NCBI RefSeq assembly: GCF_001590965.1
Contig: NZ_BCTW01000001.1
Location: forward strand, 62,001-126,000
Reading direction: 5' to 3'
Origin: Novosphingobium lentum NBRC 107847
Lineage (GTDB): Bacteria; Pseudomonadota; Alphaproteobacteria; Sphingomonadales; Sphingomonadaceae
Length of the DNA: 64,000 bases
Notes under the pieces: model-generated
The model's database searches: none
What the model saw: only the letters and a program-made list of their open reading frames with translations
What the model was told of the DNA's origin: nothing
Part shown: positions 1 through 64,000 of the stretch, in pieces
How positions within the stretch are numbered: the first letter of the stretch is position 1
Layout of the letters: every line of letters begins with the position of its first letter
Position numbers and translations under genes: made by a program

Positions 1-261
1 GGCGTCGATGTGGTCACGCTGCTGTTCAAGATCGCCGACACCCCGATGCTGCGCGAAACGCTGGCCCGGCGCGGCATTCCGGTCGAGGCGACCGGTGCGT
101 CGGACACCGCGGCACTGGCGCGCGGCACGATCGACGCGCTGGGGTCCGGCCCGATCTACAACCCGGACGAAACATCGCCCGACGATCCCGTCACCTCCAA
201 CGCCGCGCGGCGCGAACGGGTCTTGGCCAAGAGCGAACTGATGAAATTTTTCTACGGATGA
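1..261 (+). CDS. SDR family oxidoreductase, C-terminal fragment
   Basis: This is the last 86 codons of a gene whose start lies before the window; the frame is open from base 1 to the TGA at 259-261. The tail resembles the C-terminal part of short-chain dehydrogenases, with a DTP-x-LR stretch after a beta strand, a GPIYN segment and a closing RRERVL helix. The Rossmann and YxxxK motifs would lie upstream, so the family call rests on the tail only. It is co-directional with the LLM gene 47 bases downstream and probably shares its transcript. Confidence 0.6.
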   Translation, partial: GVDVVTLLFKIADTPMLRETLARRGIPVEATGASDTAALARGTIDALGSGPIYNPDETSPDDPVTSNAARRERVLAKSELMKFFYG

Positions 262-308
262 CCGGCAGCATGGCAGCCGTCTGACCAGCCGCTTGTGGGA
301 GAGCCTCG

Positions 309-1199
309 ATGAAAATTGGCGTAAGCAGGCCGTTCGCCGATCCGGGCGTGCCGATCAACGATGTCGATATGGGCGAGATCGGGCGGCTGGCCGAACAGAT
401 CGGGTTCGACTGGCTGACCACCGGGCATCACACGGTCCGTCCGATCCGCGAGGAGATCAAGGGTCCGCACACCCATGGCGTGCCGTTCTACCAGGACCCG
501 CTGATCGGCGCGGCGCGCGCGACCGCGCTGACCACCCGGCTCGAAGTGTCGACCGGCGTGCTGATCATGCCGATGAAGCATCCGGTCGACGTGGCCAAGC
601 AGGTCGCCTCGATCGATGCCTACAGCAACGGGCGGTTCCTGCTGGGGCTGGGCACGGGGGGTGCCAGCCGGATCGAGATCGAGGCCAGCGGCGGCAGCTT
701 CGAACGGCGCTGGGACTATACCATGGAAAGCATCGCGGTGATGAAGGGCCTGTGGACCGAGGACGCGTTCGCCTTCGACGGTGACTTCTTCCAGTTTCCC
801 GAAGTGCAGATGTACCCGCGCCCGGTCAGCAAGCCGCACACGCCGATCCTGCTCGGCGGGTACAGCGACGGCGTGCTGAAACGCGTTGGCGAGCACTGCC
901 AGGGCTGGTTGCCCGCCTATGCCGGTACGCGCCTGCTCTCGCTGACGGAAACCGACATGACCGGGCCGGAGCATGTGAAGCAGGGCCGCGCGAAGATCAT
1001 GGCCTATGCGCAGGACGCCGGACGCGATATCGCGCATTTCGAGATCGGCGTGATCCTGGCCCCCGGCGACGACAGCCGCGAGTTGCGCACCATCTACCAA
1101 GACGCCGGAGCAGACCGCCTGGCCTTCAGCCTGCCGCACATCGAAAGCGTCGAAGACGCGCGCATTGCGCTGGAAAAAATCGCGCACAACGTGCTGTGA
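309..1199 (+). CDS. LLM class F420/flavin-dependent oxidoreductase
   Basis: A 296-residue luciferase-like monooxygenase-fold (TIM barrel) protein. It begins with the usual first strand (MKIGVS) and carries the family signature GRFLLGLGTGG at about residues 108-118, followed by the LWT/FPEVQMYPRPV region that shapes the cofactor pocket. Family members use reduced F420 or FMN to reduce or oxygenate a substrate. The complete F420 pathway elsewhere in the window makes F420 the likelier cofactor, but this is inference. GGGAGAG lies ahead of the ATG. The next gene, an MDR quinone reductase, starts 43 bases downstream on the same strand. Confidence 0.87.
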   Translation: MKIGVSRPFADPGVPINDVDMGEIGRLAEQIGFDWLTTGHHTVRPIREEIKGPHTHGVPFYQDPLIGAARATALTTRLEVSTGVLIMPMKHPVDVAKQVASIDAYSNGRFLLGLGTGGASRIEIEASGGSFERRWDYTMESIAVMKGLWTEDAFAFDGDFFQFPEVQMYPRPVSKPHTPILLGGYSDGVLKRVGEHCQGWLPAYAGTRLLSLTETDMTGPEHVKQGRAKIMAYAQDAGRDIAHFEIGVILAPGDDSRELRTIYQDAGADRLAFSLPHIESVEDARIALEKIAHNVL

Positions 1200-1242
1200 A
1201 TCCCTTTCGCCCGATCGCGTCCAGCCGTCACGGAGAATGACC

Positions 1243-2157
1243 ATGAGAGCCATCCAGATCACGGCCTACGGCGATCCCGAAGTCGTCGTCGTCAACGATA
1301 TCCCGGAACCCGGACTGGCCCCCGGGCAGGTGCGCGTCGCCGTCGCGGCGACCGGGGTCAATCCCGTCGACTGGAAAGTGCGCGACGGGTACATGAAGGA
1401 CTACCTTCAGGCCCCCTTTCCCATCACGATCGGCAACGAGATCGCAGGCACCGTCACCGCAGTGGCGGACGGCGTGAGCGGGTTTGCCGTGGGCGACAAG
1501 GTCTATGGGTCGATCGGCCCGGTCGGTGCTTTCGCCGATGTCGTGGCCGTTCCGGCGACCTCGCTCGCCCACGCGCCCGCCAGCCTGTCGATGGTCGAAG
1601 CGGGCGCGCTGCCGGTTGCGGTCGTCACGGCGCAGTCCGCGCTCGATGCAGGGCAGGTCGGCCCGGGAACGCGCGTTCTGGTCCATGCCGCCGCTGGCGG
1701 TGTGGCCAGCATATTCATCCAGCTCGCCAAGGCGCTGGGTGCCGAAGTCACCGCGCTCACCTCGCCCGCCACGATGGACTTCGTGCGCGGCCTGGGCGCG
1801 GACCACGTGATCGACCGCACCACGGCCTACGAGCAGGCGATCGGCGATTTCGACATGGTCCTCGATGCGTTCGGCCCACCGGCCATCGCCCGTTCGTGGG
1901 ACTTGCTGAAGCCGGGCGGCATCCTGGTGTCGCTGACCACGCCGCCGGACGAAGCCGAAGCGGCCGGCCACGGCGTGCGCGCGACGATGGTGTTCGGCTC
2001 GGCCAATCCCGCCGCCCTCGGCAATGCCGCCGCGCTGGCCGATGCGGGCAAGCTCAAGGTCACCATCCAGCGCACGTATCCGATGGAACAGGCGGTAGCG
2101 GCGATGGCCGAAGTGGCCGGCGGAAACGTGCGCGGCAAGGTCGTCCTGACATATTGA
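1243..2157 (+). CDS. Zinc-free MDR quinone oxidoreductase
   Basis: A 304-residue medium-chain dehydrogenase/reductase of the zeta-crystallin type, expected to use NADPH to reduce quinones or enones. An N-terminal GroES-like domain (NPVDWKVRDG near 40-49, then the GNEIAG turn) precedes a Rossmann domain with the nucleotide-binding AAAGGVAS at 149-156. The cysteine ligands of zinc alcohol dehydrogenases are absent. The frame stays open upstream into the LLM gene. ATG 1243 is chosen because GGAG at 1232-1235 sits 7 bases before it, whereas ATG 1237 would be almost on top of that site. Confidence 0.87.
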   Translation: MRAIQITAYGDPEVVVVNDIPEPGLAPGQVRVAVAATGVNPVDWKVRDGYMKDYLQAPFPITIGNEIAGTVTAVADGVSGFAVGDKVYGSIGPVGAFADVVAVPATSLAHAPASLSMVEAGALPVAVVTAQSALDAGQVGPGTRVLVHAAAGGVASIFIQLAKALGAEVTALTSPATMDFVRGLGADHVIDRTTAYEQAIGDFDMVLDAFGPPAIARSWDLLKPGGILVSLTTPPDEAEAAGHGVRATMVFGSANPAALGNAAALADAGKLKVTIQRTYPMEQAVAAMAEVAGGNVRGKVVLTY

Positions 2158-2226
2158 CCCGGCAATATCGCACCGCTTCAGGACGAGTCCGTTTCGGTCA
2201 CTCGGTCGCCATTGGAGGATAGTCAG

Positions 2227-3021
2227 ATGGTGCTTCGCCAATCCCGTCGCTTCGATCTTGTCGGCGGCTGCAACTTGCGCGACATCGGCGGGTATCCCAC
2301 CGCCGATGGCCGTCGGGTGCGGCACGGCGTGCTCTATCGCTCGGGCGTGCTGACCTACCTGACGCCCGCCGATCACGAGGCGATCGCGCCGGCCGGGATC
2401 CGCACCATCATCGACCTGCGCCGCGATGACGAGATTACAGTCGAGCCCACGACATGGGCCGGCCCGGCGCGCAACCTGTCGTGGCAGCTCGATGAATCGA
2501 TCGCGTCGTCGCAACGCGGCGCGCCGTGGGAACATGCGGCGACGGGTGCGGAAGCCCGGGAATGGCTGATCCGGTCCTATCCGACCATGAAGGACTGGCT
2601 GGTCCGCCCGTTGCGCGGCCTGTTCGACGCGGTGCTGGACGACGAGACGCCGGTGCTGTTCCACTGTGCGGCGGGCAAGGACCGCACCGGGTTTTGCGCG
2701 GCCATGGTGTTGGGCCTGGTCGGCGTGGGCGAAGACGCGATCCTGACGGACTATGCGCTGACCAACACCGAGGTCGATCTTTATGCCTTCACCGTCACGC
2801 ATCGCGCGGCCGGCATGGGCCTGACCGATGGCGAGCATCCGTTCGAGAAGATGCAGCCGGACGTGCGCGATGCCCTGATGTGCGCCGACCCGGCCTACCT
2901 CAAGTCCGCGCTCGACAGCGTGGTCGCGGCGCACGGTTCCATCGCGGGCTATGCGCGCGAGGCGCTGGGCCTGGACGATGCCCGGATCGCCGCCATCCGC
3001 GAGCGCTTGCTGGAAGCGTAG
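2227..3021 (+). CDS. Tyrosine-protein phosphatase family protein
   Basis: A 264-residue protein of the bacterial tyrosine/dual-specificity phosphatase family (Y_phosphatase3, like mycobacterial PtpB). The P-loop HCAAGKDRTG at 146-155 supplies the nucleophile Cys147 and the phosphate-binding Arg153 (CX5R). The N-terminal NLRDIGGY and RSG segments are also typical. ATG 2227 follows GGAGG at 2214-2218 with 8 bases between, which is better than an in-frame TTG at 2212 that overlaps the ribosome site. Its substrate could be a phosphoprotein, a phosphoinositide or a small phosphorylated metabolite; the kinase-fold proteins nearby make the last worth considering. Confidence 0.85.
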   Translation: MVLRQSRRFDLVGGCNLRDIGGYPTADGRRVRHGVLYRSGVLTYLTPADHEAIAPAGIRTIIDLRRDDEITVEPTTWAGPARNLSWQLDESIASSQRGAPWEHAATGAEAREWLIRSYPTMKDWLVRPLRGLFDAVLDDETPVLFHCAAGKDRTGFCAAMVLGLVGVGEDAILTDYALTNTEVDLYAFTVTHRAAGMGLTDGEHPFEKMQPDVRDALMCADPAYLKSALDSVVAAHGSIAGYAREALGLDDARIAAIRERLLEA

Positions 3022-3062
3022 AGCGGGTCCCGGAACATCCGCAACAAGACCCGCTCATCTTT
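3021..3062. terminator. Convergent intrinsic terminator
   Basis: A perfect 9-base stem (GAGCGGGTC at 3021-3029 with GACCCGCTC at 3048-3056, 18-base loop) is followed by ATCTTT. It overlaps the stop codon of the phosphatase gene and faces the end of the aldehyde dehydrogenase gene on the other strand. Confidence 0.55.
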
Positions 3063-3076
3063 AGCCTGTCGCAGGT

Positions 3077-4564
3077 TCAGCGTCCGACCGGGTAGGTGAT
3101 GGTCTTTTCCTGCTGGAATTCGCGCAGCCAGTCGGCGCCGTATTCGCGCCCGATGCCCGACCGCTTGTAGCCGCCGAACGGGGCATAGGCCATTTTCCCG
3201 ATGCCGCCGTTGATCGCGACGTTGCCGGTGCGCAGCTGCAGCGACATTTCATAGGCCTTGGCGGAATCGGCAGTCATGATCGCGCCGTTCAGGCCATAGC
3301 GCGATTCATTCGCGATCCGCACCGCCTCGTCGTCGGTGTCGAAGCCGATGACGCATCCGACCGGGCCGAACACTTCTTCCTGCGCAATCGTGGAGCGGTT
3401 ATCGACATTGTCGAACAGCGTGATGTCCACGAAGAACCCCTTGGGCAGCCCGGCAGGGCGGGTGCCACCCAACGCCAGCGTCGCCCCGCCATCGCGACCT
3501 GCCTGGATCAGCCGCTCGACCTTGGCGCGCTGGCTCTCGCGGATCAGCGGGCCCATCAGCACGCTGGGGTCGGACGGATCGCCGACCTTGAAGTGCCCAG
3601 CGACCGCCTTCGCCGTCTCGACGAAACGCGCGCGAACCGCATTGTGAACCAGGAAGCGCGTGGTGATCGCGCAGCCCTGCCCGGCATTCACGGTCAGCAC
3701 CATGATCGCCATGGCGGCGGCGGCTTCGACATCGGCATCTTCGCGCACGATCATCGCGGACTTGCCGCCCAGTTCCAGATGGACGCGCTTCAGCGTGGGC
3801 GCCGCCTGTCCCATGATCGCCGCCCCGACCGCTTCGGACCCGGTGAACGTCACCATGTCCACGCGCGGATCGGTGGTCAGCATCGAACCCACGTCGGGCC
3901 CGCCGGTGATCACGTTGAGCACGCCGCGCGGCAAGCCGATTTCGTCCGCGATCTGGCCCAGCAGCAGCGCGGAATAAGGCGTGAACGGCGAAGGCTTGAG
4001 GATCAGGCTGTTGCCGGCCAGCAGCGCCGGGGTCACTTTGGCGAGGTTGAGCAGGAACGGAAAGTTGTAGCCGGTGATGCCGGAGACCACGCCAACCGGC
4101 TCGCGCACCACGGTGCCGCCGCCCAGGATGCGCGGGCCCGCCGGATTGATCATGTTGGCGTTGGACGCCACCGGAAGCTGGCGGGGTTCCTCGCGCAGCG
4201 AATAATCGATCGCCGATTGCAGGTGCTCCAGCGGGGCATCGACCTGCACGTTGCGGGTCACCGCTTGCGCGCAGCCCACTTCCTTGAGGATCAGGTCCAC
4301 GATCTGGCCGCGCCGCGCATACAAGGCGTCGTGGAACTTCTGCATGATGGCGGTGCGCTCGGCCTGCGCCATCCGCGGCCACGGCCCGTTCTCGAACGCC
4401 TCGAACGACGACGCGATAGCCGCCTCGGCCGCGCTGGCATCGCCGACCGGCGCTTCGCCGATGACCTCTTCGGTGGCGGGATTGAGCACCGCCTCGCGGT
4501 CAGCCGCCGCGAGCCATTCGCCATTGATGTACAGGCGTTCGATATCGGTAAAGGGAATGGTCAT
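3077..4564 (-). CDS. NAD(P)-dependent aldehyde dehydrogenase
   Basis: A 495-residue aldehyde dehydrogenase that would oxidise an aldehyde to the acid. The oxyanion-hole Asn167 (GYNFPF), general base Glu264 (LELGGK) and nucleophile Cys298 (NAGQGCAI) are all present. The ATG at 4564 has GAGG about 7 bases upstream; a GTG four codons earlier overlaps that ribosome site. It lies 26 bases downstream of the GMC oxidoreductase gene on the same strand, a pairing that suggests alcohol to aldehyde to acid oxidation of one substrate. The family is broad and the chain length of the substrate cannot be read from sequence. Confidence 0.93.
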   Translation of the reverse strand: MTIPFTDIERLYINGEWLAAADREAVLNPATEEVIGEAPVGDASAAEAAIASSFEAFENGPWPRMAQAERTAIMQKFHDALYARRGQIVDLILKEVGCAQAVTRNVQVDAPLEHLQSAIDYSLREEPRQLPVASNANMINPAGPRILGGGTVVREPVGVVSGITGYNFPFLLNLAKVTPALLAGNSLILKPSPFTPYSALLLGQIADEIGLPRGVLNVITGGPDVGSMLTTDPRVDMVTFTGSEAVGAAIMGQAAPTLKRVHLELGGKSAMIVREDADVEAAAAMAIMVLTVNAGQGCAITTRFLVHNAVRARFVETAKAVAGHFKVGDPSDPSVLMGPLIRESQRAKVERLIQAGRDGGATLALGGTRPAGLPKGFFVDITLFDNVDNRSTIAQEEVFGPVGCVIGFDTDDEAVRIANESRYGLNGAIMTADSAKAYEMSLQLRTGNVAINGGIGKMAYAPFGGYKRSGIGREYGADWLREFQQEKTITYPVGR

Positions 4565-4590
4565 GGGTCGCCTCACGGGATTTCGAGGAA

Positions 4591-6219
4591 TTACGGGGCC
4601 TGAACGGCGTGCTGGGTCTGGAGGATGATTTCGGCCGCGCGCAGCCCGACGGCCATCGCCGGAGCGTTGGTGTTACCGGACACCAGCGTCGGGAAGATCG
4701 AGGTGTCGCACACGCGCAGTCCGCTCACGCCGCGCACGCGCAACTGGGGGTCGCACACCGATTGCTCGTCCGCGCCCATCCGGCAGGTGCCCGCGATGTG
4801 GAACGCGGTCCCGCCCAGCGCCACCGCGTTCTGGAGGATGTCGTCGTCGGTCTTGACCATGCCGCCGGGGAACTGTTCCTCGACGATCCACGGCTTCAGC
4901 GCGGGCTGCTGGCCCAAGGCGCGCAGCCAGCGGAACAGCGAGACGGCGGTGATCCGGTCGATCTCGGCGGAAAAGTGGTTGGCGTCGATGAACGGCTGCG
5001 CATCGGGATCGGCGGACTGGATGCGCACCTCGCCCTGGCTCTCGGGCCGGGTGAAATAGCCCAGAATGGTCAGGCCGTGGTGCTTGTCCGGGACCACGCC
5101 CTTGTCGGTCTGGTTCAGCGAATACAGGCTTACGCCGATCTGCACGTCGGCATGTTCCAGCTCGGGACGGCTCTTGATGAAGCCGCCGACCTCGTGCGCC
5201 CCGTGGGTCAGCGCACCTTTGGCGAGGAGACCATACTGCAGCACCGACTTGAGCAGGCCGAGCCCCTGGTAGTTCAGGTTCATGCTGTCACCGGTCACGC
5301 GGTAGACCGTCTGGAGATAGCGATGTTCGCGCAAGTTGCGGCCGACGTCGGGGGAGTCGACGATCACCGGCACGCCTGCGGCGCGCAACACCGCCTCGGG
5401 TCCGATGCCCGAAAGCTGGAGCAGCTTGGGCGAATGCACCGCACCCGCCGACAGGATCACCTCGCGTGCGCCGACGAAGCGGGTGCCGTTCTTGTCGCGC
5501 AACGTCACCCCGGTAACGCGGTGGTCCTCGATCTCCACCTTGAGCACGTCGGTTTCAACAAGGACGTCGAGATTGCTGCGGCTGCGCGCGGCCTTGAGGA
5601 AGCCCTTGGCCGAGCTGACGCGCTTGCCCTTGTCGATGTTGCGGGTCTGGTAGCCAAGACCGCCTTCGCGCACGACATCGACATCGTTGACGTCGGCCAC
5701 GCGCGCCACGCCCATCTGCTGCCCGGCGGTCAGCACCGCCTCGCACAGACCGTTGTGCGTGGGATGCACGCTCACGTGGATCGGACCGCCGGTCCCGCGC
5801 CATTCGGCCGCGCCCAGTTCGTGGTCTTCCAGCTCGACGAAGCAGCGCCCGATCTCGTCCCAGCCCCAGCCGGTGCAGCCCGCAGCCTCCCAGCCATCGT
5901 AGTCCAGCGGGGCTCCGCGAATGTAGACCATGCCGTTGACCGCGCTGGACCCGCCGACCGCCCTGCCCTTGAGCCACATCTCGGACGGCTTGTTGCCACC
6001 GGGCGAAACGTCATAGGACCAGACATGCGGATTGCGCGGATCGAGCAGTTTGCCGATGCCGCGCGGCATGGCGATCAGCGGGCTGGTATCGTCCGGCCCG
6101 CTTTCGACCAGCAGCACGCGCGTTGCGGGATCGGCCGACAGCCGGTTGGCCAGCACGCAACCGGACGAGCCGGCTCCGACGATGATGTAATCGTACATGT
6201 CCACCGCTGCATCGTTCAT
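4591..6219 (-). CDS. GMC family FAD-dependent alcohol oxidoreductase
   Basis: A 542-residue glucose-methanol-choline oxidoreductase resembling choline and polyethylene-glycol dehydrogenases. The FAD-binding GAGSSG is at 15-20, the GMC signature around GRAVGGSSAVNG is present, and the C-terminal catalytic region has His474 in FHIAGTCRMG with the Asn-rich SGNTNAP about 40 residues later. There is no signal peptide, so it is probably cytoplasmic or membrane-associated. Together with the downstream aldehyde dehydrogenase it likely oxidises a primary alcohol. A TetR gene lies upstream on the same strand, 152 bases away. Confidence 0.93.
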   Translation of the reverse strand: MNDAAVDMYDYIIVGAGSSGCVLANRLSADPATRVLLVESGPDDTSPLIAMPRGIGKLLDPRNPHVWSYDVSPGGNKPSEMWLKGRAVGGSSAVNGMVYIRGAPLDYDGWEAAGCTGWGWDEIGRCFVELEDHELGAAEWRGTGGPIHVSVHPTHNGLCEAVLTAGQQMGVARVADVNDVDVVREGGLGYQTRNIDKGKRVSSAKGFLKAARSRSNLDVLVETDVLKVEIEDHRVTGVTLRDKNGTRFVGAREVILSAGAVHSPKLLQLSGIGPEAVLRAAGVPVIVDSPDVGRNLREHRYLQTVYRVTGDSMNLNYQGLGLLKSVLQYGLLAKGALTHGAHEVGGFIKSRPELEHADVQIGVSLYSLNQTDKGVVPDKHHGLTILGYFTRPESQGEVRIQSADPDAQPFIDANHFSAEIDRITAVSLFRWLRALGQQPALKPWIVEEQFPGGMVKTDDDILQNAVALGGTAFHIAGTCRMGADEQSVCDPQLRVRGVSGLRVCDTSIFPTLVSGNTNAPAMAVGLRAAEIILQTQHAVQAP

Positions 6220-6238
6220 GCGAACTGATCCTCTCGAA

Positions 6239-6258
6239 GCGGGGCGCGCGCGCCCCGC
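6239..6258. promoter_or_regulatory. 20-base GC palindrome upstream of the GMC gene
   Basis: A perfect palindrome (outer half GCGGGGCGCG) whose near edge lies 19 bases upstream of the GMC start codon at 6219. It could be an operator for the adjacent TetR or a hairpin in the leader. Its simple GC alternation means chance is a real alternative. Confidence 0.35.
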
Positions 6259-6371
6259 GTGCCGGACTCGTCCTCATACGGGGACGATTCGTCCATGCTC
6301 TGCGACCCCATGACGGTCAATAAGTGAAACTGCAAGTCCCATCTTTGCATGCCACGCTCTGCGACGCGGTT

Positions 6372-6929
6372 TTACGCGGCGGCACCGCCATCGACGGCGC
6401 CGATCCCCCGCAATATCAGGGCGAACGCACGGTCGAAAATGGCGTCGCTGGTGGAAAAATCGCCGCCTTGGGCCGCGCCGATCATGGTGCAGGCAATCAG
6501 GATGTCTTCCAGCGCGACATCGGCGCGGAGCAGCCCTGCGGCGCGTGCCCGCGCGATCGGCTCGGCAAAAGTGGCGGCGGTTTCGCGCGATACCTGCAGC
6601 ATCATCGCCTTCCCCGCCGGGCTGGCGAGCAGCGAATCGTCCATCGCGCGGTAGATGAACGTCAGCCTTGCAACGGTGCGCATCAGTCCGAACAAGGCAT
6701 CGGGCCGGTCGCCCAGTCTGCGGCATTCCTCGGCAATCACGTGCTGTTCCGCCGCCTGCACCGCGCGGATCAGGTCGAGCCGATCGGCAAAGTTGCGGAA
6801 CAGCGTGCTGCGTCCGACACCGGCTTTTACGGCGATTTCCTCAAGCGAGACATCGGCGACGCCGGCGCGGAAGTATTCGCGCGCCACCGCAATCAGCCGT
6901 TCCCGATTGCGTGCGGCGTCCTTGCGCAT
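6372..6929 (-). CDS. TetR/AcrR family transcriptional regulator
   Basis: A 185-residue one-component repressor-type regulator. The N-terminal DNA-binding domain shows the TetR helix-turn-helix at about 28-48 (SLEEIAVKAGVGRSTLF). The all-alpha C-terminal half would bind the ligand. The frame extends 53 codons upstream through low-quality sequence; ATG 6929 is chosen because MRKDAARNRERL is the normal beginning of a TetR domain. It sits between the GMC/ALDH pair and P450 genes, all on the minus strand, so either could be its target. The 128 bases between its start and the P450 stop show no clear operator. Confidence 0.87.
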   Translation of the reverse strand: MRKDAARNRERLIAVAREYFRAGVADVSLEEIAVKAGVGRSTLFRNFADRLDLIRAVQAAEQHVIAEECRRLGDRPDALFGLMRTVARLTFIYRAMDDSLLASPAGKAMMLQVSRETAATFAEPIARARAAGLLRADVALEDILIACTMIGAAQGGDFSTSDAIFDRAFALILRGIGAVDGGAAA

Positions 6930-7056
6930 CGCGCTCCCTACCCTTGGCCTCGACCGCGGGTCCGACACCGGACCCGCCCCCCTCGGCGCGCGCTGGCTTA
7001 CCGACGCGCTGCGGTCAAGACAATGCAGGGCCGCAGCACGCTGCGCCGCCACGCGA

Positions 7057-8277
7057 TCAGCCCCACTGCAACTCGAGTTCGGGAACATGCATGATGTTGC
7101 CCACGAAGTACGACACCTTGAACCCGTCCTTGATGCGGAATTCGGGCACCGACGTCAGGAATTCCTCGATCGCGATCTGCATTTCCATCCGCGCCAGGTG
7201 CATGCCCAGGCATTTGTGGATGCCGCCGCCAAGCGAGATGTGCGGCGCCTTGCGATCGAACCGGACCAGTTCCGGCTGGTCGTAATAGGTCGGATCATAA
7301 CCGGTGATCGGGGTCGCGACCGAGATGTATTCGCCGGGCATGATCTTCTGGCCCCGGATCTCGATTTCCTTGGCGGCGATGCGGAACGCCGTGACCGGGG
7401 CGTAGGCGCGCAGATATTCTTCCACGGCGGTCACGATCAAACCGGGCTTTTCGCGCAGCTCGCGCTGGCGTTCGGGATAGCGCGCCAGATGGCAGAAGAT
7501 GTTGCCGAGCAGCGACGTCACCGTGTCCAGCCCGCCGAGGTAGAGGTTGAAGCAGTGGCCGAACACTTCGGTCACGTTCCACTTGCGCCCATCGACCTCG
7601 TTATCGAAAATGTGGCTGATATAATCGTCGCCCGGGTTCTTCTGGCGCTCCTCGATCACGCCCATCAGGTAGGCCTTGACCTTGCGCACGGCGTTGCCGC
7701 GCACTTCCCAGTCATTGGTGTGGAGCATTTCCTTTTCCCACACCAGGAACTCGGCCATGCGGTCCTGCGGCAGGTCGAGCAGGTCGAGGACGATGTTGAT
7801 CGGATACTTCTCCGAAAACTCGTCGACGAAATCGCACGTGCCGCGATCCTTGAACTTGTCGATCAGCGTCCGCGCGCGTTCGCGCACCTGATCGCGCAGG
7901 GCCGCCATCTTCTGCGGCGCGAACTTGGGATTGAGCGCCGCACGATAGGCGGTATGGATCGGCGGATCGGCCTCGGTCGGGATCACCAGCCAGTCCTCGC
8001 CGATGTTCTGCGCCCACTTGCCCATCCCGTTCTTGGTGAAATTGTCGGGATCGCGCAGCATCGTCATGGTGTCTTCGTAGCCGGTCAGCAGCCAGCCGGG
8101 CTGGTCGCCGGGGAAGATGTTGGTGACATACGAGATCGGCGGCAGGGTGGCCTGCAACTGCGGGATCATCGTTTCCTGCGGACACTCGTCAACCCGCTGG
8201 CGGGCGTAGAGGGGCAGGGTCACGACCAGTTCTTCGGGAACATGGGCGGGGCGCGCTGCGGCGGTTGCGGTGGCCAC
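7057..8277 (-). CDS. Cytochrome P450
   Basis: A 406-residue soluble bacterial P450, expected to hydroxylate a hydrophobic substrate with electrons from a ferredoxin. The heme thiolate is Cys356 in LGGGIHKCLG; the first position is Leu where most P450s have Phe. The I-helix reads GGLDTV and the K-helix EEYLR supplies ExxR. The start is GTG 8277: GAGGAG lies 7 bases upstream and no good ATG exists nearby, although the frame is open for a further 148 codons. It is divergent from the KstD-like flavoprotein gene with a 250-base shared control region. The ferredoxin at 38840 is a candidate partner. Confidence 0.9.
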   Translation of the reverse strand: MATATAAARPAHVPEELVVTLPLYARQRVDECPQETMIPQLQATLPPISYVTNIFPGDQPGWLLTGYEDTMTMLRDPDNFTKNGMGKWAQNIGEDWLVIPTEADPPIHTAYRAALNPKFAPQKMAALRDQVRERARTLIDKFKDRGTCDFVDEFSEKYPINIVLDLLDLPQDRMAEFLVWEKEMLHTNDWEVRGNAVRKVKAYLMGVIEERQKNPGDDYISHIFDNEVDGRKWNVTEVFGHCFNLYLGGLDTVTSLLGNIFCHLARYPERQRELREKPGLIVTAVEEYLRAYAPVTAFRIAAKEIEIRGQKIMPGEYISVATPITGYDPTYYDQPELVRFDRKAPHISLGGGIHKCLGMHLARMEMQIAIEEFLTSVPEFRIKDGFKVSYFVGNIMHVPELELQWG

Positions 8278-8298
8278 GGCAAATCTCCTCAAATCTGC

Positions 8299-8319
8299 AG
8301 CCGATTCTGCGTATCGGCT
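8299..8319. promoter_or_regulatory. Inverted repeat upstream of P450 gene
   Basis: Seven-base arms AGCCGAT (8299-8305) and ATCGGCT (8313-8319) around a 7-base spacer, 22-42 bases upstream of the P450 GTG start. The size and position fit an operator for a TetR-type dimer. The binding protein is unknown. Confidence 0.4.
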
Positions 8320-8441
8320 TGTCCCATCCACCACAGCGCCTCCGGAGCCGCCGACGCCAGCGCAAACATTGTCGCCAGTGCGCCAAATTCTACCCGGCGG
8401 CCGCAGTCCTGCGCTGCGGGGGCACCGCCCGGCCCTAGACA

Positions 8442-8456
8442 ACGATAGGTTTGCGC
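8442..8456 (+). promoter_or_regulatory. Candidate promoter element shared with 28595-28610
   Basis: ACGATAGGTTTGCGC lies 71 bases before the ATG of the KstD-like gene. A near-identical ACGATAGGTTTTGCGC lies 68 bases before the sulfotransferase gene. Conserved sequence at conserved distance suggests a common activator site or promoter. Confidence 0.4.
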
Positions 8457-8527
8457 AACCGCGCGAACGCGCACCACGGCCGCAGGTTGCCGGGAGAACG
8501 ACGTCGCCGGCTGCCGGGAGATCGACT

Positions 8528-10192
8528 ATGCCGTGGGACGAGGTTTTCGATGTGGTGTGCGTGGGCTCGGGCCTGGGCGGCATGACCGCCGCGCTGACCG
8601 CGGCCAATCGCGGGGCGACGGCGCTGGTGGCGGAAAAGTTCCACCTGCTCGGCGGCGTCTCGGCGCTCTCGTCGGGGCAGCTGTGGCTGGGCCCCAACCA
8701 CCTGCAGGAACCCGACGGCATTGCCGACAGCGACGCCGATGCCGACGCCTATCTCACCCACCTCTCGCAAGGGTTCGCCACGCCGGACCGGCGCAAGGTG
8801 TTCATTGAACGCGGGCGCGAAGCGTTGCGCTACATGACCGACACGATCGGCATCGCGATGACCGTGGTCAACGGCCTGCCCGATTACTACTATCCGTCGG
8901 TCAGGGGATCGAAGGCCGAAGGCCGCTATGTCGAAGTGCTGCCGTTCCAGGCCGAACGGCTGGGCGATCTGGCCGACAAAGTGCTGACCTCGCCCTATGG
9001 CGACGGCTACAGCTACACCACCTCGAACGAATGGGTGCAGATGCAGGACGGCGGCGAGCACGTCGGTGCCTGCCTGCAGCGCCATGTCGAGGCTGATGAA
9101 CGTTGCGCGGGCGCGGGTCTTGCTGCCGCGCAAGTGCTGGCGGCAAAGAACCTCGGCGTCGACATGCGCACCTCGACCGAAGCGATCGAGCTGGTAGTGG
9201 AAGATGGCGCGGTCACCGGCGTCGTGCTGCGCGACGAAACCGGCACGAAGCGCGTGCGCGCGCGCCTCGGCGTGATGCTGGCGACCGGCGGCTACGACTG
9301 GAAGCCTGCGTTCGTCAGCGCGTTCGATGCGCTGCCACAGGCCGGCAGCATGGCCCCGCCGACGGTCTCGGGCGATCACATCGTCATGGCCGCCAAGGCG
9401 GGCGCCATTGCCATCCCGGCCCGCGCGCCTGCACAAAGCCCGATCTTCATCGGCTACAAAGTGCCCGCCGAAACCATCTACGGGCATCCCTCGTACCGCA
9501 TGTGGCTGCCGGGCGCGCCGCACAGCATGGCGGTCAACCGCTATGGCCGCCGTTTTGCCAACGATGCCTTCTACCCCGATGTCGCGACCAAGGTCGGCCG
9601 GTTCGACGGGCAGGAGCAGGGCCAGCCCAACTGGCCCGCATGGATCGTGTTCGACCAGAACATGCTCGACAAATATGGCCTCATGCCCAGCTGGCCGGGC
9701 CAGCCGCTGTCCGAAGGCATGGCGACCAGCGCCGACACCATCACGGAGCTTGCCAACCGCATCGGCATGAACGCGATGGGGCTGGAAGACACCGTCCGCC
9801 GCTTCAACGGGTTCTGCGTGACGGGGATGGACGAGGATTTTGCGCGCGGCAGCGTGCCGTGGGGCCGGATCATGACCGGCGACCCCAGCCTGCTCAATCC
9901 CAACCTCGGCCCGATCGAAAAGGCCCCGTTCCATGCGGTGAAGATCGAGCGGGTGACGATGGGCGTGCCCACCGCCGGGCTGCCGATCGACACCGACGCG
10001 CGCGTGCTGGATGCGCGCGACGCCGCCATCCCCGGCCTTTACGCGGCGGGCAATTCCGCCGCCTGGCTCGACATCGGCGGCGGGTACAACAGCGGCATCG
10101 CGAACACGCGGGGCCTGCTTTACGGCTACCTTTCGGCCCTGCACATGACCGGCCAGCACGCGAGCCCCGAGCTTCAGGCGGTAGAGGACTAA
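8528..10192 (+). CDS. FAD-dependent oxidoreductase, KstD/fumarate-reductase-like
   Basis: A 554-residue flavoprotein of the FAD_binding_2 family, which includes 3-ketosteroid delta-1-dehydrogenase and fumarate reductase. The FAD-binding GSGLGG is at 13-18 and the C-terminal FAD loop reads GLYAAGNSAAW followed by a Gly-rich stretch. Members insert or remove C=C bonds next to a carbonyl. The frame is open far upstream, but ATG 8528 has GGGAG (8516-8520) 7 bases ahead. It is followed after 4 bases by a GST gene and then a kinase-fold gene, a probable operon. A steroid substrate is possible but not shown. Confidence 0.87.
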   Translation: MPWDEVFDVVCVGSGLGGMTAALTAANRGATALVAEKFHLLGGVSALSSGQLWLGPNHLQEPDGIADSDADADAYLTHLSQGFATPDRRKVFIERGREALRYMTDTIGIAMTVVNGLPDYYYPSVRGSKAEGRYVEVLPFQAERLGDLADKVLTSPYGDGYSYTTSNEWVQMQDGGEHVGACLQRHVEADERCAGAGLAAAQVLAAKNLGVDMRTSTEAIELVVEDGAVTGVVLRDETGTKRVRARLGVMLATGGYDWKPAFVSAFDALPQAGSMAPPTVSGDHIVMAAKAGAIAIPARAPAQSPIFIGYKVPAETIYGHPSYRMWLPGAPHSMAVNRYGRRFANDAFYPDVATKVGRFDGQEQGQPNWPAWIVFDQNMLDKYGLMPSWPGQPLSEGMATSADTITELANRIGMNAMGLEDTVRRFNGFCVTGMDEDFARGSVPWGRIMTGDPSLLNPNLGPIEKAPFHAVKIERVTMGVPTAGLPIDTDARVLDARDAAIPGLYAAGNSAAWLDIGGGYNSGIANTRGLLYGYLSALHMTGQHASPELQAVED

Positions 10193-10196
10193 CCCC

Positions 10197-10838
10197 ATGA
10201 CCATCACGATCTACCAGCTCGACCGCTCCCGCTCCGAACGAGCGGTGTGGCTGATGGAAGAACTCGGCGCGGCGTACGACATCGAATTTTTCGAGCGGCT
10301 GCCCGTAACGATGCAGGCAGAGCCCGCGTACAAGGCGTTGCACCCGCTGGGGTCGTCGCCCGTGCTGGGGATCGACGGCACGAACATCGCCGAAAGCGGT
10401 GCGGTGATCGAATACCTCGCCACCACGCAAGGCGGCGGCGCGCTGGCGCTGGGGCCGACATCGCCCGACTATGCCGACTACCTCTACTGGTTCCATTTCG
10501 CCGAATCGACGATGATGCCCGCGCTGGTGAGCGAGATCATGGCCGGGTTCGCCGGGATCGATCCCGAAAACCAGCTGCGCGTCTATGCGCGCCAGCGGAT
10601 CGCACAACTGCTCGCCTTCACCGATGCGCGGCTGGCGGCCGTGCCGTTCTTCGCCGGTGAGCAGTTCACCGCCGCCGATGTGATGATGACCTTCCCGTTC
10701 ACCATGACGCGGCAATACGTGCCGGTCGACGTGGAAGGCCACCCCGCGATCGCCGCCTATGTCGAGCGCATGGAAGCGCGCCCCGCCTACCAGCGCTGCC
10801 GCGCCATCGTCGACCGCGCGCCCAAGGGCAACGCATGA
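10197..10838 (+). CDS. Glutathione S-transferase family protein
   Basis: A 213-residue GST with an N-terminal thioredoxin-like domain (MTITIYQLDRSRSERAVWLMEEL; the SPVLG and ESGAVIEYL motifs bind the glutathione gamma-glutamyl end) and an alpha-helical C-terminal domain ending in a VEGHPAIAAYVERM helix. It may conjugate glutathione to an electrophilic intermediate or isomerise it. It starts 4 bases after the flavoprotein gene and overlaps the next gene by 4 bases (ATGA at 10835-10838), showing translational coupling. A second GST flanks the same kinase-fold gene on its other side. Confidence 0.9.
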   Translation: MTITIYQLDRSRSERAVWLMEELGAAYDIEFFERLPVTMQAEPAYKALHPLGSSPVLGIDGTNIAESGAVIEYLATTQGGGALALGPTSPDYADYLYWFHFAESTMMPALVSEIMAGFAGIDPENQLRVYARQRIAQLLAFTDARLAAVPFFAGEQFTAADVMMTFPFTMTRQYVPVDVEGHPAIAAYVERMEARPAYQRCRAIVDRAPKGNA

Positions 10839-12208
10839 CCGACGACGCTGCCGACGCGCACAGCGAAGCCAAAATCCGCGCCTGGATCGCCGACAACATC
10901 GACGGCACGATCACCGCGTTCGAGCGCCTGCCCCGGTGGCGGCCATCGTGGCAGGTGACGGTCGAGCGCGGCACCGAAACGATCGCCCTGCATGTGCGCG
11001 GCGACCGGGCCAGCGGCCTTGGCATCTGCCCGCTGCGCCGCGAATACGAAGTGCTCAACCTGTTCGAGCAAAACGGCATCCCCGTCCCACACATTTATGG
11101 CTGGTGCGCCAATCCCGAAGCCATCGTCATGGCCCATCTCGACGACACCCCGTTTCTGGGCGATCTGGACGGCGATCCGGCGGTGCAGCGCATGGTCGAG
11201 GACTATGCCGGCCACCTTGCCGCCGTCCACGCGCTCGATATCGCGCCGTTCATGGCGGCGGGCCTGAGCGCAGGGGAAACCCCGGAGGCCGTGGCGCTCG
11301 AATATCTGCTGCTGTCCGAAAGCCACTACGAGGCCGAGGACCAGCCCGACGCGCTGCTGCGCTTCGTCACCGGATGGCTGCACCGCCACCTGCCGCTGCA
11401 TCGCGATCGCAACGTCGTGCTCATCGGCGACGCCCCGCAGTTCTTCCACAACGGCGAGCGCGTTACCGCGCTGTACGATCTGGAACTGGCCAAGCTGGGC
11501 GATCCGATTGCCGATCTCGCCTCGATCCGGGTGCGTGACATCAATGAACCCATCAGCGACGTGGCAGCGGTGCTGGCGCGCTATGTGCGCGACAGCGGCA
11601 ACGAAATCGACTGGCCGACGCTCAGCTACTACACCGTCCTGCTGTTCATCGCGGTGCCGATGATGGTCAAGGCGACCTTCCGCAAGGTCAGCCCACACCC
11701 GGCTTATGTCGAATACCTGTCATGGAGCATGGGGGCCGGCCGCGCCGCGCTCGAAGCCATCGCCGAGGGCGAGGGCCTGGCGCTCGATCCGTCCCAGCCC
11801 ATTGCGGTGACCACCCCGCGCGACGCCCATGCCTGGCGCGATCTGGTGGTGCAGACCGGCGCGCTGCCGACCGAGGGCTTCTTCCGCCAGCCCCCCACGC
11901 AGTCGCTGGCGTTTTACCTGCAACGCCTTGCCGAAAGCGGCGACGCGATCGAACAGGCGGAGCTGGACGATGCCCGCACGATCCTGGGCCTGGACGATGC
12001 AGCCGCCGCCACGCTGGAGGCGCAGCTCGACGCCTTGGTCGAACACGCCGCGCCGGACCGGGACCATGCACTGGTGCGGTATTTCCATCGCCGTCAGATG
12101 CGCCGGTTGCAGCTGCTGCGCGATTACCCCGGCCCGATCGTTACGCGCGGGCTTGCATCGCTCGACCACTTGTTTCCCGATGCGTACCCGCGCCCGGTCG
12201 CCGACTGA
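10835..12208 (+). CDS. APH-fold phosphotransferase family protein (degenerate motif)
   Basis: A 457-residue protein with the aminoglycoside/choline-kinase fold: an N-lobe with RWRPSW at 34-39 and a GIPVPHIYG linker at 81-89. The catalytic loop reads LIGDAPQFF near 196-204, so Asp199 is kept but the usual HGD histidine and the downstream Asn are replaced. The metal-binding segment is LYDLELAKLGDP at 213-224. It is a paralogue of the 16488-17855 protein (shared RWRP-x-W, RGDR, GIPVP and LYD-x-E motifs). Activity as a small-molecule kinase is therefore uncertain. It is translationally coupled to the GST before it. Confidence 0.8.
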   Translation: MTDDAADAHSEAKIRAWIADNIDGTITAFERLPRWRPSWQVTVERGTETIALHVRGDRASGLGICPLRREYEVLNLFEQNGIPVPHIYGWCANPEAIVMAHLDDTPFLGDLDGDPAVQRMVEDYAGHLAAVHALDIAPFMAAGLSAGETPEAVALEYLLLSESHYEAEDQPDALLRFVTGWLHRHLPLHRDRNVVLIGDAPQFFHNGERVTALYDLELAKLGDPIADLASIRVRDINEPISDVAAVLARYVRDSGNEIDWPTLSYYTVLLFIAVPMMVKATFRKVSPHPAYVEYLSWSMGAGRAALEAIAEGEGLALDPSQPIAVTTPRDAHAWRDLVVQTGALPTEGFFRQPPTQSLAFYLQRLAESGDAIEQAELDDARTILGLDDAAAATLEAQLDALVEHAAPDRDHALVRYFHRRQMRRLQLLRDYPGPIVTRGLASLDHLFPDAYPRPVAD

Positions 12209-12229
12209 CCCCGATCCAGGATTTCCACC

Positions 12230-12856
12230 ATGCTCAAGCTGCACCACCTCAACCACAGCCGTTCATCCCGCGTCTTCTGGCTGCTGGAAGAACTCGGCCT
12301 GCCGTTCGAGGTGGTGTTCCACGAACGTCATCCCGAGACGCGGATGGGCCCGCCTGCGCTCAAGGCGGCGCATCCCATCGGCAAGGCGCCGGTGCTGGAA
12401 ACCGACGATGGCGCCATCGTCGAATCCGGCGCGATCATCGATTTCATCCTGCGCCGCCACGGCAATGGCGCGCTGGCCCCGGCCAACGACAGCCCGGACC
12501 TGCTGCGCTATCTGGAGTGGATGAACATCGCGGTGTCGATCGGCACCAACCCGATCATGCTCAAGGTCTATGGTTTGGCCGCCGGCCTCCAGGGCACCGA
12601 ATTCGACCAGCGCGCCGATGCTGAATTTGCCGGCGTGCTCGGCTTTATCGAACAGTCGCTGGAAGGGCGCCCCTATCTGCTGGGCGATACATTCACCGCC
12701 GCAGACATCCAGGTCAGCTTCGTCGCCGAACTGGCCCGCGTGCTGATCGGCATCGATGCCTACCCCAACATGGCCGCATGGCTCCTGCGCCTGCACGCCC
12801 GCCCGGCGTTCCGCGCGACCATCGAAAAGGGCGGCGACTACGCCTACGCCTCGTGA
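12230..12856 (+). CDS. Glutathione S-transferase family protein
   Basis: A 208-residue GST beginning MLKLHHLNHSRSSRVFWLLEEL, with the KAPVLE and ESGAIIDFIL glutathione-site motifs of the thioredoxin-like domain and a helical C-terminal domain. It is related to the GST at 10197 (shared SR-S-R-WL-EEL pattern), suggesting local duplication. It is the last plus-strand gene of the 8528-12856 set; its final 13 bases overlap the end of the convergent SnoaL gene. The substrate is unknown. Confidence 0.9.
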   Translation: MLKLHHLNHSRSSRVFWLLEELGLPFEVVFHERHPETRMGPPALKAAHPIGKAPVLETDDGAIVESGAIIDFILRRHGNGALAPANDSPDLLRYLEWMNIAVSIGTNPIMLKVYGLAAGLQGTEFDQRADAEFAGVLGFIEQSLEGRPYLLGDTFTAADIQVSFVAELARVLIGIDAYPNMAAWLLRLHARPAFRATIEKGGDYAYAS

Positions 12857-13323
12857 ACTGATCCGCCCGCAATTGCATTCCCGACCAGCCGCCGCGTCAC
12901 GTTCGTCAACAGCGGCTGGCGGGCAATCGGTTCACCCCGGACGCGCGGATCGTCGATGGTCCGCCAGACATGCAGCGTGTCGCCGAACTCCTTGTATTCG
13001 ATGATCCGCCCGTCGCGAACCTGCAGCTGGAAGATGTAGATGTTGCGATAGTCGGCCCCGCCAACCAGCTTCGCCGCGCTTTGCGCCTCGAACCACACGC
13101 GTTCGCCTTGCGCGACCGTGTCGCCGATCTCGAACACGATCGGTCCGTCGAGCGGGAGGACGGCGGTCTGCGCGAAGAACGCATCCAGATCCATCCACCC
13201 GCAGAACGGCATGTCGCCCGCCACGAAGATCCGGCAATCGGGCGCGAACAGCGAGCGCAAGCCAGCGGCGTCTCCGGCGACGGCCGCCTCGACCCATGCG
13301 GTCGCGACCGCCTCGGGCGACAT
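12844..13323 (-). CDS. SnoaL-like (NTF2 fold) protein
   Basis: A 159-residue NTF2-like domain protein, the fold of small polyketide cyclases, limonene-epoxide hydrolase and ketosteroid isomerase. The typical N-terminal helix (SPEAVATAWVEAAVAGDAA), an FAPDCRIF strand and the C-terminal beta sheet (YIFQLQVRDGRIIEYKEFGDT) are visible. ATG 13323 is 4 bases after the stop of the preceding gene. It is the last gene of the long minus-strand unit. Members may catalyse isomerisation, cyclisation or epoxide opening, or only bind ligand. Confidence 0.75.
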   Translation of the reverse strand: MSPEAVATAWVEAAVAGDAAGLRSLFAPDCRIFVAGDMPFCGWMDLDAFFAQTAVLPLDGPIVFEIGDTVAQGERVWFEAQSAAKLVGGADYRNIYIFQLQVRDGRIIEYKEFGDTLHVWRTIDDPRVRGEPIARQPLLTNVTRRLVGNAIAGGSVHEA

Positions 13324-13327
13324 GGTA

Positions 13328-14413
13328 TCAGGCACCGGTCTGGACGGGGGCAGGCGCCGCCTGATGGAACGCATCGGTTCCGGCGAGCGGCGGCGCATCG
13401 GTCAGCAGCATGATGCCGGGGGCCGCCGCCACCACGTAAGGCACCGCGTGGATGGCATGCATCGCGGTGGCCATGCACGCATCGTCGGTGGGCATCACGC
13501 TGTGCGATCCGATGTCGATGCGCGCGTTGATCGTCGGTTCGCCCTCAAGGTCGATCAGCCAGCCGTGCCCTTGCGGCCATTCGGGCGCGAGGTCTTCGGC
13601 CATGCGGGTGAAGTGCTGCAGCACGATCCGCTCGCGCGCCCCCGAGATCACCCGCACGCCGAAGTTCATCGCGCCCACCGTCCCCGCCGGGATCGTGCCA
13701 GCAGCGACGTGGAGATCGCGCGGGGTGACCACCACGTTGCGGAAGTTTTCGATCCGGTCGATCGGCAAGCCCAGCACATCGGCCACCAGCATTCCCGAAT
13801 GACGCCACGTCTCGCCGACCAGCTCCACATTGGCGAAAGCCGGGGTGGGATCGTCGGGCGTATAGCCAAAGCCCATCAGGTCGAACATCTGGTAGGTGCT
13901 GGGATACTTGTCGTACATCAGCGTTTCCGACGCCACCATCCGGTCCACCCGCCGCGACAGCCGCGCAAGGTACAGCGGCACCGATTCGGCGAGGAAACCC
14001 GGCATGATGCCCAGGCCGTGGAACGTCGTGCCGCCTTTCGCACAAGCAGCGGCCAGCGCGCCTGCCACGTCCGGCCCCAGCGACTTGGGATAGATGAAGT
14101 TGGCGGCGGTGGTGACCACGTTCTTGCCCGATGCCAGCAGCGCGCAGATATCGGCGATGCTGCCCGGGACATCGTTTTCCGCACCCGCCAGAAACAGCAC
14201 GCATTCCGCTTCCAGCGCCAGGATCGCCTGCCGATCATTGGTCAGCGCGACGCCCAGCGGCGCGATCCCGGCCACGGTGCCGATGTCGTGTCCCGACTTG
14301 TCGGGGTTGTAGGTGAACCCGCCGACGATCTGGTAGTCGGGCCGTTCCGCCGTGGCGCGGATAACCATCTTGCCGGTGTGGCCAGTTGCCCAGTGGATGA
14401 TGCGGAACGCCAC
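13328..14413 (-). CDS. Dihydrodipicolinate reductase-like NAD(P)-binding protein
   Basis: A 361-residue protein whose N-terminus (FRIIHWATGHTGKMVIRA) is a Rossmann nucleotide-binding motif of the DapB-like family found in catabolic clusters, related to 2,4-diaminopentanoate dehydrogenase. It is not a lysine-pathway DapB: it is longer and lacks that enzyme's substrate signature. It probably catalyses an NAD(P)-dependent redox step on a pathway intermediate. It lies 15 bases after an SDR gene and 4 bases before a SnoaL gene. The reaction cannot be specified. Confidence 0.77.
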   Translation of the reverse strand: MAFRIIHWATGHTGKMVIRATAERPDYQIVGGFTYNPDKSGHDIGTVAGIAPLGVALTNDRQAILALEAECVLFLAGAENDVPGSIADICALLASGKNVVTTAANFIYPKSLGPDVAGALAAACAKGGTTFHGLGIMPGFLAESVPLYLARLSRRVDRMVASETLMYDKYPSTYQMFDLMGFGYTPDDPTPAFANVELVGETWRHSGMLVADVLGLPIDRIENFRNVVVTPRDLHVAAGTIPAGTVGAMNFGVRVISGARERIVLQHFTRMAEDLAPEWPQGHGWLIDLEGEPTINARIDIGSHSVMPTDDACMATAMHAIHAVPYVVAAAPGIMLLTDAPPLAGTDAFHQAAPAPVQTGA

Positions 14414-14428
14414 GGCCTTCTCCTGTTT

Positions 14429-15205
14429 TTATTGCGCGGTCCAGCCGCCATCGACGGGCAGCACATGCCCGGTCACCATCGCCGCAGAATCGCTGCACAA
14501 CCATGCGATGGCGTCGGCCTGTTCGGAGGTCGCGATGGTGCGCTTGATCGGCTGGAACGGCAGCAGATGATCGATCACCATCTGCCCCATCTCCGGCCCG
14601 GCCTTGTTGTAGGCTTCGGTCGGGGTCACCCCCGGCGCGATGCAGTTCACGCGGATGCCCCGGTCGGCGTAGGAGACGGCGGCGAACTTGGTCAGCCGCA
14701 CGACACCGGCTTTCGATGCCGCATAAGCCGCGCCGGCCGCGCCGACATAAAGCAGCCCCGCCAGCGAGGTGACGTTGCAGATCGCGCCGCCGCCATTCCC
14801 GATCATGTGGGCGATCTCGTGCTTCATCGACAGGAACACGCTGCGCAAGCTGACGGCTTGGGTGTATTCCCACGACTCAAGGCTTTGCTCATGAAAGTCC
14901 GCGCCCGAGGCATCGCGATGCGCATCGCCGACGATATTGGCCGCGACATCAAGCGCGCCGAACGCGGCCACCGTTCCGGCGACCAGAGCGGCGACATCGG
15001 CCTCATCGGTGGCGTCGGCGCGCAGAAAGCGCACGTCATGGCCTTCGCCGCGCAGGCGTTCGGTGGTGGCGTTGCCGGTCTCGGCATTGATGTCCGACAG
15101 CATGACGCGGGCGCCGCGCCGGGCGAACCCTTCGGCCGTCGCCATGCCGATGCCCGCACCCGCCGCGGTGACGAGCGCAACCTTGCCGCTGAAGATGCCG
15201 GTCAT
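14429..15205 (-). CDS. SDR family oxidoreductase
   Basis: A 258-residue classical short-chain dehydrogenase. The coenzyme motif is TAAGAGIG at 13-20, an Ala where Gly is more usual. The catalytic Ser147 and Tyr161-Ala-Ala-Ser-Lys165 are present, and Asp38 at the end of the second strand suggests NAD(H) preference. The family ANIVG segment stands where NNAG is usual. It starts 4 bases after the P450 gene at 15210-16484 and so may oxidise the alcohol that P450 makes. Confidence 0.9.
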   Translation of the reverse strand: MTGIFSGKVALVTAAGAGIGMATAEGFARRGARVMLSDINAETGNATTERLRGEGHDVRFLRADATDEADVAALVAGTVAAFGALDVAANIVGDAHRDASGADFHEQSLESWEYTQAVSLRSVFLSMKHEIAHMIGNGGGAICNVTSLAGLLYVGAAGAAYAASKAGVVRLTKFAAVSYADRGIRVNCIAPGVTPTEAYNKAGPEMGQMVIDHLLPFQPIKRTIATSEQADAIAWLCSDSAAMVTGHVLPVDGGWTAQ

Positions 15206-15209
15206 GCGA

Positions 15210-16484
15210 TCATCCCCACACCACGTGCAGCGCGCGCGGACCGCGCAACTGCGCCCCTACAATCACCGGAGCCGGCTGGTCGGGGTCGAGGCGCAGGTTC
15301 GGCAGATCGAGCACGGCGTTGAGCATCGCCTCCATCTCGGTCTTGGCGACGGGCATGCCCAGGCACGTGTGGATGCCCGCGCCGAAGCCGACGTTCACCT
15401 TCTGCGGCCGGTCGATATCGAATTCGTCCGGATTGTCGAACACGGTCTCGTCGCGGTTGGCCGAACCCGAACACAGCGACAGCGCCGCCCCTGCCGGAAC
15501 CGTCACGCCATGGAATTCGACATCGACGGTCGCCTGCCGGGCCAGGAACTGCGACGCGGTTTCCCAGCGCATCCCTTCGTTGACCGCCTTGGCCACCAGC
15601 GTGCGATCGTCGCGGATGCGGGCGAGCAACGCGGGCCGTTCCAGCAGTGCCACCAGCATGCTGCCGAACGAACGCGTGGTGGTTTCGGCGGCGGCGGGCA
15701 GCATCTGGCGGATCAGTTCGGTGATGTGCGCATCGTCGAGCCGGGTGCCATCGTCCTCGGCGCGCAGCAGATAACCGATCAGGTCTTCGCCGACCGATCC
15801 TTCGGCCCGGCGCTGGGCCACGACTTCCAGCGTATCGTCATACAGTTCCTGCGCTGCGACAAACGCGGCGGCCATGCTGGCCTTGACCTTTTCCGGATCG
15901 CGCTGCGGCCCCACCAGAATCCGCATGCCGCGCGCGGCGAATTCCTGTGTCCTCGCCTCGTCCTTGGGAAAGCCGATGATTTCGTAGATCAGCCGCACCG
16001 GGAGCGGGAGCAGCAGGTCTTCCATCAGCTCCGCCTTGCCGCGCGGGGCCAGCTTGGCGACCGCGTCCTGCACCACGGGCGTCAGCAACGCCTTCCAGCC
16101 CGCGATGGCCTTGGACGAAAACGCCGGCGCCAGTAGCTTGCGCGTCACTTTGTGCGTCGCATCGTCCATGCCGGTCAGCAGGAACCCGCCCAGGAACTGG
16201 CCCAGCCCTTCCTGCAGCAGTGTGCTGGTAAAGGTCTTGTTGTCGCGCAGCACCGCCAGCACGTCGTCATAGCGGAACAGAGTGAACACCTGCCGCCCCA
16301 GATTGGAATAGTCCGCCTGCGACGGCACGTTCCACTTGGCCAGAATGTCGCCCACCATGATCGGCTGGCTTTTGCGGCATTCGCGATAGACCGCGTGTGG
16401 GTCTTCGGTGTCGGTGCCGTAAACGCTGCTCACCGCCGCAAAATCGCGGCTGATTTCACTGACGGCGGGTTCGGTGGACGTCAT
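15210..16484 (-). CDS. Cytochrome P450
   Basis: A 424-residue bacterial P450. The heme-binding motif is canonical (FGAGIHTCLG, Cys374), the I-helix reads AAAETTTR with the acid-alcohol pair, and EGMRW provides ExxR. The N-terminus has no membrane anchor, so it is soluble and needs a ferredoxin and reductase; none is adjacent. It lies 3 bases after a kinase-fold gene and 4 bases before an SDR gene within the long minus-strand unit that also makes F420. Confidence 0.93.
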   Translation of the reverse strand: MTSTEPAVSEISRDFAAVSSVYGTDTEDPHAVYRECRKSQPIMVGDILAKWNVPSQADYSNLGRQVFTLFRYDDVLAVLRDNKTFTSTLLQEGLGQFLGGFLLTGMDDATHKVTRKLLAPAFSSKAIAGWKALLTPVVQDAVAKLAPRGKAELMEDLLLPLPVRLIYEIIGFPKDEARTQEFAARGMRILVGPQRDPEKVKASMAAAFVAAQELYDDTLEVVAQRRAEGSVGEDLIGYLLRAEDDGTRLDDAHITELIRQMLPAAAETTTRSFGSMLVALLERPALLARIRDDRTLVAKAVNEGMRWETASQFLARQATVDVEFHGVTVPAGAALSLCSGSANRDETVFDNPDEFDIDRPQKVNVGFGAGIHTCLGMPVAKTEMEAMLNAVLDLPNLRLDPDQPAPVIVGAQLRGPRALHVVWG

Positions 16485-16487
16485 GTC

Positions 16488-17855
16488 TTAAACTCCCTGC
16501 GGCAGCTTCACGTTCAGAGCCGCCTCGCCGATCGACGTCGGGCCGAACACTTGCAGCCGCCGTCCCTCGGTCGTGGCCAGCAACGCGAACAAGGCCGCGT
16601 CTTGATCCGGCCCGGCGGTCAGCACGAATTCTTCGAGCGCGGTTTCCGCAGACGCCCAATCGGCAAAGTCATGGCCAAGGAACGCGCTGACGTCGGCGAT
16701 GTTCTGCGCCACCATGCCTGCGCCATAAGCATCGGCCCGGCTGACCCATTCGATCAGTTCGACCACCTGGGCTTTCTGCCCGTCGGCCACCGGATCCCGC
16801 ACCGCGATGCCGGACAGGGTATCGGCCAGCTTGCGGATCAGGTTGGCGTTGTCGCCGGTCCGCTCGACCAGCGGCGGCAGTTCGGGCATCGGCAGGCCCG
16901 ACAGCTTCGACAGCGCCAGCAGGATCGAGCGGCGCAGCGACAGGTCGAACTGCAGGTAGACCGAATGCGGATCGGCCGGGCGCGGATCGGCCACGGTGCC
17001 GGTGAACTGCATCGTGCCCAGCAGCGAAAACTGCAGCACGTGGAACAGCACCGCATCGTGATCGACCGGCTCGCCGCTGGCTTCGGCGTAGTAGCCGAAC
17101 AGCTCGGCCATCGGCGCGCCCAGCGGCTCGATCGTGTTGCGCATGCCCATCGTCGCCAGATCGACCATCGGATCGCCGATCATGCTGAATTCGAAATCGT
17201 ACAGCTGCGTCATGCGCTGTTCGTGCACCAGGAACTGCCCGGAATCGAACTGGATGAAGCTCGCCTGCGTCCGGTGCTTCGGAACGTTGCGGCGGACCCA
17301 CTGGATCACGAATTCCAGCAACGGCTCGGGCCGCTTCTTGGTGCGCCGGTATTGCGGCATGTACGTGTTGAGGCCCACCAGCGCGATGTCTTCCGCGCCT
17401 TCGGGTGCAGCCAGGCCCGCCTCGGCAAAGGCCGCAACCGGCAGCTTGTGCATCGCCGCCACCGCCGCCATGTATTCACGACCCACCACGCTCTGCGCTT
17501 GCGGCGACAGACCGGACAAGTCGCGCGTGCCCTTGATCGATTGCATCACGATGCACGGCGGATCGGCCAGATAGCCATGGACCGCAGGCACCGGAATGCC
17601 CTGGCTGTGCAGCACGCGGACGATATCGGCCTCGCGCTTCAGATCGGGGAAGATCGCCACATCGCCCGTGCGATCGCCGCGCAAGTGAACTTCCACGATC
17701 TTGCCGTCGACATCGACATCGGCGAACCAGGCCGGGCGCCAGCGCACCTGCTGTTCCATGCGCACGATCTTGCCGCCCATCGTCGCTTCGACGAAGTCGC
17801 GGATGCGCTGGACGGCGGCATCGTCGTATTCGGGAACGCCCGTGGTTTCGCTCAT
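16488..17855 (-). CDS. APH-fold phosphotransferase family protein (degenerate motif)
   Basis: A 455-residue aminoglycoside-phosphotransferase-fold protein, paralogous to that at 10835. It shares RWRPAW (39-43 region), HLRGDR, GIPVP (86-90) and the metal segment LYDFEFSMIGDP at 218-229. The catalytic loop is IQFDSGQFL around 201-209: Asp204 remains but the HGD histidine is Gln and the Asn is missing. Either it is a divergent kinase or a non-catalytic binding protein. Its ATG overlaps the stop of the SnoaL gene by one base (TAATG), and the P450 gene follows after 3 bases. Confidence 0.8.
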   Translation of the reverse strand: MSETTGVPEYDDAAVQRIRDFVEATMGGKIVRMEQQVRWRPAWFADVDVDGKIVEVHLRGDRTGDVAIFPDLKREADIVRVLHSQGIPVPAVHGYLADPPCIVMQSIKGTRDLSGLSPQAQSVVGREYMAAVAAMHKLPVAAFAEAGLAAPEGAEDIALVGLNTYMPQYRRTKKRPEPLLEFVIQWVRRNVPKHRTQASFIQFDSGQFLVHEQRMTQLYDFEFSMIGDPMVDLATMGMRNTIEPLGAPMAELFGYYAEASGEPVDHDAVLFHVLQFSLLGTMQFTGTVADPRPADPHSVYLQFDLSLRRSILLALSKLSGLPMPELPPLVERTGDNANLIRKLADTLSGIAVRDPVADGQKAQVVELIEWVSRADAYGAGMVAQNIADVSAFLGHDFADWASAETALEEFVLTAGPDQDAALFALLATTEGRRLQVFGPTSIGEAALNVKLPQGV

Positions 17856-18250
17856 TACGCGGCCCCACCGGCAGCAGGGGCAAACGCGGCGGCGGCGGCG
17901 CGCGTATCCATGTATTCCTTGCCCGAAACGATCAGCCCGTCGCGCACGATCAGCAGGTTGTGATATTCGTTGCGATAGACGGTGTTCGGAAACGTCATCT
18001 CGCCGCGCACTTCCACGGCCACCCGGTCACCCTCGGCGGTCAGCCCGATGATGTCGGCCACGCGCTTGTTCGCGGTGAGCAGCCCGTCGCGCACGCTGTC
18101 GATGAACGCCTGCCGGCTCATGTCGCCGAACCCCAGGATCCACCAGGTGCAATCGGGGTGCTGCAGCGCCTCTACCGTGGCGATGTCGCCATCGACCACC
18201 GCCTGCATATAGCGGCGCGCCACGTTCTTGTTCGCTTCGATGTCGGTCAT
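17855..18250 (-). CDS. SnoaL-like (NTF2 fold) protein
   Basis: A 131-residue NTF2-like protein: helix NKNVARRYMQAVVDGDIATVEAL, then the sheet strands TWWILGFGDMSR, VAVEVRGEM and YHNLLIVRDGLIV, the standard SnoaL pattern, ending in a YMDTRAAAAAF helix. The pair MTDIEANKN places the start at ATG 18250, two bases after the LLM gene. It is strikingly similar in layout to the protein at 40345 (ENKAVVRSWFEAVNRGDEAAI). An isomerase, cyclase or epoxide hydrolase role is possible. Confidence 0.8.
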   Translation of the reverse strand: MTDIEANKNVARRYMQAVVDGDIATVEALQHPDCTWWILGFGDMSRQAFIDSVRDGLLTANKRVADIIGLTAEGDRVAVEVRGEMTFPNTVYRNEYHNLLIVRDGLIVSGKEYMDTRAAAAAFAPAAGGAA

Positions 18251-18252
18251 CG

Positions 18253-19287
18253 TCAGGCTTTCCCATTTCCATAGAACAGGTCGGCAATGCCGGCCGTGTA
18301 AAACGCGATCTTGTCGGCTTCCAGCCCGTAGTGCGGGATCACCGGCGTGCAGGCGTCGGCATGCTCGACCCGCTCGTTGAAGCGGCGCAGCACTTCGTCC
18401 TTGGGGCCGACCAGCGCGATGCTTTCGACCATATCGTCGGTGCAGGCGGCGACCATCCCGGCCAGATCGCCAGCGGCGAAGCGTTCCTGCAACGCGCGCG
18501 CAGGTTCGCCCATGCCGATGCCGTCGAAGTACCGCAGGTATTGCGGCGACTGGCTGTAGAACGCGATGTTGGCGCGCGCATCGTTGATCGCCTCGCGCTT
18601 GTCGGGGTTCACCGCCACGAACATCTGCAGGTTGACCGTCACGGCGGAACGCGGCCGCCCCGCCTTGTCGAGCCCGCGCTGCAACGCCGGAACTGCCACG
18701 TCGCGAATCCACTGCGCGTTCCACAGCGGATGGCCCAGCAGGCCGTCGGTGATCTCACCCGCCATGTCGCACGCGTTCTGGAACACGGCGGGCAGAAAGA
18801 TTGGGATCTCGCTGCGCACAGGCGGCGACAGCGTACGAAAATGGGTGAGGTCGAGCGTGTGATACTCGCCCTGCAGCACGCCCAGTTCCCCGGTATGCCC
18901 CTTGGCGACGATGGCGCGGACCATGCCGATCACTTCGCGCATATGGCTCAGCGGCTTGCCATACGTCGATCCGAACGCGCCTTCGGTCAGGCTTTGTGCG
19001 CTGGAACCGAGGCCAAGGATCGCACGGCCCCCGCTGATCAGGTCCAGATCCATGATGTTGCACGCGGTTTCCAGCGGGCTGCGCACGAACGCCAGCGCGA
19101 TGCCGGTGCCCAGCTTGATCCGTTCGCTCACGGCGGCGGCGGCCGACAGCGGCAGGAACGGCGCGCCGAACGTCTGCGAGGCCCAGATGCCTTCCAGCCC
19201 GGCCGATTCATACCGATCCACCGCCGCCACCAGCTGCTCGCGCGGCAAGGGTGGCAACTGGGCCCAGATGTGCTCACTCGCTGTCAT
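18253..19287 (-). CDS. LLM class F420-dependent oxidoreductase
   Basis: A 344-residue luciferase-like TIM-barrel oxidoreductase closest in feel to methylene-tetrahydromethanopterin-reductase-like actinobacterial F420 enzymes: a GIWASQTFGAPF segment early in the barrel, GRAILGLGSSAQ in the cofactor region, and the Mer-like IFLPAVFQNACDMAGEITDGLLGHP. F420 use is inferred from these features and from F420 synthesis genes about 3 kb upstream in the same gene run. Hydride transfer to an enone, imine or alcohol oxidation are possible reactions. It lies 15 bases after a kinase-fold gene and 2 bases before a SnoaL gene. Confidence 0.85.
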   Translation of the reverse strand: MTASEHIWAQLPPLPREQLVAAVDRYESAGLEGIWASQTFGAPFLPLSAAAAVSERIKLGTGIALAFVRSPLETACNIMDLDLISGGRAILGLGSSAQSLTEGAFGSTYGKPLSHMREVIGMVRAIVAKGHTGELGVLQGEYHTLDLTHFRTLSPPVRSEIPIFLPAVFQNACDMAGEITDGLLGHPLWNAQWIRDVAVPALQRGLDKAGRPRSAVTVNLQMFVAVNPDKREAINDARANIAFYSQSPQYLRYFDGIGMGEPARALQERFAAGDLAGMVAACTDDMVESIALVGPKDEVLRRFNERVEHADACTPVIPHYGLEADKIAFYTAGIADLFYGNGKA

Positions 19288-19302
19288 GTGAAAGCTGCGC
19301 TC

Positions 19303-20400
19303 CTAGAGGTCATAAAGATCGTCGATGGCGAGGTCTGTGGCCGCGACGCAGAACCGTTCCAGCGACGGCAGCGTGGCTTCCTTGGGATTGATGTTCGATT
19401 GCCATGACACCAGCCCCCACACGATCCAGCGGCGGTACTCCTGCCATGCCGCATCGAACCCGATGTCGATCCCGTGTTCGGCCAGCACCGACAGGTAGTG
19501 CCGCAGCAGGTCGCGTTCGGCGGCGCGGCGATCCGCGATCGTGATCGAACCGGCGGCGAAATAGCTGTAGTCGCGCCACGGGTGGCCCTTGCGCACGATC
19601 TGCCAGTCGAGGAACAGGCGCACACCGTCTGCGGTGCCATAGCTGTTGCCCAGATGCGCGTCGCCGTGGACCAGGCACAGCGGCGCGGCGTCGGCCATGT
19701 CGTGCGCGCACAACTGCAACCACGCCTCACGCAGCTTGTGCGGTTCGTTCTCGAACCACGAGGGGAACATCGCGACGCGTTCGGGCAGCCGGTTCACGCG
19801 ATCGTAGTGATCGGCCATCATCGCCCAGTAATCGTCGCCCGCGTGATCGGGCGCCATCGCCCGCTGCAGCCAGCCCGCCGCGTCGAGCCGAGGATCGCCC
19901 CATGTGCTGGCGTGCAACGTGGCGAGCGCCGCCACGCCGTGCATGGCCTGATCGATGGTGATCGGCTCGGCCGAGGTGCCGAATTTGCCGCCCCAGTATT
20001 CCATGTCCTCCAGCACCAGCAGGCCCTGCTTGCCTTCTGCGTCATCGTCCCAATCGGCATAGAAACAATGCGGTGCGGGCAGTTTCAGCCCTTCGCACAA
20101 GTCCTTGTAGAAGCGCGCTTCGTTGACGTTGGCCTCCCCGCTCAACGGGCTGCCCGACCAGTTCGATTTCAGGCACAGGCGCGCGGGCAGGATCGCCGGA
20201 TCGGGACCGGCGACAACGACGCGCAGCTTGGTGGTGTGGCCCTGGATGATCTCCACCACGTCGAGAGCGGTGATCTCGACCCCCGGATAGCGGTTGCGCA
20301 GCACGCGCTGCAGCCACGCCGCATCCACAGCGGCAAGATCGGTCGGAAGCCGTTCGTCTCGCGCCGGGTAACCGCGCGCCGCCGTGGATTCCGCGCTCAT
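19303..20400 (-). CDS. APH/CHK-like small-molecule kinase
   Basis: A 365-residue kinase-fold protein with intact catalysis residues, unlike its two neighbours: Lys78 in the N-lobe (LCLKSNW), catalytic loop LVHGDAHLGN with His245, Asp247 and Asn252, and metal-binding Asp265 in LFLDWQ. The overall pattern resembles CHK/ecdysteroid-kinase-like phosphotransferases, so phosphorylation of a hydroxyl on a small molecule is plausible. It is preceded by an SDR (4 bases) and followed by an LLM oxidoreductase (15 bases). The acceptor is unknown. Confidence 0.84.
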   Translation of the reverse strand: MSAESTAARGYPARDERLPTDLAAVDAAWLQRVLRNRYPGVEITALDVVEIIQGHTTKLRVVVAGPDPAILPARLCLKSNWSGSPLSGEANVNEARFYKDLCEGLKLPAPHCFYADWDDDAEGKQGLLVLEDMEYWGGKFGTSAEPITIDQAMHGVAALATLHASTWGDPRLDAAGWLQRAMAPDHAGDDYWAMMADHYDRVNRLPERVAMFPSWFENEPHKLREAWLQLCAHDMADAAPLCLVHGDAHLGNSYGTADGVRLFLDWQIVRKGHPWRDYSYFAAGSITIADRRAAERDLLRHYLSVLAEHGIDIGFDAAWQEYRRWIVWGLVSWQSNINPKEATLPSLERFCVAATDLAIDDLYDL

Positions 20401-20404
20401 GCGA

Positions 20405-21208
20405 TCACCCCTGCTGCGCGGCGGCGTGGTCCATCATGTCCATCACGTGGGCATGATGGGCCGACATGCCGCCATCGATGACGATGACCTGCCCGTTGAT
20501 GTAGCGCGATTCGGTCGAGCCGAGGAACGCCACCAGCGCCGCGATGTCCGATGGCTCGCCCAGTTCGCCCATCGGCATGTGCCGGGCGATGATGTCGAAC
20601 TCCTTGCCCGCCACCTTGCGCGAATGCGGCGTCACGATGGGGCCCGGCGCAATCGCGTTGCAGCGGATCTTCTGCGCGCCGTGCTGCGTCGCCATGTAGC
20701 GGGTCATCGAAATGACCGCCGCTTTTGACGTGCCATAGGCAATGCGCGCGGAATCGCCCAGCATGCCCGAACCCGATGCCAGGTTCACGATCGCCCCGCC
20801 GCCGCCGGCTGCGATGTGCGGGATCGCGTAGCGGCAACAGTACAGATAGCCGGTGACGTTGACGTGCAGCGTCCGCTCCCACACGTCGTTGGGAATGGTC
20901 ACCGCATCGGTATCGCCCATCATTGTGGCCATGTCGGTCAGCGCCGCATTGTTGACCAGCACGTCGAGCCGCCCGAACGCCGCGATCGTGCCGTCGACTG
21001 CCGCCTTCACCGCGGCTTCGTCGCCGATGTCGAGTGCGAAGGCCACCGCCTTGTCGCCATAGGCCGATGCGACCTCCCGCGCCGCGTCGCCGACGATGTC
21101 GGTCACCGCGACGCGCGCGCCTTCGTCCACCAGCCGCTGGACCACCGCCCGGCCGATGCCGCCGGCCCCGCCGGTCACGAACGCGACCTGTCCTTCAAAC
21201 CTGTTCAT
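20405..21208 (-). CDS. SDR family oxidoreductase
   Basis: A 267-residue classical SDR. The coenzyme motif TGGAGGIG is at 12-19, the structural NNA at 86-88 and the catalytic Tyr158-Gly-Thr-Ser-Lys162 are in place. Asp37 after the second strand favours NAD(H). The tail contains a histidine-rich SAHHAHVMDMMDHAA stretch beyond the usual RYINGQVIVIDGG end. It lies between an LLM gene and the CHK-like kinase gene. Confidence 0.91.
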   Translation of the reverse strand: MNRFEGQVAFVTGGAGGIGRAVVQRLVDEGARVAVTDIVGDAAREVASAYGDKAVAFALDIGDEAAVKAAVDGTIAAFGRLDVLVNNAALTDMATMMGDTDAVTIPNDVWERTLHVNVTGYLYCCRYAIPHIAAGGGGAIVNLASGSGMLGDSARIAYGTSKAAVISMTRYMATQHGAQKIRCNAIAPGPIVTPHSRKVAGKEFDIIARHMPMGELGEPSDIAALVAFLGSTESRYINGQVIVIDGGMSAHHAHVMDMMDHAAAQQG

Positions 21209-21238
21209 GCCGGATTGTCCTCTTCCATGGCGGACGCC

Positions 21239-21254
21239 CGGCGGCTTTCCGCCG
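21239..21254. other. Short hairpin between LLM and SDR genes
   Basis: CGGCGG (21239-21244) and CCGCCG (21249-21254) around CTTT form a GC hairpin in the 74-base gap between two co-directional minus-strand genes. No T-run follows, so it is more likely an mRNA-stability or processing element than a terminator. Confidence 0.3.
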
Positions 21255-21282
21255 CCGTTGCCGTCCCGAATACGTTGGCGCG

Positions 21283-22203
21283 TCAGACCTTGGGCATGAT
21301 CTCTTCGGCCACCCAGCGCAGCCGTTCGAGATAGTCCGACTTGTCGGTGATGCCCGGCGGCAGCGGCACGATGGTTTCGGTGATGCCGAGGTCTTTCAGC
21401 CAGCCGATCTGGTCGATGATCTTTTGCGCATCGCGCGTTCCCGGTGCGCGCGGATCGTCGAGCACTTCGTGGTGCGCGCCGACATTCAGCATCTCGAGCG
21501 CGAAGAACACGTCGATCTTGCGACCATCATAGCCCGGCTGCGACTTGATCAGGTCGATGCAATCGGGAAACGTCTCGGGCGGGGTGCGGAACGGCGACCA
21601 GCCGTCGCCGAACCTGGCCACGCGCTTCAGCACCGGTTCGGCATCGCCGCCCAGCCAGATCGGGATGCGCGGCTGCTGGATCGGCTTGGGCTCGAACCCG
21701 GCGTCCTTGAAGTTGACGAACTCGCCCTCGAACGTGGGGCTGTCGGACGTCCACAGCTCGATCATCGCGGCGAGGTATTCGTCGGCCATGCGCCCGCGCT
21801 TGTGGAAATCGACGCCGAGCATGTCGAATTCGTCCTTGAGCCAGCCGACCCCGAACAGCGCTTCGGCGCGCCCGCCGGTCAGCCAGTCGAGCGTCGACCA
21901 TGCCTTGGCCTGCACGATCGGACTTTGCAGCGGCAGGATCGACACCGACGACGACAGCCGCAGGTTCTTGGTGCGCCCACCGAGATAGCCCAGCGCCACC
22001 ACCACGTGGAAATAGTGATAGCCCGACAGGTCGTAGTGTTCGGACGGGATGACGAAATGTTCGCCCAGCATGCACTTGTTGAAGCCCAGCGCGTCACCTT
22101 CGGCAATCAGGTCACCGACGTCCGATCCGGTCAGCGCGAATTCCCACGGCTGCACCATCGCCTTGACGTGCATGGAATTGGGAACGCCCATGTTGAGCTT
22201 CAT
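21283..22203 (-). CDS. LLM class F420-dependent oxidoreductase
   Basis: A 306-residue luciferase-like oxidoreductase with the pattern of the probable F420-dependent subfamily (KCMLGEHFVIPSEHY near residue 45, GRAEALFGVGWLKDEF, then IPIWLGGDAEPVLKRVARFGDGW). It would use F420 made by the genes immediately upstream; that link is inference from position. GGAGG lies 7 bases before ATG 22203. It comes 92 bases after cofC, the widest gap in the minus-strand run, so an extra promoter could lie there. Confidence 0.88.
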   Translation of the reverse strand: MKLNMGVPNSMHVKAMVQPWEFALTGSDVGDLIAEGDALGFNKCMLGEHFVIPSEHYDLSGYHYFHVVVALGYLGGRTKNLRLSSSVSILPLQSPIVQAKAWSTLDWLTGGRAEALFGVGWLKDEFDMLGVDFHKRGRMADEYLAAMIELWTSDSPTFEGEFVNFKDAGFEPKPIQQPRIPIWLGGDAEPVLKRVARFGDGWSPFRTPPETFPDCIDLIKSQPGYDGRKIDVFFALEMLNVGAHHEVLDDPRAPGTRDAQKIIDQIGWLKDLGITETIVPLPPGITDKSDYLERLRWVAEEIMPKV

Positions 22204-22295
22204 CGTCAGTCCTCCGCCAGGTCGCCCGCCCCTTCACCCGGCACGAGAGTCCGGGCGCAAGCTGTAGGCGCGGACCATGGGCACGGCTGGCGGCC

Positions 22296-22865
22296 TCACC
22301 ACCTTCCCAAAGGAAGGGCACGCCGTGCAGCGGCAATATCGTCGGCGGTGTCGATATCGAGCGCCAGCCCCTCGCGCCGCACGGTCGCTGCGCCGGGCAG
22401 GCGTTGCAGGTGCCGGGCAAAACTGTCCGGCCCGAACGCCAGACCGATCCGCGCCGCCGCGCGCAGCGCCAGCGCGTTTGTCCCCTGGCCATGCCGATCG
22501 GGCGCTATCGCCGCGCCGTCTGCCTCTGCCGCCGCGATCAGGGCATCGACGTCCCCGGCGCTCAGCAGCGGCAGATCGGCGTGGATGATCAGCAACCGCT
22601 GCCCTTCCAGCGCCTGACACACCCGATCGAGTTCGGCGTTGAGGCCCTCCCCCCGGTCCGGCTCCCAATCCGTGCCCGGCATCGCTTCGGGCGCGGGGGA
22701 CAGAACCCGGATCGATCCAATCGCCGCCACCGTCGCCAGCGTGGCGATCACGTGACGCGCCATGTCCACCGTCAGCGCGGCGTGGGCATCGTCGTGCAAG
22801 GCTCCGGTCAGGCGGGTCTTGCGGGTCCCCGCCGCCTTGAGCGGGACGACTGCCGTCCAGTTCAC
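22296..22865 (-). CDS. cofC: Phospholactate/PEP guanylyltransferase (CofC/FbiD)
   Basis: A 189-residue nucleotidyltransferase that activates the three-carbon acid (2-phospholactate, phosphoenolpyruvate or 3-phosphoglycerate, depending on lineage) with GTP for F420 side-chain assembly. The N-terminal VPLKAAGTRKTRL segment binds the nucleotide and LLIIHADLPLLSAGDV carries the metal-binding Asp region typical of CofC. The C-terminal LALDIDTADDIAAA is also typical. Its ATG overlaps the cofD stop (ATGA, 22862-22865). The acid it prefers cannot be decided by eye. Confidence 0.9.
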   Translation of the reverse strand: MNWTAVVPLKAAGTRKTRLTGALHDDAHAALTVDMARHVIATLATVAAIGSIRVLSPAPEAMPGTDWEPDRGEGLNAELDRVCQALEGQRLLIIHADLPLLSAGDVDALIAAAEADGAAIAPDRHGQGTNALALRAAARIGLAFGPDSFARHLQRLPGAATVRREGLALDIDTADDIAAARRALPLGRW

Positions 22866-23785
22866 CGGCCCGCGATCCTGGCGGCGAGGTCCAGCGCGAC
22901 TTGCGCGACCCGGGCTTTGTCCGCATCGTCGTGCATCAGCGTGTCCGTCCGCGCGATCGCCAGCCCTTCGGGCGCATCGTCGCCGTCATGGATGATCAGC
23001 CCGTCGATGCAGTCGCCATAGTGCGCGGCGATCGATGCGTTGGCGAGGCGGATGCCAAGTTCTTCCATCAGCTTGGCCGTAGGGCCTTTCACCGCCTTGC
23101 CGCCGATGATCGGCGATACCGCGACCACCGGCGCCGCCGTGGCCACCAGCGCGGCGCGAATGCCGGGCACGGCCAGCAGCGGATCGACGCTCAGGAACGG
23201 GTTCGACGGCGCCACCAGCACCGCGTCCGCGTCCGTTATGGCCGCGATCACGCCCGGTGCCGGACGGGCGGTCTCCGCGCCATCGAACCCGATCCGGGTC
23301 ACTTTGGGGGCGCAGCGCCGCGCCACGAAATAGTGCTGGAAATCGAGATCGCCCTCGTCGGTATCGAGCCGCGTCGCCACGCGGTCATTCGACATCGGCA
23401 GGATCGTCGCACCAATGCCGAACCGCCGGGCAATATCGGCGGTGATCTGGTCCAGCCCTTCCCCGCCCGCCAGCCGCGCGGTGCGCAGCACGTGCAGCGC
23501 CACATCGCGATCGCCCAGCTGGAACCAGTCTGGCCCGCCAAGATCGCGCAAGCTTTCAAGAAAGTTCCAGCTCTCGTCGGCGCGGCCCCACCCTTGCGCA
23601 AGGTTGGACTTGCCCGAAAGGGTGTACAGCAGCGTGTCGATATCGGGGGACACGTGCAGGCCGATATGGCGAAAATCGTCGCCGGTGTTGACGATGGCCG
23701 TCACCGCATCGGCGGGCAGCACGCGCAACAGGCCCAGCACGAGCTTTGCCCCGCCCACGCCGCCGGTCAGTACGGTGACTTTCAC
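22862..23785 (-). CDS. cofD: 2-phospho-L-lactate transferase (CofD/FbiA)
   Basis: A 307-residue CofD that transfers the activated three-carbon phosphate unit onto the deazaflavin Fo, giving (dehydro-)F420-0. Hallmarks are TVLTGGVGGAKLVLGL at the N-terminus, VNTGDDFRHIGLHVSPDID (Fo and metal site), LAPSNPF-like VLVAPSNPFLSVDP and GKAVKGPTAKLMEELG. The start is GTG 23785 inside the end of cofE (GTGA overlap); the frame is open upstream but lacks family sequence there. It is coupled on both sides to cofE and cofC. Confidence 0.95.
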   Translation of the reverse strand: MKVTVLTGGVGGAKLVLGLLRVLPADAVTAIVNTGDDFRHIGLHVSPDIDTLLYTLSGKSNLAQGWGRADESWNFLESLRDLGGPDWFQLGDRDVALHVLRTARLAGGEGLDQITADIARRFGIGATILPMSNDRVATRLDTDEGDLDFQHYFVARRCAPKVTRIGFDGAETARPAPGVIAAITDADAVLVAPSNPFLSVDPLLAVPGIRAALVATAAPVVAVSPIIGGKAVKGPTAKLMEELGIRLANASIAAHYGDCIDGLIIHDGDDAPEGLAIARTDTLMHDDADKARVAQVALDLAARIAGR

Positions 23786-24525
23786 TGGAACAGGTCCTCG
23801 GCCAGGGGGCGCGTGAGATCGGCTGCGGGGCGCGGCGCTCCCGCCACGGCATAGCCGCGCACGATCACGGCGGGAATACCTTCCCCGCCCTCGCCCATTG
23901 CCAGTCCGGCGGCGCTGGCCAGCAGATCGGCCACCGCGATCTGGGTCACTTCCAGCGTGCGGCCATCGCGATCGAGCAGGCCGCGCCGGTCGTTGATCGC
24001 AGGCAGTCCCGCCGCACCGATACCCACCGCGACCACACCCATGCGCCACGGCCGGCCAAAACTGTCAGAGATCACCACCGGGCAACCCAGCGCCGCTGAA
24101 ATCCGCTCTGCCGAAGCGTCGGGGTCGATCGGCAGCAACAGCGCGCGCTCGTCGCTCCCGGTCCCGATATTCGACCGGTCGATCCCGGCGTTGGCCATCA
24201 CCAGCCCCAGCCGGTGGCGCACAATCAGCACATGCGGCACGGCGCGCAGGACGGCCGTGGATTCCTGCAGGACCAGCTCGACCAGTCGCGCGTCCTTGCG
24301 CGTGATCGCCGCCAGCCGCAGCGCTTCGGCGCCCGGCACCACGTCGGCCAGCGAAACCGAGCGGTGCTCGGCCTTCGACACGATCTTCTGGGTCACGACC
24401 AGGATGTCGCCCGGCCCCAGCCGCGTACCGGCGCTGGCGACAGCGGCGGCGAGCGTGGCGGGCAAGTCTTCGCCCGGCCCTACTTCGCCGATGGCCGTGA
24501 GCGGAATGATTTCGATGCCTGGCAC
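23782..24525 (-). CDS. cofE: Coenzyme F420-0:L-glutamate ligase (CofE)
   Basis: A 247-residue GTP-dependent ligase that adds the glutamate tail to F420-0. The signature GDILVVTQKIVSKAE near 38-52, the ISDSFGRPWRMG segment and AGLPAINDRRGLLDRDGR are present. It ends where the CofE domain ends: the C-terminal FMN-binding nitroreductase domain of actinobacterial FbiB, which reduces dehydro-F420, is absent. It lies 36 bases after npdG and overlaps cofD by 4 bases. Confidence 0.95.
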   Translation of the reverse strand: MPGIEIIPLTAIGEVGPGEDLPATLAAAVASAGTRLGPGDILVVTQKIVSKAEHRSVSLADVVPGAEALRLAAITRKDARLVELVLQESTAVLRAVPHVLIVRHRLGLVMANAGIDRSNIGTGSDERALLLPIDPDASAERISAALGCPVVISDSFGRPWRMGVVAVGIGAAGLPAINDRRGLLDRDGRTLEVTQIAVADLLASAAGLAMGEGGEGIPAVIVRGYAVAGAPRPAADLTRPLAEDLFQ

Positions 24526-24561
24526 TACGCTCGCGTTCCCCGGGGCTCCATCCGCCCGCGT

Positions 24562-25218
24562 TCAATCCGCAGGAGGAATGAGGTCCCCTGTGATGCGAAG
24601 GCCCGCGCCGTCAACCTGATAGGTCTTGTTCATGAAGATGAGGATCGAGGTCAGCGCTTCGGCCGCCGCCGAATTGGCCAGCGAACCCGCATGCAGGCCG
24701 CGCAGCCCCATCGCATCGGCCAGCGCGACGACTTTCGCGCGCGCCGCTTTCTCGTCCCCGAACACCAGCACGTCGCAGCCCACGTCGATATCCTGCGCCA
24801 GCTTGTGCGCGGCCACGTTGTGGAACGCCGAAACCATCGTCACGCCTTCGCCCAGCAGGCCCTGCGCGCGCACCGCAGCCGATCCCTCGGGCGGAAGCTG
24901 CACGCGCATGACCTTGGGCGGCACCAGCGGCACCGTGGTATCGACCACGATCTTGCCCGCGACGTGCGGCCTGATGTCGGCCAGCGTCGCTTCCTGCGCG
25001 GAGAACGGCACCGCCACGATGATCAGGTCGGCCTGTGCCGCCGCATCGGCATTGGCCATGCCGGTCAGCCCGTGGCCCAGCTCGGCCGCCTTGTCCTGCG
25101 CCGCCTCTGCCTTGCGCGAACCGATCAGCACTTTGTGTCCGGCGCGCGCCAGCCGCCACGCAATCGCCGCGCCCAGATTGCCGGTGCCGCCGATGACACC
25201 GATGGTCTGCCCGCTCAT
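24562..25218 (-). CDS. npdG: NADPH-dependent F420 reductase
   Basis: A 218-residue F420H2:NADP oxidoreductase. The Rossmann motif GVIGGTGNLGAAIA is at the N-terminus, followed by IGSRKAEAA whose Ser-Arg pair binds the NADP 2'-phosphate. VDTTVPL, VSAFHNVAAHKL and the C-terminal NKTYQVDGAGLRITG are characteristic. In this setting it would reduce F420 with NADPH to feed the LLM enzymes; no F420-dependent glucose-6-phosphate dehydrogenase was seen. Its ATG overlaps the upstream SDR stop by 4 bases. Confidence 0.94.
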   Translation of the reverse strand: MSGQTIGVIGGTGNLGAAIAWRLARAGHKVLIGSRKAEAAQDKAAELGHGLTGMANADAAAQADLIIVAVPFSAQEATLADIRPHVAGKIVVDTTVPLVPPKVMRVQLPPEGSAAVRAQGLLGEGVTMVSAFHNVAAHKLAQDIDVGCDVLVFGDEKAARAKVVALADAMGLRGLHAGSLANSAAAEALTSILIFMNKTYQVDGAGLRITGDLIPPAD

Positions 25219-26045
25219 GCGGCACCCGCCGCAGCGTGCGCCATAAAGCGCTGCATATCGGCATAGACGCCCGAATGCGCGGTGAACCCGCCATCGGCCA
25301 CGATTGCAGCGCCGGTGACATAGCGCGACTGGTCGGACGCCAGGAACGCGGCCACTTCGGCAATGTCGTCGGGCGACCCCAGGAACGGCACGAGATTGTG
25401 CTCCTTCATCAGCGCCTGCGCTTCGGGCGGAAGGTTTTCGTCAAGCGCCTCGGTCATGACCAGGCCGACGACGATCACGTTCGCGCGGATGTTCTGCTTG
25501 CCATACTGCGTGGCGACATAGCGCGAAAGACCGAGCAGGCCGGCCTTGGTCGTGCCATAGGCCGGATAGTCGAGATCGCCCGCCAGCCCTTTGCCCGATC
25601 CGGTGAAGATGATCGAACCTGAACCTTGCTTGAGCATGTGCGGAATCGCGTGTTTGGCCGCCAGCATCGAACCCGTAAGGTTGGTGGCGAACGCCTTGTT
25701 CCAGAATTCCAGGGTCATGTCGGCGATCGCCGCATCCTCGAACATCGCGCCGGTTTGCGCCGCGTTGCTGTGCAGGATGTCGAGCTTGCCGAACTTTTCG
25801 ACCGTGCGGGCGATCCCCGCCGCGATCGAGGCTTCGTCGGTCACGTCCATGCCGATGGCCAGCCCTTCGCTGCCCGCGGCCTCGATTTCGGCGACGACGC
25901 TGGCAAGACGGCTTTCGGTGCGGCCGGTGATCGCCACTTTCGCGCCGCGTGCGGCAAACATCTTGGCGGTCGCGCGGCCGATGCCGCTGCCGCCACCGGT
26001 GATAATCGCGACCTTGCCCGCAAGCGGTCGGCTCAGATCAAACAT
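25215..26045 (-). CDS. SDR family oxidoreductase
   Basis: A 276-residue classical SDR embedded between the F420 genes fbiC and npdG. TGGGSGIG (17-24), SNAA (93-96) and the catalytic Tyr163-Gly-Thr-Thr-Lys167 are visible. Gly-Arg-Thr at the end of strand two (41-43) suggests NADP(H). GGAG sits 7 bases before ATG 26045, inside the end of fbiC. It is not a known F420 biosynthetic enzyme; its position suggests a catabolic step co-expressed with the cofactor. Confidence 0.91.
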   Translation of the reverse strand: MFDLSRPLAGKVAIITGGGSGIGRATAKMFAARGAKVAITGRTESRLASVVAEIEAAGSEGLAIGMDVTDEASIAAGIARTVEKFGKLDILHSNAAQTGAMFEDAAIADMTLEFWNKAFATNLTGSMLAAKHAIPHMLKQGSGSIIFTGSGKGLAGDLDYPAYGTTKAGLLGLSRYVATQYGKQNIRANVIVVGLVMTEALDENLPPEAQALMKEHNLVPFLGSPDDIAEVAAFLASDQSRYVTGAAIVADGGFTAHSGVYADMQRFMAHAAAGAA

Positions 26046-26049
26046 TCTG

Positions 26050-28383
26050 TCACTCCGTCATCGCCGGACGATGGTCCGGCACCAGTTCGTAAAGCGTGGT
26101 GCGCTGGCGCGATGGCCGCCCGGCACGCCGGGCCAGCGCGATCATGTCGGCGGGCCCGAACTCCTGCCCGTTGACCCCGCCGGCCGCACGCGTGATCGAT
26201 TCGTCCATCAGCGTACCGCCCAGATCGTTGGCGCCGGCCTTCAGCACCGCCGCCGCCGCCTCCGGACCCAGCTTGACCCACGACACCTGGATGTTGGTCA
26301 GGACCGGATGCAGCACGATCCGCGCGATGGCGTGCATCAGCACCGCCTCGCGATAGCTCGGGCCAGATCGGGCAAGGCCCTTGCGCCAGATCGGCGCTTC
26401 CATGTGGACAAACGGCAGCGGCACGAATTCGGTGAACCCGCCGGTTTCTTCCTGCAACGCGCGCACTTGCGCGAGATGGCGCGCCCAGTGGCGATATTGC
26501 TCGACGTGCCCGAACATGATCGTCGCCGTGGTCCGCAAGCCCACGCTGTGCGCGGCGCGCATCACGTCCAGCCACTCGTCGGCGCTGACTTTGTCGGGAC
26601 ACAGGATTTCGCGCACCTCGGGATCGAGGATTTCGGCCGCCGTGCCCGGAAGCGTCGCCAGCCCTGCCCGCTTCAGCCGGCTGAGGAAGTCCTCCAGCGG
26701 CAGGCCCAGCGTGCGGGCGCCGTGCGTTACCTCCAGCGGCGAGAACGCGTGGATATGCACCCCGGGCGCTGCCGCGCGGACCGCCGCCAGGATGTCGAGA
26801 TAGGTGTTGCCGTCATAATCGGGGTGAATGCCCCCCTGCAGACAGACTTCGGTCGCCCCACGCTCCACCGCCTCGGCGGCGCGGCGGCCGATCTCCTCGA
26901 AATCGAGCCGATAGGCCGGCCCGCGCATCGCGCGCGTGCTACCCTTGGAGAACGCGCAGAAACCGCATCGGTACAGACAGATGTTGGTATAGTTGATGTT
27001 GCGGTTAATCGCATACGTCACGGTATCGCCCACGACTTCGGCCCGCATCCGGTCGGCGAACGCACAGACGGCGTCGAAATCATCGCCCTCGGCGGTGAAC
27101 AGGTGCGCGACCGCGTCCTCATCCAGCTTCTGGCCGTCCTCGACCAGCGTCAGGATGCGGGCGATGGCGTCGGTGGCAGGCGCCGGAACCAGGTCGGGCA
27201 CCGCATCGCCGTGCCCGACGGACCAGTCGCTGTCCTTGGGCAAGCCACGCCCGTCCACCGCGCGCCGCACGGCCGGCGCGATGCGCGGATCGCACCACTT
27301 GGCCGCATGTTGCGCATGGCGCGGCCCGATCGCCAGCCGCTGACGCAAGGCGCGCCCGGCCTCAGCGGTGGCATCGGCCAGCACTTCCAGATGCGGCCAT
27401 GGCGCCTCGGGATTGACGTGGTCGGGGGTCAGCGGAGAGACCCCACCCCAGTCGTTCACCCCGGCGCGGATCAGATCGCCCAGCGCGGAACGGTCGTGCA
27501 GGTTGGGCGGCGCCTGGATGGTCATGTCCGCGCCCAGGATCAGCCGCGCGGCCGCGATGGTCCAAAGATGGTCTTCCAGGGTCGGCTCGGGCCGGTCCGC
27601 CATCTTCGTGCCGGGCTTGGCGCGGAAGTTCTGGATGATCACTTCCTGGACGTGCCCGTACTTGGCGTGCAGCTCGCGGATCGCCAGCAGCGCCTCGATG
27701 CGCTCGAGCCGGGTCTCGCCGATGCCGATCAGCAGGCCGGTGGTGAAAGGCACTTTCGCCTCACCCGCAGCCGCGATCGAGGCCAGCCGCAGCGCGGGCG
27801 CCTTGTCTGGCGAACCGTGATGCGCCTCACCCTTATCGCACAGCCGGTCGGACGCGGATTCCAGCATGATCCCCATCGATGCCGCGTGCGGTCGCAGCGC
27901 CGCGTAATCGGCGGCCTCCATCAGCCCGGGGTTGAGATGCGGCAGCAGCCCGGTCTCGTCGAACACCAGCGCCGCCACTTCGGCGAGGTACGACAGCGTC
28001 GTTTCGTGCCCCAGTTCGGCCAGGGCCTCGCGCGCGGCGGAATAGCGCGCCTCGGGCCGGTCCCCCAGCGTGAACAGCGCCTCGCGGCACCCCATCGCGG
28101 CGCCCGCGCGCGCAATCGCCAGCACCGCCTCGCGGCTCAGATAGGCGTCGCCTGCCTTCGCCGGAGTTTGCGCGAATGTGCAGTAATGGCAGACGTCGCG
28201 ACACAGTTTCGTCAGCGGAATGAACACTTTGCGCGAATAGGTGACGATCGCGCCGTGGCCGGCCAGCGTCAGCGCCTGCGCCGCCGCGATCATGTCCGCC
28301 AGCGGCATCGCCGCGAACGCACAGTTCAGATCGCCCGCATCGGCGCTCAGGTCGTCCCACGGACCGCGTATGCCAAGCTTCAT
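26050..28383 (-). CDS. fbiC: Fused Fo synthase FbiC (CofG-CofH)
   Basis: A 777-residue two-domain radical SAM enzyme that builds the deazaflavin Fo from a ribityl-aminouracil and tyrosine. The N-terminal CofG half has its Fe-S motif at Cys61, Cys65 and Cys68 (CRDVCHYC); the CofH half has Cys469, Cys473 and Cys476 (CLYRCGFC). Both are CX3CX2C. The fused form, in CofG-CofH order, is the arrangement known from actinobacteria. AGGAG lies about 8 bases before the ATG. It is the first gene of the minus-strand run; a divergent sulfotransferase gene lies 295 bases upstream. Confidence 0.96.
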   Translation of the reverse strand: MKLGIRGPWDDLSADAGDLNCAFAAMPLADMIAAAQALTLAGHGAIVTYSRKVFIPLTKLCRDVCHYCTFAQTPAKAGDAYLSREAVLAIARAGAAMGCREALFTLGDRPEARYSAAREALAELGHETTLSYLAEVAALVFDETGLLPHLNPGLMEAADYAALRPHAASMGIMLESASDRLCDKGEAHHGSPDKAPALRLASIAAAGEAKVPFTTGLLIGIGETRLERIEALLAIRELHAKYGHVQEVIIQNFRAKPGTKMADRPEPTLEDHLWTIAAARLILGADMTIQAPPNLHDRSALGDLIRAGVNDWGGVSPLTPDHVNPEAPWPHLEVLADATAEAGRALRQRLAIGPRHAQHAAKWCDPRIAPAVRRAVDGRGLPKDSDWSVGHGDAVPDLVPAPATDAIARILTLVEDGQKLDEDAVAHLFTAEGDDFDAVCAFADRMRAEVVGDTVTYAINRNINYTNICLYRCGFCAFSKGSTRAMRGPAYRLDFEEIGRRAAEAVERGATEVCLQGGIHPDYDGNTYLDILAAVRAAAPGVHIHAFSPLEVTHGARTLGLPLEDFLSRLKRAGLATLPGTAAEILDPEVREILCPDKVSADEWLDVMRAAHSVGLRTTATIMFGHVEQYRHWARHLAQVRALQEETGGFTEFVPLPFVHMEAPIWRKGLARSGPSYREAVLMHAIARIVLHPVLTNIQVSWVKLGPEAAAAVLKAGANDLGGTLMDESITRAAGGVNGQEFGPADMIALARRAGRPSRQRTTLYELVPDHRPAMTE

Positions 28384-28554
28384 TCACTCCGCTCCTGCAC
28401 CTGGCATGTTCCGCAACGCAGCCGACATCCGCTTCCCGGCGGCTTGGGATATTGCAGTCAGGCCCTGACCCGCCAAAGGATAGGTCGAGGACTTTGCCGT
28501 GATGGCCGCGACCTTACCCCCAAGTTGCCGCCGGGTCCAACGTCGTGGTCGGTC

Positions 28555-28576
28555 GCTGCCACGGCGCCGTGGCAGC
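28555..28576. promoter_or_regulatory. Perfect 22-base palindrome between fbiC and sulfotransferase genes
   Basis: An 11-base half (GCTGCCACGGC) is followed directly by its exact reverse complement, near the middle of the 295-base divergent control region. It may be an operator serving fbiC (172 bases away) or the sulfotransferase gene (102 bases away). No regulator gene is adjacent. Confidence 0.45.
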
Positions 28577-28594
28577 CGGATGCCGACCAGTCCG

Positions 28595-28610
28595 ACGATA
28601 GGTTTTGCGC
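28595..28610 (+). promoter_or_regulatory. Candidate promoter element shared with 8442-8456
   Basis: ACGATAGGTTTTGCGC, ending 68 bases before the sulfotransferase ATG. It differs by one inserted T from the element upstream of the KstD-like gene, which sits at nearly the same distance from its start. Confidence 0.4.
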
Positions 28611-28678
28611 CCGGCAGGGCAGGGCACCGTTCGGACGCTGGCCGCAGGGAAAGCACGAGGCAACAAGGAACCGAAGCA

Positions 28679-29842
28679 ATGGCAACCGTGGCGAACACCG
28701 ATATTTCCAGGCTCGATGCGGACACGCTGCTCGATCAGTACCCGCTGCCCGAATACTTGCGCGAAAACGTGCGTCCGGGACTGGCGATGATGATCCGTTC
28801 GGCCGCCGAGATGACCGACCTCAACGCCAACGGCCGCGCCCGGGTGCTTTTCCAGATCCACGACGATCTTGGCCGGCTGAAGCAGATCGCCGACGACCGC
28901 GCGCGCTATCCCGAGATCGCCGATGTCGAGATCCGCGAGCCGCTGTTCATCGTCGGCCTGCCGCGCTGCGGCACCAGCGTGCTGCACGCGCTGCTGAACG
29001 AAGATCCGGACGTGCGCGCGCCGCTGCAGTGGGAAATCGCCTATCCCTCGCCGCCGCCGGAACAGGCCACCGAACTGACCGATCCGCGCATTGCCAAGTA
29101 CGATGCCTATCTGTGGGAATCGTTCGGCGGCGATCCCAAGGAACTGCTCAAGGGCCACCCGCTGGGCGCGATGATCCCGCAGGAATGCGGATCGTTCATG
29201 ACCAGCTCGTTCCAGAGCAGCAACGTGTGCATGCTGCAGAATCTGCCGCGCTTCTATGACTGGTTCAAGGGCATCGACGCCACGTTCCGCTATGAAGTCC
29301 ACAAGATGTGGCTGCAGCAGCTGGGCTGGAAGAACCCGCGCAAGCACTGGGTGCTGAAAATCCAGGAGCACATGTACAAGATGCGCGAACTGCGCGCCGT
29401 CTATCCCGATGCGATCTTCATCCAGCCGCACCGCGACCCGACGCAAGTCGTCGCGTCGATCTCGCAACTGATGTACGTGATCCGCAGCCCCGCCTACGAC
29501 GAGCCGGGCAAGGACAAGATCGGGCAGGAATTCCTCAACCTGTGGTCCGACGGGATCGAGGCGATGATGGATTATCGCGCGGCCACGCCCGATCTGCCGA
29601 TCCACGACATGCGGTTCAAGGACCTGATCACCGATCCGGTCGGCACGATCCGCAAGGCCTATGCCCAGTTCGGCCGCGAACTGACTGACGAAGGCGCGGC
29701 CAACGTGCTGCGCTGGCTGGACGAAAACCCCGCCGACAAGCACGGCAAGCGCAGCTACAGCCTGGAAGAATTCGGGCTGGACGAACAGACCGTGCGCAAC
29801 CGGTTCGCGCGCTATACGGAGACGTACCGTGACTTCGTCTGA
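28679..29842 (+). CDS. Sulfotransferase family protein
   Basis: A 387-residue PAPS-dependent sulfotransferase-fold protein. The 5'-phosphosulfate loop is FIVGLPRCGTS at 90-100 and the 3'-phosphate site is the later IQPHRDPTQVVASI. Similar proteins are common in actinobacterial and sphingomonad catabolic clusters, and true sulfonation has rarely been shown for them. The frame is open upstream; ATG 28679 has AAGGA (28665-28669) 9 bases before it. The next gene (DUF1214) starts 14 bases before this one ends, so the two are translationally linked. Confidence 0.88.
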   Translation: MATVANTDISRLDADTLLDQYPLPEYLRENVRPGLAMMIRSAAEMTDLNANGRARVLFQIHDDLGRLKQIADDRARYPEIADVEIREPLFIVGLPRCGTSVLHALLNEDPDVRAPLQWEIAYPSPPPEQATELTDPRIAKYDAYLWESFGGDPKELLKGHPLGAMIPQECGSFMTSSFQSSNVCMLQNLPRFYDWFKGIDATFRYEVHKMWLQQLGWKNPRKHWVLKIQEHMYKMRELRAVYPDAIFIQPHRDPTQVVASISQLMYVIRSPAYDEPGKDKIGQEFLNLWSDGIEAMMDYRAATPDLPIHDMRFKDLITDPVGTIRKAYAQFGRELTDEGAANVLRWLDENPADKHGKRSYSLEEFGLDEQTVRNRFARYTETYRDFV

Positions 29843-31031
29843 CGTGAAAACGTCCGAAGGCGCGGCCCTGCCGCAGTGGTCCGATTACCTGGGGCTACTG
29901 GCCAAGGCGGACAGCGTGCTCGATCTGCTGGCCGATCCTGCGGACCCGCTGGCCCGGCAGGAGGCCTATCGCCTGATGTTCATGGCACTGGCAGCCGGGT
30001 TCCAGAGCACGTTCGTCGATCCCGACCACCCCGAATTCACTTGCGCGGTCAGCAACGTGATGAACAGCGTGGGGGTCAATCCCGATTTCATCTACGGATC
30101 GGCCTCGATCCGGGGCGAGGGGACCTATCGGCTGAGCGGCAAGCGCGGCGGCGGGGTGTTCGTGATCTTCGACATCAACGCCGGGTCGATCGGCGTGCTG
30201 GACCAGTTCGGGCCCTCGGTCGGCTTCATCGACCTTGACCAGCAAGCCCTGGGCCCGGACGGCAGCTTCGACATCCTGCTGAGCGCGGAGCGGCCCGAGG
30301 GGCACAACGGCGACTGGGTGCGGCTCGATCCCCGCGCCTGCAACATCGCGGTACGGCGCGCCTACTACAACTGGGGTGACGAGGAAGAAGCCAGGATCGC
30401 GATCGAGCGGGTCGACCGCCCGATCGGCCCATCGCGCATGGACGCAGCCGAAATCGCGCGCCGCCTGTCCGCACTCTCCGCGTTCGTCGAACGCTATGTC
30501 GGCTTTGCCATGGGTTACGGCGCGCGGCAGCGGGCGCAAGGCGTGGTCAACCGGCTGGAGCATGACGACTGGGCCGGGCGGGGCGGCCTGTCGGGCCAGC
30601 ACTACTACCAAGGCATCTTCGCGCTCGAACCGGGGCAGGCGATGATCCTCGAGACCGAACTGCCAGAGACGGTGCGCTACTGGAACATCCAGCTGAACGA
30701 CCCGCTGTGGAACACGATCGACTGGTTCAACCGCCAGAGCAGTCTCAACGCCGCGCAGGCGACGCTCGACAGCGATGGCCGGTTCCGCGCGGTGATCGCG
30801 GCGCAGGACCCGGGCGTGCCCAACTGGCTCGACTGCGGCGGGCACCTGACCGGATCGCTGATGCTGCGCTGGACACAGGCAAGTTCCGGCCCCGAACCGC
30901 GCCTGCGGGTGGTCGATGCCGCCACGCTACGCGATCACCTTCCGGCCGACACGCCGATGGTGACAGCGGACGAGCGCCAGCAAACGCTGCGGCGGCGGCT
31001 GCGCGGCTCGCAGTGGCGCCACCGCTGGTGA
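29829..31031 (+). CDS. DUF1214-like protein
   Basis: A 400-residue protein that resembles DUF1214 family members: the AVRRAYYNWGDEEEARIAIERVD stretch in the middle and YWNIQLNDPLWNTIDWFNRQSSLN near the C-terminus. Its function is unknown. The start is GTG 29829, preceded by GGAG (29818-29821), inside the end of the sulfotransferase gene. No signal peptide is seen. The tight coupling suggests it works with the sulfotransferase-like protein on the same compound. Confidence 0.7.
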   Translation: MTSSDVKTSEGAALPQWSDYLGLLAKADSVLDLLADPADPLARQEAYRLMFMALAAGFQSTFVDPDHPEFTCAVSNVMNSVGVNPDFIYGSASIRGEGTYRLSGKRGGGVFVIFDINAGSIGVLDQFGPSVGFIDLDQQALGPDGSFDILLSAERPEGHNGDWVRLDPRACNIAVRRAYYNWGDEEEARIAIERVDRPIGPSRMDAAEIARRLSALSAFVERYVGFAMGYGARQRAQGVVNRLEHDDWAGRGGLSGQHYYQGIFALEPGQAMILETELPETVRYWNIQLNDPLWNTIDWFNRQSSLNAAQATLDSDGRFRAVIAAQDPGVPNWLDCGGHLTGSLMLRWTQASSGPEPRLRVVDAATLRDHLPADTPMVTADERQQTLRRRLRGSQWRHRW

Positions 31032-31073
31032 CGACGATCGGGCGGCGAATTCGAAAGAGGATAACCTGACAGC

Positions 31074-31883
31074 ATGGACCTTGGCATTTCCGGACGCCGT
31101 GCGCTGATCGCCGGATCGAGCAGCGGGATCGGCGCGGCCATCGCCATCGCGCTGGCGGGTGAAGGGGTGGAGATCATCGTCCACGGCCGCAGCCGCGACA
31201 GCGCGCTGGCGGTGTGCGACGGCATCGCGGCGGCAGGCGGCAAGGCTTCGCTGCTGCTGGCGCCGCTGGACGATCCTGGCGAAGTGGCCCGGCTGGCGCG
31301 CGAGGCGCTGGCGACCGGACCGGTCGACATCCTGATCAACTGCGCGGGCGCGGCGTCCGATCCGCACCGCTGGTTCGATGCGCCGGCCGATGCGTGGCAG
31401 CGGCAGTTCCAGACATCGACGTTCTATGCCGTGCAGCTGATCCAGGCCATCGTGCCGTCGATGCGCGAGCGGGGGTGGGGCCGGGTGCTGAACGTCAGCA
31501 GCGGGGCGGCCTATCGCGCGATGTTGAACCATCCCGAATACGCGGCGGCCAAGCTAGCGCTGCATTCGATGACGGCAACGCTTTCGGCCGAGCTGGGCGA
31601 TTGCGGGGTGCTGGTCAACACGCTGGTGTCAGGTCCGGTGCTGACGCCGAACACGCAGCAGTCGATCGACAACAGTGCGGCCGCCGCAGGCTTCACCGAA
31701 ACCGGGGCCGCGCTGGAAAAGCGCGTGATTGCCGAAGTGTGGCGGGCGACGATCCCGCTGGCGCGGATGGGCCGGGTGGAAGAACTGGCGGATGCCGCGT
31801 GTTTCCTCGTGTCCGAACGCGCGTCCTACATCACCGGCGCGGCCTTGCGCGTCGATGGCGGATCGGTCGGCGCGATCGCCTGA
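31074..31883 (+). CDS. SDR family oxidoreductase
   Basis: A 269-residue SDR: GSSSGIG at 14-20, NCAG at 89-92, Ser142 and Tyr156-Ala-Ala-Ala-Lys160. His-Gly-Arg after the second strand points to NADP(H). It follows the DUF1214 gene by 42 bases on the same strand and ends 11 bases before the convergent MDR gene. The ribosome site is weak (GAGG about 13 bases before ATG). Confidence 0.91.
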
Positions 31884-31894
31884 ATTCCAGTGGG

Positions 31895-32815
31895 TTAGCG
31901 CTGGATGACGATCTTGGCGTGCGGACTGCCCGCCTGCGCCGCCCAGGCATCGGCCGCGCGATCGAACGAAAACACGGCGGTGTCGACCGTCAGGCCTTTG
32001 TCCGTGGCCATCGCCATCAGCCGATGAAACGCGGCGCGGCGCTCCGCTGCGGGACGCTGCCCGGTGCCCACGCCGATGTGGCTGCGGAACACCAGGTCGC
32101 GCAATGAAAGCGATACCGTCTGGCCCGCCTGCACGCCGATGCTCATCATCCGCGCTCCGGGCCGCGTGGCGCGCATGGCGGCCTCGGCAGGCGGGCCATA
32201 GATCACGTCGAGCACCACGTCGAAGCCGCCGTTGGACACGGCTTTCAACGCCGCCTCGTCATCGCCTGAGCCCAGCTGCGCGGTCGCATCGGCCCAGCCC
32301 CGCACGGCCAGCGCGGCAAGCCGTTCCGGGTTGCGCGCCGCTGCCACCACGTGACCCGCGCCGAACGCCCGCGCGATCTGCAGCGCGATCTGGCCGACCG
32401 GGCCGGTCGCACCCAGGATCAGGACATTGTCGCCCGGCTGGATGCGCGCCTCTTCCATCGGGATGAGCGCGCCGGTGCCCGAGATGGCGAGCGCGATCAC
32501 CTGATCATCCGCAAGCTGTGCCGGGCAGGGCCAGACTTCCGCATCGGGGACCAGCGTCTGCTCGGCGATGGCGCCGAACGGCGCGGCGCTGTGGCCAAAA
32601 TAGACCCGCGTGCCATCGGCCAGCGTGCCCACGCCCTCGCCGCCGGGCACATACGCCCCGGTGACCGGGCCGAAGAATCCGTTCGCGCGCATCAGGTCGG
32701 TCGGGCCGATGCCGGCGGCAGACACATCGACCACATGGCAGCCATCGGCGGCCAGCGGTGCTGCGTGGTCAGCCAGTGCGAAGCTGCCGTCGGCGGCGAT
32801 GATGGCGGCCTTCAT
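31895..32815 (-). CDS. Zinc-free MDR quinone oxidoreductase
   Basis: A 306-residue medium-chain reductase with a GroES-like N-terminal domain (GIGPTDLMRANGFFG, then PGGEGVG) and a Rossmann domain (VLILGATGPVGQIALQIARAFGAG). The zinc-ligand cysteines are absent, so it is a quinone/enone reductase type. Its C-terminus closes with the family phrase HAKIVIQR. It is the last gene before a 77-base gap to the ACAD-like gene upstream and may belong to that unit. Confidence 0.87.
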   Translation of the reverse strand: MKAAIIAADGSFALADHAAPLAADGCHVVDVSAAGIGPTDLMRANGFFGPVTGAYVPGGEGVGTLADGTRVYFGHSAAPFGAIAEQTLVPDAEVWPCPAQLADDQVIALAISGTGALIPMEEARIQPGDNVLILGATGPVGQIALQIARAFGAGHVVAAARNPERLAALAVRGWADATAQLGSGDDEAALKAVSNGGFDVVLDVIYGPPAEAAMRATRPGARMMSIGVQAGQTVSLSLRDLVFRSHIGVGTGQRPAAERRAAFHRLMAMATDKGLTVDTAVFSFDRAADAWAAQAGSPHAKIVIQR

Positions 32816-32892
32816 CGGTCGGAATTCCCTTGTGCCGGGACGGACAGGGCCGCCCGCGCGATGTGCGCGGACGGCCCGAACCGGGTGACGGA

Positions 32893-34119
32893 TCAGTAAG
32901 CGCCGGGAGGCGAAATGCCGTCGGCACCAGCCAGATTGCGGCCATAGATCTCGTAACCGATGGTCGGGATGTTCTGGATGTGGCGCGTGGCCATCGACAC
33001 GTCGCGCCAGTAGCGGTTGATCGGCTTGTCGAGCGAGAACGCCGAGGAACCCGCCTGGAACATCAGCGATTCGCTGGCGCCGTGGACCAGTTCGATCATC
33101 TGCGCACCGGCGGAGCGATGCATCGCCTTTTCGGCAAGGGTGAATTCCTCGCCCAGCGCGACGCGGTCGAGCTTGGCGGTCAGGTCGAACAGGATCAGCT
33201 TGGCGGTGTTCACCATCGCCGCCGCTTCGCCCAGATCGCGCATGTACGCGCCCGAATTGTTGCGGCTGGTGATGAACGTGGTCAGCACCGGCTTCTTGGC
33301 CGATTCGGCGGTGACGATCTCGACCATCGCCTCGACCGCGCCGATCAGCTGGGCAATGCCCGTGGTGCGCACGACCGGAACCGCCGGCAGCATATCGGAC
33401 GGATCGCCGAAATGGCGCTTGGTCGTGTCGATCTGGCCCGCACGCTCATCCATCAGCATCATCTGGGTGTCGGGAATGAACACGTTCTCGGCAATCGCGG
33501 TGTCCGAACCGGTGCCCTGCATGCCCGACACGAACCAGCTGTCGACGATCGTCATCGAAGCCATCGGCAGGTAGCACATGTTGATGCCGGGAACGACGGG
33601 ACCGTCGTAGTCTTCCAGCACCACGCCCTGCTGCGCCCAGGTCGACTGGCGCGAGCCGGACATGTAGGGCCACTTGCCGTTGATGATCCAGCCGCCATCG
33701 ACCTTGCGGGCCTTGCCCGGCGGATTGTACGCGCCGCAGACCGGCTGCGGGCCATCGCCGAACACCGCATCCTGCACGCCATCGGACGCGAGGCTGGTGA
33801 TCCAGCTGGTGCCGTTGATGATCTGCATCACCCAGCTCACCGCCGGATCGCCCTTGGCGATTTCGATCTGCACGCGGCAGAAGTCGGTGGTGGAAAGGCC
33901 GTGGCCGCCGAGCCGCTTGGGCAGCAGCAGTTGTAGCAGGCCATGCTCCTTGAGCGCCTTGTCCACCGCCGGGGTCGGCGCGCGCAGCTTTTCACCGGCG
34001 GCGGCTTCGCTCTGCAACAGCGGGCGCAGGCTGCGCGCGAGTTCGACAAATCCGTCCGCGATGTCCTTTGACGCGAAGCCACGCGCGGCGTCGACGTTGA
34101 GTTTGGCAACGGTGGCCAT
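32893..34119 (-). CDS. Acyl-CoA dehydrogenase-like flavoprotein (possible HsaA-type monooxygenase)
   Basis: A 408-residue protein of the acyl-CoA dehydrogenase fold: helical N-domain with LLLPKRLGGHGLS, beta middle domain (GGWIINGKWPYMSGS, DSWFVSGMQGTGSDTAIAENVFIP), and C-terminal helices. The GTGS and missing acyl-CoA catalytic Glu pattern are closer to flavin-dependent hydroxylases such as HsaA than to fatty acyl-CoA dehydrogenases; this is by eye. Such hydroxylases need a flavin reductase, not seen here. AGGAC lies 7 bases before ATG 34119, which overlaps the TetR stop by one base (TGATG). Confidence 0.82.
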   Translation of the reverse strand: MATVAKLNVDAARGFASKDIADGFVELARSLRPLLQSEAAAGEKLRAPTPAVDKALKEHGLLQLLLPKRLGGHGLSTTDFCRVQIEIAKGDPAVSWVMQIINGTSWITSLASDGVQDAVFGDGPQPVCGAYNPPGKARKVDGGWIINGKWPYMSGSRQSTWAQQGVVLEDYDGPVVPGINMCYLPMASMTIVDSWFVSGMQGTGSDTAIAENVFIPDTQMMLMDERAGQIDTTKRHFGDPSDMLPAVPVVRTTGIAQLIGAVEAMVEIVTAESAKKPVLTTFITSRNNSGAYMRDLGEAAAMVNTAKLILFDLTAKLDRVALGEEFTLAEKAMHRSAGAQMIELVHGASESLMFQAGSSAFSLDKPINRYWRDVSMATRHIQNIPTIGYEIYGRNLAGADGISPPGAY

Positions 34120-34757
34120 CAGTTTGTCCTTTCTATCGGTTCGGCACGATAGCCGACGGTCTGCAGTGCCCATTGCAGGATGTGCTCGGGCGATTCGTTC
34201 CAGCTGCGCATCCAGTTGTCGTCCGCCGGTATGACCAGCGTGCTGAGCTGAAGCCTGACCAGCGTTTCGATCAGGATGTCGCGGTTGATCGGCTCCCCGA
34301 CCTTGCGTTCGAGATAATCCAGCGTCGGCTCCAGCGCTTCGCGCACGGCGGCTTGGTGGCGCGCGAAATGGGTGCGCAGGAATTCGAGATGGAAAGCGGG
34401 CTCGACCTCGAAAATCCGGTCGGGCGAACGATCGATGGTGAAGTGCGCGAAAAACTGCATCACCGCGCGAAAGCGCTTCATCGGGTCCGCGATCGAATCC
34501 GCAACTTCGGCGATGCCCTGCTCGAAGCTGGAGCAGACATATTCCGACACCGCCGCCAGCACGTCTTCCTTCGAGGCGAAGTAGCGGTACAGCGTCCCGC
34601 GCGAGACGCCGCTGGCATCGCTGATGTCGCGCATCGACAGGCGCCTTGCGCCGACACTGCGAATGGCGCGCAACGTGCCGTCCAGGATCTTCTGGACGCT
34701 GGCGTATTGATCGCCGACGGCGGTGCCGCCCCATTCGCCGTGCGGGAGCAGTTTCAC
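34119..34757 (-). CDS. TetR family transcriptional regulator embedded in operon
   Basis: A 212-residue regulator with a TetR HTH at about 41-60 (SMRDISDASGVSRGTLYRYF) and a helical ligand domain. The GTG start at 34757 overlaps the upstream SDR stop (GTGA), and its own stop overlaps the next start. It is thus made from the same message as the Rieske/SDR/ACAD genes and probably controls that unit by feedback. The inverted repeat at 38786-38816, ahead of the first gene, is the best candidate operator. Confidence 0.87.
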   Translation of the reverse strand: MKLLPHGEWGGTAVGDQYASVQKILDGTLRAIRSVGARRLSMRDISDASGVSRGTLYRYFASKEDVLAAVSEYVCSSFEQGIAEVADSIADPMKRFRAVMQFFAHFTIDRSPDRIFEVEPAFHLEFLRTHFARHQAAVREALEPTLDYLERKVGEPINRDILIETLVRLQLSTLVIPADDNWMRSWNESPEHILQWALQTVGYRAEPIERTN

Positions 34758-35566
34758 CCGGCCGCCTCCAGTTCTGCCAGATTGTGGGGCACGCTGACGT
34801 AGCCGGGAAGATGCTGCCCCCCGTCCACGTTGATCAGTTCGCCATTGACGAAGCGCGACATGTCTGACGCAAGGAATACCACCACCGGGCCGATGTCGTT
34901 CTCGGGATCGCCTGCCCGCTTGAGCGGATTGCTGGCGGTGGCCATTTCGAGGAAGCCGGGCACGTTCTCGGCCAGATCGGCGAACACCTGGCCCATGCCG
35001 GTGGGCGCGATCGCGTTGGTGCGGATGTTGAACCGGCCCCATTCGACCGCGGCGGACCGCGTCAGGCCCAGGATCGCGCCCTTGTTCATGTTGTAATCGC
35101 TGTGCAGCCAGGCCCCGGTCTGCGCGTCGATCGAATAGAACGTGACGATCGAGCCGCCGCCGCGCGCCTTCATGTGCGGGAACGCGGCGCGCATCGCCCA
35201 CCAGCTGCCGAACGTGCCGATGTTCAGCGTCTCCTCGAGCATTTCGTCGGTCTTGTGCTCGAGCAGGATGTTGGGCGACAGCGCCGAGGCGTTGAGCACC
35301 AGCGTATCCAGCCCGCCGAATTCGGCCACCGCACGGTCGATCATGCCGACCACCTGATCCTTGACCGCCATGTCCGCCGAAATGCCCACGGCACCCACGC
35401 CGAATTCGGCACGGATTTCGGCGGCGACGCGCTCGGTCGCAGCGCCATCGCGGCCGGTGATCAGCAGATGCGACCCTTCGCGCGCCATCCGGCGGGAAAT
35501 GCCGTGGCCGAGACCCTTGGCGCCGCCGGTGACGATCGCGACCTTGTCTTGCAACAGACCGGTCAT
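34754..35566 (-). CDS. SDR family oxidoreductase
   Basis: A 270-residue SDR: TGGAKGLG at 13-20, LNAS at 91-94 (NNAG variant), Ser145 and Tyr158-Asn-Met-Asn-Lys162. Gly-Arg-Asp after strand two suggests NADP(H). In an operon that starts with a dioxygenase it could be the cis-dihydrodiol or alcohol dehydrogenase. It overlaps the reductase gene before it and the TetR gene after it by 4 bases each. Confidence 0.91.
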   Translation of the reverse strand: MTGLLQDKVAIVTGGAKGLGHGISRRMAREGSHLLITGRDGAATERVAAEIRAEFGVGAVGISADMAVKDQVVGMIDRAVAEFGGLDTLVLNASALSPNILLEHKTDEMLEETLNIGTFGSWWAMRAAFPHMKARGGGSIVTFYSIDAQTGAWLHSDYNMNKGAILGLTRSAAVEWGRFNIRTNAIAPTGMGQVFADLAENVPGFLEMATASNPLKRAGDPENDIGPVVVFLASDMSRFVNGELINVDGGQHLPGYVSVPHNLAELEAAG

Positions 35567-36741
35567 GCGGCAGTCTCGCGCAGGGATTCGATCAACAGCT
35601 TATCCATCTCCATCCTTTCCTGGCAGCGATCCTGCGTCAGCACATAGCCGCGCGTCGCGCCGTCGTTATCGACAAACAGGTATTTGAGACCAGCGCCCCC
35701 GTCATCGGTCAATCGCCATTGTCCATCAACACCGACAGGCTTGGGAAGCAGCACAATAGGGTAGGTTGTCGTTTTGACCTGGACCGAAAGCGTCGGGAAG
35801 CGGATGTCGGTGGGCGTGCCCAGCACGCTGGGCGCAATCGCGCGCGCGGCGGCCATGATCGGGGTGACATAGGCGGCCAGGCCTTGCGGATATTCTGCGC
35901 AATCGCCGATCGCGAAAATGTTGGGATCGCTGGTGCGCCCGGTCTGATCGACCTTGATCCCGCGTCCCACGGTCAGCCCGGCATCGCGCGCCAGATCCAT
36001 GTTGGGGCGCAGGCCCACCGCCGACAGCACGACATCGGCCAGAATTTCGGTGCCGTCGTCAAGCTGGGCGCGAAGGCCGCCTGCCTCGTGCTTGTGAATG
36101 GCCATGACCTTGCGGCCGAGATGCCATTCCACGCCATGGCCGGCCAGCGTATCGCGCACCACATCGCCGATGGCGGCGGGCACGAGCTGGGCCAGCGGGT
36201 GGCCGAGCATGTCGACGACCACGGGCTTGTACCCGGTGGTCACCAGATCATTGGCGAATTCGGTGCCGACGAGGCCTGCGCCCATCACCAGCACGCGCGC
36301 GCCGTCGGGCAGCTTTTCGCGAAATTCGCGATAGTGGTCGAGCGAGTTGACCGCGATCGCCAGATGCGCGGCATCGCCGTCGATCGGCGGCCGCACCGGG
36401 TCTGCACCCAGCGCCAGCACCAGCCGGTCGTAGAAGATCGGCCCGCCGGTGGTCAGCAGCACCTTGCCTTCGCGGTCGAGCCCTTCGGCCATGCGCCCGG
36501 CGCGCAGATCGAGCTTGAGCTGCGCCGCCATCTTCTCACCCGACGTGGTGATCAGCGTGTCGGCGATCTTGCCCTTGGCCAGCGCGGTCGACAGCGCGGG
36601 CTTCGAGTAGAAATGCCCGTCGTCATGGGTGACCAGCGTGAGGCTGGCGTCCGGCGCGAGCTTTCGCAGCTCGCGCAGAACGCCGTAGCCCGCCAGGCCA
36701 CTGCCGACGACGACGACATGGGGTGCAGCCGCTGCGCTCAT
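35563..36741 (-). CDS. FAD-dependent ferredoxin/rubredoxin reductase
   Basis: A 392-residue NAD(P)H-dependent reductase with two nucleotide sites: FAD at 9-18 (VVVVGSGLAG) and NAD(P)H at VLVMGAGLVGTEFANDL, plus the second FAD motif IFAIGDCAEYP. It resembles rubredoxin reductases of alkane systems and ferredoxin reductases of Rieske and P450 systems. The frame is open upstream, but the MSAAAAPHVVVVG start at 36741 is 4 bases after the beta-subunit stop. It should pass electrons to the ferredoxin at 38840 and so to the Rieske oxygenases and perhaps the P450s. Confidence 0.9.
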   Translation of the reverse strand: MSAAAAPHVVVVGSGLAGYGVLRELRKLAPDASLTLVTHDDGHFYSKPALSTALAKGKIADTLITTSGEKMAAQLKLDLRAGRMAEGLDREGKVLLTTGGPIFYDRLVLALGADPVRPPIDGDAAHLAIAVNSLDHYREFREKLPDGARVLVMGAGLVGTEFANDLVTTGYKPVVVDMLGHPLAQLVPAAIGDVVRDTLAGHGVEWHLGRKVMAIHKHEAGGLRAQLDDGTEILADVVLSAVGLRPNMDLARDAGLTVGRGIKVDQTGRTSDPNIFAIGDCAEYPQGLAAYVTPIMAAARAIAPSVLGTPTDIRFPTLSVQVKTTTYPIVLLPKPVGVDGQWRLTDDGGAGLKYLFVDNDGATRGYVLTQDRCQERMEMDKLLIESLRETAA

Positions 36742-36745
36742 CGGA

Positions 36746-37321
36746 TCAGAGGAAGATGGCGAGGTTCGACATGCCGAGCGTCGACTGGTCGACGATGATC
36801 TCACGCCGCGCCAGCTTGTACGCACCATCGACCACGCGCCAGATGTCGCGACGTTCCGCGCTCAGCGTTTCGTTGTGCGGATTGTCGAAGCGGCTGCGCT
36901 CGACATAGAGATAGCTCGACACTTCGTATTCACCGGCAGCTTCGCATTCCGCGACGCGGGTGTTGGTGACGAACCGGCGCGTGCGCGACGGCGGATCTTC
37001 GGCCCATGCGCTCTTGGACAGGCGCCCGGTGCGCATCAGGATCGACTGGTAGTTGTCGTCGAAGTGCATCATCGTCCGCATCACGTCGCGGTCCTTGTTG
37101 GGACCGCTGCGGGTGAGGCGGACCGGCGCGGTGTAGAGCAGGTCCTGCTCCAGCATCGCCACCCAGTCATCGAACCGGCGCTCGTCGAGCGCGGCGGCTT
37201 CGTCATACAGCGTTTCGAGAATCCGGTTGTAGATCTCCGAGCCCAGCGGGACCCGGTTCTTCGACACCAGCCCCCGCATCACGCCTGCCTTTTCGACAGC
37301 CGCGGTCGCGTAATTTACCAT
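36746..37321 (-). CDS. Ring-hydroxylating dioxygenase beta subunit
   Basis: A 191-residue NTF2-fold small subunit of a Rieske oxygenase. Typical features are the N-terminal helix with YNRILETLYDEAAALDERRFDDWVAML, the RTRRFVTN strand and the C-terminal WRVVDGAYKLARREIIVDQS. It is structural rather than catalytic and pairs with the alpha subunit encoded 41 bases upstream to form an alpha-beta oligomer. Confidence 0.9.
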   Translation of the reverse strand: MVNYATAAVEKAGVMRGLVSKNRVPLGSEIYNRILETLYDEAAALDERRFDDWVAMLEQDLLYTAPVRLTRSGPNKDRDVMRTMMHFDDNYQSILMRTGRLSKSAWAEDPPSRTRRFVTNTRVAECEAAGEYEVSSYLYVERSRFDNPHNETLSAERRDIWRVVDGAYKLARREIIVDQSTLGMSNLAIFL

Positions 37322-37362
37322 TGTGCGTCCTCTCTAAAGACCGTTTTCGCCCTTGGCAAAGT

Positions 37363-38751
37363 TCAGGCGTCGGCCATCAGGTTGTAATAGGCCATCCACC
37401 AGTTCCACTGGGTGTCGTCCTTGGTGAAGCCGGGATAGAGCAAGCCTTCGCCCTTCCAGCCTTCGGGACGTTCATGCCCGTGCAGCGCCTGGTACTTGAG
37501 CGTCTGGTCCTTGCTGACCACGCCGCGCGCGTTGCGCATGATCTGCGGCCAGGTGTCGGCATCGTCCTGTTCGATAATGCCCGACGTGCCCGTCTGCTGG
37601 ATCGAGTTCTGCAGCATGTCGCGCTTGACCTGCTCGGGCGCGTCCTTTTCGGCGAAGATGAAGTTGATGAACTCCACGTGGTTCGGCCCGCGCGGCACGT
37701 ACGTGTGCAGCGCCAGCGCGCCCGACGAGCCGCCATCGGTCCGCGGCGCGAAAATGAACGCGACGAGGATGTTGGGGAACAGGCCGCCAACCTGCGGCGG
37801 GATCGTCGCCAGCTGCTCGACCTGATCGGCCGACAGGTTCTTGAACAGCTGCGGGATCAGGTTCTCGGTGATGCCCGGCGGGGGCAGCATGTGCAGCCGT
37901 TCCTCCACCGTCTTGCCTTCGAAGCTGATGTCCGAAAACATCTTGAAGGTCTGCGCGGCTTCGAGGCAGCGCAGTGAGTGGCCCTGTTCGCAGCTGACAT
38001 CGACGCCGTACATGCCCGGCGCGTTGTCGTAGATCGATTCGGCGGTGCCGCCCATCACGCCGCCTTCCATCAGCGAGCGATGGAGCGTGAGCGTGTGGAA
38101 GCCGTCCGAACCCGACTGCTCGCCGGGGATCTTCCAGTTGCACGGCAGGACGAAGCGCTGCGGCGGGCCGAGCATCTCGAGGCCCGCATCGGTGCGGCAG
38201 AACAGCTGGTCGAGATAGTACTTCATGTCGCCGAGATATTCGTCGAACGAAGGACCTTCGATGTCCCAGGTGGCGAAGATCAGGCCGCCATAGACCTCGA
38301 CGCGGGCTTTCTTGAGGCCCAGCTTGTCCTTGCCCAGAACATTGCCGTGCATCTGCTCCTTTTCGACCGGCGCACCGATGAAGCTGCCGTCGGGGCGGAA
38401 CGCCCAGCCGTGGTAGATGCAGCGATGGGCATGGGCATTGCCGGCTTCGGCGGTGCACACTTTCATGCCGCGATGCGGGCAGACGTTGAGCGAAACGTGG
38501 ATAGCGTCGCTGCGATCGCGGGTGACGATCACCTGATCCTCACCCATGTCGCGGACCACGAAATCACCGGCGTTCGGAATCTCGGTATCATGCGCCAGCA
38601 GCAGCCACGTCTTGGCGAAAATGCGCTCCATCTCGAGCTTGTAAAGCTCTTCGTCGCTCATCACCCGCAGCGCGACTTCGTACGAGTCCCGCATGACGAG
38701 ATCATCGAGCGTCGCGCCGTCGGACAGCGTGAACGTTGCTTTTTGAAGCAT
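37363..38751 (-). CDS. Rieske ring-hydroxylating oxygenase alpha subunit
   Basis: A 462-residue catalytic subunit. The Rieske 2Fe-2S cluster is held by Cys91, His93, Cys111 and His114 (CPHRG and CIYHGW). The mononuclear iron is bound by His219 and His224 (DGFHTLTLH), with Asp216 as the bridging acid. With the beta subunit, ferredoxin and reductase it makes a complete three-component dioxygenase. ATG 38751 is chosen over one four codons earlier because GGAGAGG lies just before it and overlaps the earlier ATG. It is divergent from the ferredoxin gene. The aromatic or alicyclic substrate is unknown. Confidence 0.93.
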   Translation of the reverse strand: MLQKATFTLSDGATLDDLVMRDSYEVALRVMSDEELYKLEMERIFAKTWLLLAHDTEIPNAGDFVVRDMGEDQVIVTRDRSDAIHVSLNVCPHRGMKVCTAEAGNAHAHRCIYHGWAFRPDGSFIGAPVEKEQMHGNVLGKDKLGLKKARVEVYGGLIFATWDIEGPSFDEYLGDMKYYLDQLFCRTDAGLEMLGPPQRFVLPCNWKIPGEQSGSDGFHTLTLHRSLMEGGVMGGTAESIYDNAPGMYGVDVSCEQGHSLRCLEAAQTFKMFSDISFEGKTVEERLHMLPPPGITENLIPQLFKNLSADQVEQLATIPPQVGGLFPNILVAFIFAPRTDGGSSGALALHTYVPRGPNHVEFINFIFAEKDAPEQVKRDMLQNSIQQTGTSGIIEQDDADTWPQIMRNARGVVSKDQTLKYQALHGHERPEGWKGEGLLYPGFTKDDTQWNWWMAYYNLMADA

Positions 38752-38785
38752 GATCCTCTCCATCTAAAATTTCGTTGGTTGCTTG

Positions 38786-38816
38786 TACAGGTTGAACCAA
38801 AGGTGTTCAACATGTA
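38786..38816. promoter_or_regulatory. Inverted-repeat operator candidate between dioxygenase and ferredoxin genes
   Basis: Arms TACAGGTTGAAC (38786-38797) and GTTCAACATGTA (38805-38816) match at 11 of 12 positions around a 7-base spacer. It lies 35 bases upstream of the alpha-subunit ATG and 24 bases upstream of the divergent ferredoxin ATG, so one regulator could control both. The TetR encoded within the dioxygenase operon (34119-34757) is the likely binder. Confidence 0.6.
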
Positions 38817-38839
38817 TTTGGCTCTGGAGAGGAGGACCC

Positions 38840-39046
38840 ATGTCCAAACGCCTGAAAGTTGTAATCGATAAACCCGCGTGCTGCGGTTACGGGGTTTGCG
38901 CCGAAATCTGCCCGGAGGTCTACAAGCTGGACGAGAACGGCATCGTCTTTGTCGATGACGAGATCGTGCCCGAAGGGCTGGAAGACCGCGCGCGCGAAGG
39001 GGCGGATGCCTGCCCCCAGTCCGCGCTGGCGATCGTCGACGCGTGA
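38840..39046 (+). CDS. Small 3Fe-4S/4Fe-4S ferredoxin with Tyr in the cluster motif
   Basis: A 68-residue ferredoxin of the type that serves P450s and Rieske oxygenases. Cysteines are Cys14, Cys20, Cys24 and Cys58 (each of the last two followed by Pro), with Cys15 extra. The motif reads CX2YX2CX3CP: the second cysteine of a normal 4Fe-4S site is Tyr17, so a 3Fe-4S cluster or a non-cysteine ligand is expected. GGAGG lies 4 bases before ATG 38840. It diverges from the dioxygenase operon. Confidence 0.9.
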   Translation: MSKRLKVVIDKPACCGYGVCAEICPEVYKLDENGIVFVDDEIVPEGLEDRAREGADACPQSALAIVDA

Positions 39047-39055
39047 GCGAGGTCA

Positions 39056-39085
39056 GGCTCCGGTCGGCACGATGCCGCCGGAGCC
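39056..39085. terminator. Convergent hairpin terminator
   Basis: Outer stem GGCTCCGG (39056-39063) with CCGGAGCC (39078-39085) and an inner stem CGGCA/TGCCG around CGA, in the 61 bases between the convergent ferredoxin and Rieske genes. There is no T-run, so it may act as a transcript end stabiliser. Confidence 0.5.
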
Positions 39086-39107
39086 AAGACTCGTTCCCAA
39101 AACCCGT

Positions 39108-40313
39108 TCAGCGTTCCATTTGTTCGGCGAGGACCGGCGCGACGCGCTGCGACTCGGGGATATTGTGCGCGCCGATGCGGCGGTCGACTTCTTCCTCGAA
39201 CCAGTACAGAGCGCGTTCCTGATAGCCGAAGGTCAGCTGCGGGATCGTTCCGCGCGTCAGCGACTGCTGGATCGAGCGGAACAGGCACAGATCCTCGGAC
39301 AAGATGTTGCGCACGATGCCGTCCATCGCATCCCAGTGGGCGCGGTCCTCATCGCTGTCCACGTCCCAGCCCATCAGCCGCACTTCCATGATCGACTTGT
39401 CGACGCCGGCGGGCCAGAAGCTCTGCAGCGAGAACCCGATGGGATCGAGCGAGTAGAACGTGTTGGGGAACGTCGGCAGCGCGATGGTGCATTCGCGGAA
39501 CACGTCGGCGATGTCATCGGGCTTGAACAAGCTGGGCTGAAACAGCGACTCGCCCTTTTTCTTGCGCGTGCCGAATCGCATGTGGCCGTTCTCGAACAGC
39601 GCGATGACGAAGCTTTGTGAATTGAGGTGCGGCGCCAGCGTCTTCGCGTGGACCGTGGCGACGTGATAGATTTCCAGGAAGTTGTGCAGCGCCAGCTTCC
39701 AGTTGCAGTTCATTTCGACCAGCAACCGCTTTTTCACGACCATCTTTTCGATCGGATAGCCCACTTTCTGCGGGGCCTGCGGCGCCATGAAATCGGCGAG
39801 CGACCCGGCGTTCTCATCGAAGTTGATGAAGATCATGCCGCGTTCGATTTCGCACCGCACCGGCTTCAGTCCGTGGTCGGCCTTTTCGAAGCAAGTGAAG
39901 TCGTGCTGGTCGGGCACCGATTTCAGCTCGCCTTCCAGCGAATACCCCCACGAGTGGTAGGGGCACACAAACCGCATGGCCTTGCCCGAATGTTCGAGCA
40001 GCAGCGCCGATCCGCGATGCCGGCACGAGTTGTGGAACGCGCGGATCACACCATCCTTGGCGCGCGAGATGATCACCGACTGGTCGAGCTGTTCGAACAG
40101 GAAGTAGGAACCGGCCGCCGGCAGTTCGGAAACATGGCCGGCCAGCAGCCAGTTCTTCATCAGCAGCTCGTCATGCTCCAGCTTGGCGAAGCCGGGATCG
40201 GTATAGCGGCTTGAAGGAACCGGGGGCAGATAGGGGAAACCAGCCGGATGATCGTCGCGCACCAGCTGCGCTTCCATCGTCGTGTTCAGACGGTCCAGTG
40301 TGTCCGTACGCAT
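39108..40313 (-). CDS. Rieske oxygenase alpha-subunit-like protein
   Basis: A 401-residue aromatic-ring-hydroxylating oxygenase large subunit. Rieske ligands are Cys97, His99, Cys117 and His120 (CRHRG, CPYHSW); the catalytic iron site is His217 and His222 within NFLEIYHVATVH. No beta subunit is adjacent, so it may be a homotrimeric (alpha-only) oxygenase or demethylase. ATG 40313 gives a normal length; an internal Met13 is an alternative. It is followed upstream by a SnoaL gene 31 bases away on the same strand. Confidence 0.91.
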   Translation of the reverse strand: MRTDTLDRLNTTMEAQLVRDDHPAGFPYLPPVPSSRYTDPGFAKLEHDELLMKNWLLAGHVSELPAAGSYFLFEQLDQSVIISRAKDGVIRAFHNSCRHRGSALLLEHSGKAMRFVCPYHSWGYSLEGELKSVPDQHDFTCFEKADHGLKPVRCEIERGMIFINFDENAGSLADFMAPQAPQKVGYPIEKMVVKKRLLVEMNCNWKLALHNFLEIYHVATVHAKTLAPHLNSQSFVIALFENGHMRFGTRKKKGESLFQPSLFKPDDIADVFRECTIALPTFPNTFYSLDPIGFSLQSFWPAGVDKSIMEVRLMGWDVDSDEDRAHWDAMDGIVRNILSEDLCLFRSIQQSLTRGTIPQLTFGYQERALYWFEEEVDRRIGAHNIPESQRVAPVLAEQMER

Positions 40314-40344
40314 CGCACTTCTCCTGGGATAAACGGGTTTGAAA

Positions 40345-40785
40345 TCAGGCTTCTGCCATCTTCGAGGCGGCGGGGTCGTCCGGCGTCACCGCGCCGAAGC
40401 AGCTTTGCGCCAGATAGCTGCAGCTGTATTCGCGCACTTCGATGAACTTGCCGTCGCGCAGCTTGAATACGAAATGGTACGCATTGTTGTAGCGCTTGCC
40501 GTTGAGCATTTCCGAATCGGTTTCCGCTTCGACCGCAACGCGATCGCCTTCTGCGGTCATGTCCAGAATCTTGAGCTGGATCGGCGATTTCAGCACGGTC
40601 GACATGGTGGTCGGCACCTTGGAAAACTGATCGCGGTTCCAGTTGTACAGCAGCCATTCGGGCTGGCGCGCCATCGTCATGAAGTTGAAGTCTTCGGCGG
40701 TCGTGGCCAGGATCGCAGCCTCGTCACCGCGGTTCACCGCTTCGAACCAGCTGCGCACCACGGCCTTGTTTTCCTCGATACCCAT
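40345..40785 (-). CDS. SnoaL-like (NTF2 fold) protein
   Basis: A 146-residue NTF2-like protein (helix NKAVVRSWFEAVNRGDEAAILA, strands VAVEAETDSEM and YHFVFKLRDGKFIEVREY). It could be a ketosteroid-isomerase-like or cyclase-like enzyme, or a binding protein. ATG 40785 is preferred over ATG 40794 because AAGGG is then at a workable distance. It is the first gene of a two-gene unit with the Rieske subunit and diverges from the AraC gene with 233 bases between. Confidence 0.8.
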   Translation of the reverse strand: MGIEENKAVVRSWFEAVNRGDEAAILATTAEDFNFMTMARQPEWLLYNWNRDQFSKVPTTMSTVLKSPIQLKILDMTAEGDRVAVEAETDSEMLNGKRYNNAYHFVFKLRDGKFIEVREYSCSYLAQSCFGAVTPDDPAASKMAEA

Positions 40786-41018
40786 CGTCCGCATCCCTTC
40801 GTTCCGCCCGTTCGTTGACGGCGGCCAGCATTTGTTTGCGCCGCGAGAATGGACGCCGATTCGAATTTCACGCCTATCCAAAGGCGGGCGTTCAACCGGT
40901 TTCCGTTGTGCCAGATGAGCAGTACGGCAGTGGATAGCGGCGCCGCTCGCGGTGCAGACATGCTGCAGCACAAGGCTCAGACCGACGCAGATCGGTCGAG
41001 GCCCAGAGGAGCAAGCCC

Positions 41019-41906
41019 ATGGCGAGCATTTCGGCAGTCTTCGATGTTCCCGATGTCCGCGGGATGGATTGCCGCGTCGCCGGGCGCATGGTTTTGCCCC
41101 GCGCCACGGTGGAGTTGCACCACTACCGCTTCACCGGCCCGCAAAGCGGTGTGTTCCGGTCGGGGCGCGGATTTCTCGACCTCGCCTTGTCGCGTCGGCC
41201 CGGAGGCCCCTCGGGGCGCTACACCGCCCTGCCGCGCAGCGCGCCGATTCCGATGGGCGACATCATCTTCATCCCGGCCGGGCAGGATCTGGAAACGCGG
41301 TGGGGCGAGGGCGAGCAACGGTCGATCTGCTGCGGGTTCGAGGGGCTGGTCGGCAACGACGCGGACCTGATCGCCGACGGCGCCGCGCTGGAAGCCTCGC
41401 TCGACGTGCGCAGCCCGCATGTCCGCGATGCGCTGATGCGGCTGGCGCGCGAGATCGAGTGCCCGGACTTTGGCAGCGGGCTGCTGGCCGAAGCCCTGAT
41501 GACCGACGTGGGCGTGCAGCTCCATCGTTATTTCCGGAGCAACCGGGCCGGGCCGGGGCATGGCTGTGGCGGTCCTTCGCGGCTTGATCCGGGGCAGTTG
41601 CGCCGAATCGAAGAGGCGATCGAACAACCCGGCAAGCTGCCCAGCGTCGCCGAACTGGCCGGGCTGTGCGGGGTCAGCACGCGCCACTTCTTCCGCCTGT
41701 TCCGGGTTTCGACCGGCCAGACCCTGGCCCATTATGCCGCCGACCGCCGAATTGCGCGGGCCAAGGCGCTGCTGGTGCAGCCGCGCCCGCCGATCAAGGA
41801 AATCGCCTGGCGTTGCGGGTTCGAAACCCCGGCGGCGTTTTCGGCAGCCTTTCGCAAGGCCATGGGGATGACGCCCAAGGCGTTCCGGCAGACGGTCCGA
41901 AACTGA
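41019..41906 (+). CDS. AraC family transcriptional regulator
   Basis: A 295-residue activator-type regulator. The C-terminal third has the two AraC helix-turn-helix units: SVAELAGLCGVSTRHFFRLF and IKEIAWRCGFETPAAFSAAF, with the linking RRIARAKALL helix. The N-terminal part is probably a cupin-like sensing domain. AGAGGAG precedes ATG 41019. It stands between a divergent SnoaL/Rieske pair and a downstream SDR/VOC/hydrolase set, either of which it may control. Confidence 0.91.
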   Translation: MASISAVFDVPDVRGMDCRVAGRMVLPRATVELHHYRFTGPQSGVFRSGRGFLDLALSRRPGGPSGRYTALPRSAPIPMGDIIFIPAGQDLETRWGEGEQRSICCGFEGLVGNDADLIADGAALEASLDVRSPHVRDALMRLAREIECPDFGSGLLAEALMTDVGVQLHRYFRSNRAGPGHGCGGPSRLDPGQLRRIEEAIEQPGKLPSVAELAGLCGVSTRHFFRLFRVSTGQTLAHYAADRRIARAKALLVQPRPPIKEIAWRCGFETPAAFSAAFRKAMGMTPKAFRQTVRN

Positions 41907-42051
41907 TCGCGGCAGCGGACGACAGGGCGGCAGTCGCGCGATAGCAATGGCTGTCCGACGCGCGGGATAGCGCTTGGCGGTGGACCGCCGTTTGCGACAC
42001 AACGGGCACGCCAGGCACCATCGCGTTGCCGGTATTTCTGGGGAGGGTTCA

Positions 42052-42837
42052 TTGCCCACAAGCATGTTCGATCTTTCGGGCAAGGTGGCGCTGGTCACCG
42101 GCGCGAATTCCGGCCTGGGCTTTGCCTTTGCGCGCGGGCTGGCCAAAGCCGGTGCCGATATCGTCATCTGGGGCCGTCGCGCCGACAAGAACGAGGCCGC
42201 GGCGGACAAGCTGCGCGCTTATGGCGTGCGCGTGATCGCCGACAGCGTGGACGTGCGCGACGATGCCGCAATCGTGGCCGGCGTGACACGCGCGGTTGCC
42301 GAACTGGGGCGGATCGACATCGCCGTCGCCAATGCCGGCATCGCCACGCAAGTGCCGTTCGTCGACATGACGCGCGAGGCTTATCGCGAACTGATCGACG
42401 TCAACCTCGATGGCGCGGTGTTCACGCTGCGCGCGGTGGCAAAGCACATGGTCGACCGCGCCATCGCCGGCGATCCCGGCGGTTCGCTGATCATCTGCGG
42501 CAGCGGATCGATCGCGCAAGGCGTGCCCACGCTGGCGCATTACGGCATCGCCAAGGGCGGCCTCAATTCGCTGGCCCGGGCGCTGGCGGCGGAACTGGGG
42601 CCGCACGGCATCCGCTGCAACGTGATCGCGCCGGGCTTCATCGAAACCGAGATGACCTTTGCCGACCCCGAGATCGGCGCGATGATGGCGGTGGGCGTCT
42701 CTGCCAGGGTCCCGCTCGGCCGCATCGGCCAGCCGGAGGATCTGGAGGGCGCCGCGGTCTATCTGGCCAGCGATGCAGCGCGCTATCACACCGGCGATAC
42801 GCTGGTGATCGATGGCGGCAAGCTGTTCGCCAACTGA
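42052..42837 (+). CDS. SDR family oxidoreductase
   Basis: A 261-residue SDR with TGANSGLG coenzyme motif, NAG, and a YGIAK catalytic pair. Gly-Arg-Arg after the second strand suggests NADP(H). Start choice: GGAGG at 42042-42046 lies 5 bases before TTG 42052 and 17 before ATG 42064, so TTG is preferred although ATG is possible (four codons shorter). It leads a three-gene set with the VOC protein and hydrolase. Confidence 0.88.
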   Translation: MPTSMFDLSGKVALVTGANSGLGFAFARGLAKAGADIVIWGRRADKNEAAADKLRAYGVRVIADSVDVRDDAAIVAGVTRAVAELGRIDIAVANAGIATQVPFVDMTREAYRELIDVNLDGAVFTLRAVAKHMVDRAIAGDPGGSLIICGSGSIAQGVPTLAHYGIAKGGLNSLARALAAELGPHGIRCNVIAPGFIETEMTFADPEIGAMMAVGVSARVPLGRIGQPEDLEGAAVYLASDAARYHTGDTLVIDGGKLFAN

Positions 42838-42857
42838 TCCGACAAAGGACCACCCGC

Positions 42858-43367
42858 ATGTTCGCACGCCCCAACAGCCAGCACAGCCAGGTGGCCTATG
42901 TCACCAATGACATCGACGCGGCGATCGCTCTGTTCCGCAGCGAATTCGATACGCCGGGGTTCTACGTCTTCACCAACGTCGGCACGGGTTCGGACGACGG
43001 CGGGCCGCAACTGAAGATCGGCCTTGCCCGCGTCGGCGGGGTGGAGATCGAGCTGATCGAGCCGATCGGCGACACCGCGCCGCTGTTCAAGGACGTGCTT
43101 CCGGGCGGAAGCGACCTCGCCATCCGGTTTCACCACGTGTGCATCCGCATCGATGGCCCGCTGGAAAACTGGGACGCGCACGTCGCCTCGCTCGATCTGG
43201 CGCGGCACCCGATCGCGTTCCAGGGCGCGCTCGGCGACGTCATGCGGTTCCTCTACACCGACGAGCGCAAGACGCTGGGCCATTATGTCGAACATGTGTG
43301 GATGGCGCCGGACCTTTATGCCCAAGTCGTCGGCGCAACGCCGACGTATCCCGTCGCGATAACCTGA
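42858..43367 (+). CDS. VOC superfamily (glyoxalase-like) protein
   Basis: A 169-residue vicinal-oxygen-chelate protein. Paired beta-alpha-beta modules are visible: HSQVAYVTNDIDAAIALF with GVEIELIEP, then FHHVCIRIDG with GHYVEHVW. Histidine and Glu residues at these positions (His9 region, FHHVCI, Glu in YVEHV) could bind a metal. Members include extradiol dioxygenases, epimerases and lactoylglutathione lyases; this protein is too short for a two-domain extradiol enzyme. It sits 20 bases after the SDR gene. Confidence 0.8.
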   Translation: MFARPNSQHSQVAYVTNDIDAAIALFRSEFDTPGFYVFTNVGTGSDDGGPQLKIGLARVGGVEIELIEPIGDTAPLFKDVLPGGSDLAIRFHHVCIRIDGPLENWDAHVASLDLARHPIAFQGALGDVMRFLYTDERKTLGHYVEHVWMAPDLYAQVVGATPTYPVAIT

Positions 43368-43395
43368 CGCTGCCCTTATTTGCCGGAGACCGACG

Positions 43396-44457
43396 TTGCG
43401 TGAACCCATCGAACTGACCGTGGACGTGACCGATGCGGTGGCCATCGGCATGCCGGTGCACACTGCCGTGACCGTGTTCCTGCCCGACGACGGCGCGCTG
43501 GCCGATCCGCCGGTGGTGTGCTTTGCGTTTCCCGGCGGCGGCTACAACCGGCGCTACTACAGCTTCGACATGCCCGACGGGCAGGGTGGGGGCGAAGCCG
43601 GATACCATACCGCACGCGGCTGGATCTTCGTCGCCTGCGATCACATCGGCTTCGGCGCATCCACCATTCCGCCCGACGATCTGGTCGATCTGGATGTGGT
43701 GGCCGCCGGCAACGACGCCACCGTGCGCCGCGTCATGGAGCGGATCGCGGCGGGCACGCTGGCGCCCGGCTTGCCACCGATCGCCAACGCCACGTGCCTC
43801 GGCATCGGCCAGTCGATGGGCGGGTGCTTTGCCATCGTCGCGCAAGGCAACCACGAGACGTTCGATGGCGTGGGCGTGCTCGGCTACAGCGGCATCCACA
43901 CCGTGGTGCCGACCCGGCCCGGCCAGCCCGCAGCCGTATGGCCGTGGGTTTCGCGCCGGAGCAAGCTGGCCGCGCCCAAGATCTTCAACCTTGCGCAACT
44001 GGCCGCATCGCAAGGCCCGCAGCTTGGCGATGCCGCTGCGTTGCAGGCAGCGGCGCGCGCGGGCGAACATCCGTTCCAGTGGTCGTTCCACTATGACGAC
44101 CAGCCGGCCGACATCGTCGCACTGGACATGGAGGCCTCTGCCGGGTTGACCGATCCGCTGCCCGAATGGCGCTCTGCCACCACGCCGGCCTGCGGCCTGT
44201 ACATGGTCGCACCCGGCGCCGTGGCGATCGAGGCCGCGTCGATCCGGGTGCCGGTGTTCATCGGCGTGGGCGAGCGCGACGTGGTGCCCGATCCCTGGGC
44301 AGAACCCAAGGCTTTCAAGAGCGCGACCGACATCCAGCTCTACGTCTGCCCGCGCATGGCCCACATGCACAACTTCGCCCACACGCGGACGCAGTTCTGG
44401 GCGCGCATCCACGACTGGGGCAATGGCGTGGCGGCGCAGCGGGCGCTGGCGGGGTAG
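43396..44457 (+). CDS. Alpha/beta hydrolase
   Basis: A 353-residue alpha/beta-hydrolase-fold protein with the nucleophile elbow GIGQSMGGC (Ser in G-x-S-x-G), an oxyanion region FPGGGYNRRYYS, and a late acid/His pair around VFIGVGERDVVPDP and MAHMHNFAHT. It probably hydrolyses an ester, lactone or C-C bond. The start is TTG 43396 with CGGAGA 6 bases upstream; no in-frame ATG fits. It is the last gene of the accessory region. Confidence 0.82.
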   Translation: MREPIELTVDVTDAVAIGMPVHTAVTVFLPDDGALADPPVVCFAFPGGGYNRRYYSFDMPDGQGGGEAGYHTARGWIFVACDHIGFGASTIPPDDLVDLDVVAAGNDATVRRVMERIAAGTLAPGLPPIANATCLGIGQSMGGCFAIVAQGNHETFDGVGVLGYSGIHTVVPTRPGQPAAVWPWVSRRSKLAAPKIFNLAQLAASQGPQLGDAAALQAAARAGEHPFQWSFHYDDQPADIVALDMEASAGLTDPLPEWRSATTPACGLYMVAPGAVAIEAASIRVPVFIGVGERDVVPDPWAEPKAFKSATDIQLYVCPRMAHMHNFAHTRTQFWARIHDWGNGVAAQRALAG

Positions 44458-44507
44458 GCGACCACTCTAGAGCCTGATGGCGCAAGATTGATTTACGTCA
44501 CCCCGCT

Positions 44508-44531
44508 CGTGTCGAGCGTAGTCGAGACACG
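44508..44531. repeat. REP-like imperfect palindrome
   Basis: Arms CGTGTC and GACACG around a GAGCGTAGTCGA core in the gap between the last catabolic gene and the first core gene. The GTCGAG core resembles short palindromes dispersed in sphingomonad intergenic regions (from general familiarity, not a search). Confidence 0.45.
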
Positions 44532-44560
44532 TTGAGAAACCAGCGTACTTGCTGCGCGCG

Positions 44561-44582
44561 ATCCCTCGACTTCGCTCGGGAT
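44561..44582. repeat. REP-like imperfect palindrome, second copy
   Basis: Arms ATCCC and GGGAT around TCGACTTCGCTC, related to the copy 30 bases upstream through the TCGA-x-TTCG/GAGCG-x-AGTCGA core. The two together fill much of the 181-base convergent gap. Confidence 0.45.
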
Positions 44583-44638
44583 GAGCGGATCAAGAAGATG
44601 ACATCGGACTCCAGCGCGCGAGGTTTGCTGCACGAAGC

Positions 44639-45223
44639 TCAGTACTTGGGCGGCACTGCATCCGCCGCAGGCTCGCCCGCTGCGGCCGCCTTTTCCTTGG
44701 CGACCTTGGCGTCGTAGGCTTTCTCCAGACTTTCCACCCGCGCCTGTTCGGCGGCGGTATCGGCGTCGATCGTCGACAGGCGCTTCTGGCGTTCATCGTC
44801 GATCAGCTTGCCGAAGTGGACGTCGGTGCCGTTGGCCTTTTCGGCGTAAGCATTCTTGATCAGCTTGGCCATGCAGCCGGTCGCGCCGTTGGCTCCGATC
44901 GGCGAGCAGCTGTTGATGCCGAAAGCTCCTGCCGTCTCATACGTCTTGACCCGTTCGGTCCACGCCATGTTGGCGGCCTTGTTGGGATCGTCGCGCAGCG
45001 GCGCCGGGATGCGGAAGCGTTCCGCCTCGGCCTTGCGTGCGCAGACGGTGATCCCGCCGTCGGCAGACGCGGGGCAAGGGTCGTTGCCGTAGATGATCAG
45101 CTGGTTGACCTTCTCCTCGGCCGAGGCGAGTGATTGCGCGTCCTGGGCGCGGGCAGCGCCACCGCCCAGCATGCCACCCGCCAGGATCGCCAGTGCGGTG
45201 GCGCGGTAGAATTTGGGCGTCAT
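44639..45223 (-). CDS. Hypothetical exported protein
   Basis: A 194-residue protein of unknown function. A Sec signal peptide is clear (MTPKFYRATALAILAGGMLGGGAARAQ, cut after ARA). The mature part has four cysteines in the CPASADGGITVC and NSCSPIGANGATGC segments, consistent with two disulfides in the periplasm. The C-terminal third is a charged helix (DDERQKRLSTIDADTAAEQARVESLEKAYDAKVAKEKAAAA), probably a coiled coil. ATG 45223 begins the signal peptide; the frame extends further but is not coding-like. Confidence 0.75.
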   Translation of the reverse strand: MTPKFYRATALAILAGGMLGGGAARAQDAQSLASAEEKVNQLIIYGNDPCPASADGGITVCARKAEAERFRIPAPLRDDPNKAANMAWTERVKTYETAGAFGINSCSPIGANGATGCMAKLIKNAYAEKANGTDVHFGKLIDDERQKRLSTIDADTAAEQARVESLEKAYDAKVAKEKAAAAGEPAADAVPPKY

Positions 45224-45323
45224 GATCGGTCTCCGGCCAATGGGGGCTGCACCCGATATAGGGGCGCATTGCTTGAATGATAGATGAAGCCCGGCGGTTC
45301 CGATGGAGCCCCGTCCCGGCGCG

Positions 45324-45851
45324 TCAGATCCGCTTCGACAGCGCGATCGCCACGCGGCAGCCCAGCCGGATCGCGCCCGACAGCACCGGATAGGCCGGCG
45401 CACGCTCTGCCCCCGCCTTCAGCGCGGTGGCGTGATGCTCGCGCTCATCATCGCGAAATTCGGTGATCATCGCGGCCAGTTCAGGATCGCCGTCGCCCAG
45501 TTCATCAAGCTGCTGGGTATAGTGCCGCTCGATCTCGGTCTCGATCGCGGCGGTACAGGCCATCGCCGCTTCGGGGCCGATCAGTGCGGTCGCCGCGCCC
45601 AGCGCGAAGCCGGCGGCAGACCACACCGGCTGCAGCGCGGTGGGCCGCACCCCGCGTTTTGCCAGCAGTGCGTCGAAGCGCTTGCGGTGGTCTGCTTCCT
45701 GCGCCGCCATGCCCGCGATGTCGGCCGAACCCGGTGCGCGATCGCCCATCACCGCCAGTTGCCCGGCATAGATCCGCGTCGCGCCGTACTCACCCGCCTG
45801 GTCCACCCGCAGCATCTGCTCGGTCCGCGAGTCCGGCCGGGTAGCGCTCAT
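45324..45851 (-). CDS. coq7: Demethoxyubiquinone hydroxylase family (COQ7)
   Basis: A 175-residue di-iron monooxygenase of the last hydroxylation step in ubiquinone synthesis. The ferritin-like carboxylate/histidine pattern is present: EYGATRIY, EADHRKRF, ETEIERHY and DDEREHHATAL, giving the two ExxH units. A hydrophobic helix (AAGFALGAATALIG) may insert in the membrane. Its ATG overlaps the dsbB stop by 4 bases. It is a core gene. Confidence 0.92.
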   Translation of the reverse strand: MSATRPDSRTEQMLRVDQAGEYGATRIYAGQLAVMGDRAPGSADIAGMAAQEADHRKRFDALLAKRGVRPTALQPVWSAAGFALGAATALIGPEAAMACTAAIETEIERHYTQQLDELGDGDPELAAMITEFRDDEREHHATALKAGAERAPAYPVLSGAIRLGCRVAIALSKRI

Positions 45852-46360
45852 GCCAAGTGCCCCTGCGGTGTCGCGCCGCGAGCCCGCCCGAGCAGCGCCA
45901 CGATGAGCGCCGCGCCGGGTAGCGAGACGAGGAAGTTGTAGCCCGCCAGGCTCACCCCGAACAGCGTCCACGCCGCCACGTCGCAGCGGATCAGCGGCGC
46001 GTTCATGATCGCGGCCAGCGGATCGCCGCCGCCCAGCCGGCTGCTCGAACACGTCGTGAAGCCCTGCCACCAGTGGTATTCGACCCCGGCGTGGAACGCG
46101 CCGATCAGCCCGCTCACGGCAATGGCCGACGCGGCGAGGACCACCAGCGGATCGCCCGCCGACCCGTTGCCACGCCCGCGCAATCCCCAAGCGCCGAGCG
46201 CCAGCACGATACCCGCGATGTGGCCGTAACGCTGCCACCAGCACATCTCGCACGGCGGCAGGCCGAAGCCGTATTGCGCGACCAGCACGGCGGCCATCAG
46301 CGCCGCAGGCAGCAGCAGCGCGATCAGGTAGGCGGCGTTGCGCGACGATTGCGGACCCAT
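45848..46360 (-). CDS. dsbB: Disulfide bond formation protein B
   Basis: A 170-residue inner-membrane protein with four predicted membrane helices. The quinone-linked cysteine pair CEMC follows the first helix, and the second periplasmic pair is supplied by FTTCSSSR and LIRCDVA. It would reoxidise a DsbA partner and pass electrons to quinone. ATG 46360 starts the protein seven bases before the upstream ctpA gene ends. Confidence 0.9.
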   Translation of the reverse strand: MGPQSSRNAAYLIALLLPAALMAAVLVAQYGFGLPPCEMCWWQRYGHIAGIVLALGAWGLRGRGNGSAGDPLVVLAASAIAVSGLIGAFHAGVEYHWWQGFTTCSSSRLGGGDPLAAIMNAPLIRCDVAAWTLFGVSLAGYNFLVSLPGAALIVALLGRARGATPQGHLA

Positions 46361-46367
46361 CGCGGCG

Positions 46368-47696
46368 CTACTTGCGGCGCGAGGCAAGCGCGGGCGCTGC
46401 CGTGCGGTTCAGCGTCTGCATTGCGTAATACAGCTGGAAATCGTCGATGCCCTTGGCCTTCAGTTCCTCGGCAGTCATCTTGAAGCGCGGATCTTCGGCC
46501 TTGTCCTTCTCCAGATCCTTGTCGTCGAGCTTGGCTTCGTTGACGAGGTGGCCGCGCAGATCGCTTTCGCGGAACGAGCGCAGCGCGCGCTTGCGCATGT
46601 CGGGATCGGAAATCTGCGGCACCGCGATGTCGGGATTGATCCCGCCTTCCTGCACCGACCGGCCCGATGGCGTGTAGTACCGTGCGGTGGTCAGCTTCAA
46701 CGCGGTGTCGCGGGTCAGCGGAATCAGCGTCTGCACGCTGCCCTTGCCGAAGCTGCGCTCGCCCATGATCAGCGCGCGGTGCTGGTCCTGCAGTGCGCCG
46801 GCGACGATTTCGGAGGCCGAGGCCGATCCTTCATCGACCAGCACGATCATCGGCAGGCCCTTGGCGACGTCGCCGGGTTCGGCGTTATAGGTCTCGTTGT
46901 CACGCGGATAGCGGCCGCGTTGCGACACGATCACGCCCTTTTCAAGAAACAGGTCGGACAGCGACACCGCTTCATCGAGCAGCCCGCCCGGATTCTCGCG
47001 CAAGTCGAGCACGATGCCCGACAGGTGGCCGCCCGCCTTGGCCTTGATCTCGCGCACCGCAGTGGCGACCTGGCTGCCGACGTTGGCGCTGAACGTCGAG
47101 ACCGAGATCACGCCGACGTTGTCCTTGTAGTCCCAGTTGACCGGCTTGAGATCGATGATCTGGCGGGTGATGGTGACATCGAACGGATCGTCGCGGCCCT
47201 GGCGGAAGATCGTCAGGCGGATCTGCGTGCCCGGCGCGCCGCGCATCTGGTCCACCGCATCGTCGAGCGTGCCGCCGAAGATCAGCTTGCCGTCGAGGTG
47301 GGTGATGAAGTCGCCCGACTTGAGGCCGGCCTGGTCGGCCGGGCTGCCCTTGGTCGGCGCGATGACCTTGACCGCGCCGTCGTCCATCGTCACCGACAGG
47401 CCGAGCCCGCCGTAGTTGCCGTCGGTCTGCGTCTTCAGGTTCTCGAAATCGCGCGCATCGAGGTATGACGAATGCGGATCGAGGCTGGCCAGCATCCCGT
47501 CGATCGCGCCCTTGACCAGCTTCTGGTCATCCACCGGCTCGACATAGTTGGCCTTCACCCGTTCATAGACCGCGAGCAGCTTGCTGAACTCGGGGCCCGA
47601 GCGCGCATCGACTGCGGCCAGCCCGGCGGTGGTGGCGGGCAGCAGCGCGACGACGGACACCAGCGCCGTGGCGCGAAGCAGGTTGGCAATTTTCAT
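46368..47696 (-). CDS. ctpA: C-terminal processing peptidase, S41 family
   Basis: A 442-residue periplasmic serine protease. A signal peptide (residues 1 to about 28) precedes a PDZ domain at roughly 95-175. The catalytic dyad is Ser293 in EGSASASEI and Lys318 in FGKGS. It trims C-termini of envelope proteins and often controls peptidoglycan hydrolases; the upstream gene encodes an EnvC-like M23 protein, which makes that link plausible here. ATG 47696 is two codons inside a TTG-started frame. Confidence 0.94.
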   Translation of the reverse strand: MKIANLLRATALVSVVALLPATTAGLAAVDARSGPEFSKLLAVYERVKANYVEPVDDQKLVKGAIDGMLASLDPHSSYLDARDFENLKTQTDGNYGGLGLSVTMDDGAVKVIAPTKGSPADQAGLKSGDFITHLDGKLIFGGTLDDAVDQMRGAPGTQIRLTIFRQGRDDPFDVTITRQIIDLKPVNWDYKDNVGVISVSTFSANVGSQVATAVREIKAKAGGHLSGIVLDLRENPGGLLDEAVSLSDLFLEKGVIVSQRGRYPRDNETYNAEPGDVAKGLPMIVLVDEGSASASEIVAGALQDQHRALIMGERSFGKGSVQTLIPLTRDTALKLTTARYYTPSGRSVQEGGINPDIAVPQISDPDMRKRALRSFRESDLRGHLVNEAKLDDKDLEKDKAEDPRFKMTAEELKAKGIDDFQLYYAMQTLNRTAAPALASRRK

Positions 47697-47864
47697 CGGC
47701 AACGGAAGCCTTTTCAGCAGGAACGCACTTTTCGGCAGGACGCGGGCGCGTTCGACAAGGATGCAATCTATAGGCTCTTGGCGCTGAATGCCAGATGGCC
47801 GCGCGAGGCGTTTTCTACGAACGCCGCGCCGGATCGACCAACGGCATGAGACGGTCCAAGCCCA

Positions 47865-49070
47865 TCAACCGCGCAGCAGTTCCATCGGGTTGACCGGGGT
47901 GCCTTCCTTGCGCAGCTCGACCGTCACCACCGGACGCCCCGGCCCGGCAGTGCCCAGCGGCGCGCCCTGCACCACTTCATCGCCGACATGCGCGGTCACC
48001 AGCGCCAGATTGGTGACCAGGCTGGTCCAGCCGCCCGGGTGTTCGACGATCACGATCCGGCCATATCCGCGATAGGGGCCGGCAAACACCACGCGCCCCG
48101 CCGCCGGCACCACCACTTGCGCGCCGCTGGCGGGCGCGAGGCTGATCCCGGTCGAAGGGCCGGCCGATCCGCCCTCGCCGAAGCCTGCCACCAGCCGCCC
48201 CGCAACGGGCAGGATATAGTCGAGCGAAGCGGCGGGCGTGGCAGACGCCGAATCATCGACCACGGCGGCCTGTTCGGGTCGTGCGGGGCGCAGCACCGGG
48301 CCGGGCAGCGTGGCCAGCTGCTGGCGCAGCGCGCCGTCATCCTCCAACTGCCCCATCAGCTGCCGCAGGTCGCGCGCCTGTTCGGCCAGCGCCAGCGCGC
48401 GATCGCCCTCGCGGTTGGCCGATCCTTGCGCCGCGAGCGAGGCCTGCCGCTGGCGGCTTTCGACGCGCGCGAGTTCGGTGCGGCGTTCGCCCAGCTGCGC
48501 CTCGCTGGCGCGCAAGTCCGCCGCCCCGGCAGCGGCACGCTGCTGCAGCTGGCGTCCACGCGCGATCTCGTCGCGCAATCCGGCGGTGCGGCGGCGCACT
48601 TCGGGCAGCATCGTTTCAAGCACCGCGCGCAAGTACACCGTGTCGCGCAGCGATCCCGGGCGCAACAGGCTGAGCGCGAGCGGCCGCCGCGACATCAGCT
48701 GCAGCGCGCCGGTCAGCTGCACCAGCGGTTCCTGGCGCTGGGCGATGCGCAGCCGCAGCGAATCGCGCTGGCGATCGACCAGCGCGATCTGCGCCTGATT
48801 CACCGCGATCTGCGCTTCGGCCTGCTGGATGCGCGCGGCGACGGCGGCGGCCTGCCGCGCGGTGCGATCGGCGGCGGCGGTGGCCCCTTGCGCTTCGGCC
48901 TCGAGCCGCTCGCCGCGCGTCCTGGCTGCCGTGAGTTCGACTTGCGCCTGGTGCAGCGCATCGTTGGCCTCACCGGCCGACTGGAACGGCGCGTCCTGCG
49001 CGGCAAGGCTCCACCCGGCCAGCGCGGGCACGGCAACCAGCAGGGCTAGGAACAGATGGCGCGACGTCAT
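47865..49070 (-). CDS. envC: Murein hydrolase activator EnvC-like, M23 domain
   Basis: A 401-residue protein: N-terminal signal peptide, long coiled coil (about residues 40-245, rich in Gln, Ala, Arg and Glu), then a LytM/M23 domain (LPVAGRLVAGFGEGG to the end). The zinc-site residues are lost: GGSAGPSTGISLAP replaces HxxxD and TVELRKEG replaces HxHFE. It is therefore an activator of amidases in cell separation rather than a peptidase. RlmH is encoded 10 bases upstream. Confidence 0.88.
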   Translation of the reverse strand: MTSRHLFLALLVAVPALAGWSLAAQDAPFQSAGEANDALHQAQVELTAARTRGERLEAEAQGATAAADRTARQAAAVAARIQQAEAQIAVNQAQIALVDRQRDSLRLRIAQRQEPLVQLTGALQLMSRRPLALSLLRPGSLRDTVYLRAVLETMLPEVRRRTAGLRDEIARGRQLQQRAAAGAADLRASEAQLGERRTELARVESRQRQASLAAQGSANREGDRALALAEQARDLRQLMGQLEDDGALRQQLATLPGPVLRPARPEQAAVVDDSASATPAASLDYILPVAGRLVAGFGEGGSAGPSTGISLAPASGAQVVVPAAGRVVFAGPYRGYGRIVIVEHPGGWTSLVTNLALVTAHVGDEVVQGAPLGTAGPGRPVVTVELRKEGTPVNPMELLRG

Positions 49071-49080
49071 GACGGCGCGC

Positions 49081-49506
49081 TTATCCTTCGCGATGATACG
49101 GATGGCCAGCGATAATGCTGGTGGCGCGCCACAGCTGTTCAGCCAGCATCGCGCGCGCCAGCATGTGCGGCCAGGTCGCCGCGCCGAACGCGAGCAACAG
49201 GTCGGCACTATCGCGCTGCGCCGCTTCGTGTCCATCCGCCGCGCCGATCAGGAACCGCGCCTCGCGCACACCATCGTCGCGCCAGCGCGACAGGATCGCG
49301 GCGAATTCACTGGAGGTCAGCTGGCGCCCCCGCTCGTCGAGCGCGACGGTGCGGAAGGGTGTGGCCGAAGGCACCGGAACCGCGCCGCCGCGATCGGGCA
49401 GTTCAGTCAGCTTCCACGGCCACGCGATGCGCTTTGCATAGCGATCAACCAGCTCGGCTTCCGGCGAGCGACCGATCTTGCCGCGGGCGATCACGTGGAG
49501 AAGCAT
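49081..49506 (-). CDS. rlmH: 23S rRNA (pseudouridine1915-N3) methyltransferase
   Basis: A 141-residue SPOUT methyltransferase that modifies helix 69 of 23S rRNA. The start [12 protein letters not shown] and the C-terminal knot signature [44 protein letters not shown] are typical, although the SAM-binding GG is AA. ATG 49506 lies after a 254-base gap that holds a large hairpin cluster. Confidence 0.93.
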
Positions 49507-49569
49507 GGGTTGAGGAGTCCGAGTGAAGAAATGGATTTTTGCCAAACTGGTGCAGTGCGACGGGTCTTT

Positions 49570-49589
49570 TTCCAGCCTCACGGCTGGAA
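49570..49589. repeat. Flanking hairpin 1 of the rsfS-rlmH gap
   Basis: TTCCAGCC (49570-49577) pairs exactly with GGCTGGAA (49582-49589) around TCAC. It stands one base outside the large hairpin. Confidence 0.55.
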
Positions 49590-49590
49590 G

Positions 49591-49671
49591 CGGCACCGGC
49601 CCACTCCCCCTGCCCGACCACCCGGCAGTATACCTTGGGGGTGGTCGGGCAGGGGGAGTGGGCCGGTGCCG
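49591..49671. repeat. Large perfect inverted repeat, 33-base arms
   Basis: The arms at 49591-49623 and 49639-49671 are exact reverse complements (outer end CGGCACCGGCCC, inner end GACCACCC) around a 15-base loop. Such a stem is far longer than an intrinsic terminator, lacks a T-run and resembles a MITE- or REP-type palindrome. It lies between rsfS and rlmH, both minus strand. Confidence 0.75.
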
Positions 49672-49676
49672 TGCGA

Positions 49677-49696
49677 GGTCGAACGTTAGTTCGACC
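49677..49696. repeat. Flanking hairpin 2 of the rsfS-rlmH gap
   Basis: GGTCGAAC (49677-49684) pairs exactly with GTTCGACC (49689-49696) around GTTA, five bases beyond the large hairpin and at its other side from hairpin 1. Confidence 0.55.
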
Positions 49697-49760
49697 GGTC
49701 AACGCATCCTAGACTTTTCCGCGCGGAACTCAGCGCCAGCCAATCCCGATCACCCCATCC

Positions 49761-50153
49761 TTACGCCGAACCGAGCACCGGGGGCGCATCGCCGAACGCC
49801 CACATGCGTTCCAGGTTGTAGAAGCTGCGCACTTCGGGGCGGAACAGGTGGATCACCACGTCGCCGGCATCGACCAGCACCCAGTCGGCGGCGGGCAGGC
49901 CTTCGATCCGTACCGGGCCGTGGCCCGATTTCTTGATCCGTTCGGCCAGCTTTTGCGCCATCGCGGCGACCTGGCGGGTCGAGCGGCCCGACGCGATCAC
50001 CATGTAATCGGCGATCGAGCTTTTCCCCTCGAGCGGGATCGACACCACTTCCATCGCCTGGTCATCGTCGAGCGACGCCAGCACGAGATCGTGGAGCGGG
50101 TCCGGGCTGTGCGGAACGGCGCCGGGCGTGCCCGGCATGGGCGCGGTGTTCAT
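49761..50153 (-). CDS. rsfS: Ribosomal silencing factor RsfS
   Basis: A 130-residue protein that binds ribosomal protein uL14 and blocks subunit joining in starvation. The conserved core starts at DPLHDLVLASLDDDQAMEVV and includes DYMVIASGRSTRQVAAMA and DWVLVDAGDVVIHLF. ATG 50153 has AAGGAG about 14 bases upstream; ATG 50177 and TTG 50198 in the same frame are alternatives. NadD is encoded upstream, the usual neighbour. Confidence 0.9.
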   Translation of the reverse strand: MNTAPMPGTPGAVPHSPDPLHDLVLASLDDDQAMEVVSIPLEGKSSIADYMVIASGRSTRQVAAMAQKLAERIKKSGHGPVRIEGLPAADWVLVDAGDVVIHLFRPEVRSFYNLERMWAFGDAPPVLGSA

Positions 50154-50259
50154 GTGGGGTTGTTGAGCTCCTTGCATGGGGTGTTCTTCGTCTTTCAAAA
50201 CAATGGGTTATCCCGGCCAAAGGGCCGGAAACCGGGGGGCAGCGGGCGTACAGGCCGGG

Positions 50260-50925
50260 TCAGGGCCGTGCATCCGTGGTCAGCGGGTGGAGAAGCGGCC
50301 TGTGGGTCAACGGATCGCGCAGGACCCGGTGCAGATGGCGCGAGGGCCAGTCCGGATCGACGGCGCGCAGCTGGGTGGCCGAACGGGAATCGGGATCGAA
50401 ACGCAGGATCGTCAGCGCCGGAGCGCTCCATGTTGCGCCGTTCACCAGTCTGCCGGGCCGCCGGCGAAAGCGGCGCAGCCAGGCCATGGCGGGGCTCGCC
50501 ACAGCAGCGGCATCATAGCCCGGCCGCGCGATAACCGCAATCGGCAACATGCGGGCAATCCCGCGCCAGTCGCGCCAGCGATGAAACTGCGCCAGATTAT
50601 CGGCCCCCATCAGCCACACGAACCGCCGCTTGGGGTAGCGCCGCAGCAGCGCGCGCAGCGTATCGACGGTGTAGCGCGTGTCCAGTTGCGCCTCGATCGC
50701 GGTCACCCGGATCGGCGCGCGCCGCGCCACGACACGCGCCGCCGATACGCGCGCGGCGAGCGGCGCCATGCCCGCTACCGGCTTCAGCACATTGCCCGGC
50801 GAAACCAGCCACCACACGTCGTCGAGCGCCAGCGCATCCAGCGCGAACAGGCTGATCCGGCGATGCCCGCCGTGCGCGGGGTTGAAACTGCCGCCGAGCA
50901 GGCCGGTGACCGGGCCGTTCCGCAT
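50260..50925 (-). CDS. nadD: Nicotinate-nucleotide adenylyltransferase
   Basis: A 221-residue adenylyltransferase for NAD synthesis. The ATP-binding GGSFNPAHGGH is near the N-terminus and MGADNLAQFHRW is the characteristic substrate motif; the usual C-terminal SxTxIR is degenerate (DSRSATQLRA). The C-terminus after residue 195 is Pro/His-rich. It precedes rsfS by 106 bases on the minus strand. Confidence 0.92.
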   Translation of the reverse strand: MRNGPVTGLLGGSFNPAHGGHRRISLFALDALALDDVWWLVSPGNVLKPVAGMAPLAARVSAARVVARRAPIRVTAIEAQLDTRYTVDTLRALLRRYPKRRFVWLMGADNLAQFHRWRDWRGIARMLPIAVIARPGYDAAAVASPAMAWLRRFRRRPGRLVNGATWSAPALTILRFDPDSRSATQLRAVDPDWPSRHLHRVLRDPLTHRPLLHPLTTDARP

Positions 50926-50952
50926 CAGCGGCGCATCACCGGCATGGGGCGA

Positions 50953-52008
50953 TCATTCGGGCACGCGCCGCGCCGACGCCGCGTTGGCACGGTACGGCCC
51001 CTGCATATCGAACATCCAGCCGGGATATTCCTTGGGCAAGGCGCTCAGCTGGTCGAGCCTGGCCATGTCGTCGGCCGACAGCGTGACGTCGCAGGCGGCG
51101 ATGTTGTCGGCCAGCTGGTCGGCACGCTTGGCCCCGACGATCACGGTCGAGACCACCGGCTGGTACAGCAGCCAGGCCAGCGCCACTTGCGCCACGGTCG
51201 CCCCGCGCGCCTTGCCGATCTCGCCCATCGCATCGATCAGGTCGTACGCGCGGTCCATCGCGACCGGGGGGAAATCGAACGCGGCGCGGCGGCCTTCGCC
51301 CTGCGATTTATCCTCGTTGCCGCGCGTGTATTTGCCCGAGAGCAGCCCGCCTGCCAGCGGGCTCCACACCATCAGGCCCACGCCTTCGCTTTGCAGCAGC
51401 GGCACCAGCTCGCGCTCCAGATCGCGGCCGGCGACGGTGTAGTAGGCCTGCAGCGACGCGAACTTTTCCAGCCCCAGCCGTTCCGAAATGCCCAGCGCCT
51501 TCATGATCTGCCACGCCGCCCAGTTCGACACGCCGATGTAGCGCGCGCGACCGGTGCGAACGATATCGTCGAGCGCCCGCAACGCTTCCTCGATCGGGGT
51601 GACCGAGTCCCAGCCGTGGATCTGGTAAAGGTCGACATGGTCCATCCCGAGGCGCCCCAAGCTGGCGTCAATCTGGTCCATCAGGTGGTGACGCGAGACG
51701 CCCGCATCGTTCGGCCCCTGCCCCATCGATCCCATCGCCTTGGTCGCCACGATCACGTCCGACCGCTTGATCCCCAGATCGCGGATCGCCTGCCCGACCA
51801 TTTCTTCGGAATGGCCTTCGGAATAGACGTTGGCGGTGTCGATGAAGTTGATCCCGGCATCGACCGCCTGCTTGACCAGCGCGGTCGAGCCGGCCTGGTC
51901 GAGCCCGGCGATCGCGCCGAACACCCCTCCCGAGGTGCCGAAGGTCATCGCGCCAAGGCACAGTTCGGAAACGATCAGCCCGGTCGAGCCAAAGCGGTTG
52001 TAGCGCAT
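50953..52008 (-). CDS. Aldo/keto reductase
   Basis: A 351-residue NADPH-dependent aldo-keto reductase with the catalytic tetrad segments: FIDTANVYSEG (Asp and Tyr), VIVATKAM (Lys) and YQIHGWD (His). The late LAWLLYQPVVSTVIVGAKRADQL binds NADPH. It resembles the YajO/Gsp69-like group, whose physiological substrates are mostly unclear. It lies between proA and nadD, so the location is core but the function may be general aldehyde removal. Confidence 0.92.
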   Translation of the reverse strand: MRYNRFGSTGLIVSELCLGAMTFGTSGGVFGAIAGLDQAGSTALVKQAVDAGINFIDTANVYSEGHSEEMVGQAIRDLGIKRSDVIVATKAMGSMGQGPNDAGVSRHHLMDQIDASLGRLGMDHVDLYQIHGWDSVTPIEEALRALDDIVRTGRARYIGVSNWAAWQIMKALGISERLGLEKFASLQAYYTVAGRDLERELVPLLQSEGVGLMVWSPLAGGLLSGKYTRGNEDKSQGEGRRAAFDFPPVAMDRAYDLIDAMGEIGKARGATVAQVALAWLLYQPVVSTVIVGAKRADQLADNIAACDVTLSADDMARLDQLSALPKEYPGWMFDMQGPYRANAASARRVPE

Positions 52009-52099
52009 GGGGAGATTCCTTTGTTCGCAGGTGGTGACATTGCGCCGCGCAAGCAGCCATCGTCAATCGCGCCGCTTCGATCAAGCACGCGTCGATCAA

Positions 52100-53377
52100 C
52101 TACGCACGGATTTGGCCGTTCCCGCGCACCAGCCACTTGTAGGTGGTCAGCCCTTCCAGCGCGACCGGACCGCGCGCGTGGAGCCGCCCGGTGGCGATGC
52201 CGATTTCCGCGCCCAGCCCGAATTCGCCGCCATCGGCAAACTGGCTGGAGGCGTTGTGCATCACGATCGCGCTGTCGACTTCGGCCAGGAACCGCTCGGC
52301 CACCGCAGCATCCTCGGTGACGATCGCATCGGTGTGGCCCGAGGAATGGCGTGCGATGTGGGCCAGCGCATCGTCGATCCCATCGACCACCGCGACCGAC
52401 AGGATCGCGTCGAGATATTCGCAATCCCAGTCGTTGGCGGCAGCAGGCGCGATACGCGGGTCGATCGCGCAGGCCCGGGCATCGCCGCGCAGCACGCAGC
52501 CTGCGGCGAGCAGCGGCTCGACCAGCCCGTGCGGATCGGGATAAGTCGCGTCGATCAGCAGCGTTTCCATCGACCCGCACACGCCGGTGCGACGCATCTT
52601 GGCGTTGAGCACGATGGCGGCGGCTTTCGCGGGATCGGCGGCGTGATCGACATACGTGTGGTTGATGCCGTCGAGGTGCGCCAGCACCGGCACGCGCGCA
52701 TCGGCCTGCACCCGCGCGACCAGGCTTTTGCCCCCGCGCGGCACGATCATGTCGATCAGCCCGGCGGCGGCAAGCATCGCGCCCACGGCAGCGCGATCCT
52801 GCGTCGGCATCAATTGCACTGCTTCGGCCGGCACCCCGCCCGCGACCAGCCCTTCGACCAGTGCTGCATGGATCGCGCGGTTGGAATGCACCGCCTCGCT
52901 GCCGCCGCGCAGCAGCGCCGCGTTGCCCGATCGCACGCACAGCGCGGCGGCATCGGCGGTCACGTTGGGGCGGCTTTCGAAGATGATCCCGATTACCCCG
53001 ATCGGCACGCGCACGCGCGACAGCGCCAGCCCGTTGGGGCGCTCGCTGCGATCGATGACCGTGCCCACCGGATCGGGTAGCGCCGCCACGTCGGCCACCG
53101 CATCGGCGATCGCGGCAAGCCGCGCGGGATCGAGCCGCAGCCGGTCGAGCATGGCGTCCGACAGGCCGTTGGCGGCGCCCGCCGTCATGTCACGCAGGTT
53201 GGCCTGGAGGATCGCCGGCTGGTGCGCGCGCAGCGCTTCGCCAGCCCGACGCAGGGCATCGGCCTTGGTCGCATCGGGCAGCCGGGCCAGCACGCGCTGC
53301 GCGGTGCGAGCGGCGCGGGCCAGCGCATGGACCTGCGCTTCGACGGGATCGGCGGACGGGATCGGCTGGCTGGACAT
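52100..53377 (-). CDS. proA: Gamma-glutamyl phosphate reductase
   Basis: A 425-residue NADPH-dependent reductase of proline synthesis, making glutamate semialdehyde. The catalytic Cys is in RRTGVCGSMETLL; VPIGVIGIIFESRPNVTADAAALC and LRGGSEAVHSN are family hallmarks. No proB is adjacent. It diverges from the M23 peptidase gene, with a 232-base control region that holds many GANTC sites. Confidence 0.95.
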   Translation of the reverse strand: MSSQPIPSADPVEAQVHALARAARTAQRVLARLPDATKADALRRAGEALRAHQPAILQANLRDMTAGAANGLSDAMLDRLRLDPARLAAIADAVADVAALPDPVGTVIDRSERPNGLALSRVRVPIGVIGIIFESRPNVTADAAALCVRSGNAALLRGGSEAVHSNRAIHAALVEGLVAGGVPAEAVQLMPTQDRAAVGAMLAAAGLIDMIVPRGGKSLVARVQADARVPVLAHLDGINHTYVDHAADPAKAAAIVLNAKMRRTGVCGSMETLLIDATYPDPHGLVEPLLAAGCVLRGDARACAIDPRIAPAAANDWDCEYLDAILSVAVVDGIDDALAHIARHSSGHTDAIVTEDAAVAERFLAEVDSAIVMHNASSQFADGGEFGLGAEIGIATGRLHARGPVALEGLTTYKWLVRGNGQIRA

Positions 53378-53443
53378 GCCGCGCCCCTACCACCGCGCGG
53401 TGGCGCTGTCAGCCGTGCCCCGAAGATGACATGCCCGATGATC

Positions 53444-53593
53444 GACTCCGGGCATCGGAGATCGGAGATTCGCGCCCTCGGAAATCGTTGATCCCCCATA
53501 CGTTCCCGCGCGTTGCGAAAATATGCACAGCCGGATCGACTCGTCGGGCGAGTCGCACGACTCGGCGTGAGTCTCATGCAATCGATTCGACTC
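53444..53593. promoter_or_regulatory. GANTC (CcrM-type) site cluster
   Basis: Eight GANTC sites start at 53444, 53467, 53538, 53550, 53559, 53569, 53584 and 53589; a ninth is at 53661. The last six fall within 56 bases, ahead of the M23 peptidase gene. CGACTCG (53537-53543) and CGAGTCG (53549-53555) also form a hairpin, and GTCGGGCGAGTCG (53543-53555) is repeated inverted at 53588-53600. Methylation-state control through the cell cycle is the natural reading. Confidence 0.6.
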
Positions 53594-53609
53594 GCCCGAC
53601 CCATTCAGT

Positions 53610-54818
53610 ATGCGGCACTTCGCAAATACCAAAAAACGGGGTCGTATTCCTTTGCAGATCGAATCGCAGGACGGGTGGCTTACCCGGCTGCGGAGCTGGT
53701 TTCCCGAGCGTGAGTTTTTCATGCGCTCGCAGGGACAGGTCCGTTTCATCAGGATATCGTCGCGCCTGCAGATGGGCGGAGCCGGGCTGATCGCCGGGGC
53801 CGTGCTGGCGTGGGCCGTCGCGATGGCGGTGATGATCTTTGCGCAGTTTTCCGCCAGCAGCAGCCGCGATTCGCTGCTTCAGCGCGAAGCGGCGGTGACC
53901 ACCGCCGAAACCCGTGTTGCGCAATATCGCAAGGGCGTGGGAGGCATCGCCACCGATCTGCAGAAGCGTCAGGATTTCATCGAGAAGATGGTCCAGAGCC
54001 ACTTGGGCGAGCTTCCCGCCGACCTGCCCAAGGGCACCGTTTCCGACAGTTCCACCGAAGCCGACAAGACCGTGCGCAAGATCAGCATGGTCCTGCCCGA
54101 AGCCGCTGGTCTGGCCCGGATCGAGGCGCGCCAGCTGGCGCTGGTCGAACGCCTGACCCGTTATGCCGACGCGCAGTCGGCCAGCGCCGAAACCGCGATC
54201 CGCCGCGTCGGCCTCAACCCGCAGCTGATGATGGCATCCTACAACGGCCGCGACGCGCAGGGCGGCCCGCTGATCCCGATGAGCACGGGCCCCGGCAATT
54301 CCACCGATCCGCGCTTTGCCCGGTTGGGCGCCAGCCTCGAGCGGATGAGCGCGCTGCGCCACGGTCTGGCGGCGATCCCCAACACGCTGCCCGCCAGCCT
54401 CGAATATATCTCCAGCGGGTTCGGCTATCGCAGCGATCCGTTCACCGGGCAGGGCGCGTTCCACGCCGGGCTCGATTTTCGCGGACCGATCGGCGCCCCG
54501 ATCTATGCCGCAGCGACCGGCACGATCAGCTTTGCCGGTGTGCGTTCGGGGTATGGCAACTGCGTGGAAATCAGCCACGGCAACGGGTTGCTGACCCGTT
54601 ATGCGCACATGTCGCGGATCGAGGCTACCGTCGGCCAGCCGATCAATGCCGGACAGGTCATCGGCCTGATCGGCAGCACCGGCCGGTCGACCGGCCCGCA
54701 CCTTCATTTCGAAGTCCGCATCAACGACCAGCCGGTCAACCCGCGCCCGTTCCTGGAGGCCAATGCCCATGTTTTCCAAAAAGCCAGCGCCGGCGCAGCG
54801 GCCGGGACCGACGGCTAG
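53610..54818 (+). CDS. M23 family metallopeptidase, membrane-anchored
   Basis: A 402-residue peptidoglycan endopeptidase: short cytoplasmic N-terminus, one membrane helix at about 57-78 (AGLIAGAVLAWAVAMAVMIF), a periplasmic helical region and a C-terminal LytM domain. The zinc motifs are intact (FHAGLDF as HxxxD and HLHFE as HxH), so it should be active, unlike the EnvC-like protein. ATG 53610 keeps the WFPEREFFMRSQGQVRF segment common to sphingomonad homologues; ATG 53721 is the alternative. A bactofilin gene overlaps its 3' end, a known functional pairing in cell shape. Confidence 0.92.
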   Translation: MRHFANTKKRGRIPLQIESQDGWLTRLRSWFPEREFFMRSQGQVRFIRISSRLQMGGAGLIAGAVLAWAVAMAVMIFAQFSASSSRDSLLQREAAVTTAETRVAQYRKGVGGIATDLQKRQDFIEKMVQSHLGELPADLPKGTVSDSSTEADKTVRKISMVLPEAAGLARIEARQLALVERLTRYADAQSASAETAIRRVGLNPQLMMASYNGRDAQGGPLIPMSTGPGNSTDPRFARLGASLERMSALRHGLAAIPNTLPASLEYISSGFGYRSDPFTGQGAFHAGLDFRGPIGAPIYAAATGTISFAGVRSGYGNCVEISHGNGLLTRYAHMSRIEATVGQPINAGQVIGLIGSTGRSTGPHLHFEVRINDQPVNPRPFLEANAHVFQKASAGAAAGTDG

Positions 54819-55191
54819 TCCGATGGCCGGGGGCAATCGCGGCGCCGCGACATTCTCGATCTTCGGTGCGGACATCTCGCTCAAGGGCGATGTCACCGCC
54901 ACCGCCGACCTGCACATCGACGGGCGCATCGAGGGCGACATCACTTGCGCCGCGCTGGTGCAGGGCGAAGGCAGCGAAATCCACGGCGCGATCCGGGCAC
55001 AAAGCGCGCGACTTTCGGGCACCGTCCACGGCTCGATCGACGCGGGCGAACTGGTGATCCTGCGCAGCGCGCGGATCCACGGCGATGTCAGCTACGACGC
55101 CTTGACCATCGAACAGGGCGCCGAAGTCGACGGCAAGTTCGCGCACCGCACCGCGTCATCGGCTGAGGCACCGCTGACGCTGGTCAGCTGA
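54769..55191 (+). CDS. Bactofilin family cytoskeletal protein
   Basis: A 140-residue bactofilin: a Pro-rich N-terminal tail, then repeated beta-helix turns (DISLKGDVTATADLHIDGRIEGDI, VQGEGSEIHGAIRAQSARLSGTVHGSI, ARIHGDVSYDALTIEQGAEVDG). It polymerises without nucleotides and recruits peptidoglycan enzymes. ATG 54769 has GGAGG 9 bases upstream; ATG 54763 would be only 3 bases from it. It overlaps the M23 gene by 50 bases, so the two are co-expressed. Confidence 0.93.
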   Translation: MFSKKPAPAQRPGPTASPMAGGNRGAATFSIFGADISLKGDVTATADLHIDGRIEGDITCAALVQGEGSEIHGAIRAQSARLSGTVHGSIDAGELVILRSARIHGDVSYDALTIEQGAEVDGKFAHRTASSAEAPLTLVS

Positions 55192-55247
55192 GATGTATCC
55201 GTCGTCCCGGACTCGACCCGGCCCGACGGCCATCTGAAACGCATACG

Positions 55248-55285
55248 AAAAAGGGCGGCACTCCATCGAGAGGGCCGCCCTTTTT
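55248..55285. terminator. Bidirectional intrinsic terminator
   Basis: AAAAAGGGCGGC (55248-55259) pairs with GCCGCCCTTTTT (55274-55285) around a 14-base loop. The A- and T-runs serve both strands, ending the bactofilin and trcR transcripts. Confidence 0.88.
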
Positions 55286-55308
55286 CGTTTTACGTGTTGT
55301 CGCGAAAA

Positions 55309-56016
55309 TCAGCTGTCCGACACGCCTTCGGCCTTGCGGGCTTCAAGCCAGGCGGCGGCTTCGGCTTCCTGCGCGGCTTGCGCGGCGGCCTTGACCGAGG
55401 CGGTGCGTTCGGCGCGCAGTTCCTCGATGAGGGCGTCGCGATCGTTGCCGAGCCGGGCGTCGGTGACTTCCTGATCTTCGGTGATCCCGGCCTTCTTGGC
55501 AGCCTTGGCGACCAGCGCATCGAGTTCGCGCTGCGAACACAGGCCCAGCGTAACCGGATCCTTGGGGTTGATGTTCGAGATGTTCCAGTGGCTGCGATCG
55601 CGGATCGCGGCGATGGTGTTGCGCGTGGTGCCGATCAGCTTGCCGATCTGCGCGTCCGAGATTTCGGCATGGTTGCGCAGGATCCAGGCGATGCCGTCGG
55701 GCTTGTCCTGGCGCTTGGACACCGGGGTGTAGCGCGGGCCCTTGGTGCGGCTGACCGACACCGGGATCTTCTGCATCTTTAGCCGGTAGGCGGGATTGTC
55801 CTGCCCGCGATCGATTTCGGCCTGGGTCAGTTCGCCGGTGTGCACCGGATCGCGCCCGGTGAACTTGGAGCCGGCCAGATCATCGGCCATGGCCTGCACT
55901 TCCAGGATATGGATGCCGCAGAAATCCGCGATCTGATCGAAGTTCAGCGCGGTATTGTCGACGAGCCACGATGCCGTCGCATGCGGCATCAGCGGGAACG
56001 TGGGCTGGTTGCTCAC
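55309..56016 (-). CDS. trcR: Cell-cycle transcriptional regulator TrcR (DUF1013)
   Basis: A 235-residue alphaproteobacterial regulator. The N-terminal PLMPHATASWLVDNTALNFDQIADFCG, the central KGPRYTPVSKRQDKPDGIAWILRNH and the HTH-like ISDAQIGKLIGTTRNTIAAIRDRSHWN are the family's most conserved stretches. The C-terminus (ALIEELRAERTASVKAAAQAAQEAEAAAWLEARK) is a charged helix. The start is GTG 56016 with GGAG 7 bases before it. Confidence 0.9.
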   Translation of the reverse strand: MSNQPTFPLMPHATASWLVDNTALNFDQIADFCGIHILEVQAMADDLAGSKFTGRDPVHTGELTQAEIDRGQDNPAYRLKMQKIPVSVSRTKGPRYTPVSKRQDKPDGIAWILRNHAEISDAQIGKLIGTTRNTIAAIRDRSHWNISNINPKDPVTLGLCSQRELDALVAKAAKKAGITEDQEVTDARLGNDRDALIEELRAERTASVKAAAQAAQEAEAAAWLEARKAEGVSDS

Positions 56017-56182
56017 GGGAAATCTCCAGACAGCGGATATAGAAAGGGCCGCCCCTTGCGGAGCGGCCGTCAGCGCCACGATTTAGGCCAAGCCGCACGG
56101 AACGGCAAGGCCATTCGAAACATGCCTGCGATTAGGCGCGTTTGCTCAGGCAGGTGCGATGCGGCGCAGCATCGCGCGGCCA

Positions 56183-56467
56183 TCAGTCATCGAGCCCCGA
56201 CGGGAACACCAGCAGTTGCGGCTGGCCGTGCCCCAGTCCGTCGATCCCGGACACGATATAGGGCTGCGACAACGTGGATTGCGGATCGCTGCGCCACAGG
56301 CAATGCCGCGCGGCCAGCTTGCCGCCTTCGGGCCCGCGCCATTCCTGGCCCGCGTCGGCGGAGCCCGAAAACACCTCGTCCATCTGGTTCCACGATGCGG
56401 CACCGCGGCCTGATCGCACTTCGACATGCGCGTAATCTGCAGCAATGCGCAGCAATGGAAACGTCAT
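56183..56467 (-). CDS. Hypothetical small protein
   Basis: A 94-residue protein of unknown function. GGAGG lies 8 bases before ATG 56467, a strong ribosome site. Aromatic and Asp/Gly-rich segments (WNQMDEVFSGSADAGQEWRGPEGGK, YIVSGIDGLGHGQPQLLVFPSGLDD) suggest a compact beta fold. There are no membrane or signal features. It is followed by trcR 166 bases downstream. Confidence 0.6.
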   Translation of the reverse strand: MTFPLLRIAADYAHVEVRSGRGAASWNQMDEVFSGSADAGQEWRGPEGGKLAARHCLWRSDPQSTLSQPYIVSGIDGLGHGQPQLLVFPSGLDD

Positions 56468-56504
56468 GCTTCGCTCCTCCCCGCCCCCATGACGGCAGCC
56501 CCGG

Positions 56505-57137
56505 TCAATCCTTCATCGCCACGAAATCGGGCAAGCCCTCGACCCGCGCGATCCAGCGCCGGACGGCGGGATAATCGGCCAGGTGGAAGCAGCCGCTATC
56601 CTCGCAAACGTGGGTATAGGCGAACAGCGCGACGTCGGCGAGCGTCACCGCCGATCCCACGAACCAGTCGTTGGCGGCAAGGTGCTGGTCCATCAGCTTG
56701 AGCGCGGCGGTGCCCGCCATCCATTTGGGCTCGACCTGCACGCGCTGGAATTCGGTCAGCTTGTCGCGCCCGACGAAGTGCATCCAGAAGCGCAAGGTCG
56801 CGACGTTGGGTTCGTGGTTGTACTGTTCGAAGAACATCCAGCGCAGCATGTCGGCGCGGTCGAACCGGTCGGCGGGAACCAGCGCGCTGCTATCGGCGAG
56901 ATACCAGCACGCGGCGTTGCTTTCAGGCAGGAACCGCGTCCCCACTTGCAACACCGGGATACGCCCGTTGGCGTTGACCCCGGACAGGAACGCGGGCGTG
57001 CGCGTTTCGCCCTTCATGATGTCGTATTCGCGCCGCTCGATCGGCATGCCCAGCAGCGCGGCGGTCAGCCGGATCTTGTAGCAATTGCCCGACACCGGGT
57101 CTTCGTGGAGGATCGGAACCGGCGCACCATCAGTCAT
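56505..57137 (-). CDS. Glutathione S-transferase family protein
   Basis: A 210-residue GST: thioredoxin-like domain (ILHEDPVSGNCYKIRLTAALLG, with the NGRIPVLQVG and LPESNAACWYLA glutathione-site motifs) and helical C-domain (LADVALFAYTHVCEDSG). ATG 57137 is chosen within a frame that opens 12 codons earlier because a GGAGGCC-type site precedes it. It lies 51 bases after the quinone reductase gene, so the two may respond to the same electrophilic stress. Confidence 0.9.
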   Translation of the reverse strand: MTDGAPVPILHEDPVSGNCYKIRLTAALLGMPIERREYDIMKGETRTPAFLSGVNANGRIPVLQVGTRFLPESNAACWYLADSSALVPADRFDRADMLRWMFFEQYNHEPNVATLRFWMHFVGRDKLTEFQRVQVEPKWMAGTAALKLMDQHLAANDWFVGSAVTLADVALFAYTHVCEDSGCFHLADYPAVRRWIARVEGLPDFVAMKD

Positions 57138-57188
57138 CGTGGCCTCCTGTCGCCTGTCGCGTCTGTCGCCCATCGCGATTTTGGGAGC

Positions 57189-58187
57189 TTACACCTTCAG
57201 CACGATCTTGCCGATATGGTCGCCCGCTTCCATCCGCGCGTGCGCCGCTGCGGCATCGGCGAGCGGGAAGGCGCGATCCATCACCGGGCGCAGCTTGCCC
57301 TCTACGACCAGCGGCCAGGCGACCTGGGCGATTTCCTCTGCCAGCAGCGCCTTGAACGCATTGTCGCGCGGGCGCAGCGTCGATCCCGTGAGCATCAGCC
57401 GCCGGCGCATGATCTCGGCCATGTTGATTTCGGCGCGCACCCCGCCCTGCACCGCGATGGTCACGTGGCGGCCATCGTCGGCCAGGCACTTGAGGTTGCG
57501 CGCCACGTAATCGCCCGCGACCATGTCGAGTACGATCTGCACGCCCTGGCCATCGGTGATGCGCGCGACTTCGGCGACGAAATCCTGTGCCTTGTAGTCG
57601 ATCGCATGGTCGGCGCCGATGTGCAGCGCCGCCGCGCATTTGTCCGCGCCGCCGCAGGTGACGATCACGGTCAGGCCGAACAGCTTGCCCAGCATCGTCG
57701 CCATCGAGCCGATGCCGCTGGTGCCGCCGTGGACCAGCAGCGTCTCGCCCTCCATCGCATAGGCGCGCTCGAAGACGTTGTGCCACACGGTGAACAGCGT
57801 TTCGGGAAGCGCGGCCGCCTGATCGAGCGGCAGGCCTTCGGGCACCGGCAGGCAGTGCGCGGCCTGTGCCAGACAATATTGCGCATAACCGCCGCCCGAC
57901 ACCAGCGCGCAGACTTGCTGGCCGACCAGCGGGTTGGTGACGCCTTCGCCCACGGCCACGACCTGTCCGGAAATCTCGAGGCCCGGAATCGGCGAGGCGC
58001 CGGGTGGTGGCGGATAGAAGCCCTGACGCTGGATCACGTCGGGCCGGTTGACCCCGGCATAGGCGACGCGGACCAGCACCTGCCCCGCGCCGGGCTGCGG
58101 CACCGGGCACTGCTCGATGCGAAGGACGTCCGGCCCGCCCGGTGCGTCGAAGCCGATGGCCATCATGGTTGTCTCGAGCGGCTGCAT
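57189..58187 (-). CDS. NAD(P)H quinone oxidoreductase (PIG3 family)
   Basis: A 332-residue zinc-free MDR. GVNRPDVIQRQGFYPPPPGASPIPGLEISG near the N-terminus and the nucleotide-binding LVHGGTSGIGSMATMLGKLFG are PIG3-family features. Start: AGGGG lies 7 bases before ATG 58187; ATG 58166 and 58163 are in the same frame. It reduces quinones with NADPH, protecting against redox cycling. Confidence 0.9.
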   Translation of the reverse strand: MQPLETTMMAIGFDAPGGPDVLRIEQCPVPQPGAGQVLVRVAYAGVNRPDVIQRQGFYPPPPGASPIPGLEISGQVVAVGEGVTNPLVGQQVCALVSGGGYAQYCLAQAAHCLPVPEGLPLDQAAALPETLFTVWHNVFERAYAMEGETLLVHGGTSGIGSMATMLGKLFGLTVIVTCGGADKCAAALHIGADHAIDYKAQDFVAEVARITDGQGVQIVLDMVAGDYVARNLKCLADDGRHVTIAVQGGVRAEINMAEIMRRRLMLTGSTLRPRDNAFKALLAEEIAQVAWPLVVEGKLRPVMDRAFPLADAAAAHARMEAGDHIGKIVLKV

Positions 58188-58308
58188 CGATTGCCCCTGC
58201 TGTGCGATAACGCGTGTGGTCACCTGTGCCCCAAGAGCCACATAAATGAAGCCCTAGCCACGCACCCGGTTGACAGCAAGCGTCGCGACGCCAAGATTGT
58301 GCACTGCA

Positions 58309-58536
58309 ATGGAAGACGAACTTCCCCGAACCAAGGGCGACGCCGCCACGATGCTGGCAGGCGAATCGCTCGACCGTTACTCGCACGACGAGCTCAACGA
58401 ACGCATCCAGCTGTGCGAGGCCGAAGTGGTCCGCATCGTCGCCCACCGCGACAAGGCGCAGGCCCACCGCAAGGCGGCCGATGCGTTGTTCGGCCGCGCG
58501 CCGGTCGCAGCCGATCCGCCGGACGCGACAATCTGA
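58309..58536 (+). CDS. DUF1192 family protein
   Basis: A 75-residue alphaproteobacterial protein. It has the family features: an N-terminal MEDELPR segment, LAGESLDRYSHDELNERIQLCEAEVVRI and a charged helix ahead of ADALFGR. Its role is unknown. ATG 58309 is the family start; the frame opens 13 codons earlier. It diverges from the quinone reductase gene and precedes clpA. Confidence 0.8.
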   Translation: MEDELPRTKGDAATMLAGESLDRYSHDELNERIQLCEAEVVRIVAHRDKAQAHRKAADALFGRAPVAADPPDATI

Positions 58537-58640
58537 TGATCGTGGCCGCCCTTCAACGCGCCGGGCGGCGTACCTATATTCAGGATGTGTCCCCGCACAC
58601 CTGTTCGACCCCAGCCAGTTCATCCACCGTTATGGCGGGG

Positions 58641-58659
58641 GGTTTAACATCTGTTAACC
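58641..58659. promoter_or_regulatory. AT-rich inverted repeat upstream of clpA
   Basis: GGTTTAAC (58641-58648) and GTTAACC (58653-58659) pair with one bulged T around ATCT, 79 bases before the clpA start. It is the only AT-rich patch in the 202-base gap and probably contains the promoter or an operator. Confidence 0.35.
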
Positions 58660-58738
58660 ACGTTGGTTTACACCTCCTCAGTGGCGGAAATCTCCGTCAT
58701 CGGTGAGGACAATCAGGCGCGAGCCGGAAAGAAACCTT

Positions 58739-61117
58739 ATGCCCAGTTTCGCCCAGAGCCTCGAGAAAACGCTGCACGCCGCGCTCGCCAATGCGTCGGA
58801 ACGCAGCCACGAATACGCGACGCTCGAGCATCTCCTGCTTGCGCTGATCGACGATCCCGACGCCGCGCAGGTCATGCAGGCCTGCGGCGTGGACCTGGGT
58901 GACCTGGGCGATGTGGTGCGCCAGTACCTCGACCAGGAATACCAGTCGCTCAAGACCGCCGAAAAGGCCGATCCGCAGCCCACCGCCGGGTTCCAGCGGG
59001 TGATCCAGCGTGCGATCCTTCACGTCCAGTCTTCGGGCAAGGACACCGTGACCGGCGCCAACGTGCTGGTCGCGCTGTTCTCCGAACGCGATTCGTATGC
59101 GGTTTATTTCCTGCAGCAGCAGGACATGAGCCGGCTCGACGCGGTCAGCTTCATCAGCCACGGCATCGGCAAGGGCGGCCGCCAGGCCGACGGCCGCACC
59201 GCCAAGTCCGAGAACGAGACGCCTGCTCCCGAAGAAAAGGCCGAGGCCAAGGGCGGCAACAAGAAGGATTCCGCGCTCGACCAGTTCACCGTCAACCTCA
59301 ATGAAAAGGCGCTGGCGGGGAAGGTCGATCCGCTGATCGGGCGCGGCCCCGAAGTCGATCGCACGATCCAGATCCTGTGCCGCCGGTCGAAGAACAATCC
59401 GCTGTATGTCGGTGATCCCGGCGTGGGCAAGACCGCCATCGCCGAAGGTCTGGCACGCAAGATCGTCGAGGGCGACGTGCCCGAAGTGCTGACCGAAGCG
59501 GTCATCTACTCGCTCGACATGGGCGCGCTGCTGGCCGGCACGCGCTATCGCGGCGATTTCGAGGAACGGCTGAAGCAGGTCGTGTCCGAGCTGGAAAAGC
59601 TGCCGCACGCGGTGCTGTTCATCGACGAAATCCACACCGTGATCGGTGCCGGTGCGACCAGCGGCGGCGCGATGGACGCGTCCAACCTGCTCAAGCCCGC
59701 GCTGTCGGGCGGGACCATCCGTTGCATCGGATCGACCACCTACAAGGAATTCCGCAACCACTTCGAAAAGGACCGCGCATTACTGCGCCGGTTCCAGAAG
59801 ATCGATGTCAACGAACCGACGATCGAGGATACGATCAAGATCCTGCGTGGCCTGCGCACCGCGTTCGAGGAACACCACAAGGTCAAGTACACGCCCGACG
59901 CGATCAAGACCGCGGTCGAACTCTCTGCGCGCTACATCAACGACCGCAAGCTGCCCGACAAGGCGATCGACGTGATCGACGAAGTGGGCGCGATGCAGAT
60001 GCTGGTGCCGCTGAGCAAGCGCAAGAAGATCATCACCGCGCGCGAGATCGAACAGGTCATCGCGACGATGGCGCGCATCCCGCCCAAGTCGGTCAGTTCG
60101 GACGACAAGAAAGTGCTCGAGCATCTCGATCGCGATCTCAAGCGGCTGGTGTTCGGGCAGGATCAGGCGATCCAGCTGCTGTCCAGCGCGATGAAGCTGA
60201 GCCGCGCGGGGCTTCGCGATCCCGACAAACCGATCGGCAGCTTCCTGTTTTCCGGCCCCACCGGCGTCGGCAAGACCGAAGTCGCGCGCAGCCTCGCCCA
60301 GATCATGGGCATCCCGTTGCAGCGCTTCGACATGTCCGAATACATGGAGCGCCATTCGGTCAGCCGCCTGATCGGCGCGCCTCCGGGCTATGTCGGGTTC
60401 GACCAGGGCGGACTGCTCACCGATGCCATCGACCAGCAGCCGCACTGCGTGCTGTTGCTCGACGAAATCGAAAAGGCGCATCCCGACCTGTTCAACATCC
60501 TGCTGCAGGTGATGGACAACGGGCGGCTCACCGATCACCACGGCAAGACGGTCGATTTCCGCAATGTCGTGCTGATCATGACCACCAATGCCGGCGCATC
60601 GGACATGGCGCGCAACGGCATCGGGTTCGGCGACGTGTCGAAAGCGGATGCGGGTGACGAGGCGGTCAAGCGCCTGTTCACCCCCGAATTCCGCAACCGG
60701 CTCGATGCGATCGTCCCGTTCGCCTACCTCGGCACCGAAGTCGTCAGCCGCGTGGTCGACAAGTTCATCCTCCAGCTCGAACTGCAGCTGGCCGAACAGA
60801 ACGTCCACATCCAGTTCGACAGCGAAGCGCGCAACTGGCTGGCGACCAAGGGTTACGACCGGATGTACGGCGCGCGGCCGATGGCGCGGCTGATCCAGGA
60901 AAAGGTCAAGCAACCGCTGGCCGAGGAACTGCTGTTCGGCAAGCTGGCGCATGGCGGCGAAGTCCACGTCAGCCTGAAGGAGGGCGACGGCATCGAAACC
61001 GCGCTGGCGTTCGAGCTGACGCCTGCCCCGCCCAAGCTGGTCAAGAAGAAGGCGGCCAAGAAGCCCAAGCGCAACACCGCCGCGCAACCCGATACCGACG
61101 AGACCGGGACCGAATAG
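58739..61117 (+). CDS. clpA: ATP-dependent Clp protease ATP-binding subunit ClpA
   Basis: A 792-residue AAA+ unfoldase that feeds ClpP. Clp-N repeats cover about 1-145, then a Lys/Glu-rich linker, D1 with Walker A GDPGVGKTA and Walker B FIDEIH, and D2 with Walker A GPTGVGKTE and Walker B LLLDEIEKAHPD. The C-terminus adds a basic KKKAAKKPKRN tail. GGAAAG lies about 8 bases before ATG 58739. clpS, often upstream, is not visible here. Confidence 0.96.
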   Translation: MPSFAQSLEKTLHAALANASERSHEYATLEHLLLALIDDPDAAQVMQACGVDLGDLGDVVRQYLDQEYQSLKTAEKADPQPTAGFQRVIQRAILHVQSSGKDTVTGANVLVALFSERDSYAVYFLQQQDMSRLDAVSFISHGIGKGGRQADGRTAKSENETPAPEEKAEAKGGNKKDSALDQFTVNLNEKALAGKVDPLIGRGPEVDRTIQILCRRSKNNPLYVGDPGVGKTAIAEGLARKIVEGDVPEVLTEAVIYSLDMGALLAGTRYRGDFEERLKQVVSELEKLPHAVLFIDEIHTVIGAGATSGGAMDASNLLKPALSGGTIRCIGSTTYKEFRNHFEKDRALLRRFQKIDVNEPTIEDTIKILRGLRTAFEEHHKVKYTPDAIKTAVELSARYINDRKLPDKAIDVIDEVGAMQMLVPLSKRKKIITAREIEQVIATMARIPPKSVSSDDKKVLEHLDRDLKRLVFGQDQAIQLLSSAMKLSRAGLRDPDKPIGSFLFSGPTGVGKTEVARSLAQIMGIPLQRFDMSEYMERHSVSRLIGAPPGYVGFDQGGLLTDAIDQQPHCVLLLDEIEKAHPDLFNILLQVMDNGRLTDHHGKTVDFRNVVLIMTTNAGASDMARNGIGFGDVSKADAGDEAVKRLFTPEFRNRLDAIVPFAYLGTEVVSRVVDKFILQLELQLAEQNVHIQFDSEARNWLATKGYDRMYGARPMARLIQEKVKQPLAEELLFGKLAHGGEVHVSLKEGDGIETALAFELTPAPPKLVKKKAAKKPKRNTAAQPDTDETGTE

Positions 61118-61140
61118 GCCCCGCCCTTGGCGGACAACGA

Positions 61141-61177
61141 AAAACCCCGCTTCCGCTCAGGCGGCGGCGGGGTTTTT
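61141..61177 (+). terminator. Intrinsic terminator after clpA
   Basis: AAAACCCCGC (61141-61150) pairs with GCGGGGTTTT (61167-61176) followed by a further T. The A-run lets it also act on the opposite strand, where the EF-hand gene ends. Confidence 0.85.
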
Positions 61178-61225
61178 CATGGGTCGGCGGCTAGTGCGGA
61201 CTTTCGTCGCGCTGCGGACAGTCGG

Positions 61226-61792
61226 TTACTTGTGAACCGGGCTGGCAGAAGCCGAGGGGGCCGCCGGCGTCACATCCGCATCGGCTGGATTGTCGGGGTT
61301 GGCGGCATTCCATTCGGCCTTGTCGATCACGCCGTCCTGGTTGGTGTCCATCTTGTCGAACGCGGCATTGGCCGACGCCATCCATTCGCTGAGCGTCAGC
61401 TTGCCGTCGTTGTCGCTGTCGGCCGCCGCCACCAGCGCCTGCGAGGACACGGCCTTGCTGCGGCCCATCGCGGTGCGCGCCGCGTCGACTTCGGCGACGT
61501 TGACCGTGCCATCGTGATCGGCGTCCATCATCTGGAACATGGTTTGTGCCGCGCGGGCATATTCGGCCGAGGTGATCCGCCCGTCGCCATCGGTGTCCTT
61601 GCCGGCAAAACTGGCGAGCGGCTTGGCCACCGCAGGGTTGGCAGTGGCCGACGGCACGGATGGCGCGACCATGGGCGCGGCGGCGGCGGTTGCGCTGTCG
61701 TCAGGGCCGGTCTCCTTGCCCGTGCAGGCGCCGAGCGCAAGAATCGCGAGCGCGACGGCGCACGCCCGTGCGAGATGATCAGACTTCGACAT
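61226..61792 (-). CDS. EF-hand domain lipoprotein
   Basis: A 188-residue predicted lipoprotein. A signal peptide ends in a lipobox LGAC, with the lipidated Cys near residue 23. The mature part carries four EF-hand loops: DTDGDGRITSAEY, DADHDGTVNVAEV, DSDNDGKLTLSEW and DTNQDGVIDKAEW. It would bind calcium outside the cytoplasm; the partner is unknown. ATG 61792 is chosen, with ATG 61798 and 61810 in frame. Confidence 0.85.
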   Translation of the reverse strand: MSKSDHLARACAVALAILALGACTGKETGPDDSATAAAAPMVAPSVPSATANPAVAKPLASFAGKDTDGDGRITSAEYARAAQTMFQMMDADHDGTVNVAEVDAARTAMGRSKAVSSQALVAAADSDNDGKLTLSEWMASANAAFDKMDTNQDGVIDKAEWNAANPDNPADADVTPAAPSASASPVHK

Positions 61793-61939
61793 TGCCATCC
61801 AGTTCGCCATCCCGCCCCCGGGACTGCCCCGTTTTCACTTTGAAAGCCCAGCCTAACGGGTTTGCCCTTGCGCGCAATGGCTTTGCCGTAAGGGATAGCC
61901 GCTGGAACGATTCGCCGCCCCGAAAGATTGCATGCCACG

Positions 61940-62944
61940 ATGATCGCCGATTTCGCGTGGATCCGGCCCGAGCCGATGGGCCTGCATATCGTCCCCGCCG
62001 ACGCGTGGATCGATCCGGCGCGCGCCGTGGACACCGCGCTGGTGACCCACGGCCATGCCGATCACGCGCGCGGCGGCCACGGCACCACCATCGCCACCCC
62101 CGCAACGCTGGCGATCATGGCGGTGCGCTATGCCACCGAAGCGGGCGCGATCCCGGTCGCCTATGGCGAGAGCATCGCGTTGCCCGGCGCGGTCACTGCC
62201 ACGTTCATTCCCGCCGGGCATGTGCTGGGATCGGCGCAGATCCTGCTTGAGCACGCCGGCGAGCGGGTGGTGGTGACCGGCGACTACAAACGCCGCGCCG
62301 ATCCGACTTGCCCACCGTTCGAGGTCACCCCGTGCGACTTGTTCATCACCGAGGCGACGTTCGGCCTGCCGGTGTTCCGTCATCCGCCGATCGCGCAGGA
62401 GATCGCCAAGCTGCTGGCCGCCCGCGCTGCCAACCCCGCGCGCTGCGTGCTGGTCGGCGCCTATGCGCTGGGCAAGGCGCAACGCGTGATCGCCGAACTG
62501 CGCGCCGCCGGATACCGCGATCCGATCTACCTCCACGGCGCGATGGAGCGGATGTGCCGGCTCTACGAGGAGCTGGGCGTCGATCTGGGCGACTTGCGAC
62601 TGATGGCCGACGTGCCCAAGGCGAGCCTAGAGGGCCAGATCGTGGTGTGCCCGCCGTCGGCGCTCAACGACCGCTGGAGCCGCCGCCTGCCCGACCCGAT
62701 CACCGCGATGGCATCGGGCTGGATGCGCGTGCGCCAGCGCGCGGTGCAGAAGAACGTCGAACTGCCGCTGGTGATTTCCGACCATGCCGACTGGGACGAA
62801 CTGACCCGCACGATCGAGGAGGTCAACCCGGCCGAAAGCTGGATCACCCATGGCCGCGAGGAAGCGCTGCTGCGTTGGTGCGAACTGCACCAGCGGCGCG
62901 CCCGCGCGCTGGCGCTGGTCGGTTACGAGGATGAGGACGACTGA
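61940..62944 (+). CDS. Ligase-associated DNA exonuclease (MBL/beta-CASP)
   Basis: A 334-residue metallo-beta-lactamase/beta-CASP nuclease, related to eukaryotic SNM1 end-processing enzymes. The metal motif THGHADH (His37, His39, Asp41, His42) and later IPAGHVLGS, VVTGDYKR and ISDHADW are present. It is the usual partner of the ATP-dependent ligase that follows: stop and start overlap by one base (TGATG at 62942-62946). Confidence 0.92.
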   Translation: MIADFAWIRPEPMGLHIVPADAWIDPARAVDTALVTHGHADHARGGHGTTIATPATLAIMAVRYATEAGAIPVAYGESIALPGAVTATFIPAGHVLGSAQILLEHAGERVVVTGDYKRRADPTCPPFEVTPCDLFITEATFGLPVFRHPPIAQEIAKLLAARAANPARCVLVGAYALGKAQRVIAELRAAGYRDPIYLHGAMERMCRLYEELGVDLGDLRLMADVPKASLEGQIVVCPPSALNDRWSRRLPDPITAMASGWMRVRQRAVQKNVELPLVISDHADWDELTRTIEEVNPAESWITHGREEALLRWCELHQRRARALALVGYEDEDD

Positions 62945-64000
62945 TGGAGCGCTTTGCCGCCCTCGTCGACAGCCTGGTCTACACGCGCTCGCGCAACGCC
63001 AAGCTGGCGTTGATCGCCACCTATCTGCGCGAGATGCCCGATCCCGATCGCGGCTGGGCGCTGGCAGCGCTGACCGACGGTATCGATTTCCCGGCGGTCA
63101 AGGCCTCGACCATCCGCAACCTGCTGACCGAGCGGGTCGATCCGGTGCTGTACACGCTGAGCCGCGACTACGTGGGCGATACCGCCGAGACGGCGAGCCT
63201 GCTGTGGCCCGAACCGCTCGCACCCGTCGCCCTTCCGCCCACGGTCGCCGAGGCGGTGGCCGAACTCCGCGCCATGACCCGCGCCACCGCCGCGCGCGAA
63301 CTGGCCGGGCTGCTCGACCGGCTCGATGCCAATGGGCGTTACGCGCTGCTCAAGCTGGCGACAGGCGCGATGCGCATCGGCATTTCGGCGCGGCTGGCCA
63401 AAGTGGCGTTCGCGCAGGCGTTCGGCGTGAGCATCGACGATGTCGAGGAATACTGGCACGGTCAGGCGTCGCCCTACCTGCCGCTGTTCGCGTGGGCCGC
63501 CGAAGGCGCGCCGCCGCCGCGCACCGACCAACTGCCGCTGTTCCGCCCGTTCATGCTCGCGCATCCGCTGGACGAGACGGTGGTCGATATGGCCGAATAC
63601 GTGGCTGAGTGGAAATGGGACGGCATTCGCGTGCAGCTGGTCCACGTCGCGGGCGAAACGCGGGTGTTTTCGCGCAGCGGCGACGACATTTCCGGCACGT
63701 TTCCCGAGATCGCTGCCGCGCTGCCGATCGACGCGGTGCTCGACGGCGAGCTGCTGGTGCGCGGCGCGCATCAGGGCGGCGAAGCAGGCGGCGCGGCCAG
63801 TTTCAACGCGCTGCAGCAGCGGCTGGGGCGCAAGGCGGTGTCGAAAAAGATGCTGGCCGAATATCCCGCGTTCGTCCGGCTTTACGACATCCTGATCGAC
63901 GAGGGCGAGGACGTGCGCAGCTGGGCGTGGGAGCAGCGCCGCGCGAAGCTCGAAGCGTTCGTGCCCCGGCTCGATCCCGCCCGGTTCGATCTCAGCCAGG
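62944..64000 (+). CDS. ATP-dependent DNA ligase, N-terminal part (cut by window end)
   Basis: The first 352 residues of an ATP-dependent ligase; the frame runs open to the window edge. The adenylation motif EWKWDGIR contains Lys224, and RVFSRSGDDISGTFPEI (motif with RxG) and VLDGELLV (motif III) follow. The N-terminal 200 residues form the DNA-binding domain of the LigB/LigC-like enzymes linked to crosslink repair in alphaproteobacteria. Motifs IV-VI lie beyond the window. Confidence 0.9.
   Translation, partial: MERFAALVDSLVYTRSRNAKLALIATYLREMPDPDRGWALAALTDGIDFPAVKASTIRNLLTERVDPVLYTLSRDYVGDTAETASLLWPEPLAPVALPPTVAEAVAELRAMTRATAARELAGLLDRLDANGRYALLKLATGAMRIGISARLAKVAFAQAFGVSIDDVEEYWHGQASPYLPLFAWAAEGAPPPRTDQLPLFRPFMLAHPLDETVVDMAEYVAEWKWDGIRVQLVHVAGETRVFSRSGDDISGTFPEIAAALPIDAVLDGELLVRGAHQGGEAGGAASFNALQQRLGRKAVSKKMLAEYPAFVRLYDILIDEGEDVRSWAWEQRRAKLEAFVPRLDPARFDLSQ

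Follow-up and report, generated by a model that had tools for sequence, protein, structure and literature searches.

The GANTC cluster upstream of the M23 peptidase gene in the Novosphingobium lentum window (the whole 64-kb stretch of DNA that was analysed) is the divergent proA / M23-bactofilin promoter region, and it is built around a tandem of two CRNYTCRYCS boxes lying 21 bp apart. As far as comparison with relatives goes, this tandem element, not GANTC, is the most deeply conserved feature of the promoter, and as such it does not constitute a CcrM site. Our preferred reading, to which we give a probability of roughly 55%, is that the region would act as a sigma70-type promoter timed by replication, driving an lmdC-bacA-like operon and responding to CcrM/GcrA as well as to a factor binding the tandem boxes. 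The CcrM reading of the original prediction is plausibly right; the oldest conserved element, which was missed there, is a separate tandem site.

Profile matches and alignments define the genes around the promoter:
52100–53377, minus strand: proA, glutamate-5-semialdehyde dehydrogenase, the divergent neighbour (TIGR00407, 434 bits; cut-off 317)
53638–53644, plus strand: GGGGTCG, a conserved ribosome-site-like motif 5′ of the start codon (inspection of relatives)
53652–54818, plus strand: M23 peptidase, LmdC-like, likely starting at TTG 53652 (PF01551, 122.7 bits; protein alignment)
54763–55191, plus strand: bactofilin (PF04519, 84.9 bits)
55309–56079, minus strand: trcR (DUF1013), convergent, given as context only (PF06242, 205.5 bits)

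In each of the loci L001–L030 (30 in total) a divergent proA gene adjoins the M23 gene. The longest M23 frame opens at ATG 53610, which falls in the −10 region; the start was placed near TTG 53652 because of the comparison with orthologues. A hydrophobic stretch in the M23 protein was seen by eye; an LmdC is expected to have a single transmembrane helix and, at its N terminus, a cytoplasmic portion to which bactofilin binds. The M23 and bactofilin genes overlap by 56 bp and therefore probably form one operon. The same kind of overlap is known from the lmdC-bacA operon of Hyphomonas neptunium and Rhodospirillum rubrum, where an M23 gene is followed by an overlapping bactofilin gene (PMC10945521); the promoter described here has CcrM sites and the tandem, whereas the sections of that paper at hand describe no promoter control. 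The PF01551 and PF04519 matches agree with the targets named in the original prediction, a cell wall peptidase and a cytoskeletal bactofilin. That trcR is encoded beyond these genes is true as a matter of location, but trcR is convergent and no tie to the promoter was found. The nearest named relative was Novosphingobium jiangmenense (73% identity), in a search outside which records very near the window possibly lie.

The nine GANTC sites start at 53444, 53467, 53538, 53550, 53559, 53569, 53584, 53589 and 53661. Eight of them fall within 150 bases (53444–53593), the last six of these eight within 56 bases (53538–53593), and the ninth is in the gene, each at the place originally reported; a further GANTC is found at 53868, deeper inside the M23 gene. 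Four of the sites are listed here and the others with the elements that hold or flank them:
53444–53448, unstranded: GANTC (GACTC) on the proA side (motif count)
53467–53471, unstranded: GANTC (GATTC) on the proA side (motif count)
53569–53573, unstranded: GANTC (GAGTC) 3′ of box 2, off the relatives' common registers
53661–53665, unstranded: GANTC (GAATC) just within the M23 gene (motif count)

GANTC is strongly avoided across the window, with 76 sites against 276 (sd 15.7) expected from dinucleotide shuffles of the 64 kb. At the density of 1.24 per kb, as counted over 828,363 genomic bases, the Poisson chance of at least eight GANTC in one given 150-bp stretch is ~3e-11, uncorrected for how many windows there are. 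Two thousand dinucleotide shuffles of the intergenic region 53378–53651 yielded at most seven GANTC, while eight are observed. The cluster also ranks first in the genome sample, which covers 828,363 of 4,407,848 bases (~19%) and in which the ccrM and gcrA loci were chosen, not sampled: by 60-bp windows it has six GANTC (the next has four), and by 150-bp windows eight (the next, with five, is the ccrM promoter). The observation of a dense cluster, as originally reported, is confirmed.

Two other GANTC groups were seen in the stretches sampled. The second densest 150-bp cluster (L115:266–430, in G000:C3) has its five GANTC just 5′ of ccrM and fits self-control of this gene. Four GANTC occur between a ppsR-family gene and hemE (L125:4950–5260, in G000:C1, ~231 kb), a place ~115 kb from the M23 gene of the window, with a ParA-like gene and rsmG ~11 kb beyond it. 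We take the ppsR-family/hemE region to resemble an origin region, as in Caulobacter.

Both CcrM and GcrA are encoded by the genome. The best PDB match of CcrM is CcrMI (6pbd, E 2.4e-158), and PF01555 and the RAMA domain (PF18755) score over their cut-offs, with 615 bits against the NCBIfam CcrM model being below its cut-off of 830. Similarly, the 229-residue GcrA is over the cut-off for PF07750 (140 bits) and below that of the NCBIfam GcrA model (136 bits; cut-off 280). A GcrA match was found in 58 of 61 genomes (absent in G012, G017 and G018) and a RAMA match in 38 of 41 (absent in G018, G019 and G037), several of the genomes with no match being incomplete. The correlation between promoter GANTC and the presence of GcrA or RAMA is not clean, since five core sites are kept in L014, which comes from G019, a genome 92% complete that gave no RAMA match; in L026 from G012 (98% complete, no GcrA match) the −35 site is the sole GANTC. 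Methylation of GANTC has been described in a Sphingomonas strain (PMC8067484).

The tandem consists of two boxes, each of which holds a GANTC in N. lentum:
53537–53546, plus strand: box 1, CGACTCGTCG, consensus CRNYTCRYCS, holding GACTC 53538–53542 (conserved letters C 107/107, T 105/107, C 98/107, C 107/107)
53558–53566, plus strand: box 2, CGACTCGGC, 21 bp after box 1, holding GACTC 53559–53563 (conserved letters C 107/107, T 102/107, C 100/107, C 103/107)

Of 112 regions 5′ of the orthologous M23 gene, most of them from Sphingomonadaceae, 107 contain two such boxes at this spacing; the count was made with a 40-bp matrix that was retrained on the rows scored, and the lowest-scoring rows (such as L254 and L019) are possibly false. 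The best shuffle, in a test that keeps base composition only, reached 9.6 bits; the five remaining regions (L249–L253) were below 12 bits. The set of 112 was made of 35 regions from the same genus (L001–L030 and L179–L183), eight named records or MAGs (L035–L042) and 69 regions of a family sample, and as L037 and L209 are identical in sequence, the 107 rows represent 106 distinct ones. In a held-out test, for which the matrix was built on the first 37 sequences alone, 690 dinucleotide shuffles served as the control: among the 69 family regions, 65 passed their 99th percentile and 55 outscored every one of them, some of the test rows being close kin of training rows. The family search for M23 genes gave 78 places (one our own, 69 read and eight unread), with no M23 match at E 1e-60 in 43 of 119 family genomes. 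Fifteen distant regions of the same order but from other families (L165–L178 and L184), kept out of the 112, had neither an adjoining proA nor a GANTC cluster.

Conservation in relatives, which the original prediction had named as a check, is thus found to be family-wide, with the tandem in 107 of 112 regions and GANTC at fixed registers. Parsimony on a quick M23 protein tree gives 0–8 changes for the core columns of the tandem and 40–54 for the variable columns; the A of the GANTC in box 1, with 41 changes, behaves like a neutral position. This family-wide conservation refutes, for the six-site core, the idea of a chance or lineage-specific repeat expansion in a single genome, which we hold to be very improbable overall. 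It could still apply to single extra sites, and in its favour the site at 53569 and a perfect 13-bp inverted repeat (53543–53555/53588–53600, with several GANTC inside) are private to the N. lentum genome among those compared.

The same repeat might be taken for an RNA hairpin or attenuator, since its arms are perfect and the predicted fold is stable (z −1.8). However, only 2 to 9 of the 13 pairs form in 37 aligned relatives, so the pairing is not conserved; the repeat lies upstream of the inferred transcription start; the opposite strand folds alike (z −1.75); and Rfam gave 0 matches with E up to 1. The structured-RNA reading, which we find scarcely credible, was dropped on the grounds of the Rfam result, the pairing and the like folding of both strands. 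A different GANTC repeat form, GACTCGTCACGAGTC or close to it, with sites 10 bp apart, was seen 3′ of box 2 in L235, L236, L237 and L245, which are upstream regions from family genomes.

Across 37 relatives the proximal regions contain 121 GANTC where 25.3 are expected (z 21.6), and it is the sole enriched word among 16 palindromic words of the form XYNY′X′, the next having z 1.7; L019 could not be aligned and does not enter the 37-row columns. Inside the 40-bp element only six registers are used by GANTC: 5 (33 of 107 rows), 17 (44), 26 (61), 15 (8), 34 (5) and 0 (1), a pattern that is partly forced, as the tandem cores leave just 14 of 36 registers open to GANTC. The site between the boxes is:
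53550–53554, unstranded: middle GANTC (GAGTC), register 17, in 44 of 107 rows against 12.3 expected

These counts bear on the chief rival to our reading, in which the tandem is the box of a transcription factor (e.g. an OmpR-type envelope or replication regulator) and is alone conserved, most GANTC being by-products of a CGNYTC-type consensus and A/C/T drift with no role in methylation. Such a view is in line with the box core being far more conserved than the GANTC letters, with four of the 107 promoters having the tandem and zero GANTC in the ~100 bp compared, and with the counts inside the boxes, which are near those expected from independent base frequencies: 33 vs 32.8 in box 1 (register 5) and 61 vs 53.0 in box 2 (register 26). 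Because the base preferences there predict the counts, GANTC inside the boxes need no special selection and, given also the free A of box 1, may be partly incidental. The middle GANTC is a different matter. Its excess over expectation, and the fact that its N base is C (25), G (18) or T (1) in the 44 rows, whereas the corresponding base in the boxes is C or T only (107 of 107 in box 1, 104 of 107 in box 2), make it the strongest argument found that GANTC itself is under selection. The register-15 GANTC (8 vs 0.9 expected) also seems to exceed what base preferences explain. Together with the enrichment of GANTC alone among the palindromic words and the nearly invariant GATTCG at −35, the middle sites speak against the tandem-factor-alone reading in its pure form, and we consider it possible but rather doubtful.

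The core promoter lies downstream of box 2:
53583–53589, plus strand: CGATTCG at −35, fitting YGAKTCK, 25 bp after box 2; GATTC 53584–53588 is followed by GACTC 53589–53593
53609–53614, plus strand: putative −10 (TATGCG), aligned with GCTAGC of relatives (T 35/37, A 35/37)

GATTCG is near invariant in the 37-row alignment (G36 A35 T32 T37 C34 G37), and the gap from TTCGMC to the TA-containing −10 is 17 bp. In N. lentum itself the TA of the −10 sits one base upstream of the aligned column. Sphingomonad −10 elements are often without T at −7 (PMC8407463), which fits both GCTAGC and TATGCG. An automatic pattern (GANTC followed by a −10) recognised 82 of the 107 promoters; N. lentum is among the 25 missed, because its −10 differs. 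In the 82 recognised −35 sites the N base is T (71) or G (2), while C (48) or T (5) stands before the GANTC and G (73) or T (3) after it. Box 2 and the −35 GANTC are separated by 24–26 bp in 58 of these promoters, by 29–31 bp in nine and by 35–37 bp in 13; the outer classes are one helical turn apart, which suggests that a box-bound protein may contact the polymerase.

The −35 GATTCG with its preceding pyrimidine fits the extended motif proposed for GcrA, YGAKTCK, as described for Caulobacter (PMC7987155); in the same source the GcrA targets of B. subvibrioides show no preference for an extended motif. The GANTC sites 53584 and 53589 lie at most 50 bp upstream of the transcription start if this is at ~53621, as deduced from the −10 alignment. 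Of 96 Caulobacter cell-cycle promoters in which GANTC is no more than 50 bp from the start, most contain a single site and 11 contain more than one (PMC4287350). The CcrM/GcrA promoters of Caulobacter (mipZ, ctrA P1, podJ P2, ftsZ and nrdA) are alike in having YGAKTCK-type GANTC near −35/−10, ccrM and gcrA in the genome and targets of a cell-cycle type; unlike them, the present promoter has up to six core sites and a family-wide tandem box, which the text at hand on those promoters does not describe. The CcrM reading of the original prediction therefore stands in part: ccrM and gcrA are encoded, GANTC is generally avoided, its registers are fixed in the family and GATTCG fits YGAKTCK, but the deepest conservation is in the tandem, and GANTC inside the boxes is about as frequent as base frequencies predict.

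In the mechanism that we favour, activity of the M23 endopeptidase–bactofilin operon would be coupled to chromosome replication by three cis elements acting jointly: the tandem boxes, the −35 GATTCG and the CcrM sites in and between the boxes. The boxes, two helical turns apart and centred at about −80 and −59, would bind a putative activator whose subunits probably line up head to tail in a dimer or oligomer. GATTCG by the −35 would serve as a CcrM site of the extended type at which, once it is methylated, GcrA could recruit sigma70-RNA polymerase, and, owing to the CcrM sites between and inside the boxes, occupancy of the tandem would respond to methylation or compete with it. Passage of the replication fork would leave all sites hemimethylated together until CcrM returns late in the cycle, and this joint hemimethylation would result in a pulse of wall-hydrolase and bactofilin synthesis. 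What the comparison shows is the conservation, the registers, a spacing like that of a promoter and the presence of ccrM and gcrA, whereas methylation of the sites, the action of GcrA, the tandem-box factor and the timing are what we infer here; the fixed positions of GANTC around the tandem suggest that wall and cytoskeleton proteins may be made in time with replication.

Switches in which a bound protein blocks methylation are known in E. coli (OxyR/agn43 and Lrp/pap). Arguably, the factor on the boxes could likewise cover GANTC and keep the sites un- or hemimethylated, which would give a heritable or growth-state-dependent on/off choice; if true, this would be the most interesting outcome. 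GANTC does overlap or adjoin the factor boxes at two loci, and hypomethylation is seen in a synthetic Caulobacter promoter whose GANTCs overlap CtrA boxes (PMC5172544); against this, GANTC inside the boxes is not kept above the base expectation, and we judge such a switch unlikely. The MucR- or CtrA-occluded hypomethylated GANTC sites of Caulobacter in that paper share with ours CcrM sites overlapping factor boxes.

Several known regulators were considered as the tandem factor. CtrA was rejected, since TTAA-N7-TTAA is unlike the boxes, and so was LexA (GTTC-N7-GTTC, as quoted in PMC7987155). The boxes match no published MucR motif, and PMC7987155 states that none is known. CenR and ChvI have direct-repeat logic and envelope targets in common with the tandem (PMC9275681 and PMC9731502); CenR was rejected because TGA-N8-TGA has an 11-bp pitch (PMC9275681), as opposed to TTC/TGA cores 21 bp apart, and ChvI because TTGC-N3-GCAA or N-GCC-N8-GCC (PMC9731502) is unlike the box letters and the 21-bp pitch. 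For NtrX, BvrR and others the literature seen, partly as extracts, gave no usable consensus, and a search of similar scope for a motif like the CRNYTCRYCS tandem returned no match. No paper combining GANTC and bactofilin came up in the literature collection searched.

Many bacteria owe their shape to bactofilin-M23 modules, but little is known about the timing of their synthesis, and the biology of GANTC has been worked out mostly in Caulobacter and rhizobia. The promoter described here, which dozens of sphingomonad genera have retained and whose methylation sites keep register with putative activator boxes, offers a defined case in which a coupling of cell-wall morphogenesis to DNA replication can be tested, and the CRNYTCRYCS tandem motif can be used as bait for a new cell-cycle factor.

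To see where else the element occurs, the genomes were searched with models of it. Model R1 gave 43 matches up to E 10 in our own genome; the sole clear one is the site in the window (27.0 bits), and the second, at 18.2 bits, is in the nrdA region. In 13 genomes model R2 gave a match with E ≤0.05 in 12 and matched the M23 promoter in 11, the exceptions being G014 (nrdA-side match only) and G069 (no match); its eight other matches comprise four on the nrdA side and four that are not shared. The 21-bp tandem with GANTC recurs upstream of nrdA, the gene for the alpha chain of ribonucleotide reductase (PF02867, PF00317), in five genomes of the genus. A family sample gave 58 nrdA places, and among the 30 loci scanned seven have the tandem (our own genome included) and 23 do not; with four extra loci picked by the model itself (L265, L266, L270 and L296) this makes 11 of 34, the others with the tandem being L303, L304, L320, L322, L329, L330 and L331. 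The best score at nrdA loci or strands with no site was 8.3 bits.

The nrdA-side element sits 221–459 bp in front of nrdA; it is on the other strand and points away from the gene, and its GANTC often directly precedes each box. A GlsB-like gene is found near five of the 11 nrdA-side tandems and near three loci with no tandem. The promoter of Caulobacter nrdA contains a conserved GANTC, and expression of the gene falls when ccrM is deleted (PMC3973325). Because of the distance and orientation of the element, and its absence from 23 of the 30 loci, control of nrdA by the tandem is a suggestion only. A more far-reaching idea, which we put forward very tentatively, is that a cell-cycle regulator of Sphingomonadaceae might bind 21-bp-spaced boxes with CcrM sites built in at fixed registers and co-control the M23-bactofilin operon and, in some lineages, deoxynucleotide supply through nrdA; binding and methylation would exclude or require one another, and the regulator could thus read the replication state directly, alongside or instead of GcrA.

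A third shared place was found through the searches of G028, G009 and G027 and their cross-comparison: a weak tandem match that three genomes of the genus have where an M28 peptidase gene begins (near position 1501 in L164, L272 and L287). This match runs into the beginning of the reading frame and was not counted.
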